In this document: one piece after another, positions 1 through 48,533 of the stretch
Numbering within the stretch: position 1 is the stretch's first letter
Layout of the letters: each line of letters starts with the position of its first letter
DNA from: Candidatus Kaiserbacteria bacterium RIFCSPHIGHO2_02_FULL_49_34
GTDB lineage: Bacteria; Patescibacteriota; Minisyncoccia; Phycocordibacterales; UBA918
Assembly: GCA_001781205.1 (NCBI GenBank)
Contig: MFLE01000009.1
Span: 1 to 48,533 of the forward strand
Length of the DNA: 48,533 nt
Reading direction: 5' to 3'
Notes under the pieces: model-generated
Told to the model about the DNA's origin: nothing
Databases searched by the model: none
The model's input: only the letters and a program-made list of their open reading frames with translations
Translations under genes and position numbers: made by a program

Positions 1-1
1 A

Positions 2-268
2 GCAGAAGTATACGTACTTTCTAAGGACGAAGGTGGTCGCCACACTCCATTCTTCAAGGGCTACAAGCCACAGTTCTACATCCGCACAACGGACGTAACA
101 GGTGAAGTTACTCTCGAAGAAGGTAAGGAAATGGTTATGCCAGGAGACAACGCTGTCTTCAAGGTAAAGCTCATCGCTCCTGTTGCGCTCGAAGAAAAGC
201 AGTCATTTGCTATCCGTGAGGGTGGTAAGACTGTGGGTGCGGGTGTAGTAACCAAGATCGTCGCGTAG
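2..268 (+). CDS. tuf: Elongation factor Tu, C-terminal fragment (5' end outside window)
   Basis: Frame 2 reads [34 protein letters not shown]...[11 protein letters not shown], the EF-Tu C-terminal domain. Confidence 0.95.
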
Positions 269-388
269 CGACGCCACAGCTTTCCGAACTACTTCGTTGC
301 GTGCACCATTTTACTCCTCACCGTACTCAGGTACGGCTCCAAGCAAAATGGCGCCCGCGCCTCGTATTTCGAAAACCTGAGGCATCGC
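268..388. repeat. Family-2 nested palindromic intergenic element (copy 1)
   Basis: GCGACGCC/GGCATCGC ends, CCATTTT/AAAATGG inner arm, core CACCGTACTCAGGTACGGCTCC shared with copies near 10.5, 43.8 and 46.1 kb. Confidence 0.7.
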
Positions 389-475
389 CATTGCGCTAAT
401 TGTGTGTTGCGTTATTCTATGGTTTGCATTTACTTGTTTACTATGCTATAAAGCACGCACTAAACGATAGTTCAT

Positions 476-823
476 ATGGTTACAAAGAGCACTTCAAAAA
501 CAAAGGCCGAGGGCGCGACCTCGAAGCTCCGTATGCGTGTAAGCGCGTACGAGCACAAGGTCCTTGATACATCAGTTAAGCAGATTATTGACACTGCCCG
601 CCGCTTTGATGCGGAGGTGCACGGTCCAATCCCGCTTCCAACTGAAATCAAGAAGTATACCGTCAACCGCGCGACATTCGTGCACAAGGATGCGCGAGAA
701 CAGTTCGAAATGCGAATGCATAAGCGTGTCATCGATATCTTGAGCCCATCAGCTAAAGTTGTCGAAGCGCTCACGAACCTCTCACTTCCGTCTGGCGTTA
801 CTATTGACGTCAAGATGGCGTAA
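476..823 (+). CDS. rpsJ: 30S ribosomal protein S10
   Basis: KLRMRVSAYEHKVLDTSVKQIIDTARRFDAEVHGPIPLPTEIKKYTVNRATFVHKDAREQFEMRMHKRVIDI is typical S10. Confidence 0.97.
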   Translation: MVTKSTSKTKAEGATSKLRMRVSAYEHKVLDTSVKQIIDTARRFDAEVHGPIPLPTEIKKYTVNRATFVHKDAREQFEMRMHKRVIDILSPSAKVVEALTNLSLPSGVTIDVKMA

Positions 824-825
824 AC

Positions 826-854
826 AAAAAATCTCCGCAAGGAGATTTTTTGTT
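826..854 (+). terminator. Rho-independent terminator after rpsJ
   Basis: aaaaaatctccgcaaggagattttttg hairpin plus T-run. Confidence 0.85.
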
Positions 855-878
855 TGTCTGCGATACATTATAATATCT

Positions 879-1061
879 GTCATCCTCGGAATGTAGAAAG
901 TAAACGTAGCGGAGCGTAGTATTGCTCTCACATATCCGGGGATCCAGGCGTTCGAGCAGTTTTTTCATCATGGATCCCCGGGTCATTTGAAAACATAGTC
1001 GTTATGGTTCGACAGGCTCACCATAAATCGCTCCTTGTTTTCATGATGCCCGAGGATGACA
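879..1061. repeat. Family-1 cloverleaf element (copy 1a)
   Basis: TGTCATCCTCGG...CCGAGGATGACA terminal inverted repeat, central CCGGGGATCCA...TGGATCCCCGG hairpin. Confidence 0.85.
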
Positions 1062-1109
1062 AAACTTAGAGACTGTTGCAAGAGCCAAAACTTTCCGTAT
1101 ACTCGGTGC

Positions 1110-1709
1110 ATGTATCGTTATACTCTTCCGAACGGTGTCGTACTGAACACCCATCAGCTTATTGATGCTGTTGTTGAAAGTGCAGATTTCCCACATTGTT
1201 ACCTCGACCTCGATACGGGGGTGGTGCTTACCGTAAACTCACAAGAGGTACTTTCACAGTGGAAGCGAGGTGTCAGTGCACTTTCTCTGAAGCACTATCT
1301 CAAGCTCACACCATTCCCACCAAGCGACCAAGACCAAATTGCACAAGGATTCATCACTGATGTCATCGCGCTTATCATGCCGAATAAAGTCACTGTCGCA
1401 AAAGAAGCGCTCATGCAAGGAGGCTGGGAAGGTGTTGAAGATTTTCTTGCTGCGTTCGCACCCGAACTCATCGAAGGCTGGTACCTCCATCTCGACATGC
1501 ACGGTGGCGCTCGCCTCCACGAGATCATCATGGGCCAAGACTACGTGGAAATTGAAGCAGACCTGCGCGGTTGCGGCGACTGCACCACCTGCAAACTCGA
1601 ACAAACAGGACAAGAAATCGACGAAGCAAAACTCCAAGAACTAGAAACCGAAGAAATCATGCAGCACGTCGCCCGTCAGCTCGACCTCCGCCGCCAAAAT
1701 GGTGAGTAA
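1110..1709 (+). CDS. Hypothetical protein with Cys-rich GCGDCTTC motif
   Basis: ORF MYRYTLPNGVVLNTHQLIDAVVESADF...; start moved from 1056 because that ATG lies in the repeat end; TTGCAA-N16-TATACT-N6-ATG promoter. Confidence 0.7.
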   Translation: MYRYTLPNGVVLNTHQLIDAVVESADFPHCYLDLDTGVVLTVNSQEVLSQWKRGVSALSLKHYLKLTPFPPSDQDQIAQGFITDVIALIMPNKVTVAKEALMQGGWEGVEDFLAAFAPELIEGWYLHLDMHGGARLHEIIMGQDYVEIEADLRGCGDCTTCKLEQTGQEIDEAKLQELETEEIMQHVARQLDLRRQNGE

Positions 1710-1710
1710 C

Positions 1711-1747
1711 AAAAACAACCCTACCATTAATGGTAGGGTTGTTTTTA
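1711..1747. terminator. Bidirectional terminator between convergent genes
   Basis: aaaaacaaccctaccattaatggtagggttgttttt perfect inverted repeat with flanking A/T runs. Confidence 0.9.
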
Positions 1748-3898
1748 CTCCATATGCAGTTCGCCGAGGTGAGTCAACCTTTCGGCAAGTGTTGGATACT
1801 TTTTTAGTTCAGGGTCTTTTGCGACGAGGTTTTTTGCTTCGGTGCGGGCGGCTTCTACGAGTTTGAGGTTTTTAAGGGCGGTCATGCCTAGGTCGCTGAG
1901 GCCTGATTGGTTGCGGCCGTAGAGTTCGCCGGCGCCGCGGAATTCCAGGTCGTGTTCGGCAAGCGCAAAACCGTCGTTGGTTGCGACGAATGCTTTGAGG
2001 CGAATGGCGGTGTTGGCGGCTTTTGAGGTTGTTGAAACAAAGCAGTATGGCTGATGGGTGCCACGAATGACGCGACCGCGGAGCTGGTGGAGCTGGGAGA
2101 GCCCGAAACGTTCGGCGCCTTCGATGATGATGTTGGTGGCGTTGGGGACGTTCACGCCGACTTCGACAACAGAAGTGGCAACGAGGACGTCGAGACGATG
2201 TGCGTTGAAATCTGCCATCACCTCATCTTTTTCAGCTGGCGTCATTTTGCCGTGCATGATGCCGATTCTCCATTCTCTAAGAGGGCCAGTGCGGAGGCGC
2301 TCTGCTTCAGCAATCACTGACTTCATTTCGACGGCAGTTTCTTTTTCAGGGTCTGGTTCATCAATGCGTGGGCAAATAACGTACGCTTGTCGTCCGGTTT
2401 TTAGCTCACTGCAGACATGCTCGTACATTTTTTCTTCGTCGTCTTTGCCGATGTATTTCGTGATTGTCGGCTTGCGGCCTGGAGGCATCTCATCGAGCAA
2501 TGTTAAATCAAGGTCGCCGTACATGGTGAGCGACAGTGTGCGGGGGATTGGCGTTGCAGTCATAGAGAGAAGGTGTGGCATCGGCGCGCCTTTTTGGGTG
2601 AGAGCTTTACGCTGCTTCACGCCGAAACGGTGTTGTTCGTCAATGATGACTTGGCCGAGGTGTTTGAATTGTACTTTTTTATACACGAGTGCATGCGTGC
2701 CGATGAGGATGGGGATTTCGCCGTTTTCCACCCATTTCAAAAGTTGTGCTTTTGAGATTGAGGTTGGCTTCGTCGGGTCAACTTTTGATGGAAATTTTTG
2801 ACAGCCGGAGCCAGTGATGAGTCCGATTTGAATCGGGAGGTGTTTGAAGTATTCGATAAAACTCTCGAAGTGCTGCTTCGCAAGAATTTCCGTTGGCGCC
2901 ATGTAGGCGACTTGGAGGTTGCCCCAGTCTTTGGTTGCGTCGGGGCGGCTGGTGCAGACAGCGTATGCGGTTGTTGCCGCAACCGCCGTTTTGCCCGAGC
3001 CGACGTCGCCTTCAAGAAGTCGTGACATCGCACTCATGCCATTAAAGTCGCCAAAAATACTTTCGAGTGCACGAGTCTGTGCTCCGGTAAGGGGGAACGG
3101 GAATCGGTCAACAAACTTTTTAATATGCTCGGCATCAGTTGCAAACTGGTAACAATCGGCAGCAGAAATAGCCGCACGTTCTTGCGCGTGGCGTGTTTGA
3201 ATCGCAAACACCTCTTCAAACGCAAAACGCTTCTGTGCAACTTGGTAGCGCTTTTCTTGTGTTGGCTGATGAATATCTCGCAGCGCTTGTGCAAGATGTG
3301 GTAGGGAATATTTCTTGCGAATGTCTTCCGGAATGGGGTCGTTAATATCGTTGAGCAAGCCTGCATCAAACCACTTTTTCAAAATATGAAATATCCACTT
3401 TGAGGTCACACCTTTTGACTCGGGATAAATCGGATAAATTGTTTCGTCCTGTGCACGTTCTTGAAACAGGGAGTCACCACCCTCCTTTACGGCGTTCGTT
3501 TCCTGCACTTCAGGGTTTGCAATGTAAATTTTATCGCCCTTACCTGCAACCTTGCCAACAAGCTTCACGACCATGCCGTCACGAAGCATCTTCGCCAAAT
3601 ACGGCTGGTTAAACCACATGATTTTAATACGTGCGGTTCCGTCTTCAATCCACCCTTCCGCAATAGTCTTCTTGGTTGTCCATGCCTTTCTTGCGGCGAG
3701 CCCCGTAAGCCGCCCGTACACAATCACATCCTCACCCTCCTTTACGGAAGCGAGCGCATGAATACTCCCCGCCGCTTCATAACTTGCAGGGAAGTGATAC
3801 AAAAGGTCACGCACCGTAACAATCCCCAGCTTCTTCAAAGCTTTCGCTCGCACCGCATCAATCCGTACATGAGAAGTGAGCAAATCAAGTAATTCCAT
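1745..3898 (-). CDS. recG: ATP-dependent DNA helicase RecG
   Basis: GDVGSGKT Walker A, IIDEQHRFGVKQR, MTATPIPRTL, QLRGRVIRG; start at MELLDLLTSHVRIDAVRAKALKKLGI preceded by TATACT-N6-ATG. Confidence 0.95.
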   Translation of the reverse strand: MELLDLLTSHVRIDAVRAKALKKLGIVTVRDLLYHFPASYEAAGSIHALASVKEGEDVIVYGRLTGLAARKAWTTKKTIAEGWIEDGTARIKIMWFNQPYLAKMLRDGMVVKLVGKVAGKGDKIYIANPEVQETNAVKEGGDSLFQERAQDETIYPIYPESKGVTSKWIFHILKKWFDAGLLNDINDPIPEDIRKKYSLPHLAQALRDIHQPTQEKRYQVAQKRFAFEEVFAIQTRHAQERAAISAADCYQFATDAEHIKKFVDRFPFPLTGAQTRALESIFGDFNGMSAMSRLLEGDVGSGKTAVAATTAYAVCTSRPDATKDWGNLQVAYMAPTEILAKQHFESFIEYFKHLPIQIGLITGSGCQKFPSKVDPTKPTSISKAQLLKWVENGEIPILIGTHALVYKKVQFKHLGQVIIDEQHRFGVKQRKALTQKGAPMPHLLSMTATPIPRTLSLTMYGDLDLTLLDEMPPGRKPTITKYIGKDDEEKMYEHVCSELKTGRQAYVICPRIDEPDPEKETAVEMKSVIAEAERLRTGPLREWRIGIMHGKMTPAEKDEVMADFNAHRLDVLVATSVVEVGVNVPNATNIIIEGAERFGLSQLHQLRGRVIRGTHQPYCFVSTTSKAANTAIRLKAFVATNDGFALAEHDLEFRGAGELYGRNQSGLSDLGMTALKNLKLVEAARTEAKNLVAKDPELKKYPTLAERLTHLGELHME

Positions 3899-3997
3899 GA
3901 AGACAGTATAACAGAATTGCAACCCTTCGGCACACGTAAGAGATGAGAAGGTTTTATCTTGGTTCTTGTTCTCAATAGTATGGTACACTATCTACAT

Positions 3998-4900
3998 ATG
4001 AAAAATATTTTAATACTTGGCGCAGTGGTAGTAGCTGCGATTGTTGGCGGATTCGCCCTTTATTCGTTTATTAGTAATGACAAGAGTGTTGTAACCTTTG
4101 ATACATCAGCCGTGCAGACTTCTGACAGTCAGACGACAACATCCGCTGAGCCAGAGAGTGGTACTGGTGATACTGTTGAGCAGTCTCCTCAGACTTCTAG
4201 CGATGGCACAGCCTACCGTATTGGTACTTCAGCAGGTGGCAAAGACATCATGGCGCACACGTTTGGCACCGGAGAAAAAGAAGTGATTCTTATTGGTGGT
4301 ATCCATGCTGGTTTTGCACCGAGCACTGAGTCGCTTTTGCGGATGTTCATTACCACTGCGCGCGATGCGTCAGGGTTTATTCCTGCGAGTGTTCGGGTGA
4401 CAGTAATTCCTCTGCTGAATCCTGACTCAGCTACAGGTGCAGCAGGTGCGCTTTCAGGGCGCCTTAATGCAAACGGTGTTGACCTCAACCGAAACTTTGC
4501 TTGTTCGTGGCAAAAAGATGCCGTGTGGCAAACACAGCCAGTGAGCGGTGGCTCTGCGGCATTTTCTGAGCCAGAAGCACAAGCGCTCCGTGATTATATC
4601 GCCAAAGCAAAACCAGTCGCGGTGGTTGCCTACTACGCTAAAGCAGGAGGCGTCTATGCGTCTGCTTGTGGCGACAAGACGGTCGCACAAAGCTCTACAC
4701 TCACCAATCTGTATGCAGGAGCGACCGGCTACAGCGCACACAAAGCATTTGATTCATATGCTACTAGCGGTGACCTAACCAACTGGCTTGCAGGACAAGG
4801 CGTCCCTGCCATCAGCGTGCTTTTGACCTCATACACAGAGGCCGAATTTGCTAAAAATGCCCTGGGTATTTCTGCTGTGTTGCAAGAGATTGTAAAGTAA
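3998..4900 (+). CDS. Secreted M14-peptidase-like protein, probably catalytically degenerate
   Basis: N-terminal TM/signal MKNILILGAVVVAAIVGGFALYSF; NPDS...LNANGVDLNRNFACSWQ M14 core; paralog of the next gene but lacking metal/catalytic residues. Confidence 0.8.
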   Translation: MKNILILGAVVVAAIVGGFALYSFISNDKSVVTFDTSAVQTSDSQTTTSAEPESGTGDTVEQSPQTSSDGTAYRIGTSAGGKDIMAHTFGTGEKEVILIGGIHAGFAPSTESLLRMFITTARDASGFIPASVRVTVIPLLNPDSATGAAGALSGRLNANGVDLNRNFACSWQKDAVWQTQPVSGGSAAFSEPEAQALRDYIAKAKPVAVVAYYAKAGGVYASACGDKTVAQSSTLTNLYAGATGYSAHKAFDSYATSGDLTNWLAGQGVPAISVLLTSYTEAEFAKNALGISAVLQEIVK

Positions 4901-4901
4901 T

Positions 4902-5819
4902 ATGCATAGAAAACGAGTAGGGATTGTTGCCTTTTCACTCATGATGCTCGCACTTATCTTTGCGCTGAGTATACAAAAGTCGACACCAGAACAGGCACCA
5001 GTTCCTGAGGAACCTGTTGGTGTAGAGGAGGAAGAAGTTGTCGAAGCCGATGTCCCGCAAGTAATCGGCTATTCAGTCGAGGGGCGCGCAATCCCCGTCT
5101 ATCATTACGGGAGCATGGGCGCGCAGTCCGCAGGAACACACACACCTCGCCGATTTCTTTTTGTCGGAGGCGTTCATGGTGGATACGAATGGAATAGTGT
5201 CGTGCTTGCGTACGAAGCAATGGATTATTTCGAAGCGCATCCTGAAGTAATCCCTGAAGGCACGTCCGTTGCCGTGATTCCAAATCTTAATCCTGATGCC
5301 GTCTATAAGACTTTTCAGAAGGAAGGGAGAGTAACGCTCGCAGACCGAGCTGCGCTTCCTGCGGATACCGATTTCGCTGCTGCGCGTTTCAATGCAAACA
5401 ATGTAGATCTCAACCGAAACTTTGCCTGCAAGTGGCAACCAGAGAGTTCATGGCGCGGCAAAAAAGTAAGTGCGGGTACTGAAGCATTTTCAGAACCTGA
5501 AGCTGCGGCATTGCGCAACTTTGTAGCGGAATTTAAGCCACATGCAGCAATCTTTTGGCATTCACAAGCAAGCGCTGTGTATGCTTCAGAATGTGAAGAG
5601 GGCGTTTTACCAAAAACACTTTCACTTATGAATATATATGGCAATGCTGCGAAGTATAAAACTGTCGATAGCTTCGATGCGTACCCCGTCACAGGTGATG
5701 TTGAAGGCTGGCTTGCCTCAATCAACATTCCCGCCATTACAGTAGAACTCACTACTCATGAAGATGTTGAATGGGAGCGGAACCTTTCTGGAATACAAGC
5801 AGTACTGAAGCAGTTTTGA
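4902..5819 (+). CDS. Secreted/anchored M14-family zinc carboxypeptidase-like protein
   Basis: GGVHGGYEWNS, NPDAV...FNANNVDLNRNFACKWQ, FWHSQA, ITVELTTHE motifs. Confidence 0.82.
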   Translation: MHRKRVGIVAFSLMMLALIFALSIQKSTPEQAPVPEEPVGVEEEEVVEADVPQVIGYSVEGRAIPVYHYGSMGAQSAGTHTPRRFLFVGGVHGGYEWNSVVLAYEAMDYFEAHPEVIPEGTSVAVIPNLNPDAVYKTFQKEGRVTLADRAALPADTDFAAARFNANNVDLNRNFACKWQPESSWRGKKVSAGTEAFSEPEAAALRNFVAEFKPHAAIFWHSQASAVYASECEEGVLPKTLSLMNIYGNAAKYKTVDSFDAYPVTGDVEGWLASINIPAITVELTTHEDVEWERNLSGIQAVLKQF

Positions 5820-5823
5820 TTGA

Positions 5824-5853
5824 AAAAACAGCGCAACAGGCGCTGTTTTTCTT
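5824..5853 (+). terminator. Rho-independent terminator after the M14 pair
   Basis: aaaaaacagcgcaacaggcgctgttttt. Confidence 0.85.
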
Positions 5854-5946
5854 TACAGACAACAAGAGGCGTGTCATCGGTAACGCTATTTTGCGCCATA
5901 ATAGCAAAAGAGGACGTTGTCCACAGTTGCTTTTTTGTGAGTCGTG

Positions 5947-5952
5947 TATAAT
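5947..5952 (+). promoter_or_regulatory. -10 box of the nrdA upstream promoter
   Basis: TATAAT in tcgtgTATAATgcatc, with TTGTCCACAGTTGCTT upstream. Confidence 0.6.
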
Positions 5953-5966
5953 GCATCTATCAGGCG

Positions 5967-6037
5967 CTGCTCTAAGCCTGCATACACACTAACTTACTGC
6001 GATTGGTGTGTATGCTGTTTTAGAGCAGTGTTTTTTT
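5967..6037 (+). promoter_or_regulatory. Terminator-like hairpin in the nrdA 5' region (attenuator or terminator of a small RNA)
   Basis: CTGCTCTAA-gcct-GCATACACAC / GTGTGTATGC-tgtt-TTAGAGCAG followed by tgTTTTTTT. Confidence 0.65.
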
Positions 6038-6057
6038 AGCCAATAAATAATTAGTCC

Positions 6058-8964
6058 ATGATTCACGAGATTGTAAAACGAGACGGTTCTGTCGTGCCAT
6101 TCGACGCAACCAAAATTATCACCGTGATGCGCAAGGCGCTCACCTCCACCAAAGTCCCCACAACGGATGAGCTTTTGCAGCAAATGACGGATCGTATCGT
6201 CGCGCGTCTCGGGATGATGTGTGATAATGACCCAGCATGCGCGACGGTTGAAAAGGTGCAGGACCTCGTTGAACAAACGCTCATGGAGCGCGGGTATTTT
6301 GATACGGCGAAGCACTTCATTTTGTACCGCTACCAGGCATCCGAAAAGCGCAAGGACAAAGTCATTGAAGCTATCGAGGACAGTCGCCTTACCGTTACCC
6401 GTACTGACGGTACGAAAGAGCAGTTCTCACGTAACACCATGATTGCGTACGTGCAGAATTTCGTGAAGGGATATGAAGACGAAATCAACGTCAAAGCAAT
6501 TGTGACGCAGCTTGAGCGCGAGATCTACGATGGCATTAAAACACGCGACCTCGCAAAGCTTGTGACCCTTATTCTTCGTGCTCGTATCGAAGAAGGTCCA
6601 GCATATTCATACGTTGCTGGTCGCCAGCTCAATGCTCAGACAGTTGAAGAAGTGCTCGACATTCCACAGGCAGATGAGCGCGGCACGAAGGTATACGACA
6701 AAAAGTATCGCGCAGGCTTCGCTAAGAATATCAAGAAAATGGTTGATGCAAAGCGACTCAACAAAGAACTCCTTGACTTTGACCTCGAGCGTCTTGCGCT
6801 TGCTATCATGCCAGAACGCGACGACCTCTTCGCGTTCATGGGTATTGAAACACTCTCCGACCGCTACTTCATTTCTGCAGGAGGAAAGCAGCTTGAAGTC
6901 CCGCAGACCATGCTCATGCGCATCGCTATGGGGCTTGCGCTCGGTGAAGAAAAGAAACACCGTAATGACCGTGCGATTGAATTCTACAACGTCATGTCGA
7001 CACTTCGTTTCGTGCCGTCCACACCAACACTCTTCCATGCAGGTACGGTGCATCCACAGCTTTCTTCATGCTACCTCAACGACGTATCCGATGATCTCAA
7101 TCACATTTTCAAAGTTTATGGCGACAACGCACAGATGTCGAAATGGGCGGGCGGTATTGGTACGTCATGGTCAAAAGTTCGCGCAACGGGCGCTCTTGTG
7201 AAGTCTGCAGAAATTCATTCACAGGGTGTGATTCCATATCTTAAAATTGCGAACGATGTGTGTCTCGCCATCAACCGCTCAGGTCGCCGCCGTGGTGCAA
7301 CTGCCGTATATCTCGAAAACTGGCACTACGATTTCCCTGAATTCCTCGAACTCCGCAAGAATACCGGTGACGAGCGCCGTCGCACACATGACCTCAACAC
7401 CGCAACGTGGGTTTCCGACCTCTTTATGAAGCGTGTGCAAGCTGATGAGGAATGGACACTTTTCTCACCTGACGAGACACCTGAACTCACCGAAGTTTAC
7501 GGCAAAAAGTTTGAAAAAATCTACCAAGACTACGAAAAGAAAGCGGATGCCGGTGATATTGAGCTCTTCACCCGTGTGAAGGCACGCGATCTCTGGAAGA
7601 AAATGCTCGGTATGCTCTTTGAAACAGGACATCCATGGATTACCTTCAAGGACCCGTCGAACATTCGTTCACCACAAGACCACGCAGGCGTGATTCACCA
7701 CTCAAACCTTTGTACGGAAATTATGCTCAATACGTCGGAAGACGAAACAGCGGTCTGTAACCTTGGTTCAGTGAACTACCCGATGCACATCACTGACGGT
7801 AAGCTCGACGAAGCGAAAATCCGCGAAACCGTTCGCACCGCAATGCGCATGCTCGACAACGTGGTGGATATCAACTTCTATCCAACCATCGAAGGGAAGA
7901 ACTCGAACCTTCGTCATCGCCCCGTCGGCCTTGGTGTCATGGGCTTCCACGACGCGCTCTACATGCAGAACATTGTCTTCGATTCTGAAGATGCAGTAAA
8001 GTTTGCGGATACCTCAATGGAAATCATCGCACACTCAGCAATCCTCGCCTCAACAGAACTCGCGGAAGAGCGTGGTGCATATGAGAGTTTCAAAGGTTCA
8101 AAATGGGATCGTGGCATCTTGCCAGTTGATACCATTGCACTTCTCGAAGCTGAGCGCGGCATGGGCACCGGCGTAGACCGTAACGAAACCCAAGACTGGA
8201 CAACTGTTCGCGACCGCATCAAGAAGTTCGGCATGCGTAACTCAAACTGTATGGCAATCGCGCCGACAGCAACGATTTCAAACATTGCCGGTTCAATTCC
8301 AGGTATCGAACCGATTTACAAAAACATTTACGTTAAGTCAAATATCTCCGGCGACTTTATTGTTATCAACACACACCTTGTTGAAGCGCTCAAGAAGGAA
8401 GGTTTGTGGACAAAAGAAATGCGCGAGGAAATTAAGCTCAATGATGGTTCAGTCCGAAACATTGCGAGCATCCCCGAACATATTCGCGAAATGTTTAAGG
8501 AGACATTTGAAATCGATATGCGTTGGCTCGTTCGTCATGCCGCACAGCGCGGTAAGTGGATTGACCAAGCGCAGTCACTCAATATCTTCTACGCAGGAAC
8601 CTCTGGGAAAGACATTAGTGACCTCTACCTCTACGCCTGGGAGCTCGGACTCAAAACAACCTATTACCTCCGAACCCTCGGTGCGACACAGGTTGAAAAG
8701 GCAACGTCCAATGAAGCAGGAACTCAGACACGCAAGAAGGCAGAATCAAACATGTCGCAGGCAGAACCTGCTGTCGCAACTCCTGCAGCTCCAACTGAAA
8801 CCGCCGACGAAGGTAACTCTCCCTCATCGGCAATCGCCACAGCAGTAACTCCCTCGGCCTCTTCTAATTCCTCAGGACTGGCCCATTCGAATCCCTCAGG
8901 GCAGGCAAAACCAAATTACAAACTCCACGTCGCCGAAGAAGCGATTTGTGAGAGCTGTCAGTAA
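6058..8964 (+). CDS. nrdA: Ribonucleoside-diphosphate reductase, alpha subunit (class I-like)
   Basis: N-terminal ATP-cone MIHEIVKRDGSVVPFDATKI, NLCTEIMLNTSEDETAVCNLGSVN, APTATISNIAGSIPGIEP, LKTTYYLRTLGATQVEK, C-terminal CESCQ. Confidence 0.93.
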   Translation: MIHEIVKRDGSVVPFDATKIITVMRKALTSTKVPTTDELLQQMTDRIVARLGMMCDNDPACATVEKVQDLVEQTLMERGYFDTAKHFILYRYQASEKRKDKVIEAIEDSRLTVTRTDGTKEQFSRNTMIAYVQNFVKGYEDEINVKAIVTQLEREIYDGIKTRDLAKLVTLILRARIEEGPAYSYVAGRQLNAQTVEEVLDIPQADERGTKVYDKKYRAGFAKNIKKMVDAKRLNKELLDFDLERLALAIMPERDDLFAFMGIETLSDRYFISAGGKQLEVPQTMLMRIAMGLALGEEKKHRNDRAIEFYNVMSTLRFVPSTPTLFHAGTVHPQLSSCYLNDVSDDLNHIFKVYGDNAQMSKWAGGIGTSWSKVRATGALVKSAEIHSQGVIPYLKIANDVCLAINRSGRRRGATAVYLENWHYDFPEFLELRKNTGDERRRTHDLNTATWVSDLFMKRVQADEEWTLFSPDETPELTEVYGKKFEKIYQDYEKKADAGDIELFTRVKARDLWKKMLGMLFETGHPWITFKDPSNIRSPQDHAGVIHHSNLCTEIMLNTSEDETAVCNLGSVNYPMHITDGKLDEAKIRETVRTAMRMLDNVVDINFYPTIEGKNSNLRHRPVGLGVMGFHDALYMQNIVFDSEDAVKFADTSMEIIAHSAILASTELAEERGAYESFKGSKWDRGILPVDTIALLEAERGMGTGVDRNETQDWTTVRDRIKKFGMRNSNCMAIAPTATISNIAGSIPGIEPIYKNIYVKSNISGDFIVINTHLVEALKKEGLWTKEMREEIKLNDGSVRNIASIPEHIREMFKETFEIDMRWLVRHAAQRGKWIDQAQSLNIFYAGTSGKDISDLYLYAWELGLKTTYYLRTLGATQVEKATSNEAGTQTRKKAESNMSQAEPAVATPAAPTETADEGNSPSSAIATAVTPSASSNSSGLAHSNPSGQAKPNYKLHVAEEAICESCQ

Positions 8965-8999
8965 TTAGTTACTCAGTTACTCAGAAATTAGTTATTTAA

Positions 9000-9029
9000 A
9001 AACACATGCCAAAGGCATGTGTTTTTTCT
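9000..9029 (+). terminator. Terminator after nrdA
   Basis: aaaaacacatgccaaaggcatgtgttttttc. Confidence 0.85.
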
Positions 9030-9031
9030 GA

Positions 9032-9120
9032 CGCTTTGCTTCCTTCTGTTCTTGTTCGGTCATATCCAAATCTTCGCTAACGCTGCGGCTTGGCTACGAC
9101 GCTCACTCGTTTGAAAGATA
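9032..9120 (-). repeat. Family-3 ~85-bp repeat (copy C)
   Basis: Reverse complement atctttcaaacgagtgagcgtcgtagccaagccgcagcgttagcgaagatttggatatgaccgaacaagaacagaaggaagcaaagcg matches copies near 13.6, 39.1 and 43.7 kb. Confidence 0.8.
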
Positions 9121-9214
9121 GGCAACTAAGCAACTATACTTCGCTATCAACAGCTTGCATTTTCAGATTAATGGTATACTTCAATTACGACGTTCATGAG
9201 ACGCACCTCTTCTT

Positions 9215-9484
9215 ATGACTTTCACCCTTGCTTTTACTCTCGCATGGTATCTCGGCGCGCTTGCGCTTCTTTGGTACGTGAGTATGCGTTATTGTGAGGG
9301 TGATGCACTTTCTCGAACGATACCACTCGGCAGCATTGCTATTCTGATGCTTATTACCGCATCGGGAATCTATTATGAGTACACCGATGCACCGATTTTC
9401 CGTAGCATCTACGTACTTTGGGCTGTTGCGCTCGCGTGGACGGGCAGCACGCTACTTCTTCGAAACCGCATGTCTCATCATTAA
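9215..9484 (+). CDS. Small multi-TM membrane protein
   Basis: 89-aa ORF with three hydrophobic segments. Confidence 0.6.
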   Translation: MTFTLAFTLAWYLGALALLWYVSMRYCEGDALSRTIPLGSIAILMLITASGIYYEYTDAPIFRSIYVLWAVALAWTGSTLLLRNRMSHH

Positions 9485-9487
9485 TCT

Positions 9488-10489
9488 ATGTTCTTCAGTC
9501 AACCATTCATTCTTGCAAGTGACTTCGTGCAGCATGTTATGCTCCTGGTTTCGTGCGGCATTGTAACACTTGGATATTGTCTGTATCGTAATACTATTCG
9601 CGAACAGCACGGGATGCTCCTTATGGTGATTATCATTGCGGCTTTTTGGGTGCTTATGGAATATTTTGTCCCCGTCAAGCTTCTTCAGTTTCATCTTTTC
9701 ACCCATATTCCCCTTACACTTGCAGTTATTGCATACCTGTATCGTATGAACCTCATAGATATGCCGCGACATCTTATCTATATCCGTCATAGTATTGTCG
9801 CTTTGAGTATAATTCTTATTGGAGCCGATTTTTATCAAATAGTTACTATGGCTCCTGAGCCGCGACTTTTCCGGTCGCTTGTAAAGACAGCTGAAGTTTT
9901 CGCATTATACACATTCGTGGTACAATTCGCTCGATACTATCGCATGACTGAACCAGCATCAGCCTTTGATCTTGCTCCTCTTAAACGCGTAACCGCGAAG
10001 GCTGTTGTCGCGCTCCTCCTTTTCTTTGTGAGTGCGCCATCTGTCAGCGCCTTTAGCCTTACGACTCGCATCGGCGACCAGTCCACAGAGCTCAAGGCTG
10101 GTGACCGTCTCTATTTTGATGTCGAAATCAAATGGCCAGAAAACGACCGTCGCCAAGACCTCCGTGTTGAATATCAAATCTTGAGCGAGGGAACTGTTAT
10201 CGCCAGCGAAAAGGTTCTCCGTGCGGTCGAAACACAGGCTTCATTCCTCGACTACATCGTTGTTCCGCAGAATGCCACCGAAGGTATGAAGATGCTCAGT
10301 GTTATTCTCGAAACCTATGATCAGTCACTCAAAGAAAACATCTCAGCAACCTTCTACGTCGCCGCAGCCGAGAATAAAATGCTGATTTACTTTATTATTC
10401 TTGCGGCAGCAATTGCGTTGGTTATCATGCTCGTAATCGTACAAATCGCCATGATAATGAGGACACAGCGCGCTATGGTCCACGCCTAA
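9488..10489 (+). CDS. Multi-TM membrane protein with extracytoplasmic beta domain and C-terminal TM
   Basis: 333-aa ORF, several N-terminal TMs, soluble region FSLTTRIGDQSTELKAGDRLYFDVEIKWPEN..., C-terminal TM. Confidence 0.7.
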   Translation: MFFSQPFILASDFVQHVMLLVSCGIVTLGYCLYRNTIREQHGMLLMVIIIAAFWVLMEYFVPVKLLQFHLFTHIPLTLAVIAYLYRMNLIDMPRHLIYIRHSIVALSIILIGADFYQIVTMAPEPRLFRSLVKTAEVFALYTFVVQFARYYRMTEPASAFDLAPLKRVTAKAVVALLLFFVSAPSVSAFSLTTRIGDQSTELKAGDRLYFDVEIKWPENDRRQDLRVEYQILSEGTVIASEKVLRAVETQASFLDYIVVPQNATEGMKMLSVILETYDQSLKENISATFYVAAAENKMLIYFIILAAAIALVIMLVIVQIAMIMRTQRAMVHA

Positions 10490-10618
10490 CTGAATCGCTT
10501 GAAACGGGCGCACTTGCGTTTCTTTCAGAACATTTTCAACACTCACCGGACATCAGGTACGGCTCGGTCAAAAATATTCTGAAAGAAACGCAATTGCATC
10601 CCGTTTCAAGCGATTCAG
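10490..10618. repeat. Family-2 nested palindromic element (copy 2)
   Basis: CTGAATCGCTTGAAACGGG/CCCGTTTCAAGCGATTCAG 19-bp perfect arm, TTGCGTTTCTTTCAGAA/TTCTGAAAGAAACGCAA 17-bp perfect arm, core CAGGTACGGCTC. Confidence 0.8.
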
Positions 10619-10747
10619 AATGCCTTCGTAGAAGTAGAACTGCACTCAATTTTGGAAATTTCAGGTGGTGCTACTGGTTGGAGGGTTTCGAATTAAAGGA
10701 GATTGAGGTTTTAATCTCGACATACTCGATATGCAAAAAATGTCATT

Positions 10748-11863
10748 ATGATACTCAAGTATATGTCATGGCTGCTCGTTCTTGGTTCGATTGTGGGAAC
10801 AATCGTATATTTTAACGTGTATGACAGAATGACTCGCGCACCACTGAAAGTTCTTTGGGTTGATTCGGTGTATGCTCGCGATCTTCGCAATATTCTTGAC
10901 GAATTCACCGATCGTACGAACATTTCCGTTCACGTTGAAAGTGTCCCCCGCGAACTCTATCGTGAAGCCGTTACTCGCGACCTCGACAAGTCGGAGCAGC
11001 AGTATGATATTGTCATAGCTGAAGCAGTCTGGACACGCAGAGATATCTCACGCAACTTCTACGAAGACATCACTACTCTTGTTCGCGAAAGTTGGCTCTT
11101 CCGAACCCATAGTCCTGCAGTTGACGGCGATCTCTTTGTCGCAAAAAGTGGTGTCTACTATGGCATGCCGGTGGCGCTTGACGTTTTTGGGGTGTTGATT
11201 CCACAGAACGCACAGCAGCCACAAACTCTTGCTGACCTCGCCCGCGGTTCGCTTGTAGATACTCAAACGAGTGGCGAACTCACCCATACGTTCCTCGCAC
11301 TTCTTCTTGCTCAAGGGGGTGTGTTCATTGATAGCGACGGCAATCTAAGTAAAACAGGACTCGTAAGCGACGTCGCAAAAAATACCCTTGAAGTTATGCG
11401 TACCATGCGTATCCCTGGTACGTCACCACGTATCGGTCGTACCGAACATCTTCACAAAGTAGCAACATCCACTGATATATTTGCACCGCTTCCAGGAGAA
11501 GGAAGCTCAGTTTACACAACGCTCTATCTCGCGCATAAAGTGAAGGGAAGTAGCAATCCCCGCGCCGCGGATGCACTCCTCGCCTGGCTTGGTACGAAGC
11601 AGGCAGTACAGTATCTACAAGAAGAAAGCGGTTCAACTCTCGTCCGAAGTCTCCATGATCCGCTTCTTGCTCGAAGTTACAGTAACACTCGTCGTAACAA
11701 CACAGTCCCCGTCCATTTCTTCGAAACAGAAAACGCTGAAGAAATGCTCCACTTGGCCGACACCTATCTCGCTGGATACCTCAGTGGTAGCGCCAAGTTT
11801 ACCGCACAGGAGACCCTAGAGACTATAGCAACCGCATGGGAAAAGGAGCTCACCATAAAGTAA
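10748..11863 (+). CDS. Membrane-anchored extracellular solute-binding protein (family 1-like)
   Basis: N-terminal TM, LKVLWVDSVYARDLRNILDEFTDRTNISVHVESVP...YDIVIAEAVWT...GMPVALDVFGVLI. Confidence 0.7.
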   Translation: MILKYMSWLLVLGSIVGTIVYFNVYDRMTRAPLKVLWVDSVYARDLRNILDEFTDRTNISVHVESVPRELYREAVTRDLDKSEQQYDIVIAEAVWTRRDISRNFYEDITTLVRESWLFRTHSPAVDGDLFVAKSGVYYGMPVALDVFGVLIPQNAQQPQTLADLARGSLVDTQTSGELTHTFLALLLAQGGVFIDSDGNLSKTGLVSDVAKNTLEVMRTMRIPGTSPRIGRTEHLHKVATSTDIFAPLPGEGSSVYTTLYLAHKVKGSSNPRAADALLAWLGTKQAVQYLQEESGSTLVRSLHDPLLARSYSNTRRNNTVPVHFFETENAEEMLHLADTYLAGYLSGSAKFTAQETLETIATAWEKELTIK

Positions 11864-11873
11864 CACCATCAGG

Positions 11874-11913
11874 CCACATGAAATACCACTTCCGCAAGTG
11901 GTATTTCATGTGG
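11874..11913. repeat. Perfect 18-bp-stem hairpin
   Basis: CCACATGAAATACCACTT-ccgc-AAGTGGTATTTCATGTGG, no T-run. Confidence 0.85.
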
Positions 11914-12060
11914 TGCAACATTCGATTTCATTTTTACTTCACTTTTCCTTCACTTTTACATTAACTCACTTCGGTATACTGGTGCAGGGTCACACGAGAG
12001 CATCACCATATAAAGAATGCCGCAGCGGCCACATTATTTTAATACAAAAACAAAATATAT

Positions 12061-12672
12061 ATGATCAAACAGATCGCACTCCCGATTGCCGTAATAGCAA
12101 TCGCAGCCGGCACCACTCTAGGAGCAACCGGCGCATTCTTCTCAGACACTGAGACATCAGCGGCTAATGTGTTCTCAGCAGGAACGCTTGCACTTACTGT
12201 AAACACGAATGGTTCACTAGGAACATTCGACGCCTTTGTGCCAACAGATATTGCTGATCTTATGCCAGGTAGTACATTTGATGTTAGTCATGAAATTACC
12301 GTAAGTTCAAAAGCGTGGGCAAAGCTAGAGCTCGTGCTTACAGGGGTATCTACACCTGAAAATGCGGCATTTATCGCAGCAATTGATGATTCTGGATTTG
12401 ATCTTATGAATACAACTGATAACGTTGCCGTTTCTGGTACATTTACAAACGTTGGAGGTGTCATTACGTTTAAGCCTACCGCACCACTTGAAGTTGGCAA
12501 AACGTACAGGGTTGTTGGAGATTTCTGTTTTGGAGTATGGGATAGTATGTCTACCATCTGTGACGGTTCAAGTGTGAATGATGATTCGCAAGGAGCTTCA
12601 GTTGATGGAGCATTCACCTACGAAGTTACACAATACGTAAACAACGAAAACGGTGAAGTAAATCCACTCTAA
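12061..12672 (+). CDS. TasA/camelysin-like protein with SipW-dependent-type signal peptide
   Basis: MIKQIALPIAVIAIAAGTTLGATGAFFSDTETSAANVFSAGTLALTV. Confidence 0.75.
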   Translation: MIKQIALPIAVIAIAAGTTLGATGAFFSDTETSAANVFSAGTLALTVNTNGSLGTFDAFVPTDIADLMPGSTFDVSHEITVSSKAWAKLELVLTGVSTPENAAFIAAIDDSGFDLMNTTDNVAVSGTFTNVGGVITFKPTAPLEVGKTYRVVGDFCFGVWDSMSTICDGSSVNDDSQGASVDGAFTYEVTQYVNNENGEVNPL

Positions 12673-12689
12673 TAATAACTTAACTACAT

Positions 12690-13403
12690 ATGTATTCGAT
12701 AGTACGTAGTATTGCGGTCATCGGATTCACAGGAGCTGTTGCCTATACGGGCGTGACGGGCGCGTTCTTCACTGACAGCGAAAGCTCGGTAGGAAACGTC
12801 TTCACAGCAGGTACGTTTATGGGTATTTCGCTTGATAGTATTGGACACATAACAAACGGTCAGTTCGTCCAATCAGGATGGCTCGCCGGACAGCCATACG
12901 GAAAGTTTTTTGAATTCCCAACAGTTGTTCCGGGAGACAGTGGTGTACGACACCTTAGTCTTCATAATGACAATACTAGCGAGTCTGCGTATATTTGCTT
13001 CAATACGGGCACTATAACCACAAATACACACAGCGCGGGCGCAGAAATCACTGCGCTTGTGTGGAGAGATAATAACTTCAGCGGTACCTGGAACCCGTCT
13101 GAGCCGATGTTAACACAAGCGCCAGTAAGTATTGAAAATCTTACTAAAATTGTGTTTGCTGACAGTACAACAGGTACGCCTCTCGCAGCAGAAGGACGTA
13201 GCGACATAGCTGTTGCATGGTGTGCAGGTACCGTTGTAGCAAATGCTGGCGGTAACCCTTCAATTCTTCCTGGACTACCAGGTTCAACCATCACCTGCGA
13301 CGGTACAAGTATGACCACCCAAGGCGGCTCATACGTTGCCGATATGATTGTGTATGCAGAGCAAGTGACGAATAATGGTTCGTTCACCTGTGCAGGAATG
13401 TAG
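12690..13403 (+). CDS. Second SipW-dependent-type secreted protein
   Basis: MYSIVRSIAVIGFTGAVAYTGVTGAFFTDSESSVGNVFTAGTF. Confidence 0.72.
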   Translation: MYSIVRSIAVIGFTGAVAYTGVTGAFFTDSESSVGNVFTAGTFMGISLDSIGHITNGQFVQSGWLAGQPYGKFFEFPTVVPGDSGVRHLSLHNDNTSESAYICFNTGTITTNTHSAGAEITALVWRDNNFSGTWNPSEPMLTQAPVSIENLTKIVFADSTTGTPLAAEGRSDIAVAWCAGTVVANAGGNPSILPGLPGSTITCDGTSMTTQGGSYVADMIVYAEQVTNNGSFTCAGM

Positions 13404-13428
13404 TTTCTGCAACCAAACCCAATGAATT

Positions 13429-13674
13429 GTCATCCTCGTGATTTAGAAAACAAACGACCTTTGGGAGTATTGTTTTCAAATACACGGGGACCCATGGCTT
13501 TACTGGTATCCTTTTAATCCATGGGTCCCCGGATACTTTGAAAGTATAGTCGCTATCGCTTCTTACTTTCATGATGCTCCGCTTCTTTCTTCTCTCGTTC
13601 TCAAATGAAAATCTCCGCTTACGCTTCGACTTCCACTTGCTCACTCGCTTGAAAGATAAGTTCCGAGGATGACA
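13429..13674. repeat. Family-1 cloverleaf element (copy 1b), interrupted by family-3 repeat D
   Basis: TGTCATCCTCG...CGAGGATGACA ends; GGGGACCCATGG/CCATGGGTCCCC central hairpin; GAAAACAA/TTGTTTTC arm. Confidence 0.82.
13577..13660 (-). repeat. Family-3 repeat (copy D), nested in copy 1b
   Basis: Reverse complement cttatctttcaagcgagtgagcaagtggaagtcgaagcgtaagcggagattttcatttgagaacgagagaagaaagaagcggag. Confidence 0.75.
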
Positions 13675-13792
13675 AACCTTGGTATGGACTGCCAAGACCT
13701 TGAGGATGACAGATATTGGTATATCTACAAAACTTCACATTACTCTCAATAGTATTAAGAGTAATGATGAGGCAATGTGTCTCTAAAATTTT

Positions 13793-14311
13793 ATGATGAA
13801 AACTATTCACACCCTAATTATCTCAGCGCTTGCGACGGTCGGCGTGCTGTTTGTGTTGTCGTCACTTTCGGTCGGTGGCTTTACGGCGAAGCTCGTCCTC
13901 TCCGGCTCAATGGAACCAACAATCCCCACCGGCTCTGTTGCATTTCTTCTCCCACAAAAGAACTATGAAGCTGGCGATGTTATTACCTTCAAAACAGACA
14001 CTGCCGCACAGCATCCGACAACTCACCGTATCATGTTCCAAAACGACGATAGTACATTCACCACTCGTGGAGATGCCAACGACGCTAACGACTTCGTCAT
14101 GGTGAGTCCTGAGCATATCTTCGGCAAAGTTCTCTTCGCCATTCCATACCTCGGCTATATTCTCGATTTTGCAAAAAAGCCACTCGGGTTTGTACTCCTT
14201 GTAGGTATTCCCGTCACCTACATAATTCTCGATGAACTGAGCAAAATAATCGCCATCATTCGCCGCCATCGTGCCGAAAAGAAAGTACACGAACCAAAAG
14301 AAACTGTATGA
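13793..14311 (+). CDS. sipW: Signal peptidase I, SipW/ER-type
   Basis: LSGSMEPTIPTGSVAF catalytic Ser box; THRI His in place of Lys; TM segments at both ends. Confidence 0.85.
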   Translation: MMKTIHTLIISALATVGVLFVLSSLSVGGFTAKLVLSGSMEPTIPTGSVAFLLPQKNYEAGDVITFKTDTAAQHPTTHRIMFQNDDSTFTTRGDANDANDFVMVSPEHIFGKVLFAIPYLGYILDFAKKPLGFVLLVGIPVTYIILDELSKIIAIIRRHRAEKKVHEPKETV

Positions 14312-15525
14312 TGAAAAAACTCCTACTCACCATAATCCTACTCACCGTGCCACTCACGACGCACGCGTATTTTTCTGACACACAAACAAGTGTCGCAACC
14401 ATGAGCGCAGGACGCATTGCGTTTACGATGTCGGCAACCACAACAGACATCATTCTAGGTGCAGCATCGTTCACCTTTGCAATTAATGACGAAAGCACTC
14501 AATCCCCGCAGTACACGTTCTCGGTTGTGAGTTCAACATGCGGTACAGCAGCATTCCAATTTGATGTAACGTCATTCAGCGGAGAGCACACCGTGACAGC
14601 ATCAGAAGTAACAAGCCCCTGCGAACTCACTATCCTCGCCGAAGCGTGGCAACAAAACTTCACCTATAACCAAGGCGGGTTTACTTCATCTTCAGTGCTG
14701 ACGTTTACATTTACTAATTCAATCGAGCCGCAGCCAACTGCAACGATAATTTTGAACGAGATATTTCCACATCCAACATCAAACGCATCCTCCCCTTTAA
14801 CTATTGAATGGATAGAGCTTTATAATAGTACAAGTGAGGAGATTGACGCTGCGGGTTGGTCAATAGCAGAGGAGAGTGGCACGAATATTAACCATCATGA
14901 AATAGTGTCGATATGTCCAACAAGTAAGGTTTCGAAATACATGTCGCCGGTTATTGGCACGGATACCACAATCAACGCAGGCGATGTAAAAGCATTTAAG
15001 TTCTGCGGATCGGCTTCGTATCTCAATCAGGGCAATAGCGGTGAAACTGTGTATTTGCATGTGAATAGCACGTCAGCATCTGTTAGTAGCTATACCTACA
15101 CTACAAGTACTGAAGGCACCTCATTCGCTTGGAATGGTTCTCAATGGATTGTAAATGCAGTACCCACACCAAATACAGAAAACTTTCCTGTAACATCTAG
15201 CGTGGCACAAATCGTAACTACTCTTTCATTCGGTGATTCAGAACTCACCATACTTATAAGTAATGAAGAGAATGAAGTAAAAAAGGAGGAGGCTCCTGAC
15301 GTTGAGTCAGGAAAGGAAGAAGAATTGGTTACTGAGCCTAATACAGTAGAAGAAGAGGCTGTCGGCGTAGTGATTGAAGACAAAGTTGAAGACCAGGTTG
15401 AGGACATCGTTCTGGAGGAATCGGAGGAAGATGTTCTTGAAACTGAGCCAGTACCAGAGCCTGAGCCAGAAGAGCCTGAGCCCGCATCAGAAGTATCAAC
15501 AGACATTAATCCAGAAGAACTATGA
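14308..15525 (+). CDS. Secreted protein with lamin-tail-like domain and acidic C-terminal tail
   Basis: AYFSDTQTSVATMSAG signal-type motif; IILNEIFPHPTS...IEWIELYNSTSEEIDAAGWSIAE; Glu/Pro-rich tail; start overlaps the signal peptidase stop. Confidence 0.72.
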   Translation: MMKKLLLTIILLTVPLTTHAYFSDTQTSVATMSAGRIAFTMSATTTDIILGAASFTFAINDESTQSPQYTFSVVSSTCGTAAFQFDVTSFSGEHTVTASEVTSPCELTILAEAWQQNFTYNQGGFTSSSVLTFTFTNSIEPQPTATIILNEIFPHPTSNASSPLTIEWIELYNSTSEEIDAAGWSIAEESGTNINHHEIVSICPTSKVSKYMSPVIGTDTTINAGDVKAFKFCGSASYLNQGNSGETVYLHVNSTSASVSSYTYTTSTEGTSFAWNGSQWIVNAVPTPNTENFPVTSSVAQIVTTLSFGDSELTILISNEENEVKKEEAPDVESGKEEELVTEPNTVEEEAVGVVIEDKVEDQVEDIVLEESEEDVLETEPVPEPEPEEPEPASEVSTDINPEEL

Positions 15526-16499
15526 GACTCTTAAAATTATATCTACTGGTTGCACTTTTTGCACTTCCTCTTGTGGCTTCAGCGGCGGGACTTTCGGTTG
15601 TGTTTCAAGCGACACCACTCTTTGGTGAGGCACAGTTTATGCCTGGAGCACTGGTGTCACGTACGGTGGAGGTGAAAAATACTGATGCCGTTGCGCATGC
15701 GCTGTATACACGTGCAACGTCAACGCTCTCAGGCGGGCTCGAAGAGGCGATTGATTTCACTATCACATCGGATACGTCACACTTTAACGGAACGCTCGCG
15801 GAATACTACGGATCAGCCTCAGTATTTCTCGGAACCCTTGCGCCAAACGAAACAAAAGTTTACACCTTCGGCGCAACATTCCGCAGTAGCGCTGCAGATA
15901 GCTACCAAGGCAAAACAACAAAGTTTGATATCGAAGTCGGCTTTGAAGGTGGGGAAGTTGTGACTGATACGGGTGGCGGCACTACGGGCAGTACGGGCGG
16001 CACGACAAGTGGAGGCAGTGGTGGAACCTTCGGTGTTGGTGGCAGTGGTACGGGTGTAGAGCCTCGCGTCCTTGGCGACAGTATCGTTGCAGATTTTGTC
16101 AATGACTTCGCGGACAATATTGCCACAGTCTACAATGCAGGTGCCAAAGCCGTCGCACGAGTTCTCGGCGATGAAGACATTGCAGAAACAGAGGGAGCTG
16201 CAACCGAAGCGCTCCAAGAAAGTAACGAGCCCACAAAAACCGTCACACAAGCACTCGTCGACACACACTGCCAGCTCTGGTGGCTTCTCGGATTCGTACT
16301 TATGCTTGCAGGACGTATTCTTATTGAATATGTGCGAGCACAAAAAGAGTCATATAAGCTCATCCGTAGCAGTACTATCGTATTCGCCGCATTTATAGCT
16401 ACTGCCTTTGCTACCGTAATTCTCCTTGGCTTCCCTTGCTCATTTGTTACGGCACTGACTGTTGGAGGTATCTATGTACTCTTGATGAGTGTAGAATAA
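15522..16499 (+). CDS. Secreted/membrane protein with Gly-rich linker and C-terminal TM segments
   Basis: Signal MRLLKLYLLVALFALPLVASAAG; TGGGTTGSTGGTTSGGSGGTFGVGGSG linker; hydrophobic C-terminus. Confidence 0.7.
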   Translation: MRLLKLYLLVALFALPLVASAAGLSVVFQATPLFGEAQFMPGALVSRTVEVKNTDAVAHALYTRATSTLSGGLEEAIDFTITSDTSHFNGTLAEYYGSASVFLGTLAPNETKVYTFGATFRSSAADSYQGKTTKFDIEVGFEGGEVVTDTGGGTTGSTGGTTSGGSGGTFGVGGSGTGVEPRVLGDSIVADFVNDFADNIATVYNAGAKAVARVLGDEDIAETEGAATEALQESNEPTKTVTQALVDTHCQLWWLLGFVLMLAGRILIEYVRAQKESYKLIRSSTIVFAAFIATAFATVILLGFPCSFVTALTVGGIYVLLMSVE

Positions 16500-16518
16500 A
16501 AGAGTACGCTTCACGTAA

Positions 16519-16553
16519 GCTCACAAAAACTTCGCTCACGAGCGAAGTTTTTG
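16519..16553. terminator. Terminator
   Basis: acaaaaacttcgctcacgagcgaagtttttgt. Confidence 0.85.
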
Positions 16554-16621
16554 TGTCAATGATACATTTGACTTTTGTGCGCCGCCGCATAATACTATTT
16601 GTCTTGAGCGTACAAAATACT

Positions 16622-18286
16622 ATGCACACATTCATTAATCATCTCAAAACAAACTGGCAAGCAGGACTCACGGTCGCGCTTATTTCAGTGCCGCTTTCAC
16701 TGGCTCTTTCTATTGCGTCGGGTGCAGGGCCGATGCCAGGCATTATTACTGGTGTATGGGCAACACTTATTGCATCAGTGTTTGCCTCATCGAATTACAA
16801 TATTATTGGCCCCGCGGGTGCGCTTGCGACGGTGCTTTTTGCTGCTACCATTGCGCCGCAATTTGGCGTTGGTGCGGCAATCCTCCCTCTTATCGCCATT
16901 GGTGTCGGTATTGCCATATTCGTAGTCTTTGCACTGAAGGCCGACCGATTCCTCTATTACGTACCGGCAAGTATTATTCATGGATTTTCTGCGGGTGTGG
17001 CGGTACTTATTGCATCCTCACAGCTTTTCGATGGTGCAGGGCTCGCACTCAAACGAACCGGACACTTTATCGGCGACCTTGAACTTTTCGGTGCACATAT
17101 CCGCGATGTGAATCCGTACGCGGTCGGCACTTTTGTTATCTTTCTCACGTTTATCTTGCTCTGGAAGCGATATATAAAGAGTATTCCTGCTGTTATCCCC
17201 GCAGCACTCTTGGGTATGGGATTTGGGTACATCGCAACACTCACACAACTGCCTGTCACGACCCTTCTTGAAAAATTCGGCACGCTTTCTGGTACACTCT
17301 ACCTTGGATTCGATATGTCGGCGCTCACAGCAATCATGAGCAGTCACGCGTCTATTATTGCCTACATTAAAGTAGTGCTCCTCGTTGCTGCAATCGCTAT
17401 TCTTGAAACCCTCATTACTGCAAAGGTTGGAGATAAAATGACACGCACACAGTGCTCGCCACGCAAAGAACTTTTCGGGCTTGCACTTGCAAATATTGGT
17501 TCGGGATTTATGGGAGGGCTCCCCGCAACAGGAGTGTTCCTTCGTACAGGCGCGAACATTAAAGCAGGGGCTACGCATCGTACTGCCGCAGGTGTTTCTG
17601 CGGTGGCGACCGCACTTATTGCTGTTGTTGCCTTGCCATTTTTTGTGTATCTTCCCGCCGCAGTGATTGCAGCAATGCTTATCAATACCGCGATTGGACT
17701 CATTGAAATGGGTACGTTCAAAGAATATTGGAAACGAGACAAGCAGAGTTTTGGTATCGCAATTCTGGTTGCAGTTATTACGATTGTTGAGGATCCGGGA
17801 CTCGCAGTGCTTGCAGGTGTTATGGTTGCCCTTCTTGTATATGTTGATCGTGTGAGTCGTGGACATAGCCGCCTTACTTATAATTTTAAAGATGGCACGA
17901 CCAAAGAAGTTGTTGTTGCGAAGGGGATTGCTGTCCCCGAAAAGCCAGTAGATCTTGCCGTCTACTCAATCGCGGGGACGGTATCGTATATTTCAGCACC
18001 ACAGCACAGCACAAACCTTCGGAAGCTTATGCGTACAGAGCATGTGCGAGCGATTGCGGTACGTCTGCGTGATTGTTATGCACTCGACCTTGATGCGGTA
18101 GAAATGCTTGAAGAAATCGCACATGAAGCACGCCTTGCTCACAAAAAAATATACTTCACCTCCGTCAATGACGAGGTGCGTGCGGAGCTCATGAAATTCC
18201 CCACACTCGCACTCCTTCTGAATAAAGAAACATCGTTCACAAAAACAAGTGACCTCGTACAATCCCTAAAGACACGCACAATCTAG
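16622..18286 (+). CDS. SulP-family inorganic anion transporter with STAS domain
   Basis: WQAGLTVALISVPLSLALSIASGAGPMPGIITGVWATLIASVF...GFMGGLPATGVFLRTGANIKAGATHRTAAGVSAV; C-terminal STAS-like region. Confidence 0.88.
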   Translation: MHTFINHLKTNWQAGLTVALISVPLSLALSIASGAGPMPGIITGVWATLIASVFASSNYNIIGPAGALATVLFAATIAPQFGVGAAILPLIAIGVGIAIFVVFALKADRFLYYVPASIIHGFSAGVAVLIASSQLFDGAGLALKRTGHFIGDLELFGAHIRDVNPYAVGTFVIFLTFILLWKRYIKSIPAVIPAALLGMGFGYIATLTQLPVTTLLEKFGTLSGTLYLGFDMSALTAIMSSHASIIAYIKVVLLVAAIAILETLITAKVGDKMTRTQCSPRKELFGLALANIGSGFMGGLPATGVFLRTGANIKAGATHRTAAGVSAVATALIAVVALPFFVYLPAAVIAAMLINTAIGLIEMGTFKEYWKRDKQSFGIAILVAVITIVEDPGLAVLAGVMVALLVYVDRVSRGHSRLTYNFKDGTTKEVVVAKGIAVPEKPVDLAVYSIAGTVSYISAPQHSTNLRKLMRTEHVRAIAVRLRDCYALDLDAVEMLEEIAHEARLAHKKIYFTSVNDEVRAELMKFPTLALLLNKETSFTKTSDLVQSLKTRTI

Positions 18287-18320
18287 AAAATACTCGACAC
18301 ATGATGTCGAGTATTTTTCT
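18284..18320 (+). terminator. Terminator after the SulP gene
   Basis: aaaatactcgacacatgatgtcgagtatttttc. Confidence 0.85.
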
Positions 18321-18349
18321 TTCAAACGAGAGCAGAAAGAAATGAATGG

Positions 18350-19765
18350 TTAGTCGAATGCTTCAGGATCAAAACGTTTGGTGGTTTCGAGGAGGTGGTC
18401 TTGGGCTTGTGCGGCCGGGATGAGATTTCGATTTGGATAAACGGCTTGGAGGGTATTGCGGAGACGGTTGTCGTTCAAGGTTTGAATGTTGAGGTTATTT
18501 TGGGTGATTGCTAGATGTGCAGCGTCGCTGATTTGGATGCCATTGCTTGCATCAAGGTCGTCATCGAGCGATTGCAGGAAGCGGGCGATGCGGGTGACCC
18601 GCGCGTCAGTAACGTTTGCTCGAGCAACGCCCACGAGGTCCTGCGGGAAAATGAATTCGTTCGTAGTGGCGCCATTGCGGGAAATAGAGCCGAGCACTGC
18701 GCTGCCGATACTAAAGGTGACGGTGTCGTCGGGGAGTCTGGTAAAGGTTCCATTGTCGCGAGTGATACCGTTTACATTCTTTTGTGAGGTATAGCGCACG
18801 CCTTTGACACGACTGTCAACAAGGGTGCCGACATTGGCCGAAGCGATGGCGTCGACATAGATAAGTCCTGTACAGGTACCACCGACGCCTGTTTCAGGAA
18901 TTTTTATGGTGAAGAAGAGTGATGAAGTAGCGATAGTTTCCGTGCTCACTCTTCGGGCAAGATAGAGGTCGGTTGAGGTTGCGCTGGTTTCAAGGGAAAA
19001 TGAGGCAGCATTATCCCATTCAACACGACTGAGTGACCAGTGTTGGTTCACTGCAGGGATGGAGCCCATGACAGAACAGGAGAGATCTGTACCACGAACG
19101 GCAATAGTTGCGGCAGTGTTGCCTCCCTGTGCGACAATCATTTCGGAGGCGTTCGCAGCGGTTGTGGTAGCACCGATTGCAAGCGCACCATAGCTAATCG
19201 TACCGGGGACGGTGAATGCGAGGAGTGAATTAATTTCAACCGTTGTTGTGGCGGTGGCAGTAAGCGCAGAAAGGTCAGTCGTTTGGATATGCCCAGTCCA
19301 GATTGTATCCTCATAGGCGCTGCCTACGTCGGTAGCGTCGGCCCATGAAGCGAGTTCAATAGGGCACGTGTAGCGAGCTTCGGATGCGGAGCCATATGAT
19401 GTGTCGATGGTACAGCTCGTGCGATAACAGTTCTTTAGAAATGCACTGCATGACGAAGTTGCTGCGAGGTCAGTACGATAGAAGACGGCAGTTGTGGTTG
19501 CAATGTTCTGGGCACCATTAGGGTCGAGGAGCACGCCCGTCATATGGAAGGTGGTCGTACCGACAGATGGCGTGATGCCGCCTGCAAATTCTGGATTACC
19601 GTAGGCAACTGAGGAGAGTCCGAGGCTTGTAACCTGTGGCGGTGCATTGTCGATAACCACTGTCACCGTTGACGATTGTTCTTCCGCATGCACGAAAGCA
19701 GCTCCGGCAATAAATATGCCGAGCAAGAATGTTGCTATGCTACGATGTATGAATGCAGTCACCAT
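18350..19765 (-). CDS. Secreted paralog of the 27042 family (without FISUMP domain)
   Basis: MVTAFIHRSIATFLLGIFIAGAAFVHAEEQ signal; PPQVTSLGLSSVAYGNPEFAGGITPSVGTTTFHMTGVLLDPNG aligns with PPTVDTIRFSTTAYGADDLTSSGILPNVGTDRTIHINGVMSDANG. Confidence 0.75.
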   Translation of the reverse strand: MVTAFIHRSIATFLLGIFIAGAAFVHAEEQSSTVTVVIDNAPPQVTSLGLSSVAYGNPEFAGGITPSVGTTTFHMTGVLLDPNGAQNIATTTAVFYRTDLAATSSCSAFLKNCYRTSCTIDTSYGSASEARYTCPIELASWADATDVGSAYEDTIWTGHIQTTDLSALTATATTTVEINSLLAFTVPGTISYGALAIGATTTAANASEMIVAQGGNTAATIAVRGTDLSCSVMGSIPAVNQHWSLSRVEWDNAASFSLETSATSTDLYLARRVSTETIATSSLFFTIKIPETGVGGTCTGLIYVDAIASANVGTLVDSRVKGVRYTSQKNVNGITRDNGTFTRLPDDTVTFSIGSAVLGSISRNGATTNEFIFPQDLVGVARANVTDARVTRIARFLQSLDDDLDASNGIQISDAAHLAITQNNLNIQTLNDNRLRNTLQAVYPNRNLIPAAQAQDHLLETTKRFDPEAFD

Positions 19766-19902
19766 GCGTAATGCGGTAAGTATACCATGTGACTCAGAAA
19801 ACGTGAGTGACGCTATCTTTTGAACGAGAGAAGGAAGGAACGACTTGTGGTGAGCTTGTTGAACCAAGCGTCATCCCCGAGAAGGGTTTTGCAGGGTTGT
19901 GA

Positions 19903-19908
19903 TATACT
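19903..19908 (+). promoter_or_regulatory. -10 box, leaderless-type promoter of fba
   Basis: TATACT-agtgcc-ATG. Confidence 0.7.
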
Positions 19909-19914
19909 AGTGCC

Positions 19915-20925
19915 ATGGAAAAGAATGAAGAACTCTACCGCATTGTCGATGCACTTATGCAAGAAGGCAAGGGCCTTTTGGCGGCAGACGAGAGCGATGG
20001 CACTGCGGCGAAGCGTCTCGAACTAGCGAAGCTTCCCAACACACAAGAAAACCGTCGCGCATGGAGGGAAATCATGCTCACGACGCCAAATCTTGAAGAG
20101 TTTATTTCAGGCGTTATTTTCTTTGATTCGACGATTCGCGATACTGCGTCGCTCGGCATGCCATTTGCTGACCTTGTTGCCGCCCGTGGTATTGTGCCAG
20201 GTATTAAGGTCGACAAGGGGCTTGTGCTGGTTGAAAATTTTGGTGAAGAAACGGTCACGGAAGGGCTTGACAGTTTAGCAACTCGGCTCCGCGAATATCA
20301 CGACCTCGGTGCGCGATTTGCAAAATGGCGTGCAGCATTTACGGTCACGCCTGCACCGAGTGATGAGGTGATTATGCTTAATGCGATGATGATGGCCCGC
20401 TATGCAGCACTGTGCCAGGCAGCGGGCATTGTCCCGATTGTCGAGCCCGAAGTACTGTACGATGGCGAACACACCATTGAAGCAGCACAAGAAGTTACCG
20501 AAAAGGTTCTGGTGTGGACGTGTGATGTGCTCGAACGGTATCATGTTGATTTGAAGGCGTGTATTTTGAAAACATCAATGGTACTCGCCGGTAAAAAACA
20601 CGAACGTTCGTCGCCTGCAGATGTTGCCGACGCAACTGTTCGTACACTCCATATTGCGGTTCCGCACACAATGGGTGGTATTGTCTTTCTTTCGGGTGGG
20701 CAGGAAGCAAAGCAGGCAACACAAAATATGCATGCAATCGCAAAGCTTGGCACACAGCCGTGGCGTATTTCGACCTCGTATTCACGTGCGCTTGAAGAAC
20801 CAATGCTGAAAGTATGGGCAGGCAAAGAGGAAAATATCGAAGACGCACAAAACGTACTCGCCCATCGTGCGCATATGAACGGCCTTGCACAAAAAGGAAT
20901 GTACGACGAATCGAAAGATATATGA
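19915..20925 (+). CDS. fba: Class I fructose-bisphosphate aldolase
   Basis: GKGLLAADESDGTAAKRL, ISGVIFFDSTI, PIVEPEVLYDGEH, GGIVFLSGGQEAKQA. Confidence 0.92.
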   Translation: MEKNEELYRIVDALMQEGKGLLAADESDGTAAKRLELAKLPNTQENRRAWREIMLTTPNLEEFISGVIFFDSTIRDTASLGMPFADLVAARGIVPGIKVDKGLVLVENFGEETVTEGLDSLATRLREYHDLGARFAKWRAAFTVTPAPSDEVIMLNAMMMARYAALCQAAGIVPIVEPEVLYDGEHTIEAAQEVTEKVLVWTCDVLERYHVDLKACILKTSMVLAGKKHERSSPADVADATVRTLHIAVPHTMGGIVFLSGGQEAKQATQNMHAIAKLGTQPWRISTSYSRALEEPMLKVWAGKEENIEDAQNVLAHRAHMNGLAQKGMYDESKDI

Positions 20926-21665
20926 TTATTGCAATTGACATAGGTGGCGCAACACTCAAAGTTGCGTCATACGAGCATGATGCTCTTTCTGTTCCACTGC
21001 GGCGTACGACGCCGCGGGAGTTTGCTGCGGGGTTTTCCCTCATTAAAGACCTTGTTCGTCAGGCAGCTGGCGAGGGCATAATCGATGCTATTGTCATTGG
21101 TGTACGAGGTATTCTTGCGGAAGACGGTAGGCGCATCGAGCGCGATACGGTGCTGCTCAATTGGGTAGGGAAGCCGCTTTCGTATCTACTCGAACATGAA
21201 TTCAAAGTGCCGGTCACCCTTGCGCCTGCTTCGATGTGCGCTGCGCATGCGGATACACATGCAGAGCCGAGTATGTATTTCAATGTCGGCGCAGGAGTTT
21301 CGGCGGCAACGCACGAAAAGGCAATTCACTCGCATGATATGCTCGACGCGCTCGATGCAACTATTGGCGGACTTGCGGTGACCGGCCGTCGCGGCGTACA
21401 TCCATATGAAATCCCGCTGGACGACACCTACTGGCGCCATGCTGCCGACTATCTCGCACATGGCATCGCGCAACTTGCAAAAGAAGAGAAGGTTTCAATA
21501 GTGGTACTCGGTGGTGCAATGATTCTTGGTTATCCAAAAATTTCAATCCCCGACACGATTCAGTCTGTCCACAAACTCATAGGGGCAGACTCGTCGCCAA
21601 CGATTGTGCCAACACGGCACGGCGACAACGTTGTGCTTGTCGGCGCAGTGAGGTTGCTTATATAG
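20922..21665 (+). CDS. ROK-like sugar kinase/ATPase, short form
   Basis: MIIAIDIGGATLKVASYE phosphate-1 motif; ATGA overlap with fba stop. Confidence 0.7.
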   Translation: MIIAIDIGGATLKVASYEHDALSVPLRRTTPREFAAGFSLIKDLVRQAAGEGIIDAIVIGVRGILAEDGRRIERDTVLLNWVGKPLSYLLEHEFKVPVTLAPASMCAAHADTHAEPSMYFNVGAGVSAATHEKAIHSHDMLDALDATIGGLAVTGRRGVHPYEIPLDDTYWRHAADYLAHGIAQLAKEEKVSIVVLGGAMILGYPKISIPDTIQSVHKLIGADSSPTIVPTRHGDNVVLVGAVRLLI

Positions 21666-21695
21666 AAAAACATCCGTTAAGGTACGGATGTTTTA
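21666..21695. terminator. Terminator between convergent genes
   Basis: aaaaacatccgttaaggtacggatgtttta. Confidence 0.8.
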
Positions 21696-21701
21696 TATTG
21701 T

Positions 21702-22193
21702 TTATGCCGCTTCAGACATAGAAATTTTAGTATTGCTCGCGAGTGCGCGGTCGAGCATGAAAAGCTCTTTGAACTGCTCGCGAAGCTTCGCGACTTTTTC
21801 TGCATCTTTCGCTTGTACTGCTTCGCCGAGGTCGTGTCGAATTTGATCAAGCAGCGAAGGCATTTCTGCGCTCTCGACGATTTCAGCACGAGGGCTCGGC
21901 CGTTGCATTGCAGCGCGTAGTTCTTCAGAAGGCTCAATATATTCAATTGGCTTTGGTTCTTCTGTAGGGGTTTCGCGAGGCGCAAGTCGAACAAGCGCCT
22001 CTCTCCGGAAATCGGCTGCAGACTTGCTGCCGCCAGGAATATTTTCAGTCCAGACATTTTCAGAGAGCACTTTTTCACGCATCCGCGCTTCCTTCTGTGC
22101 CTCTTCGGCGACATGCTGTTCCCAGGAACGCTCTTCTTTAAAGCCTGAGGACGCACGCTCCATTGGCGGCGCTTGTATTTTTTCTTTCCACAT
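21702..22193 (-). CDS. Hypothetical charged/coiled protein
   Basis: MWKEKIQAPPMERASSGFKEERSWEQHVAEEAQKEARMREK...; TATACT-N6-ATG upstream. Confidence 0.65.
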   Translation of the reverse strand: MWKEKIQAPPMERASSGFKEERSWEQHVAEEAQKEARMREKVLSENVWTENIPGGSKSAADFRREALVRLAPRETPTEEPKPIEYIEPSEELRAAMQRPSPRAEIVESAEMPSLLDQIRHDLGEAVQAKDAEKVAKLREQFKELFMLDRALASNTKISMSEAA

Positions 22194-22268
22194 AGCAAAA
22201 GTATACTGTAGAATCAAAAAAACACCATGTGCATAACTCGTTTGCTTGTGGTATATTCGGCAGTACGT

Positions 22269-25073
22269 ATGCACAAGAAATTCGATCATCTCGCCATCGA
22301 GAAGAAATGGCAAAAGTCGTGGAAAGACGCCAATTTATACGCGGTAGGGAAGCGTGATCTGCAGAAAGAAAAGCGGTATTTACTCGTGGAGCTGCCGTAC
22401 CCGTCAGGGGATCTCCATATTGGTCACTGGTATGCGTTTGGCGTGCCCGACATTCTTGTGCGTCATGAGCGTATGCAGGGGAAGCAGGTACTCTACCCCC
22501 TCGGCTTCGATGCGTTCGGTATGCCTGCAGAAAATGCTGCAATCAAGCGAGGACTCAACCCAAAGGAATGGACGTACAAAAACATGGACACTATGCGCGC
22601 ACAGCTCGACCAAATGGGCAACGCGTTTTCAACCGACATGACCGTAAGCACCACCGACCCTGAATACTTCAAGTGGACACAGTGGATGTTTGGCGAATTT
22701 TTCAAAAAGGGAATCGCGTATCGCGGCGAAGGAATTGTAAACTGGTGTCCGCATGACCATACCATTCTCGCAAATGAGCAAGTTTTGAGCGATGATACCT
22801 GCGAGCGCTGTGGTACAAAAGTAGAAAAGCGGACCATGGCAAGCTGGAAGCTCGCTATCACCAAGTATGCAGACCGTCTCATCGATGACCTCGATACCGT
22901 GCAGTGGCCTTCGTACATCAAAGAGCTCCAGCGTAACTGGATTGGACGCTCAAAGGGTGCAGAAATCCCATTTACTCTTTCAAACGGCGACAAAGTCACG
23001 ATATTCACTACCCGTCCCGATACACTGTATGGTGTGAGTTTCCTAGTGCTTGCACCAGAACACCCACTCCTTAAAACTCTTCCCGTGGAGAATACAGAAG
23101 AAGTGCAAAAGTATGTTGATGAAGCAACTCAAAAAGATGAAGTAGACCGCCTCAATGCAACCAAAGAAAAGACAGGAGTAAAACTTGAAGGAGTCAGCGC
23201 AATCCATCCACTCACTGGCGAATCAGTCTCTGTATTCGTTGCCGACTACGTTCTTGGCAATTATGGTACTGGCGCCGTGATGGGTGTACCTGCACATGAC
23301 GAACGTGATAATGCGTTCGCAAAGAAGTATGCCCTTGCTATCACTCCCGTTATTTCTCCAATAACAGGTGTTCCTCAGGAAAATCCTGAACATCGCAAGA
23401 GCATTGTGGCGATTGTCTATAATCCACGTACCGACACGTACATGACCATTAATTGGAAAGAGCAGCAGCAAACGCTCTTTATCGGTGGCGGTATCGAAGA
23501 AGGCGAAGATGTAATTGCTGCTGCGATACGCGAAATACAAGAAGAAACGCAGTGTACGAACGTAGTGTATAAGGCACAGACAATGCCGATTCACCATCAT
23601 TATTTCGCACATGCAAAGAATGTTGCACGTGAGATAGATGCAGTCGGACTCCTTTTTGAACTTGCTGATGATGAAGAGACTGCAACACAACTTGATGGTG
23701 CTGAAGAAGGAAAGTTCGAAGCGGTGTGGAAAGATGCAAAAACCATCGAACGTGAAGTCATTGATGAATTACATCGAACCGTCTGGGAGATGCTCGTAGA
23801 TGGCAAGGTGCATTCAGGGGCGGGCACCTTGATTAATTCCGGTGAACATACAGGGCTTTCAAGTGAAGATGCGAAAGCGGCAATTACGCAGGCAACTGGT
23901 GGCAAAGAAACAAGCACCTATCGCCTTCGCGACTGGTCTATTGGTCGTCAGCGATATTGGGGGGTGCCAGTGCCGATTGTGTATTCTCCGGAAGGTGAAG
24001 CACACCCGGTTCCCCTTGAACATTTGCCATGGACACTTCCGACAGATGTTGATTTCCGCCCGACAGGCGAGGCGCCACTTGCGAAATCGCAGGAGCTCCG
24101 CGACCGTGTGACGAATATTTTTGGCGAAGGCTGGACGCCAGAAGTAGAAACGATGGACACATTTGTGGACTCATCGTGGTACTTCTTGCGCTACTTTGAT
24201 GCGCAAAATGGTGGAGCGCCGTCGTCGCTCGCCGCGCAAAAAGATTGGATGCCGGTTGACCTCTACATGGGTGGCTCGGAGCACACGACGCTCCACCTTC
24301 TCTATTCACGCTTTTGGCAGAAAGTGCTCTTTGATATGGGGCTTGCGACAGAAAATGAACCGTACACGAAGCGTATCAACCGTGGACTTATCCTCGGCCC
24401 AGATGGACAGAAAATGAGTAAGTCGAAGGGGAATGTGGTGAATCCCGACGAACATGTTGAACGTGTGGGTGCCGATACGGTAAAGATGTATCTCGCATTC
24501 ATGGGTAACTATGGTGAAGCAGCGAATTATCCATTTGACCTCGGCGGCATTGCAGGTATTCGCCGCTTCCTTGAGCGAGTCAATGGTATTCGCGAACATG
24601 TGAAGGAAGAAGAATCGAAAGACATGACGAGACTTCTGCATAAGACTATCGCAAAGGTCTCGACTGATATTCTCGAACTCAAGTTTAATACCGCGATTTC
24701 TGCACTCATGATTTTTGTGAACGCTGCAGAAAAAGAAGGTCTCGCACAAGAGTCATACGAGACATTCCTCAAACTCATGGCGCCATTCGCACCACATCTT
24801 ACCGAAGAGCTTTGGCATGAGCTTGATAAAACTGATTTTATTCATGAACAGTCATTTCCGACCTTCGATGCAAGCCTTGCGAAAGACGACGTCGTCACCA
24901 TTGGCGTCCAAGTAGCAGGGAAGCGTCGTGGCGATATCACCATTGCGCCAGATACAACACAAGAAGAGGCGTTGACTGCCGCCCTCACAAACCCAGAGAT
25001 CGCGAAATATATCGAAGGTGCTCCGAAGAAAGTTATTTACGTTGCGGGGCGAATTTTGAATATTATCCCATAA
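22269..25073 (+). CDS. leuS: Leucyl-tRNA synthetase with in-frame Nudix domain insertion
   Basis: PYPSGDLHIGHW, TTRPDTLYGVSF, GAVMGVPAHDERD, GQKMSKSKGNVV; Nudix box GGGIEEGEDVIAAAIREIQEET inside. Confidence 0.94.
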   Translation: MHKKFDHLAIEKKWQKSWKDANLYAVGKRDLQKEKRYLLVELPYPSGDLHIGHWYAFGVPDILVRHERMQGKQVLYPLGFDAFGMPAENAAIKRGLNPKEWTYKNMDTMRAQLDQMGNAFSTDMTVSTTDPEYFKWTQWMFGEFFKKGIAYRGEGIVNWCPHDHTILANEQVLSDDTCERCGTKVEKRTMASWKLAITKYADRLIDDLDTVQWPSYIKELQRNWIGRSKGAEIPFTLSNGDKVTIFTTRPDTLYGVSFLVLAPEHPLLKTLPVENTEEVQKYVDEATQKDEVDRLNATKEKTGVKLEGVSAIHPLTGESVSVFVADYVLGNYGTGAVMGVPAHDERDNAFAKKYALAITPVISPITGVPQENPEHRKSIVAIVYNPRTDTYMTINWKEQQQTLFIGGGIEEGEDVIAAAIREIQEETQCTNVVYKAQTMPIHHHYFAHAKNVAREIDAVGLLFELADDEETATQLDGAEEGKFEAVWKDAKTIEREVIDELHRTVWEMLVDGKVHSGAGTLINSGEHTGLSSEDAKAAITQATGGKETSTYRLRDWSIGRQRYWGVPVPIVYSPEGEAHPVPLEHLPWTLPTDVDFRPTGEAPLAKSQELRDRVTNIFGEGWTPEVETMDTFVDSSWYFLRYFDAQNGGAPSSLAAQKDWMPVDLYMGGSEHTTLHLLYSRFWQKVLFDMGLATENEPYTKRINRGLILGPDGQKMSKSKGNVVNPDEHVERVGADTVKMYLAFMGNYGEAANYPFDLGGIAGIRRFLERVNGIREHVKEEESKDMTRLLHKTIAKVSTDILELKFNTAISALMIFVNAAEKEGLAQESYETFLKLMAPFAPHLTEELWHELDKTDFIHEQSFPTFDASLAKDDVVTIGVQVAGKRRGDITIAPDTTQEEALTAALTNPEIAKYIEGAPKKVIYVAGRILNIIP

Positions 25074-25083
25074 CTCAAATACT

Positions 25084-25245
25084 TGTCATCCTCGGGATTT
25101 AGGAAACAAATGAGCGAGAGCGAATATTGTTTCCAAATACCCGGGGATCCAAGGCTGGAGAACATTGCTCGTCAGCCTGGATCCCCGGGTATTCAAAAGT
25201 AATACTCGCTATCGCTCGTTTACTTTCAGAATCCCGAGGATAACA
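25084..25245. repeat. Family-1 cloverleaf element (copy 1c, most complete)
   Basis: TGTCATCCTCGGGAT/ATCCCGAGGATAACA closing stem with GGAAACAA/TTGTTTCC, ATACCCGGGGATCCA/TGGATCCCCGGGTAT and AAAGTAA/TTACTTT arms. Confidence 0.9.
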
Positions 25246-25271
25246 ATTCTTGGGATTTTTGTATTAACCAC

Positions 25272-26381
25272 ATGTTTGCCTCAATTTTCAAACCCGCATA
25301 TCTCATAATTCTCCCCGCGCTTGTCATTGCGGGTTTTGGTTTGGCAACGCTGTATACGTTTCAGGGGACGAACTCTTTTTTCACGAAGCAGGCAATTGTG
25401 CTTGGCATCGCCCTTGGGGTATGTCTCTTAGCCTCAATACCTGACTATCGATTTATGCGTACCGGGCATTCGGTGTTGTGGATATATATCGCGATGTGCG
25501 GCATGCTCGCGCTGACGTATGTGCTCGGCTTTACCGCGCTCGGCGCACAGATGTCGTTCGACCTCGGTGCCTTCTCTCTTCAGCCTGTTGAATTTGCACG
25601 TATCGCGCTCATTCTCGTGCTCGCAAAATATTTCTCCATGCGCCATGAACTTATTGGCTCGTTCCGGCATATTTTTGTTTCAGGGGTTTACCTCGGTGTG
25701 CCATTTGTGCTTACACTTCTCCAGCCGGACTTCGGGTCGGCTATTATGCTCGGGATTATCTGGTTTGGCATCGTACTTATATCAGGCATTCGTATGCGAC
25801 ACATTGCTATTGTCGGGAGTTTGGCGACAGCTGGTATCACGTACCTCTGGCTTTTTAAATTCGAACCCTACCAAAAACTTCGCATCTATAACTTTCTCGA
25901 CCCGCTCGCTGATATCCAAAATACAGGCTACAACGCCTATCAAGCAACCATCGCGTCAGGCTCGGGGCAGATGCTGGGCAAAGGCATTGGCTACGGTACG
26001 CAGTCCAAGCTCAATTATTTGCCCGAATCACAGACTGACTTTATCTTTGCGTCATTTGCAGAAGAATGGGGGTTTGTCGGCTCGATGCTCCTCTTTGTAC
26101 TGTTTGCAGCGATTGTTATCTTTCTTATTCGTGCCGCACGCAGTGCTCCCACAAACTTCGAACGCATTTTCACTATTGGTTTTGCAATATACATTGTCGC
26201 GCAGTTTACTACACACATTGGCATGAACATCGGTGTGCTTCCTATTACCGGACTTCCGCTCCCCTTCATGTCGTTCGGCGGCTCCCACCTCGTATCAGAA
26301 TTTCTTGCGCTCGGCATGATTATAGGCATGACAAAACACACACGCCGTGTCGTCGAACTGGAACGGAGTGAGTTAATCTGA
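25272..26381 (+). CDS. rodA: RodA/FtsW/SpoVE-family SEDS protein
   Basis: LQPVEFARIALILVLAKYFS, LLQPDFGSAIML, LPESQTDFIFASFAEEWGFVGS, GLPLPFMSFGGSHLVSEF. Confidence 0.92.
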   Translation: MFASIFKPAYLIILPALVIAGFGLATLYTFQGTNSFFTKQAIVLGIALGVCLLASIPDYRFMRTGHSVLWIYIAMCGMLALTYVLGFTALGAQMSFDLGAFSLQPVEFARIALILVLAKYFSMRHELIGSFRHIFVSGVYLGVPFVLTLLQPDFGSAIMLGIIWFGIVLISGIRMRHIAIVGSLATAGITYLWLFKFEPYQKLRIYNFLDPLADIQNTGYNAYQATIASGSGQMLGKGIGYGTQSKLNYLPESQTDFIFASFAEEWGFVGSMLLFVLFAAIVIFLIRAARSAPTNFERIFTIGFAIYIVAQFTTHIGMNIGVLPITGLPLPFMSFGGSHLVSEFLALGMIIGMTKHTRRVVELERSELI

Positions 26382-26394
26382 TACAGTAGCTTTT

Positions 26395-26967
26395 ATGACC
26401 TACTCACCTCGCGTCGAACGCGCCATAAAACTCGCCGCATGGCTCCATCGCGACCAAGTTCGCAAGGGAAGAATTTCCTATCCGTACATCACGCACCTCA
26501 TGTCGCTTGCACTCATGCTTCGCGATTATACTGACGATGAAGATGTTATTATCGCTGCACTCCTACATGATGCACTTGAAGATACGGTCTTTACTGAAGC
26601 GGAGCTGCAAGAAGAATTTGGCGACCATGTGCTCGCCATTGTTCTCGGCGTATCCGAGTGGACAGGCGATTATGCGCAGCGGCCATCACTCGAAGTGCGT
26701 CGTGCCCGCTACGTCGCCCAGCTCAAAAAAGCACCACTCGAATCCCTCCTCGTCTCTCTTGCCGACAAAATCCACAACCTTCGCTCAATGGTGGAAGAAT
26801 ATGACGGTCGCCCCGAAGACTTCGCTCGCGACTTCGGCAAAGCCGATACACGCCTTCATTTCTATCAAGAAATCGGCACTATTCTCAGAGAACGTCTCGA
26901 AACACATCCTCTGCTCTCAAGCTTCGATGATGCACTCTCTGAATTCAGAGCTCTGTGTGCAAAATAA
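26395..26967 (+). CDS. HD-domain phosphohydrolase (SpoT/MESH1-like)
   Basis: AAWLHRDQVRKGRISYPYITHL...AALLHDALEDTVFTEAEL...LVSLADKIHNLRSM. Confidence 0.85.
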   Translation: MTYSPRVERAIKLAAWLHRDQVRKGRISYPYITHLMSLALMLRDYTDDEDVIIAALLHDALEDTVFTEAELQEEFGDHVLAIVLGVSEWTGDYAQRPSLEVRRARYVAQLKKAPLESLLVSLADKIHNLRSMVEEYDGRPEDFARDFGKADTRLHFYQEIGTILRERLETHPLLSSFDDALSEFRALCAK

Positions 26968-26993
26968 AATCCCCCTCTGTAGGGATTTTTTGT
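26967..26993 (+). terminator. Terminator
   Basis: aaaatccccctctgtagggatttttt. Confidence 0.75.
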
Positions 26994-27003
26994 CCACAAC
27001 TAT

Positions 27004-27035
27004 CCGTTTTGCGTTTTCGCAAAACGGAGTACAAT
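27004..27035 (+). promoter_or_regulatory. Palindrome CCGTTTTGCG-tttt-CGCAAAACGG directly upstream of -10 TACAAT
   Basis: 10-bp perfect inverted repeat; related palindrome ahead of the paralog at 48424. Confidence 0.6.
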
Positions 27036-27041
27036 ATGCGC

Positions 27042-28601
27042 ATGAGTACAAACATAAAAATCTTCGGCACACTTATCTCCGTATCCTTCCTTCTCATCGT
27101 AGGGCTAGTGATCCGCTATACCGGTGCAGCCGACGTCGCAACAACCGCAGAAATCACAAACGAACCACCAACCGTTGATACGATCCGTTTTTCAACCACC
27201 GCATACGGCGCAGATGATCTAACAAGCTCAGGTATTCTCCCCAACGTAGGTACCGATAGAACCATTCACATCAATGGTGTCATGAGCGACGCAAACGGAG
27301 AAAACGACATCGCCTCTTCAACCATCAATCTCGTCTTCCACAAAACAACAAGTACCAACATCTGTCTTGCAGACAACAATGACTGTTATGTAATCAATTC
27401 CTGCGACACAAACTACACCGATGGCGACGACACACAGATCGCATACAACTGCGAAGTACCTATACAGTATTTCATCGACGCAACCGACGCCGCCTCAATC
27501 TATGCAGAAGACACTTGGACTGCCTATGTCGCCGTCGAAGACCTTGCAACAGCACAAGGAACCCTCACTGCAACAATCGAAGTAAACTCCCTCCTTGCAC
27601 TCAACCTCCCCGATGCTATCGACTACGGTACGAGAACACTGGGTGAAGTCTCAAGCAGTACCACAAACGTTGAAACCACCATCACCCAGCGTGGCAATAC
27701 CAAGGCTGATGTACAAGTTTCTGGTGGAAACATGGCATGTACTGCTCTTGGCTCACTTGCTACGTCAACACAGGCTTGGGCACTTACCAGCGTTGGTCAT
27801 ACCGCATCAACAATCCTCACTGACACACTTGTCGCAACCGAACGTAACATTGACCTCCGTACCGATGAATCAAATGAACTTGATGTAAACCTTTACTGGA
27901 ACATTGCGATTCCTGCGAGTGGGGTGAAGGGAACGTGTACTGGTTCGAATACTATTGCGGTGATTGCGCAGCCAGCAGGTCCGCTTATGGTGCAATATGA
28001 TGGTGGACCGTACGATGCAACAGGGGAAAACCGCAATAATGGCGGCTACTACCGCACTGTTACCATCGGCACACAAACATGGTTTAAGGACAACCTTAAT
28101 GCTGGCGTAATGCTCGCATCAGGAACAACTGAGCCAACAAACGATAGCACAATTCAAAAGTGGTGCTACGATAATAGTACGACAAACTGTGACAACGAAG
28201 GAGGTCTCTACAACTGGAACGAAACAATGGGCTATGTCACCACTGAAGGTGCACAGGGCATTTGTCCTACAGGTTGGCATATCCCCACCGACAATGAATA
28301 CAAAACGCTTGAAATTTTCCTTGGTATGACGCAAGTGGAAGCTGATGCAACAGGCTGGCGTGGTACCGATCAAGGAACACAACTCAAAGTTGGGGGTTCA
28401 TCAGGATTTGATGGAGTTCTTGCTGGCAACCGCAATTCAAGTGGTGCGTTCGGCAACCAAGGCTCGAGCGCGAACCTCTGGTCGTCGTCCATCTCTGGCT
28501 CTGATGCGTGGATACGTAACCTTCTCTCGGTCTTTGAGACAGTCTACCGTAATACGATTGATCAGGATTTCGGGTTCGCTATTCGTTGCTTGAAGGACTA
28601 A
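27042..28601 (+). CDS. Secreted protein with C-terminal FISUMP (Fibrobacter major paralogous) domain
   Basis: Signal MSTNIKIFGTLISVSFLLIVGLVIRYTGAADV; VTIGTQTWFKDNLNAG...CPTGWHIPTDNEYKTLE...FAIRCLKD. Confidence 0.82.
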   Translation: MSTNIKIFGTLISVSFLLIVGLVIRYTGAADVATTAEITNEPPTVDTIRFSTTAYGADDLTSSGILPNVGTDRTIHINGVMSDANGENDIASSTINLVFHKTTSTNICLADNNDCYVINSCDTNYTDGDDTQIAYNCEVPIQYFIDATDAASIYAEDTWTAYVAVEDLATAQGTLTATIEVNSLLALNLPDAIDYGTRTLGEVSSSTTNVETTITQRGNTKADVQVSGGNMACTALGSLATSTQAWALTSVGHTASTILTDTLVATERNIDLRTDESNELDVNLYWNIAIPASGVKGTCTGSNTIAVIAQPAGPLMVQYDGGPYDATGENRNNGGYYRTVTIGTQTWFKDNLNAGVMLASGTTEPTNDSTIQKWCYDNSTTNCDNEGGLYNWNETMGYVTTEGAQGICPTGWHIPTDNEYKTLEIFLGMTQVEADATGWRGTDQGTQLKVGGSSGFDGVLAGNRNSSGAFGNQGSSANLWSSSISGSDAWIRNLLSVFETVYRNTIDQDFGFAIRCLKD

Positions 28602-28618
28602 TCCTCGTCAGTTATCCA

Positions 28619-28650
28619 TCACAACAAAATCCCTGTACGGGGATTTTTTG
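28619..28650 (+). terminator. Terminator
   Basis: acaaaatccctgtacggggattttttg. Confidence 0.75.
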
Positions 28651-28690
28651 TCCACAAATTCTTTTGAGCGTTCCGAGGTATACTGTGTAC

Positions 28691-29437
28691 ATGACTGATA
28701 AAATAACCTGCACGCCTCCTTCGGCGCATCGTATTACGACCGACCTTTTTGCAAACGATAAAGACATCGACCAATCATGGCGTGTCTTTACGATACTTGC
28801 CGAATTCGTTCAAGGCTTCGATATGCTTCGTCGGTACGGGAGCGCGGTAACTTTTATGGGAAGTGCTCGTACGCTCCCGTCTGACCCGTACCATCAAGCA
28901 GCAACGGAACTTGCCTGTATGCTCGCGGGCGAAGGAGTCACTATCGTAACTGGTGGCGGCGAAGGTATTATGGGTGCCGCAAACTTCGGTGCGTATCGCG
29001 CAGGAGGGAAGTCGATTGGTTTTAATATCAAGCTTCCAATGGAGCAGAAGCTCAACCCCTATGTCACCGAATCAAAAACCTTTCATTACTTTTTCTCACG
29101 CAAGGTGATGCTTGCGTACGCAAGCGAGGTATACGTCTTTTTCCCAGGCGGCTACGGTACCTTCGATGAACTCCTCGAAGTGCTCACACTGGTGCAGACA
29201 CGAAAAATTGAGCGCGTGCCGATTGTGCTGTACAGTGCAGAATATTGGAATCCCCTCGTTGATGTATTTAAAAATGTCCTCGCCGCACGTGGCTTCATCA
29301 ATAAAGAAGACCTCGACCTTTTTGTGGTACGTGACACCGTCGAGAGTTCATTCGAGTACATTGCCGACGCAATCAATAGTCGTCACAAAAAACGTTCACG
29401 TACAGAGAATGAAGTACCAACACAGCAACCGTCGTAA
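28691..29437 (+). CDS. LOG-family (TIGR00730-type) Rossmann-fold protein
   Basis: VTFMGSARTLPSDPYHQAATELACMLAGEGVTIVTGGGEGIMGAANFGA...FFPGGYGTFDELLEVLTLVQ. Confidence 0.88.
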   Translation: MTDKITCTPPSAHRITTDLFANDKDIDQSWRVFTILAEFVQGFDMLRRYGSAVTFMGSARTLPSDPYHQAATELACMLAGEGVTIVTGGGEGIMGAANFGAYRAGGKSIGFNIKLPMEQKLNPYVTESKTFHYFFSRKVMLAYASEVYVFFPGGYGTFDELLEVLTLVQTRKIERVPIVLYSAEYWNPLVDVFKNVLAARGFINKEDLDLFVVRDTVESSFEYIADAINSRHKKRSRTENEVPTQQPS

Positions 29438-29462
29438 AAATTTTCCAACCCACCCCAGTATT

Positions 29463-29628
29463 TGTCATCCTCGGGCGCTATGAAAGCAAGGAGTGGTAGC
29501 GACTATACTTTCAAGTGAACCGGGGATCCATGGATTATAAGGCTTGCTCGCTATCCATGGATCCCCAGTTCTAGAAAGCAATATTCGGACAGGCGTCCTC
29601 ATTTGCTTTCTTAATCCCGAGGATGACA
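29463..29628. repeat. Family-1 cloverleaf element (copy 1d)
   Basis: TGTCATCCTCGGG/CCCGAGGATGACA; TGAAAG/CTTTCA; CCGGGGATCCATGGAT/ATCCATGGATCCCC; AGAAAGCAA/TTGCTTTCT. Confidence 0.9.
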
Positions 29629-29654
29629 GTTCACAAGGGAAAATAAAAAATTTC

Positions 29655-31103
29655 ATGCAAGAAACATCACCACACAACACAACCGAATTCTACACACCAT
29701 CACCGTTGCGATGGTGGGCGTTTTCGCGTCAAGTGTTGTATGGTACAGGTATTCTTGTGCTCGTGCTTGCCCTCATGTATTGGGGATACCGTTCGTTTCT
29801 CTATGCAGAACCGACGTGTTTCGACGGTATTGAAAATGGTATGGAAACAGGCATAGATTGTGGCGGTGCCTGCGACAAAATCTGCACAGCAACTGTCGTT
29901 GCACCAAAAGTAGAATGGGCACAGGCATTCAAGGTGACTGACGGTGTGTATCATGCGGTGGCGGTGGTCACGAATGCGAACCGTGTCGCTGGCACGCGAT
30001 CACTTCCGTACACTATCATTCTCGAGGATGCACAAGGTGTAATTGCTGAGCGTTCGGGCACCACAACGCTCCCGCCTGACGGGCAATACCCGCTTTTCGA
30101 AGCACGTATCGCCACAGGTGTACGTACGCCAACATCGGTCCGCATCACGTTTGACCATGCAACATCCTACTGGAGCGCGCTCACTTGGAATCGTAATGAC
30201 TACACCGTTCTTACCCGCACTATTTCCGGAGCAGGTGCGCCGACGCCAAGACTCACAGCAAGTATTCAAAATAATCTTTACACCGCTACCGAAGACCTCC
30301 GCGTTGTTGCGGTTGTGTATGACAGTAAACGCATGCCGCTTGTTGCCTCGCAAACGGTAATCCCGCGACTTGGTGCGCAAGAGAAGCGTGATGCAATTTT
30401 TACGTGGACATCACCGATTGCGGGCACGCTCCGCTCGTGTCAAATTCCCTCCGACCTCGTGCTCATGATGGATCGTTCTGGCTCAATGGCAGCCGACGGC
30501 GGCACACCACCCGAGCCACTCCACAGTGCAAAGAATGCCGCAGCATCATTTATTGAAACGCTCGGTGCAAGCGACCGTGCCGGACTTGTGTCCTATGCGA
30601 CAACGCCGAGTATTGATGGTGCACTCGCAGTCGAGCACGCGCAGACGCGCGATGCAATTATGAATATCACTATTGGCAAGGACGGCATACAATACACCGA
30701 CCTCTCCGCAGCAATCCGTGAAGCCGCACGAGTACTTCAGGCAGGACACAACCCCGATGCGCGCCAAGTTATTGCGCTCTTGACCGACGGCGACGTCACT
30801 CGCCCGCTTAATCCGCAAGGCGTGCGCGATATTCCGTACGCCGAAGCACAGGCGCTCGAAGCAGCCGATGCAGTAAAGCGTGCCGGCATCTCGCTCTATA
30901 CGATCGGCTTCGGCAAAGTATACGAGGGAGCGGGAGCCGAAGTTGCCCGCAATCGTGAACTTATCACCGCACTCGCCACATCTCCCGCACATAGTTTCTT
31001 CGCACCGACCGCTACAGACCTCGCTGGTGTCTACAAAGAAATTTCCGAAGGTATCTGCGAAGACGGCCCTGCCATCATTGATATTTTCATTGTCCCGCAG
31101 TAA
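29655..31103 (+). CDS. Membrane-anchored von Willebrand factor A domain protein
   Basis: TM segment; CFDGIENGMETGIDCGGACDKIC; MIDAS LVLMMDRSGSMA; VIALLTDGDVTRPLNPQG. Confidence 0.85.
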   Translation: MQETSPHNTTEFYTPSPLRWWAFSRQVLYGTGILVLVLALMYWGYRSFLYAEPTCFDGIENGMETGIDCGGACDKICTATVVAPKVEWAQAFKVTDGVYHAVAVVTNANRVAGTRSLPYTIILEDAQGVIAERSGTTTLPPDGQYPLFEARIATGVRTPTSVRITFDHATSYWSALTWNRNDYTVLTRTISGAGAPTPRLTASIQNNLYTATEDLRVVAVVYDSKRMPLVASQTVIPRLGAQEKRDAIFTWTSPIAGTLRSCQIPSDLVLMMDRSGSMAADGGTPPEPLHSAKNAAASFIETLGASDRAGLVSYATTPSIDGALAVEHAQTRDAIMNITIGKDGIQYTDLSAAIREAARVLQAGHNPDARQVIALLTDGDVTRPLNPQGVRDIPYAEAQALEAADAVKRAGISLYTIGFGKVYEGAGAEVARNRELITALATSPAHSFFAPTATDLAGVYKEISEGICEDGPAIIDIFIVPQ

Positions 31104-31107
31104 TCCT

Positions 31108-31140
31108 TATGCAAAAAACCCGCGTAGGGATTTTTTGTAG
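31108..31140. terminator. Terminator between convergent genes
   Basis: aaaaaacccgcgtagggattttttgt. Confidence 0.7.
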
Positions 31141-32868
31141 TTATCTTTTTCGCGTGAGGGCGTAGATTTCGTTGGCGAAAGTGGGGAGGAAGTACATGCC
31201 CATCTCTGGGTCGTGGGCGATTTTGTTGGTGATACGTTCGGTGACGAGGGTGAGGGAATTTACCTTGCCTGTTTCTGGGTCGAGCTCGTAGAGGTGTCCA
31301 CTATTTTGTCCGACATAGAGGCGGCCGTCAATAATGGTTGGCGATGCGAAGATGCGTGCAGGAGTGGCAAATTTCCATACACTTTTTCCAGTGCCCACAT
31401 CAAAGGCGTGAATGATTTTGTCGAGACTGGTGACTATGATGATATTCTTGTACACGATGGGTGTCGAGTAGATGCCGAAATGGAGGTCAGTGTAGGTGAA
31501 GCGAGGTTCGCCAGTTTTAATATCACAGACATAAATAGCTCCCCGCTCGCTATCTTCGTGGTCACCTCCAATGCCGCCGAAAATAATTTGTCCGCGTTTT
31601 TCATCAATGCATGGTGCGTATTTAATTTCTGAAATGGTTTCGTAGTCCCAGATAAGCTCTCCTGTTTTTGCACTGAGTACATGGAGTTTCTTGTCGTTGG
31701 AACCACACGCGACAACATTGTATTTTTCCGAGTATATGGGTGATCCGTGTGTGAATTCCTCGCTACGATATTCCCAAACCTTTTTACCAGTTGCCGCATC
31801 AATCGCTGTTACACCGCCACGCTTTTTGAAGAGTCCGTACTCCATACCGATAAAAATGAGACCAAGTTTTTCTGAGAAGCACGGCGAGGAACCAATCCAG
31901 TCGGCTTCCATAAAAATCCACTTCTTGGTACCGGTTTGCGCATCAAGGAGGTAGAGGTTGCCATCGTATGCGCCAAAGCAAACAAATGTTTTCTTTTTGA
32001 TAGTTACCAAACACGGCGATGAAAAGATAAGCTTCTTCTTGGAGCCAAACGGTACCCGATATTGCCACACAAGTTCACCAGTTGCGTTATTCAGGCACAC
32101 AAAATCCCCCGAGTCAGTTCCGAAATACAGCTTGCCATCATGCACGAGCGGCGCAGACTTTGGCACAACATAAAAATAATTTGGCTTCGAGCCTTTCCAA
32201 TACCAGGAAATCTCAAAATTATTTGGAGTCGGTATCTCATCAATACGAGCGGGAAGGTTGCGGACGTTCAGTTGCGGCTTCGTTTTTTTAATGTGTTCGT
32301 GCAGATCGTCGAGAGTCAGCAGGGAAGTGACCGCGATATTCCTCTGAGAGAAATAGGTGTAGAAATCAAGATTTCGAAAACGAACAATACTAAACACCGA
32401 GACGATAGCAAGTTTATTGAGGGTTGGTGTCTCTGCACGAAGTTTTTCAAGCACCTCGACTTGCCGAATAAAACTATTTCCCGAATTGAGAATGTCGTCA
32501 ACAAGGATAACTTTTTCATTCTGCACGGTACCTTCAATTATCGAAAGAAGCCCGCTTTTTTTACGTGACTTCTTAATGTAGAACCCGTTCACCGGTGTGC
32601 CAATCATCTGGCTTTTCATCACAATTGCCGCCACGAGCGGAATAGCTGCAGTCTCGAGACCACATACTTGAAAAGGGTAGTGCGCCGCATGCTGCTCAAG
32701 AAACGACGACGCATATCTATCAAGCACCGCAGGCGTCAGAATAACTTTACGCAAATCCATCAGCCAGTGCGCAGGGTTTTCATTATCCAAATCAATAGGC
32801 TGCACATCCGCAGTAGCCATGCATCTATTCGCAATCTGTTCTGCAAAAAATGTTTGCGTTTCGTCCAT
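31141..32868 (-). CDS. Phosphoribosyltransferase (orotate PRTase-like) fused to PQQ/WD-type beta-propeller
   Basis: VILVDDILNSGNSFIRQVEVLEKL PRPP loop; then repeats such as LYFGTDSGDFVCLNNATGELVWQYRV, LYLLDAQTGTKKWIF, LHVLSAKTGELIWDY, IHAFDVGTGKSVWKF. Confidence 0.85.
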   Translation of the reverse strand: MDETQTFFAEQIANRCMATADVQPIDLDNENPAHWLMDLRKVILTPAVLDRYASSFLEQHAAHYPFQVCGLETAAIPLVAAIVMKSQMIGTPVNGFYIKKSRKKSGLLSIIEGTVQNEKVILVDDILNSGNSFIRQVEVLEKLRAETPTLNKLAIVSVFSIVRFRNLDFYTYFSQRNIAVTSLLTLDDLHEHIKKTKPQLNVRNLPARIDEIPTPNNFEISWYWKGSKPNYFYVVPKSAPLVHDGKLYFGTDSGDFVCLNNATGELVWQYRVPFGSKKKLIFSSPCLVTIKKKTFVCFGAYDGNLYLLDAQTGTKKWIFMEADWIGSSPCFSEKLGLIFIGMEYGLFKKRGGVTAIDAATGKKVWEYRSEEFTHGSPIYSEKYNVVACGSNDKKLHVLSAKTGELIWDYETISEIKYAPCIDEKRGQIIFGGIGGDHEDSERGAIYVCDIKTGEPRFTYTDLHFGIYSTPIVYKNIIIVTSLDKIIHAFDVGTGKSVWKFATPARIFASPTIIDGRLYVGQNSGHLYELDPETGKVNSLTLVTERITNKIAHDPEMGMYFLPTFANEIYALTRKR

Positions 32869-32923
32869 ACTGTTTAGTATACGTAGTTTGGCAATTTGTT
32901 TCAACTCATATATACTCATCTAT

Positions 32924-33169
32924 ATGATAAAAGATAACGAAGCATCAAGGCCTGGGCTTTACGACGTCTATCACGATACGGAAGGAAAGAATATTATTGT
33001 GCTCCAAGGACTGAGTATTGAAAATCCCCAAACAGAGCCGCCTCTTCAGCAGTTTATTCATACACACTATCGAGTATTTGAGGTGGGGTATTGGGGCTTG
33101 CTCTTCGTAGTGTCACTTGTCGTGATTACAAAATGTATCGCAGTACCACTTTATAATAAATTTAAATAA
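32924..33169 (+). CDS. Small single-TM protein
   Basis: MIKDNEASRPGLYDVYHDTEGKNIIVLQG...YWGLLFVVSLVVITKCIAV; TATACT-N7-ATG. Confidence 0.6.
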   Translation: MIKDNEASRPGLYDVYHDTEGKNIIVLQGLSIENPQTEPPLQQFIHTHYRVFEVGYWGLLFVVSLVVITKCIAVPLYNKFK

Positions 33170-33177
33170 CGTCCTCT

Positions 33178-34398
33178 ATGTTCTCCAAAGAAATCGCACA
33201 AAACAAAATTCTCCAGTGGGCATTTGGTTCGCTCCTCTTAAGTTACTACATCACGTTCTCTGGTTACTTTTATTCCGGTACCATGACGCAGAGCGCCTAT
33301 GATTCGTTTCGCACTGTATGTCGACCATGGTTTCAGTCATGTGAGCAATGGATACTTCTTGAGCAGCTACCCTATGGCTATTCGCAACCGACGCTCTACA
33401 TGCTCTTTTTCGGACTCATGCTATGGGTGGTGTACCTTATATACAAAAAAGAATGGCGTGAGGCACAACTTTCCCTCATACCACTTTTTGCCTGGCATTT
33501 TTTCACGACCTTCTTTGGCACCGATTTGCTCTTAGGTAACTATGATTACTACATTATCATCTTCGCAATTGTACTGCTTTTTTTGCCGCATAAAGAATTT
33601 TTCTTGAAACTTGGATTGGTACTGTTTTACGTATTATCAACGGTTTCAAAAATATCGCCTGCGTGGATAGAGGGTGGGTACTTCACCGCGATGTATACAG
33701 GGCTCCCTTTCTTTCCTGATTGGAGTATCCCTCTCTTCACCAATCTTGTTATTGTGGCAGAAATGGTGCTGGCATGGTTTTTGCTTTCGCCAAATAAATT
33801 CCTTCAGCGGACGGCGCTCGTATTCTTTGCAGCATTCCACTTTTATTCAAGTATTCTCGTCGGATATCATTACCCCACGATTGTCTTTGCCATGATACTT
33901 GTGATGTTTGGCCCATGGTATCGCTATACTGCGCCGCCATTTGATACAAAATCACTCCCTGGATGGGGGCTCATCATACTCCTTATACTCGCACAATTGT
34001 CGCCAAAGTTTATTGAAGGTGATGAGAAGCTTACTATGGAAGGCAATAAAAATGGCCTCTATATGTTTGAAGCGAATCATCAGTGTATATCGCAAGCAGT
34101 CGTCTACGGAAAAAACGGCGAAACCGAGAATATCGATATGGTGAGTGAGTCTGCTCGCAGGCGGTGTGATCCATATCGTGACTGGTTCCGTCTTACTCGC
34201 CTTTGTGCTGCAATGAGCGATATTAACCGCATCAGTTTTACATTTGACCACTCCCTTAATGGCGGGCCGTTTTATCGCATCGTCGATACCAATAATATCT
34301 GCGCGCTTACCTACAAGGCAATTGGACATAACGACTGGATACACACCGAAAACGAAGCAGAAATAGTCGGCTATCCTGTGAAAAATCACTATCGATAG
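33178..34398 (+). CDS. Multi-TM membrane protein, HTTM-like
   Basis: 406-aa polytopic ORF; LVFFAAFHFYSSILVGYHYPTIVFAMILVMFGPW. Confidence 0.6.
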   Translation: MFSKEIAQNKILQWAFGSLLLSYYITFSGYFYSGTMTQSAYDSFRTVCRPWFQSCEQWILLEQLPYGYSQPTLYMLFFGLMLWVVYLIYKKEWREAQLSLIPLFAWHFFTTFFGTDLLLGNYDYYIIIFAIVLLFLPHKEFFLKLGLVLFYVLSTVSKISPAWIEGGYFTAMYTGLPFFPDWSIPLFTNLVIVAEMVLAWFLLSPNKFLQRTALVFFAAFHFYSSILVGYHYPTIVFAMILVMFGPWYRYTAPPFDTKSLPGWGLIILLILAQLSPKFIEGDEKLTMEGNKNGLYMFEANHQCISQAVVYGKNGETENIDMVSESARRRCDPYRDWFRLTRLCAAMSDINRISFTFDHSLNGGPFYRIVDTNNICALTYKAIGHNDWIHTENEAEIVGYPVKNHYR

Positions 34399-34538
34399 GG
34401 CTTGGCAGATTTGGCCATTTCGACAAGCTTAGGACCGGCAGGCTCGCCGCAAGCAACCTCTTTCAACTTCACTCAGGTTACCTCACCTTGAGTAGTTGTC
34501 CACAGGTTGCTTTTTGCGATACATGCTATACTGTCAGT

Positions 34539-34736
34539 ATGAAATACATTAAATACATTTTCTACGGCACGATGGCGATACTTGCTGTTTTTCTTATAGG
34601 GAAAAAGGATGCAGGCTCGCTTGTTAGTGATGAAGAACGACAAAGTTTTTTCGGACCTGAAAGCGCGTATGCTGATACGCAGACTCGCACCTATAACGTC
34701 ACCACAGGTGACGATGGTGATGATGGTGGTAACTAA
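34539..34736 (+). CDS. Small (66-aa) exported or anchored peptide
   Basis: MKYIKYIFYGTMAILAVFLIGKK...ADTQTRTYNVTTGDDGDDGGN; TATACT-N6-ATG; first gene of compact operon. Confidence 0.55.
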   Translation: MKYIKYIFYGTMAILAVFLIGKKDAGSLVSDEERQSFFGPESAYADTQTRTYNVTTGDDGDDGGN

Positions 34737-34748
34737 TATACGAATACC

Positions 34749-36047
34749 ATGTTTAAAAAAATTCTCTATCCTATATCTGCGGGCATTATAGTACTCGGTG
34801 TTATCTATGCGTTGTATGTTGCGAATTATACTCCTGTACCGACACTCTCCGAGGCTGATGTGCAGCGTGACGCACAAATAGCTGCAGACACACTTCTTAT
34901 GCAACAGATAACTGACGCTCGACGAGTGCGAGAGCGGAGTGATACATTGCAGCGGGATTATACAAGCGAAATCGCTATGCTCGATGAGCTCGCAACACGT
35001 AACACTGCAGGTAATGATGAGCAGAGAGATTTATACGTACGCGCAAAGCTTTCAAAGGCTATTTTACTGCAGCAAACCAATCTTGACTACACTACCGATA
35101 CTTCTCGCAATAATTTTATTGCTTCGTATCATGAGATGCTCGATATTTTTACGTCCGCTGAGGCAACACCAGATGAGAAGCGAAATGCACTCAGTCAAAT
35201 CCTCATCGGTATTCAGCAGTCATGTGAGTGCTACGATTGGTTTGCTGCTGCTGCGGAGACCTATGATAATGGAGAGTTTCTCAAGAAGTACACGCTTGAC
35301 GATTTTATGGTAACAAACGATACGCAGTGGCGCAATGATCGATATCTCGGTGTGTATATGTTGCCATTTACAGTAAAGCCACTAACGGATGCGGACGTTC
35401 TTTGGCAGAACGGACACTTCAAAGCACTCAGTGTTTTACATGCCATGATGCAGGAGCTTCCCGAAACGGATCCGTATCTTGTCGCGTGGGATATGGAGTA
35501 TCTTATTCATAACCTTGACCGCACCGATTTGAGCGACGGCGCTCGTGCGCGCATTCTTGGAGAAATTGATACGCTCTACCCGTACCTTGATGGTAGAACA
35601 TTGCTTTTCCGAGAAACTCGTTATCATGCGCTTCTTCTTAAGGGGTATCAGACAGCATTGAAGTATTCACTCTCTGTGTACCTCCCTGAGAAATACTCAT
35701 TTGATGCTGAGGCAGGATTACAGACAATCAACGATGCGCTGGCAACAGCGGGAGGTATTGTGGCTCGTGGCGACGGTGATATTGTATACCAAGAAAGTAT
35801 AACAGGATTCCTGCAGCTTTACTATGCATATCTTGCTGATGCAACAGGTGTACACCGTGAGCGTATTCCAGAGATGCTTGCACGCTTCGATACACCTGAG
35901 GCATTACGTGTGTCGCAAGGACTTTATCTCTTCTTTACGCTTCCGCATTGGCAAGATGCGTTGCGTTCCTTCGTGCTTACCTATGCGGAAGGAAGCCTTT
36001 CCACTCGGACAACCCTAGAGGGCATGGGGTGGTCATTTAGCAAATAA
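34749..36047 (+). CDS. Hypothetical helical (TPR-like) protein with N-terminal TM
   Basis: MFKKILYPISAGIIVLGVIYALYVANYTPVPTLSEADVQRDAQIAADTLL... Confidence 0.65.
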   Translation: MFKKILYPISAGIIVLGVIYALYVANYTPVPTLSEADVQRDAQIAADTLLMQQITDARRVRERSDTLQRDYTSEIAMLDELATRNTAGNDEQRDLYVRAKLSKAILLQQTNLDYTTDTSRNNFIASYHEMLDIFTSAEATPDEKRNALSQILIGIQQSCECYDWFAAAAETYDNGEFLKKYTLDDFMVTNDTQWRNDRYLGVYMLPFTVKPLTDADVLWQNGHFKALSVLHAMMQELPETDPYLVAWDMEYLIHNLDRTDLSDGARARILGEIDTLYPYLDGRTLLFRETRYHALLLKGYQTALKYSLSVYLPEKYSFDAEAGLQTINDALATAGGIVARGDGDIVYQESITGFLQLYYAYLADATGVHRERIPEMLARFDTPEALRVSQGLYLFFTLPHWQDALRSFVLTYAEGSLSTRTTLEGMGWSFSK

Positions 36048-36060
36048 TATATAGTATAGT

Positions 36061-36885
36061 ATGCAAGAAGAAAACACCTCATCTACTCTACAGTACATCC
36101 TCCTTGGCTTTACTGTCACCATAGCAACGCTTGTGCTGCTGTTTCTCATGCTCTCACTAAGCGCGCCACGGTTTGCAGGGGCACTTATGTTTGCTGTGAC
36201 GGGAAGTGACCGTGCAACACTTATTGCGAGCCGTGGGAATTCTGATGTATATGTCGACCTTGGTTCGCAGTATTTTGGCGGTGCACAGCCATATAATGTA
36301 CTGCTTGCAAAGGAGTATTTTGAAAAGGCGATTAGCCGTGATGCAGAAAATTATCTTGCACACTACCAGCTCGCTCGCGTACTGTTTGTACTGAATGATA
36401 TTGAAGGAGCAAAAGAGCACATTGATACCAGTACCGCACTGGTACCTGATTTTAGCCGTAACTACTACATGCAAGGACTCATTTATGGATTTGCACAAGA
36501 GTACGAAAAAGCAGAAGCAGGTTTTAAAGAATTCATCACACGACAGCCTAATCTTTGGGCGGGCTATGTTGATCTCTCGTGGATTTACTTTGCACAAGGT
36601 AAATTTACTGAAGGACGTGAACTTCTTGAACCGATTGTCGACATGTTCCCGAACAATCCATGGGTTGCAAATTCCTATGGACTATTCCTTATGCATTCGC
36701 ATCAGTTTGCAGAGGCGAGTGAACAGTTTGATATAGCACTCGCTGCACTTGGAGCAATGATGCCTGATGACTTTGGTATTGCATACCCTGGCAACGACCC
36801 AGCATACTATGAGGAAGGGTACGAGCAAATGCGTACTAGTATCGAACACAACATTGCTACATTGGTTCAGTTAACATCACAATAA
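36061..36885 (+). CDS. Membrane-anchored TPR protein
   Basis: N-terminal TM; AKEYFEKAISRDAENYLAHYQLARVLFVLNDIEGAKEHIDTSTAL...EYEKAEAGFKEFITRQPNLWAGYVDLSWIYFAQGKFTEGRELLEPI. Confidence 0.8.
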   Translation: MQEENTSSTLQYILLGFTVTIATLVLLFLMLSLSAPRFAGALMFAVTGSDRATLIASRGNSDVYVDLGSQYFGGAQPYNVLLAKEYFEKAISRDAENYLAHYQLARVLFVLNDIEGAKEHIDTSTALVPDFSRNYYMQGLIYGFAQEYEKAEAGFKEFITRQPNLWAGYVDLSWIYFAQGKFTEGRELLEPIVDMFPNNPWVANSYGLFLMHSHQFAEASEQFDIALAALGAMMPDDFGIAYPGNDPAYYEEGYEQMRTSIEHNIATLVQLTSQ

Positions 36886-36889
36886 CACT

Positions 36890-39031
36890 ATGCATACTCA
36901 TATCTTACAATTTCGCACACGCTATGCCGCTGCACTCGGTGCACTGCTCGCACTCGCACTTCTTGGGGTGATGGTGTTTCTCCTTACTTCGCTTGTAACG
37001 CCATCTCGTGCGGCTGTTCTTACAGAGGACGCGCGACACGAGCTCGTGTTTTATGAACTCTCGCCGCTCGGTGAAGCTGGCGGCTACATGATGCCGGCAT
37101 CATGTCCGTCTGGCTATGTTGAGTCTGGACCGCATGCATGGAGACAAACTGGTAGCCAAGTAATCGGATGGGGTAGACGTCAAACAACAAGAATCACCGA
37201 AACATACAGCGCTCCGTGTACTGCCGCAGCGGCACCAACGCTCAGTCTCACGGCAAATCCATCAAGCATAAGCTACAACAGTGCATCAACACTTAGCTGG
37301 TCATCAGCAAATGCCACGAGCTGTACCGCATCAAACGGTTGGTCAGGTGGTAAGGCTCTCAGCGGCTCGCAGTCAACAGGGGCACTTACTTCTAGTCGTA
37401 GTTATACACTCTCATGTACGGGTGCAGGAGGAACAGTTACGCGTTCGGTTACGGTATATGTCGCAGCGGCACCAGCAATGACCTCTATAAATGCAACATG
37501 TAGCGCCGATGGCAATACAGTCAGTGCAAACTGGTCAGCAACAAATGCAACCTCATACAATCTCCGTGTGGATAATCAATCGAATCCATGGAAGGGGGCA
37601 TGTAATGTTGCTCAGTATCCTGGCGACGTCTGTGCTGATGGATATGGTAGCACCTCTTGGAGTGCCGGTGGAGCACAAGGAAACACATACAATGTATGGG
37701 TTCATGCATGTGTTGCGGGATACTGTAGTTCACCAATAAGTAGGCAAGTAACCTGTACACCTCCAACGCCAACCCTTACTTTCACAGGAAATCCAACATC
37801 AGTTACATATAATACCGCATCAACACTCAGCTGGTCATCAACAAACGTCACCAGTTGTACTGCATCAGGTGCATGGTCAGGCAGCAAAGCAGTCTCTGGC
37901 AGTCAATCAACAGGTGCTCTTACTACAACACCAAATACCTACACCCTCACCTGTACTGGCCCTGGCGGTTCTATTACACGGAATGTTACTATCACTATTC
38001 CTGCGCCAACACTCAGCTTCACGGGAAATCCAACATCAATAAGTAACGGTGGCGCATCGACACTCACGTGGTCAACAGCAAATGCCACCAGTTGTACTGC
38101 GTCAGGTGCGTGGTCAGGAAGCAAAGCTGTCTCGGGTAGTCAATCAACAGGTGCCATTACTACAACACCAAATACCTACACCCTCACCTGTACTGGCCCC
38201 GGTGGTTCCATCACAAGGGATGTAACGGTGACTATCCCCGCACCAACACTCACTATCAAAGCGAATCCAACAGTTGTTGGGTATGGCGGTGCATCAACTG
38301 TTACTTGGTCAACCACAAACGCAACCGCATGTACTGCATCAGGTGACTGGACCGGAAACAAAGCAGTTTCTGGCAGTCAGACTATGAGCAATATTATCAA
38401 GACGCCAAACACCTATTCAATGACCTGTACTGGTCCAGGTGGATCAGTGACAAGAATTGCCAATGCAACTACTGGAGGTACAAGTGGCACGAGTGTCACT
38501 ATCCCTGCACCAACGGCAACCTTGCAGGTCCGTGTGAATGGCGGTGCTTGGACAACTGCTGCGCAAACCATTGAACCAACCGATACAATCAATCTTCAAT
38601 GGGGTTCAACAAATGCAAGCACCTGTAATGCCGGTGGATTTACCGCAGGCACAACCTCAGGAATCGCAACTGCTGTCGATGAGCCTGCGCCAGGCACGAC
38701 AAAAACCTATACGGTTCAATGTCCTGGTGCTACGGGCACATCACCCGCAAATGCTTCGGTGGATGTCACTACACGCAGTCGCTTACCGACGCTCACCTCA
38801 AGTAGCCTTATTGTCACCTCTGGTTCAACCGCAACCCTCACCTACGATCTTAATAGCAATCCATCGTGTACCTTTGACACTACTGATACGACACTGAACA
38901 ATGTTGTCGTGAGCACGAATGGTGCAAAGTCAACAGGGCAAATAACGAAGCAAACCGTCTACACACTCGAGTGTCCAGGCGGCAATGCAACAATTATTAT
39001 TAATATCGAAGGAGATATCCGAGAGCAATAG
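36890..39031 (+). CDS. Secreted protein with tandem Cys-paired Ig-like repeats
   Basis: Repeats of form PTLxFTGNPTSxxxxxASTLSWSSxNxTSCTASGAWSGSKAVSGSQSTGAxTTTPNTYTLTCTGPGGSITRxVTxTIPAP. Confidence 0.8.
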   Translation: MHTHILQFRTRYAAALGALLALALLGVMVFLLTSLVTPSRAAVLTEDARHELVFYELSPLGEAGGYMMPASCPSGYVESGPHAWRQTGSQVIGWGRRQTTRITETYSAPCTAAAAPTLSLTANPSSISYNSASTLSWSSANATSCTASNGWSGGKALSGSQSTGALTSSRSYTLSCTGAGGTVTRSVTVYVAAAPAMTSINATCSADGNTVSANWSATNATSYNLRVDNQSNPWKGACNVAQYPGDVCADGYGSTSWSAGGAQGNTYNVWVHACVAGYCSSPISRQVTCTPPTPTLTFTGNPTSVTYNTASTLSWSSTNVTSCTASGAWSGSKAVSGSQSTGALTTTPNTYTLTCTGPGGSITRNVTITIPAPTLSFTGNPTSISNGGASTLTWSTANATSCTASGAWSGSKAVSGSQSTGAITTTPNTYTLTCTGPGGSITRDVTVTIPAPTLTIKANPTVVGYGGASTVTWSTTNATACTASGDWTGNKAVSGSQTMSNIIKTPNTYSMTCTGPGGSVTRIANATTGGTSGTSVTIPAPTATLQVRVNGGAWTTAAQTIEPTDTINLQWGSTNASTCNAGGFTAGTTSGIATAVDEPAPGTTKTYTVQCPGATGTSPANASVDVTTRSRLPTLTSSSLIVTSGSTATLTYDLNSNPSCTFDTTDTTLNNVVVSTNGAKSTGQITKQTVYTLECPGGNATIIINIEGDIREQ
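37231..38520 (+). repeat. Tandem ~235-bp coding repeats within the Ig-like protein, with one interruption
   Basis: Repeat starts near 37231, 37764, 38000 and 38238; units 2 and 3 share long near-identical DNA. Confidence 0.8.
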
Positions 39032-39035
39032 CCTA

Positions 39036-39070
39036 CAAAAACACCTCCGTAAGCGGAGGTGTTTTTGTAG
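39036..39070 (+). terminator. Terminator
   Basis: caaaaacacctccgtaagcggaggtgtttttg. Confidence 0.85.
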
Positions 39071-39083
39071 AAAGGAAATCAGC

Positions 39084-39172
39084 TATCTTTCAAACGAGTG
39101 AGAGTTGTAGCCAGGCCGAAGTGTTAACGAAGGTTTGGATATAACCGAGCGAGAGTAGAAAGAAGCGAAGCA
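39084..39172 (+). repeat. Family-3 repeat (copy A)
   Basis: atctttcaaacgagtgagagttgtagccaggccgaagtgttaacgaaggtttggatataaccgagcgagagtagaaagaagcgaagc. Confidence 0.8.
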
Positions 39173-39613
39173 TTACTCGGCAACATGTGCACAGGCGATG
39201 ATTGTTTTTTCGAGTGTTGTCAGCACCGACGTGCGTGCTGAAGGGGAAATGTCAGCAAGTGTTATTTTAAGTCCTTTGGCAAGCGTCTGCTCTGCATCTT
39301 TACATAGTTTCGTGCCCTTAAGGGTGAGTGTGATATGGTGCTCGCGACGGCTGTCAGTGTGGATACTGCTCTTAATAAGCTTCGAAGCCTCCAGGTTTTT
39401 CAAATGGCGTGACATTGCGGGATGTGATACAGCAAGAAGATGTGCAAGTACGGTTGGCATGGTGGTGCCGCTCGCAATATGGCGCAAAATTCTGTATTGT
39501 GTAAAGGTAATGGTGATGCCTGCTGCACGCAGAATAGTATTCGCTTCGGCATCAATAAATACCGCCGCGCGGAGTAGGGTATCAGGGTAGCTGAGGGAAA
39601 ACTTTGATTCCAT
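39173..39613 (-). CDS. MarR-family transcriptional regulator
   Basis: ITFTQYRILRHIASGTTMPTVLAHLLAVSHPAMSRHLKNLEASKLIKSSIHTDSRREHHITLTLKG winged-helix. Confidence 0.88.
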   Translation of the reverse strand: MESKFSLSYPDTLLRAAVFIDAEANTILRAAGITITFTQYRILRHIASGTTMPTVLAHLLAVSHPAMSRHLKNLEASKLIKSSIHTDSRREHHITLTLKGTKLCKDAEQTLAKGLKITLADISPSARTSVLTTLEKTIIACAHVAE

Positions 39614-39682
39614 GGAATCACTCTACGCTTTTTAGATATGAGTATGTATTGCGCACTCGCGTTTTGCATGGTATATTCACGC

Positions 39683-40010
39683 CGTCAGACAGTCGCTCGG
39701 TAGTAATACTGGGAGGAAAGTCCGGACATGCCCATGCTCGCAAGAGCATGGAGGACGGTAGTAGGTAACTCCTGCACGCGGCAACGCGCGAGGTGCGAAC
39801 AGAGACGCTTTAATCGAAAGAAAGAAGTCCCTGCGATGGGAAGCTATGCACGAAACGAAGTGTGTAGTTGAAACGGCTAAATCCTTACCTGCATGCAAGG
39901 TCGTGCTTCTCCGCAAGGAGATGAGAACCGCTCGAGCAGTGTGGCGACACATTGCCCAGATAAATGACTGTCACCACCCCGCAAGGGGCGGCACAGAATC
40001 CGGCTTATCG
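39683..40010 (+). ncRNA. rnpB: RNase P RNA
   Basis: GGGAGGAAAGTCCGGACAT at the 5' side and ACAGAATCCGGCTTATCG at the 3' side, TATATT promoter upstream. Confidence 0.93.
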
Positions 40011-40046
40011 ACACACAAACACGCACTTCGGTGCGTGTTTGTGTGT
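40011..40046 (+). terminator. 16-bp perfect hairpin with TTCG loop at the rnpB 3' end
   Basis: ACACACAAACACGCAC-TTCG-GTGCGTGTTTGTGTGT. Confidence 0.6.
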
Positions 40047-40107
40047 GCATACATGTCTCTCAGGGAGGAGAGGTCTTGCCCTCTCCTCCCTGAGAGACAT
40101 GTATGCA
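40046..40107. repeat. 28-bp perfect inverted repeat
   Basis: TGCATACATGTCTCTCAGGGAGGAGAGG-tcttgc-CCTCTCCTCCCTGAGAGACATGTATGCA. Confidence 0.9.
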
Positions 40108-40382
40108 TATCGCTTTAACCACCCATCCAAACGCCTGCTGTGTACGTTACTTTTGTCATTCTGTAAGAATCCAGAGTCGGCACATTATACATGATTCTAA
40201 AGCGTTCGTGCTTTTAAGCACATCGCTCTACCTATCGGTTGTGGCTACATTGAGCATGCCGTTTCGACGCTGGATTCTTCCAGGATGACAAAATGAGGGA
40301 ACAGTTCTCAAAATTAGATACTAGTTAAAATCAATTTTAAAATCTTTACTAAAATTTCCCCAACTAATGCTATACTGCGCAT

Positions 40383-42032
40383 ATGATTCAATTTGATGAT
40401 GAACGTGTTGCAGGGAAGCTTGCGTCACTCCGACATGACGAAGTAGAAGAACGGGTGCGAATGCTTGCGGCGCAGATAGGGACGAATTATATCAACCTCG
40501 TCGGTATTTCTATTAACCCAGAAGCATTATCGCAGATCCCTGAAGCACAAGCGAAAGAGCTTGAGATGGTTGCCTTTTTGCTCCACGGCACCACGCTCTC
40601 GATAGCGATGAAGAATCCGAAGAATCCGCGCGCGCAGGAGGTTGTCACAACCTTAAAAAAGAAGGGATATGTCGTCAAAGAGTACATGGTCTCTGAGGCG
40701 AGCCTTCAGCATGTATATCTGCGTTATGCGGATTTGCGTAGCGCGACCGCATCATCCAAACACTCACTCGACATTGATGCCGAGCTTGTTGCATCACTCT
40801 CGGAGCGTATCCGTTCACACCTCGATGTTGACACTATGATGCAAGAAGCCTTCGCAATGGAGTCATCAGAAAAGATTAGCCGCATCGTGAGTATCATGTT
40901 CGCAGGTGCAAACGCGCTTCGTTCCTCCGACATTCACATCGAACCCGAAGAAGACACAACGCGTATGCGATACCGTATCGACGGCGTACTATGGGAGGTC
41001 ACTAATCTTCCTCCAACGATTTATCACGGTGTAATGCAACGTATCAAGCTTCTTGCTGGTGCGAAACTCAATGTCCACAATGAAGCGCAAGACGGACGTA
41101 TGAGTTTCGTACTTGGCGCGGCGACGATTGATGTGCGTGTCTCAATTATTCCAGGCGGGCACGGTGAGTCAGTCGTGATGCGTCTTCTTAACTCTGAATC
41201 GGCGCAGCTCTCACTTGAAGATCTCGGCTTTAGTGAAATACTGCGCAATGTTATCGAAGAAGAACTTGCGCGTCCGAATGGCGCTATCATTACGACAGGT
41301 CCTACCGGGTCAGGTAAAACAACTGCGCTCTATGCGTTTCTTATCGCCGTACATAAACCAGGCGTTAAAATCATAACGATTGAAGACCCTATCGAATACC
41401 GTCTGCCGGGCATTGTACAAACACAAACAGGCGCACACTACACATTTGCATCTGGGCTGCGCGCAATTCTCCGTCAAGACCCAGATATTATTATGGTCGG
41501 CGAAATGCGCGACCTTGAGGTGTCAGAAACTGTTGTACATGCCGCACTCACGGGGCACTTGGTGTTTTCAACACTCCACACCAACAGCGCCATCGGTGCG
41601 ATTCCTCGCCTTATCGACATGGGTATCGAACCAACAATTCTTGGAAGTTCCTTTAACCTCATGCTCGGACAGCGTCTCGCGCGCCGCTTGTGTCCGCATT
41701 GTAAAAAAGCGCGCACCGCAACACCTGATGAACAGAAAATCATGATGCGTGTACTGGGGACTGCACCAGCATCGACACAAATTTACGATGCTGTCGGCTG
41801 CGATAAGTGTGGTATGAGTGGCTACAAAGGTCGTATCGGTATTTACGAAGCCGTCCGCATGACTCACGACCTTGCGCCACATATCAAAAAGGGAATTAGC
41901 GAAGAAGAAATTTCCGAACGTATTAAACCACAAGGAATTCCGTCCATGCAGCAAGACGGCGTCATGAAAGTCCTTGCGGGCGTCACTTCGCTCGATGAAC
42001 TTGAACGTGTTGTCGATTTACATGGCACATAG
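40383..42032 (+). CDS. pilB: PilB/GspE-type secretion or pilus assembly ATPase
   Basis: GPTGSGKTTALYAFL Walker A, TIEDPIEYRLPGIVQTQ, ILRQDPDIIMVGEMRDLEVSETVVHAALTGHLVFSTLHTN, CPHC...CDKCGMSGYKGRIGIYE. Confidence 0.93.
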   Translation: MIQFDDERVAGKLASLRHDEVEERVRMLAAQIGTNYINLVGISINPEALSQIPEAQAKELEMVAFLLHGTTLSIAMKNPKNPRAQEVVTTLKKKGYVVKEYMVSEASLQHVYLRYADLRSATASSKHSLDIDAELVASLSERIRSHLDVDTMMQEAFAMESSEKISRIVSIMFAGANALRSSDIHIEPEEDTTRMRYRIDGVLWEVTNLPPTIYHGVMQRIKLLAGAKLNVHNEAQDGRMSFVLGAATIDVRVSIIPGGHGESVVMRLLNSESAQLSLEDLGFSEILRNVIEEELARPNGAIITTGPTGSGKTTALYAFLIAVHKPGVKIITIEDPIEYRLPGIVQTQTGAHYTFASGLRAILRQDPDIIMVGEMRDLEVSETVVHAALTGHLVFSTLHTNSAIGAIPRLIDMGIEPTILGSSFNLMLGQRLARRLCPHCKKARTATPDEQKIMMRVLGTAPASTQIYDAVGCDKCGMSGYKGRIGIYEAVRMTHDLAPHIKKGISEEEISERIKPQGIPSMQQDGVMKVLAGVTSLDELERVVDLHGT

Positions 42033-42093
42033 AGTTCTTGGTGGAACCGCGAACTGAGTTGGGATTTTTGCATTGTGCAGGTATACTGTGCGT

Positions 42094-42474
42094 ATGAGTT
42101 TTTCAATCGCACATACTACGCGAACGTATCCAAAACAGCTTCCATTTGAACGCATGAAGCGAGATATTTTAGGTGCGAACTATGAGCTAACACTTATATT
42201 TGTCGGACGAACGCGTGCACAAGCACTCAACATCGCCTATCGCAAGAAAGACTACTATCCAAACGTACTTTCTTTTCCATTGGATGATACGCAGGGCGAA
42301 ATCTATATCTGCCCAGAGGTTGCAAATCGCCAAGCGAAGAAGTTCGGTATGACACCCACCGGCTTCATGGGTTTTCTCTTTATTCACGGACTCTACCACC
42401 TCAAAGGGCATGATCACGGCGACAAAATGGACGCACTCGAAGAGAAGACGGTCAAAAAATACGGGTTAAAATAA
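42094..42474 (+). CDS. ybeY: Endoribonuclease YbeY
   Basis: NVLSFPLDD, GEIYICPEVA, FIHGLYHLKGHDHG metal motif; TATACT-N6-ATG. Confidence 0.9.
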   Translation: MSFSIAHTTRTYPKQLPFERMKRDILGANYELTLIFVGRTRAQALNIAYRKKDYYPNVLSFPLDDTQGEIYICPEVANRQAKKFGMTPTGFMGFLFIHGLYHLKGHDHGDKMDALEEKTVKKYGLK

Positions 42475-42475
42475 T

Positions 42476-43654
42476 ATGAGTAAGCGTACACGTATCATCA
42501 CAGGTATCGACATGGGCTCATCACTGATTAAAGTGATGGTCTTTCGTGCCTCCGAGAAAGATGGTGAGCAGGTGTCGCACGTAATTGGGTTCGGCAAGGC
42601 GGAGTCTCGTGGTATTGAACGTGGGTACGTCGTCAACCACGCTGATGCGCTCCGTGCACTGCAAAATGCGCTTGCCGAGGCGGAGAAAAACGCTAAGCAT
42701 CACATTACCGATGCGTATCTTTCAATTGGGGGTGAGATGCTGGGTTCGAACTACGCACACGGCGAAACGATAGCGCAGGGGCCAAACCAGATTATCGCGC
42801 ACGATGACATCGAGCGTGCTATTGCGTATGGTACCGAGCAGATTCGTGGCGAGCTCGTGAATATGCATCTGTTTCCTGAAATCGTGCTCCGCACGGCGCT
42901 CGACGACAAGAAGGTTATTGGGCACGCCGAGGGGATGCAGGGCAATAAGCTTGAAGTTGATACGATTATTGTCTCGGCACTCCAGCAACAATATGATGCG
43001 CTAAAAATGCTTGCACAGCATGCAGGAGTGCGAATTGTTGATGCGGTGCCGTCGCCATTGGCGTCGTCAATTGTGTCACTCTCACGTGTGCATAAGCGCA
43101 TGGGTGCTATGCTGGTTGATATTGGTGCAGAGACAACAACTGTGACGGTCTTTGAAGAATCCCGTCCTGTTGCACTTGTCGTGCTTACCATCGGTTCCGC
43201 GAATTTGACGGAAGAGCTTGCCGTACACTTCCGTATAACCCCCGAAGAGGCCGATAAAATAAAGCGTGTTGGCGTGCAGGGAACTGCTTTCCCGAAAAAG
43301 AAATACGATACCGTGGTACAAGATTTCTATACTAAACTCTTCACGAAAATCCGCGATCACTTCCGTCGCATGAAATTCCGCAATATCCTTCCCGCAGGTG
43401 TATTTTTGACTGGTGGCGGTGCACTCGCGTCAGGTATCGATGAAATTGCACGTACTATCCTCGAACTTCCCGCACGTAACGTTGCAACACCGTTTGAGAA
43501 AAAGGGCGGTATTCCTCACGAGTACCTCATGACCGTCTATGGTACCTGCATGTGGGCCGTCAATCTCGACGACGAAGCACAAGAAACAGGCATTCCAACA
43601 CCAACAAAAACAAAGGGGTTTTTCAGCTACTGGCTCAAACAATTCATACCGTAG
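42476..43654 (+). CDS. ftsA: Cell division protein FtsA
   Basis: TGIDMGSSLIKVMV, GIERGYVVN, DAYLSIGGEML, LVDIGAETTTVTVFEE, PAGVFLTGGGALASGIDE. Confidence 0.9.
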   Translation: MSKRTRIITGIDMGSSLIKVMVFRASEKDGEQVSHVIGFGKAESRGIERGYVVNHADALRALQNALAEAEKNAKHHITDAYLSIGGEMLGSNYAHGETIAQGPNQIIAHDDIERAIAYGTEQIRGELVNMHLFPEIVLRTALDDKKVIGHAEGMQGNKLEVDTIIVSALQQQYDALKMLAQHAGVRIVDAVPSPLASSIVSLSRVHKRMGAMLVDIGAETTTVTVFEESRPVALVVLTIGSANLTEELAVHFRITPEEADKIKRVGVQGTAFPKKKYDTVVQDFYTKLFTKIRDHFRRMKFRNILPAGVFLTGGGALASGIDEIARTILELPARNVATPFEKKGGIPHEYLMTVYGTCMWAVNLDDEAQETGIPTPTKTKGFFSYWLKQFIP

Positions 43655-43655
43655 A

Positions 43656-43867
43656 CTTCTTCCAAAATAAGCGAATTTGCACTGGTTTCAGAAATTTTTG
43701 ACTCATCTTTCAAGCAAGTGAGCGTCGTAGCTGAGTCGAAGCGTAAGCGGAGATTCAGATATGACCGAACGAGCGAAGAAAGAAGCGGAGCGTCACAAGT
43801 ACATTGGGTACGGCTCCTGCAAAAATATCTTCCAACCAGCACAACTTCATCTCATTTTGAAAGAAGT
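43656..43867. repeat. Family-2 nested palindrome (copy 3), interrupted by family-3 repeat B
   Basis: CTTCTTCCAAAAT/ATTTTGAAAGAAG outer arm; CACTGGTT/AACCAGCAC inner arm; core GGTACGGCTCC. Confidence 0.75.
43704..43792 (+). repeat. Family-3 repeat (copy B), nested in family-2 copy 3
   Basis: atctttcaagcaagtgagcgtcgtagctgagtcgaagcgtaagcggagattcagatatgaccgaacgagcgaagaaagaagcggagc. Confidence 0.8.
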
Positions 43868-43914
43868 CTTTGTTTTACTCTGCGTGGTATTGTAAGCATA
43901 CAATACAAACATCT

Positions 43915-43985
43915 GTCATCCCCGGGTATTTGAAAGCAATAGTCGGACAGGCGTCCTTCTTTGCTTTCAAGACCACGAGGATGAC
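43915..43985. repeat. Family-1 element, reduced copy 1e
   Basis: TGTCATCCCCG...CGAGGATGACA ends with one GAAAGCAA/TTGCTTTC arm; central GGATCC hairpin missing. Confidence 0.75.
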
Positions 43986-44070
43986 AAAATATTTTTGGTT
44001 ACCAGAGATTAATGAGCTCGCGCCCTTGGATTTTGCATTCTCTGCAGAGGTGTGGTAGTATCTGGGAACT

Positions 44071-44310
44071 ATGGAAGCTATGCAATCGGTACTCCCGTAC
44101 GCTCAGGTGATTCTCTCTATCGTTCTCATTGCGGCAATTCTTTTGCAGCAGCGCGGTTCGAGCCTTGGTGGCGCGTTCGGCAGCGATAATTTCAGCGGCA
44201 CATTCAACAAGCGTCGCGGCGGAGAAATGTTTTTGTTCAAGGTGGCAATTGTCTCAGGTATTCTTTTTGTGCTTACGACGCTACTTTCTCTTATTTTGGC
44301 GCAGGGCTAG
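44071..44310 (+). CDS. secG: Preprotein translocase subunit SecG
   Basis: AQVILSIVLIAAILLQQRGSSLGGAFGSDNFSGTFNKRRGGEMFLFKVAIVSGILFVL. Confidence 0.9.
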   Translation: MEAMQSVLPYAQVILSIVLIAAILLQQRGSSLGGAFGSDNFSGTFNKRRGGEMFLFKVAIVSGILFVLTTLLSLILAQG

Positions 44311-44316
44311 ACTCTT

Positions 44317-46086
44317 TTGCATAATCTATTCATACTCGCGTTCTTTGTAAAAGAAGATGCGTGTCTTTACTTGTTTTCCAATTCTACCGTGGATCGTCTC
44401 TTTGCATATTTTGACCATCTGAAGCCGGGTGACCGACTGCTCTTTGCGTGTGCGCTTGGTGCGCTTGTGATTACGTTTCTTCTTGCCGTGGTGCAGGTAA
44501 GTAATCGTTTTCTTGTGGAAACGCCACTTCATGGTGATGCTCTTACTGAAGGTTTTGTCGGCGTACCTCGGTTTATAAACCCAGTGCTTGCAACCACGCA
44601 ACTTGATAAGGATCTCTCGGCGCTTGTTTATGCAGGGGTGATGCAGATTGATGCCGAAGGAAATCTCGCGTATGACCTTGCGGAAGACGTTGCGATAAAC
44701 GACGAGGGTACCACCTACACTATCACTCTCGCACAGAACCGTATGTGGAGTGACGGCACCCCAGTCACTGCAGAAGATGTTGCTTTCACCATTCGGACCA
44801 CACAAGATGCAATTGTCGGTTCGTCACTTCGCGCACCGTTTCAACATGTTTCTGTGGAAGTTGTCGGCACGCATGAGGTTGTGCTTACTATTCCTGCGCG
44901 CGATCCCGGTTTTCTTGAACTTCTTACTATTGGCATTTTGCCCGCACATATTTGGAGTCCAATTGCGCCTGATCGTCTAAGCTATAGCGACTATAATCTC
45001 ACTCCTGTCGGTGCAGGGAAGTTCACACTCGCAACACGGAAGACGTCTATCGATGGTTCGCCTGAAGTATTTGTCTTCGTGCCACAAGGAGTATCTACTG
45101 ATGCTCCACGGGTGAATCTCCATGCGCGCTTCTTCCCTAATGACGAACTACGGATTGGAGCCCTCTTAGCAGGAACGATTGACATGGCGGCAAGTATTGA
45201 CGCAGCGAGCGCCGCACGAATTCAGGCAGCATCTGACGTGTCGCTCATGACACGTACTTTGCCGCGTACCTTTGGTGTCTTCTTTAATCAGAAAACCGCA
45301 CCAGCACTTCTTGACACGGCTGCACGCGAAGCACTTGACCTACTTATTGACCGTGAAGCGCTCACACACGCAGTGCTCGGCAGTTACGGCGAAAGCACTA
45401 GTGAACCACTGCCTGTAGCGTGGAAGACAGGGGTTGATGGGTTAACTCCAGCAGAGGACAAGAGTATTGGACTTGAAGCTGCACGAGCAAGGCTCGAGCG
45501 CGGTGACTGGGAGTGGCATGAAGATGAAAGCCTTTGGGCAAAAAAGATTGCCGGCGCAACCACAACACTCTCATTCACCATAACCACACTCAACACACCT
45601 GTTTTTACCGAGACTGCCGCAGCATTCGCAGCCCGGCTCGCAGAGCTTGGTGTTCCTACAAAAGTTATTGCACGTGAACGTGCTGATATGAACAGTACTA
45701 TCGCGGCGCGAGAATATGAAATGCTCTTGTATGGGACAGCGTTCGGACGAGCTCGTGACCTGTATCCATTTTGGCATTCATCACGCCGCGTTGAGCCAGG
45801 CCTCAATGTTGCACTCTATACGAACCTTTCTGCCGACACGTCGCTTGAACATATGCGAAGCGCAACGACAACCGAAGCATACGGTGCAGCATATGAAAGT
45901 TTTATGACTGCGTTCCGTGCTGATACGCCCGCCCTGTTTCTCTTCAGTCCATACTTTATATATGCAGTACGCGATGACGTCACGCTCGAGCTGCCTGCTC
46001 GCATCGTCGACCAGTCTGAACGTTTTGCACTCATACAGACATGGTATAAGGAGACAGAGAGAGTCTGGAAAATATTTGCAAAATAA
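44317..46086 (+). CDS. Family 5 (oligopeptide-type) solute-binding protein, membrane-anchored
   Basis: EGFVGVPRFINPVLATTQLDKDLSALVYAGVMQIDAEGNLAYDLAEDVAINDEGTTYTITLAQNRMWSDGTPVTAEDVAFTI; start uncertain (TTG). Confidence 0.85.
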   Translation: MHNLFILAFFVKEDACLYLFSNSTVDRLFAYFDHLKPGDRLLFACALGALVITFLLAVVQVSNRFLVETPLHGDALTEGFVGVPRFINPVLATTQLDKDLSALVYAGVMQIDAEGNLAYDLAEDVAINDEGTTYTITLAQNRMWSDGTPVTAEDVAFTIRTTQDAIVGSSLRAPFQHVSVEVVGTHEVVLTIPARDPGFLELLTIGILPAHIWSPIAPDRLSYSDYNLTPVGAGKFTLATRKTSIDGSPEVFVFVPQGVSTDAPRVNLHARFFPNDELRIGALLAGTIDMAASIDAASAARIQAASDVSLMTRTLPRTFGVFFNQKTAPALLDTAAREALDLLIDREALTHAVLGSYGESTSEPLPVAWKTGVDGLTPAEDKSIGLEAARARLERGDWEWHEDESLWAKKIAGATTTLSFTITTLNTPVFTETAAAFAARLAELGVPTKVIARERADMNSTIAAREYEMLLYGTAFGRARDLYPFWHSSRRVEPGLNVALYTNLSADTSLEHMRSATTTEAYGAAYESFMTAFRADTPALFLFSPYFIYAVRDDVTLELPARIVDQSERFALIQTWYKETERVWKIFAK

Positions 46087-46091
46087 TGGGC

Positions 46092-46210
46092 GGCTTCCAA
46101 AATTGTCACATTTGCACCGGCTTCGCGAAATTTTCTCTTCACCGTACGTCAGGTACGGCTCCGATAAAATTTCACTCCAGCCGGCACAACTGCACTCAAT
46201 TTTGAAAGCC
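46092..46210. repeat. Family-2 nested palindrome (copy 4)
   Basis: GGCTTCCAAAATTG/CAATTTTGAAAGCC; CACCGGCT/AGCCGGCAC; GAAATTTT/AAAATTTC; CCGTACGTCAGGTACGG core. Confidence 0.85.
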
Positions 46211-46268
46211 GTAGCACGAACCTCGCAGAACTAAAAACTATTAAACAATTTTAACTATTAAACAATTT

Positions 46269-48308
46269 ATGGAACCCTCATCATCATCTCCACGATCACG
46301 GCGCGTCTTCTCAAATATGCGCCCACGTCGTACATCGGGAGACGAAGCACGTACCTCACGTGCGCCGTACCCGCGTCGCGCCCCTGATGCTTCACACACT
46401 CCCCGTGCGCCGCTTCCGTCGCATACTCCCCGCACTCCGCATACACGGAATCGCGCCGAAAGCGCACCAGCATCACCTGCTGGTCGCAACAACATTCGCT
46501 TCGTCCGCAAAGACGAGCCACGTAAGCGTGTGCGTACACAGGCGCGTCAGCGTCGTAGCACTACGTCGCCAGCACTCGTACAGCGTCCGAATACAGACAT
46601 TCGTCCGCTTGCTATACAGCAAGTAACCGACCCAAACATTGTTCGTATTGGTGTTGTTTCTGGTGCAGAAGGCATCGGACGCAACATGTACTTCTACGAA
46701 GACCATGAAAACATTATCATCTTCGACTGTGGACTCCAGTTCGTATCACCGCTTCACAATGCGCCGGGCGTTAACTTCATCTTGCCAAACACACAGTACC
46801 TGGAAGCCAATAAGCATAAAATCCGTGGCATGTTCATCACGCACGGACACCTCGACCACATCGGCGGTATTCAATTCCTCATCGAACGTCTCGGCTATCC
46901 ACGCATTTACACACAGTACCTCACGTCGCTCCTTATTTTGAAGCGTCACGAAGAGTATCCTCATCTTGACCCGCTCGACATGCAGGTTATTAAAGAAGGG
47001 GAGTCAGTTACCTTCAGTACGGGCATCAAGGTAAAAACATTCCCTGTTACTCACTCGATTCCTGACGCAATGGGTGTCATGGTGGAAACACAATGGGGCA
47101 ATGTTGTCTTTACCGGCGACGTGCGCCTCGATCACAAAAACGAAGAAGTAGTCGGCGAAGAAAAACGCTACTGGGAACACGTCGGTGCACAGAAGAACCT
47201 CCTTCTCATCGCTGACTCAACCAACTGTGACCGCCCCGGCTTCTCACAGCCAGAAGGTGTTGTCTTCGAGAATCTTCGCAAGTACATTCGCGACACGAAA
47301 GGTCGTCTCGTTATAGGTACCTTTGCGTCACAGTTTGAACGTCTCACGTCAATCGTGCAGTCATGTATTGAGTTCGGTCGTGTTATCGTGCCTGAAGGTC
47401 GTTCAATTAAGACGAACCTCGACATCGCCATCAAAGCAGGCATCATCACGGTGCCCCCAGGACTCATTGTCTCCGCGCCAGAAGCCGAAAAGCATCCACG
47501 CGAAAAGCTCGTTATCCTTGCAACTGGTGCACAGGGCGAAGAGTTCGCCGCAATGTCCCGCATTGCAACAGGCGGACACCGTTTCTTTAAGCTCGACCAG
47601 TACGACACCGTGCTCCTTTCCTCATCAGTTATTCCAGGAAATGAACTCGCCGTACAGTCGCTCAAAGACAAAATCTTCCGCAACAACTCACGCGTTGTCA
47701 CCTACCAGGGCGACAATATCCACGCATCAGGTCACGGATACTCAGGCGAAATGAATTGGATTCGTCGCACTGTCGGACCAAAGTTCCTCATGCCGATTCA
47801 CGGTAACCACTTCCACCTCAAGAGCCACATGTATGCGGCGATTGCGGATGGATTCCCACGTGAGAACGTCGTCGTGCCAGACAACGGTTCAGTTATCGAA
47901 ATCTACAAGGGGGAACTCCTCCGTGTGCTCCCCGACAAAATGCCGAATGAAGACCTTACCGTTGACGGACTCTCTGTCGGACTCCGTCAAGAAGTCGTGC
48001 TCCGCGACCGTATCGCGCTTTCGAACGATGGCATGTTTGTCGTCGTAGCATCACTCGACACCCGCACCGGAAAGCTTCGTAAGTCACCTGATATTATATC
48101 GCGAGGCTTCATTTACCTCCGTGAAAACCAGCAACTCTTGAACGACGCGCGCACCATGGTGCGCGACCACATCGAGCGTTCAACCGCTGGCTCTCGCCAT
48201 ATTGATCTCGATGTTCTCCGTGACGAAGTCACCGAAGCCCTTACGAAATTCCTCCTCGTACAAACCAACAAGACTCCAATTGTAATCCCAGTAATTATAG
48301 GATTTTAG
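46269..48308 (+). CDS. rnj: Ribonuclease J
   Basis: FITHGHLDHIGGIQFLIERL metallo-beta-lactamase motif, VFTGDVRLDHKN, GHGYSGEMNWIRRTVGPKFLMPIHGNHFHLKSH. Confidence 0.93.
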   Translation: MEPSSSSPRSRRVFSNMRPRRTSGDEARTSRAPYPRRAPDASHTPRAPLPSHTPRTPHTRNRAESAPASPAGRNNIRFVRKDEPRKRVRTQARQRRSTTSPALVQRPNTDIRPLAIQQVTDPNIVRIGVVSGAEGIGRNMYFYEDHENIIIFDCGLQFVSPLHNAPGVNFILPNTQYLEANKHKIRGMFITHGHLDHIGGIQFLIERLGYPRIYTQYLTSLLILKRHEEYPHLDPLDMQVIKEGESVTFSTGIKVKTFPVTHSIPDAMGVMVETQWGNVVFTGDVRLDHKNEEVVGEEKRYWEHVGAQKNLLLIADSTNCDRPGFSQPEGVVFENLRKYIRDTKGRLVIGTFASQFERLTSIVQSCIEFGRVIVPEGRSIKTNLDIAIKAGIITVPPGLIVSAPEAEKHPREKLVILATGAQGEEFAAMSRIATGGHRFFKLDQYDTVLLSSSVIPGNELAVQSLKDKIFRNNSRVVTYQGDNIHASGHGYSGEMNWIRRTVGPKFLMPIHGNHFHLKSHMYAAIADGFPRENVVVPDNGSVIEIYKGELLRVLPDKMPNEDLTVDGLSVGLRQEVVLRDRIALSNDGMFVVVASLDTRTGKLRKSPDIISRGFIYLRENQQLLNDARTMVRDHIERSTAGSRHIDLDVLRDEVTEALTKFLLVQTNKTPIVIPVIIGF

Positions 48309-48345
48309 AGAAGTCTAAAAAATCTGCGCTAAGCAGATTTTTTTG
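48309..48345 (+). terminator. Terminator after RNase J
   Basis: aaaaaatctgcgctaagcagatttttttg. Confidence 0.85.
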
Positions 48346-48423
48346 TTGGAGGATGTGACTGATATAATGCTCGTTAGTTATCCACTTCTTATTTTCGCAA
48401 AGTGGAGTTATAGTGTACTCACT

Positions 48424-48533
48424 ATGTCAACCAATACAAAAATCTTCACCACCCTCATTACCATCTCATTCCTCCTCATCATAGGAATCGTCCTCCGCTA
48501 CACCCAAGCAGCCGACGTCTCAACCTCAGCAGA
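48424..48533 (+). CDS. N-terminus of another 27042-family secreted paralog (truncated by window end)
   Basis: MSTNTKIFTTLITISFLLIIGIVLRYTQAADVSTSAE nearly matches MSTNIKIFGTLISVSFLLIVGLVIRYTGAADVATTAE. Confidence 0.75.
   Translation, partial: MSTNTKIFTTLITISFLLIIGIVLRYTQAADVSTSA

Follow-up and report, generated by a model that had tools for sequence, protein, structure and literature searches.

A dispersed head-to-head REP doublet with a second, covarying hairpin in each unit: a probable variant of the CGTC-tagged REPs in a Candidatus Kaiserbacteria-like genome

What kind of element is the inverted repeat at positions 25084-25245 of the window (the whole 48,533-nucleotide stretch of DNA that was analysed), and what do the paired changes in its arms say about the way in which it is maintained? 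A sequence-only reading had described it as a four-way cloverleaf under selection for structure, MITE-like or otherwise, and possibly mobilised by a transposase that recognises its ends. We have followed the element through the genome that contains the window, a Candidatus Kaiserbacteria-like assembly of 828 kb in 26 contigs that is 97.7% complete, and through those of its relatives.

Anatomy and conserved fold of the element

The three hairpins and inverted ends first reported for this element all exist, as does the same layout at 879-1061, 13429-13674 and 29463-29628; the sequences were confirmed at 25084-25245, 878-1061, 13428-13674 and 29463-29628, with two of the starts shifted by one base (878 and 13428). 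BLAST of the whole window genome returned 32 pieces, spread over about 18 places, the best non-self match having E = 3e-33. A scan with a covariance model had been suggested; carried out with model R1, it gave about 34 unit matches in the window genome, with E-values, which are rough owing to a shortened calibration, down to 6e-21, and 49 unit matches in a sister genome, the one relative covered that belongs to the same genus, whose valyl-tRNA synthetase gene has 83% DNA identity to that of the window genome. Among the 100 relatives covered, this sister was the only genome with comparable unit numbers, and nearly all of the long units considered below come from the two genomes.

When 24 full copies were split, the halves proved to be one unit in inverted orientation, with the tags outward. 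The unit is 66-72 nt long in most copies and is laid out as TGTC-ATCCTCGG-variable part-CCGGGGAT-CCA, a REP hairpin whose loop holds a second hairpin. The linker between units measures 24-27 nt; it is related in the 24 doublets and similar in nearly all copies. At 25084-25245, the left unit (25084..25151, plus strand; R1 score 89.9 bits) consists of the TGTC tag, an outer stem ATCCTCGGG/CCCGGGGAT, an inner hairpin GGAAACAA..TTGTTTCC and the CCA tail; the conserved linker delimited by the unit split (AGGCTGGAGAACATTGCTCGTCAGCC, 25152..25177) and an inverted right unit of the same architecture (25178..25245, minus strand; 81.5 bits) follow. The second doublet comprises a left unit at 878..946 (plus strand; 77.2 bits) and a right unit at 971..1061 (minus strand; 67.9 bits) with an enlarged tip hairpin, and the fourth comprises units at 29463..29530 (plus strand; 80.2 bits) and 29558..29628 (minus strand; 64.6 bits). 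In the third, the left unit (13428..13494, plus strand; 77.6 bits) carries the outer-stem variant CGTG/CACG, and the right unit (13522..13674, minus strand), delimited by sequence and by the unit split and found by R1 as a partial match of 29.9 bits, is interrupted at 13573-13655 by an unrelated 83-nt family-2 repeat with AT on both sides, which accounts for the greater length of this copy. Doublets outnumber single units among the covariance-model matches. A lone long unit with TGTCATCC at both ends lies at 43914..43986 (minus strand; 51.3 bits), and an inverted pair of short CGTC-type REPs at 40151..40293 (inverted repeat I18) has its tags outward (TGTCATTCTGTAAGAATCCAG / TGTCATCCTGGAAGAATCCAG) and is devoid of an inner hairpin.

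Other repeats share this genomic space. The second repeat family (CTTTCAARCGAGTGAGC...GAAGAAAGAAGCGKAGCRTC) occurs in the window at 13573-13655, 9026-9119, 39083-39176 and 43705-43798. It is nested in long REP units at two places, the first of these four and the element at L006 1339-1593, whose left unit holds it, and the AT that borders it on both sides in each place suggests its target and boundaries. In the sister species, one long REP unit is nested in the tip of a second (L016 3958-4167). In the window, 237-nt direct repeats occur at 37232-38472 within a predicted coding region (713-aa ORF).

Alignment of 37 units yielded a single interrupted hairpin of 22 pairs, in which 97.3% of the cells are paired. 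Both sides have changed in 13 of the 22 pairs (138 cells vs 38 in shuffles), and the covariation score was 0.470, compared with 0.142 in shuffled alignments (0/500) and no more than 0.097 with the partner strand slid, so the earlier observation that the arms differ between copies yet stay paired holds well. Some of the change has been stepwise, near-identical units showing A-T, G.T and G-C at one and the same pair. Other features of the unit hardly vary: a T.G pair is nearly fixed (45/50 units), as are the positions of single unpaired (bulged) A residues. Since the remaining mismatches on the tag strand are divided about equally between G.T (12) and A.C (9), strand specificity rests mainly on the T.G pair together with the tag and tail.

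In the cloverleaf model, the outer ends of the doublet pair together and the inner ends pair together. Because this model and that of two separate hairpins have the conserved core and the innermost hairpins in common, the variable positions alone decide between them. At columns 12, 14, 15 and 16, pairing within the unit holds in 192/200 cells, as against 62/100 for outer with outer ends and 59/100 for inner with inner ends; moreover, all of the CGTG units (4/4) have CACG in their own unit, and their partner units do not match. The conserved fold that covariation favours is therefore one hairpin per unit, with a linker between the two. On the column test we reject the cloverleaf in that role, and the closing stem originally proposed is unsupported beyond the shared core. 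Energy alone was not used to choose the fold, because, with RNA and DNA parameters alike, two hairpins are a less stable shape for the whole single-stranded doublet than a rod or cloverleaf (mean with RNA parameters, -84 kcal/mol for the best fold, -66 for the cloverleaf and -54 for two hairpins plus linker).

The very low predicted folding energies of the full doublet would be expected of a structured RNA, that is, an mRNA 3' end, a processing or stability hairpin or a riboregulator, retained for its effect on gene expression and adopting a rod or cloverleaf shape once transcribed. An action of REPs at the ends of mRNAs is on record (PMC3733652), and most copies are located between genes or a short way behind them, in gaps that are often 10-50 nt, with same-strand neighbours in 12/18 cases. 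Nevertheless, we consider this explanation quite improbable: covariation backs the single units over a full-length fold, the sites differ between the window genome and the sister species, and a search of the window at Rfam gathering scores gave 0 matches. In addition, the tag, the T.G pair and the tail follow the orientation of the unit and not the direction of transcription, so that in a transcript one unit of every doublet always has the A.C form.

Relationship to the CGTC-tagged REPs

The reading that we prefer, with a probability of roughly 0.7, is that of two CGTC-tagged REP units joined head to head into a REPIN/BIME-like doublet, the loop of each unit being enlarged by a second hairpin. 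The CGTC-tagged REPs, which are widespread and include dRS3 of Neisseria and RPE-4 and RPE-6 of Rickettsia (Di Nocera, De Gregorio and Rocco 2013, PMC3733652), have a published stem of 8-9 bp, a loop of 4-5 nt and a total length of 20-40 bp (PMC3733652). In our 37 units, G2 and T3 of the tag are invariant (37/37 each), C4 is present in 35/37 and the first base is T in 28/37 and A in 7/37; the first stem pair is A-T in 34/37 and the second T-A in 37/37; and the three bases of the unpaired CCA tail are found in 37/37, 35/37 and 37/37. The unpaired CGTC/TGTC tag, the succession of A-T and T-A pairs, the outer stem, whose 8 bp fall within the published range, and the CCA tail are all shared with the CGTC-tagged REPs, as are an extragenic location, a predominance of head-to-head doublets with the tags outside, conserved linkers and, for the two transposase families searched, the lack of an associated transposase. 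The long units differ in that a long covarying inner hairpin replaces the loop of 4-5 nt, in that they extend to 66-72 nt instead of 20-40, so that neither the published loop nor the published total is matched, and in that their host is a Patescibacterium. Because the loop holds a further hairpin and the units reach such a length, the element is a variant rather than a plain member of this class. The class itself is known; what is unusual is the length, which comes from a second, evolving hairpin in each half. A partial literature search found no report of REPs or MITEs in Patescibacteria.

Shorter forms of the same frame occur nearby. In G051, a genome from another family of the same order, the REP frame has a 4-nt loop (TGTCATCCTCGGGTAATCCCGGGGATCCA) and also forms head-to-head doublets. 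Short 21-nt CGTC REPs number 25 in the window genome and 53 in the sister (0 with a reversed-pattern control); many of them are paired tail to tail over about 126 nt, and arrays that mix short and long units exist (L190; C25:33000-33400). One such tail-to-tail pair, 126 nt long and almost perfectly palindromic, has CTGGATCCCGTCAGGATGACAAAA as its inverted ends (L186-L189, e.g. G000:C14:65006-65131) and is present in many copies in both genomes.

Like REPINs (Bertels and Rainey 2011, PMC3116915; PMC8266576), the element is a dispersed inverted REP doublet that shows compensatory changes in its arms and keeps an irregular stem. Unlike REPINs, it resides in a genome without a RAYT, its tag is TGTC and not GTAG/GTGG, and its unit fold is much longer. 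The flanks of 31 ends share the consensus CCCAAAKAWY before the tag, which may belong to the target or to the element. In 30/31 of them the tag is directly preceded by C or T, which, in view of the strand-specific binding of single-stranded DNA and its cleavage at a CT beside the hairpin in REPINs, is suggestive only. With BIMEs the element shares REP units of alternating orientation, conserved linkers and the mosaic of unit types, short plus long, from which BIMEs take their name; we know of no sequence kinship between its linkers or units and those of Escherichia coli BIMEs. Integron attC sites, too, are folded single-strand sites with constant ends, a variable middle and extrahelical bases, a resemblance that we take to be analogy only, the long-unit element having no R/L box sequences, integrase gene array or gene cassettes.

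Sites in the sister species and the origin of the paired changes

An examination of empty sites in close relatives had also been suggested. A search of the sister genome with the flanks of 18 copies left 11 comparable sites, whose alignments in AT-rich gaps are uncertain at the base level. Five sites share the long-unit element (C14:27305, C3:14783, C23:24294, C25:7681 and C17:13300, the last cut by a contig end), one is empty and five carry a different REP pair, the sister having a tail-to-tail short pair (the 126-nt palindrome) instead of the long element; the copies are therefore not all ancestral. The empty site corresponds to window 29463-29628, and its junction is not clean. The doublet at 25084-25245 lies in the valS-rodA gap, where the sister has a short REP pair.

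Dispersal, intergenic location and presence/absence differences between close relatives bear out part of the earlier reading, whereas the transposase with matching ends was not found among the families searched. Were it a classic MITE, the doublet would have arisen by deletion from a DNA transposon whose terminal inverted repeats read TGTCATCCTCGG, and a DDE transposase would move it. Its inverted ends, length of 160-170 nt, high copy number, intergenic location and polymorphism would all be compatible with such an origin, and the window genome contains a second palindromic element, of 126 nt with 24-nt inverted ends. This origin is nonetheless highly improbable, given that the inner ends of the units are structured like the outer ends, that single units also occur, that a target duplication was not seen at the compared sites and flanks (none by eye, and no exact one, in the flanks of 31 ends) and that DDE_Tnp_1, the family searched, is absent from both genomes.

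The shared sites of the REP doublet bear on the origin of its paired changes. For 7/8 orthologous inner hairpins, the two copies were no closer than pairs drawn at random from both genomes (mean identity 0.68). The element at C3:14783 has kept its boundaries and linker in both species, whereas one of its inner hairpins is wholly different. Hairpins have thus been exchanged as blocks between copies, and the covariation is not readable as selection alone. With whole hairpins swapped between orthologous copies, many paired changes are single events, as would follow if the changes were mutational, template switching in hairpins (quasipalindrome correction) and gene conversion between copies keeping the arms complementary. 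This explanation, which is compatible with a REP doublet, strikes us as unlikely: correction would erase irregular pairs, yet the T.G pair, the GTC tag, the CCA tail and the bulged A are retained, and the G.T intermediates in nearly identical units are those that stepwise change predicts. The strong structure and the paired arm changes of the earlier reading are borne out; part of the apparent covariation stems from the wholesale exchange of hairpins and not from stepwise compensation alone.

Candidate mobilisers, the inner hairpin and a possible mechanism

The suggested transposase with matching ends did not emerge from our searches, which covered two transposase families. Y1_Tnp (RAYT-type) gave no match at E<=0.001 in the window genome or the sister (97.7% and 95% complete), and DDE_Tnp_1 gave none in either; both genomes are MAGs, from which mobile genes may be missing. 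Each genome has a single tyrosine recombinase, which is probably Xer. The absence of Y1_Tnp and DDE_Tnp_1 agrees with the 2013 description of CGTC REPs, in which no transposase was assigned to them (PMC3733652). When the surroundings of 23 Y1 loci of relatives were inspected, within about 1.5 kb, for TGTCATCC-like words and strong hairpins, none was flanked by TGTCATCC REPs and other hairpins were present at the flanks; a RAYT of relatives bounded by the long-unit REP was accordingly rejected as the mobiliser (0/23). In a comparison across 100 relatives, the two REP-rich genomes are without Y1, and most Y1-bearing genomes are without such REPs. Viral contigs gave no match to one exact linker-region pattern, which is a weak test. 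As a separate observation, the Y1 genes of relatives are bounded by inverted hairpins of their own (TIRYT-like), of a family that differs from genome to genome (L122, L128, L131, L135, L136).

Many of the model matches in other genomes consist of the inner hairpin only, without REP ends, in the pattern stem, N-GA, small loop, GA-N', TAT, stem. In an alignment of 20 such outside copies with 14 from long units, 96.0% of the cells were paired, a percentage biased upward because the model that retrieved the outside copies already includes the inner hairpin; the covariation score of the same 34-copy alignment was 0.597, compared with 0.155 in shuffles. A model of the inner hairpin alone also gave matches in other orders of the class, G185 having five copies. 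The hairpin AAAAAATAATGAGCG..CGAATATATTTTTT, with a covarying stem and a fixed GA/GA tip, stands alone in several orders of the class (L154-L165), and the five copies in G185 are near-identical (L158, L166, L169, L172, L174). Our interpretation is that a hairpin family in its own right sits nested within the loop of the REP; alternatively, the hairpin tips may be convergent.

How might a REP doublet of this kind move? REPINs of Pseudomonas show compensatory changes and excise as doublets, an activity ascribed to the action of RAYT transposases on single-stranded substrates (PMC3116915); TnpA-REP requires the tag as well as irregularities in the stem, and only one of the two strands is its substrate (PMC8266576). 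By analogy, each long unit may serve as a strand-asymmetric hairpin, its GTC tag and CCA tail left unpaired on either side of an ATCC.../...GGAT stem that holds the nearly fixed T.G pair, and would fold on the tag-bearing strand during replication or other exposure of single strands. A trans-acting enzyme could then recognise the tag and irregular stem of the folded unit strand-specifically, cut near the feet of the hairpin, and move or copy the doublet. The outer frame would remain constant because such an enzyme reads it, and the inner hairpin would need only to remain a hairpin, so that its letters could drift in pairs and whole hairpins could be swapped between copies. To the observed anatomy, covariation, dispersal, polymorphism and block exchange of the doublets, this scheme adds a single-stranded DNA substrate, an enzyme and a cut position, all of which we infer. 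It is also conceivable, if unlikely, that the REP frame is a landing or exchange site for hairpin cassettes, at which an activity that is neither Y1 nor DDE_Tnp_1 inserts and swaps whole inner hairpins, the same activity also placing these hairpins at other positions in further genomes of the class; if true, this cassette-swapping activity would be the missing mobiliser of the CGTC REPs.

The block exchange seen here is a warning that covariation in mobile hairpins can come from such exchange as well as from selection. The long units also separate the parts of a REP that are fixed, namely the tag, the irregular stem and the tail, from those that need only pair. Finally, two close and compact genomes (about 0.8 Mb) that differ in their sites and hold few candidate recombinases make for a narrower search for the mobiliser of these elements.
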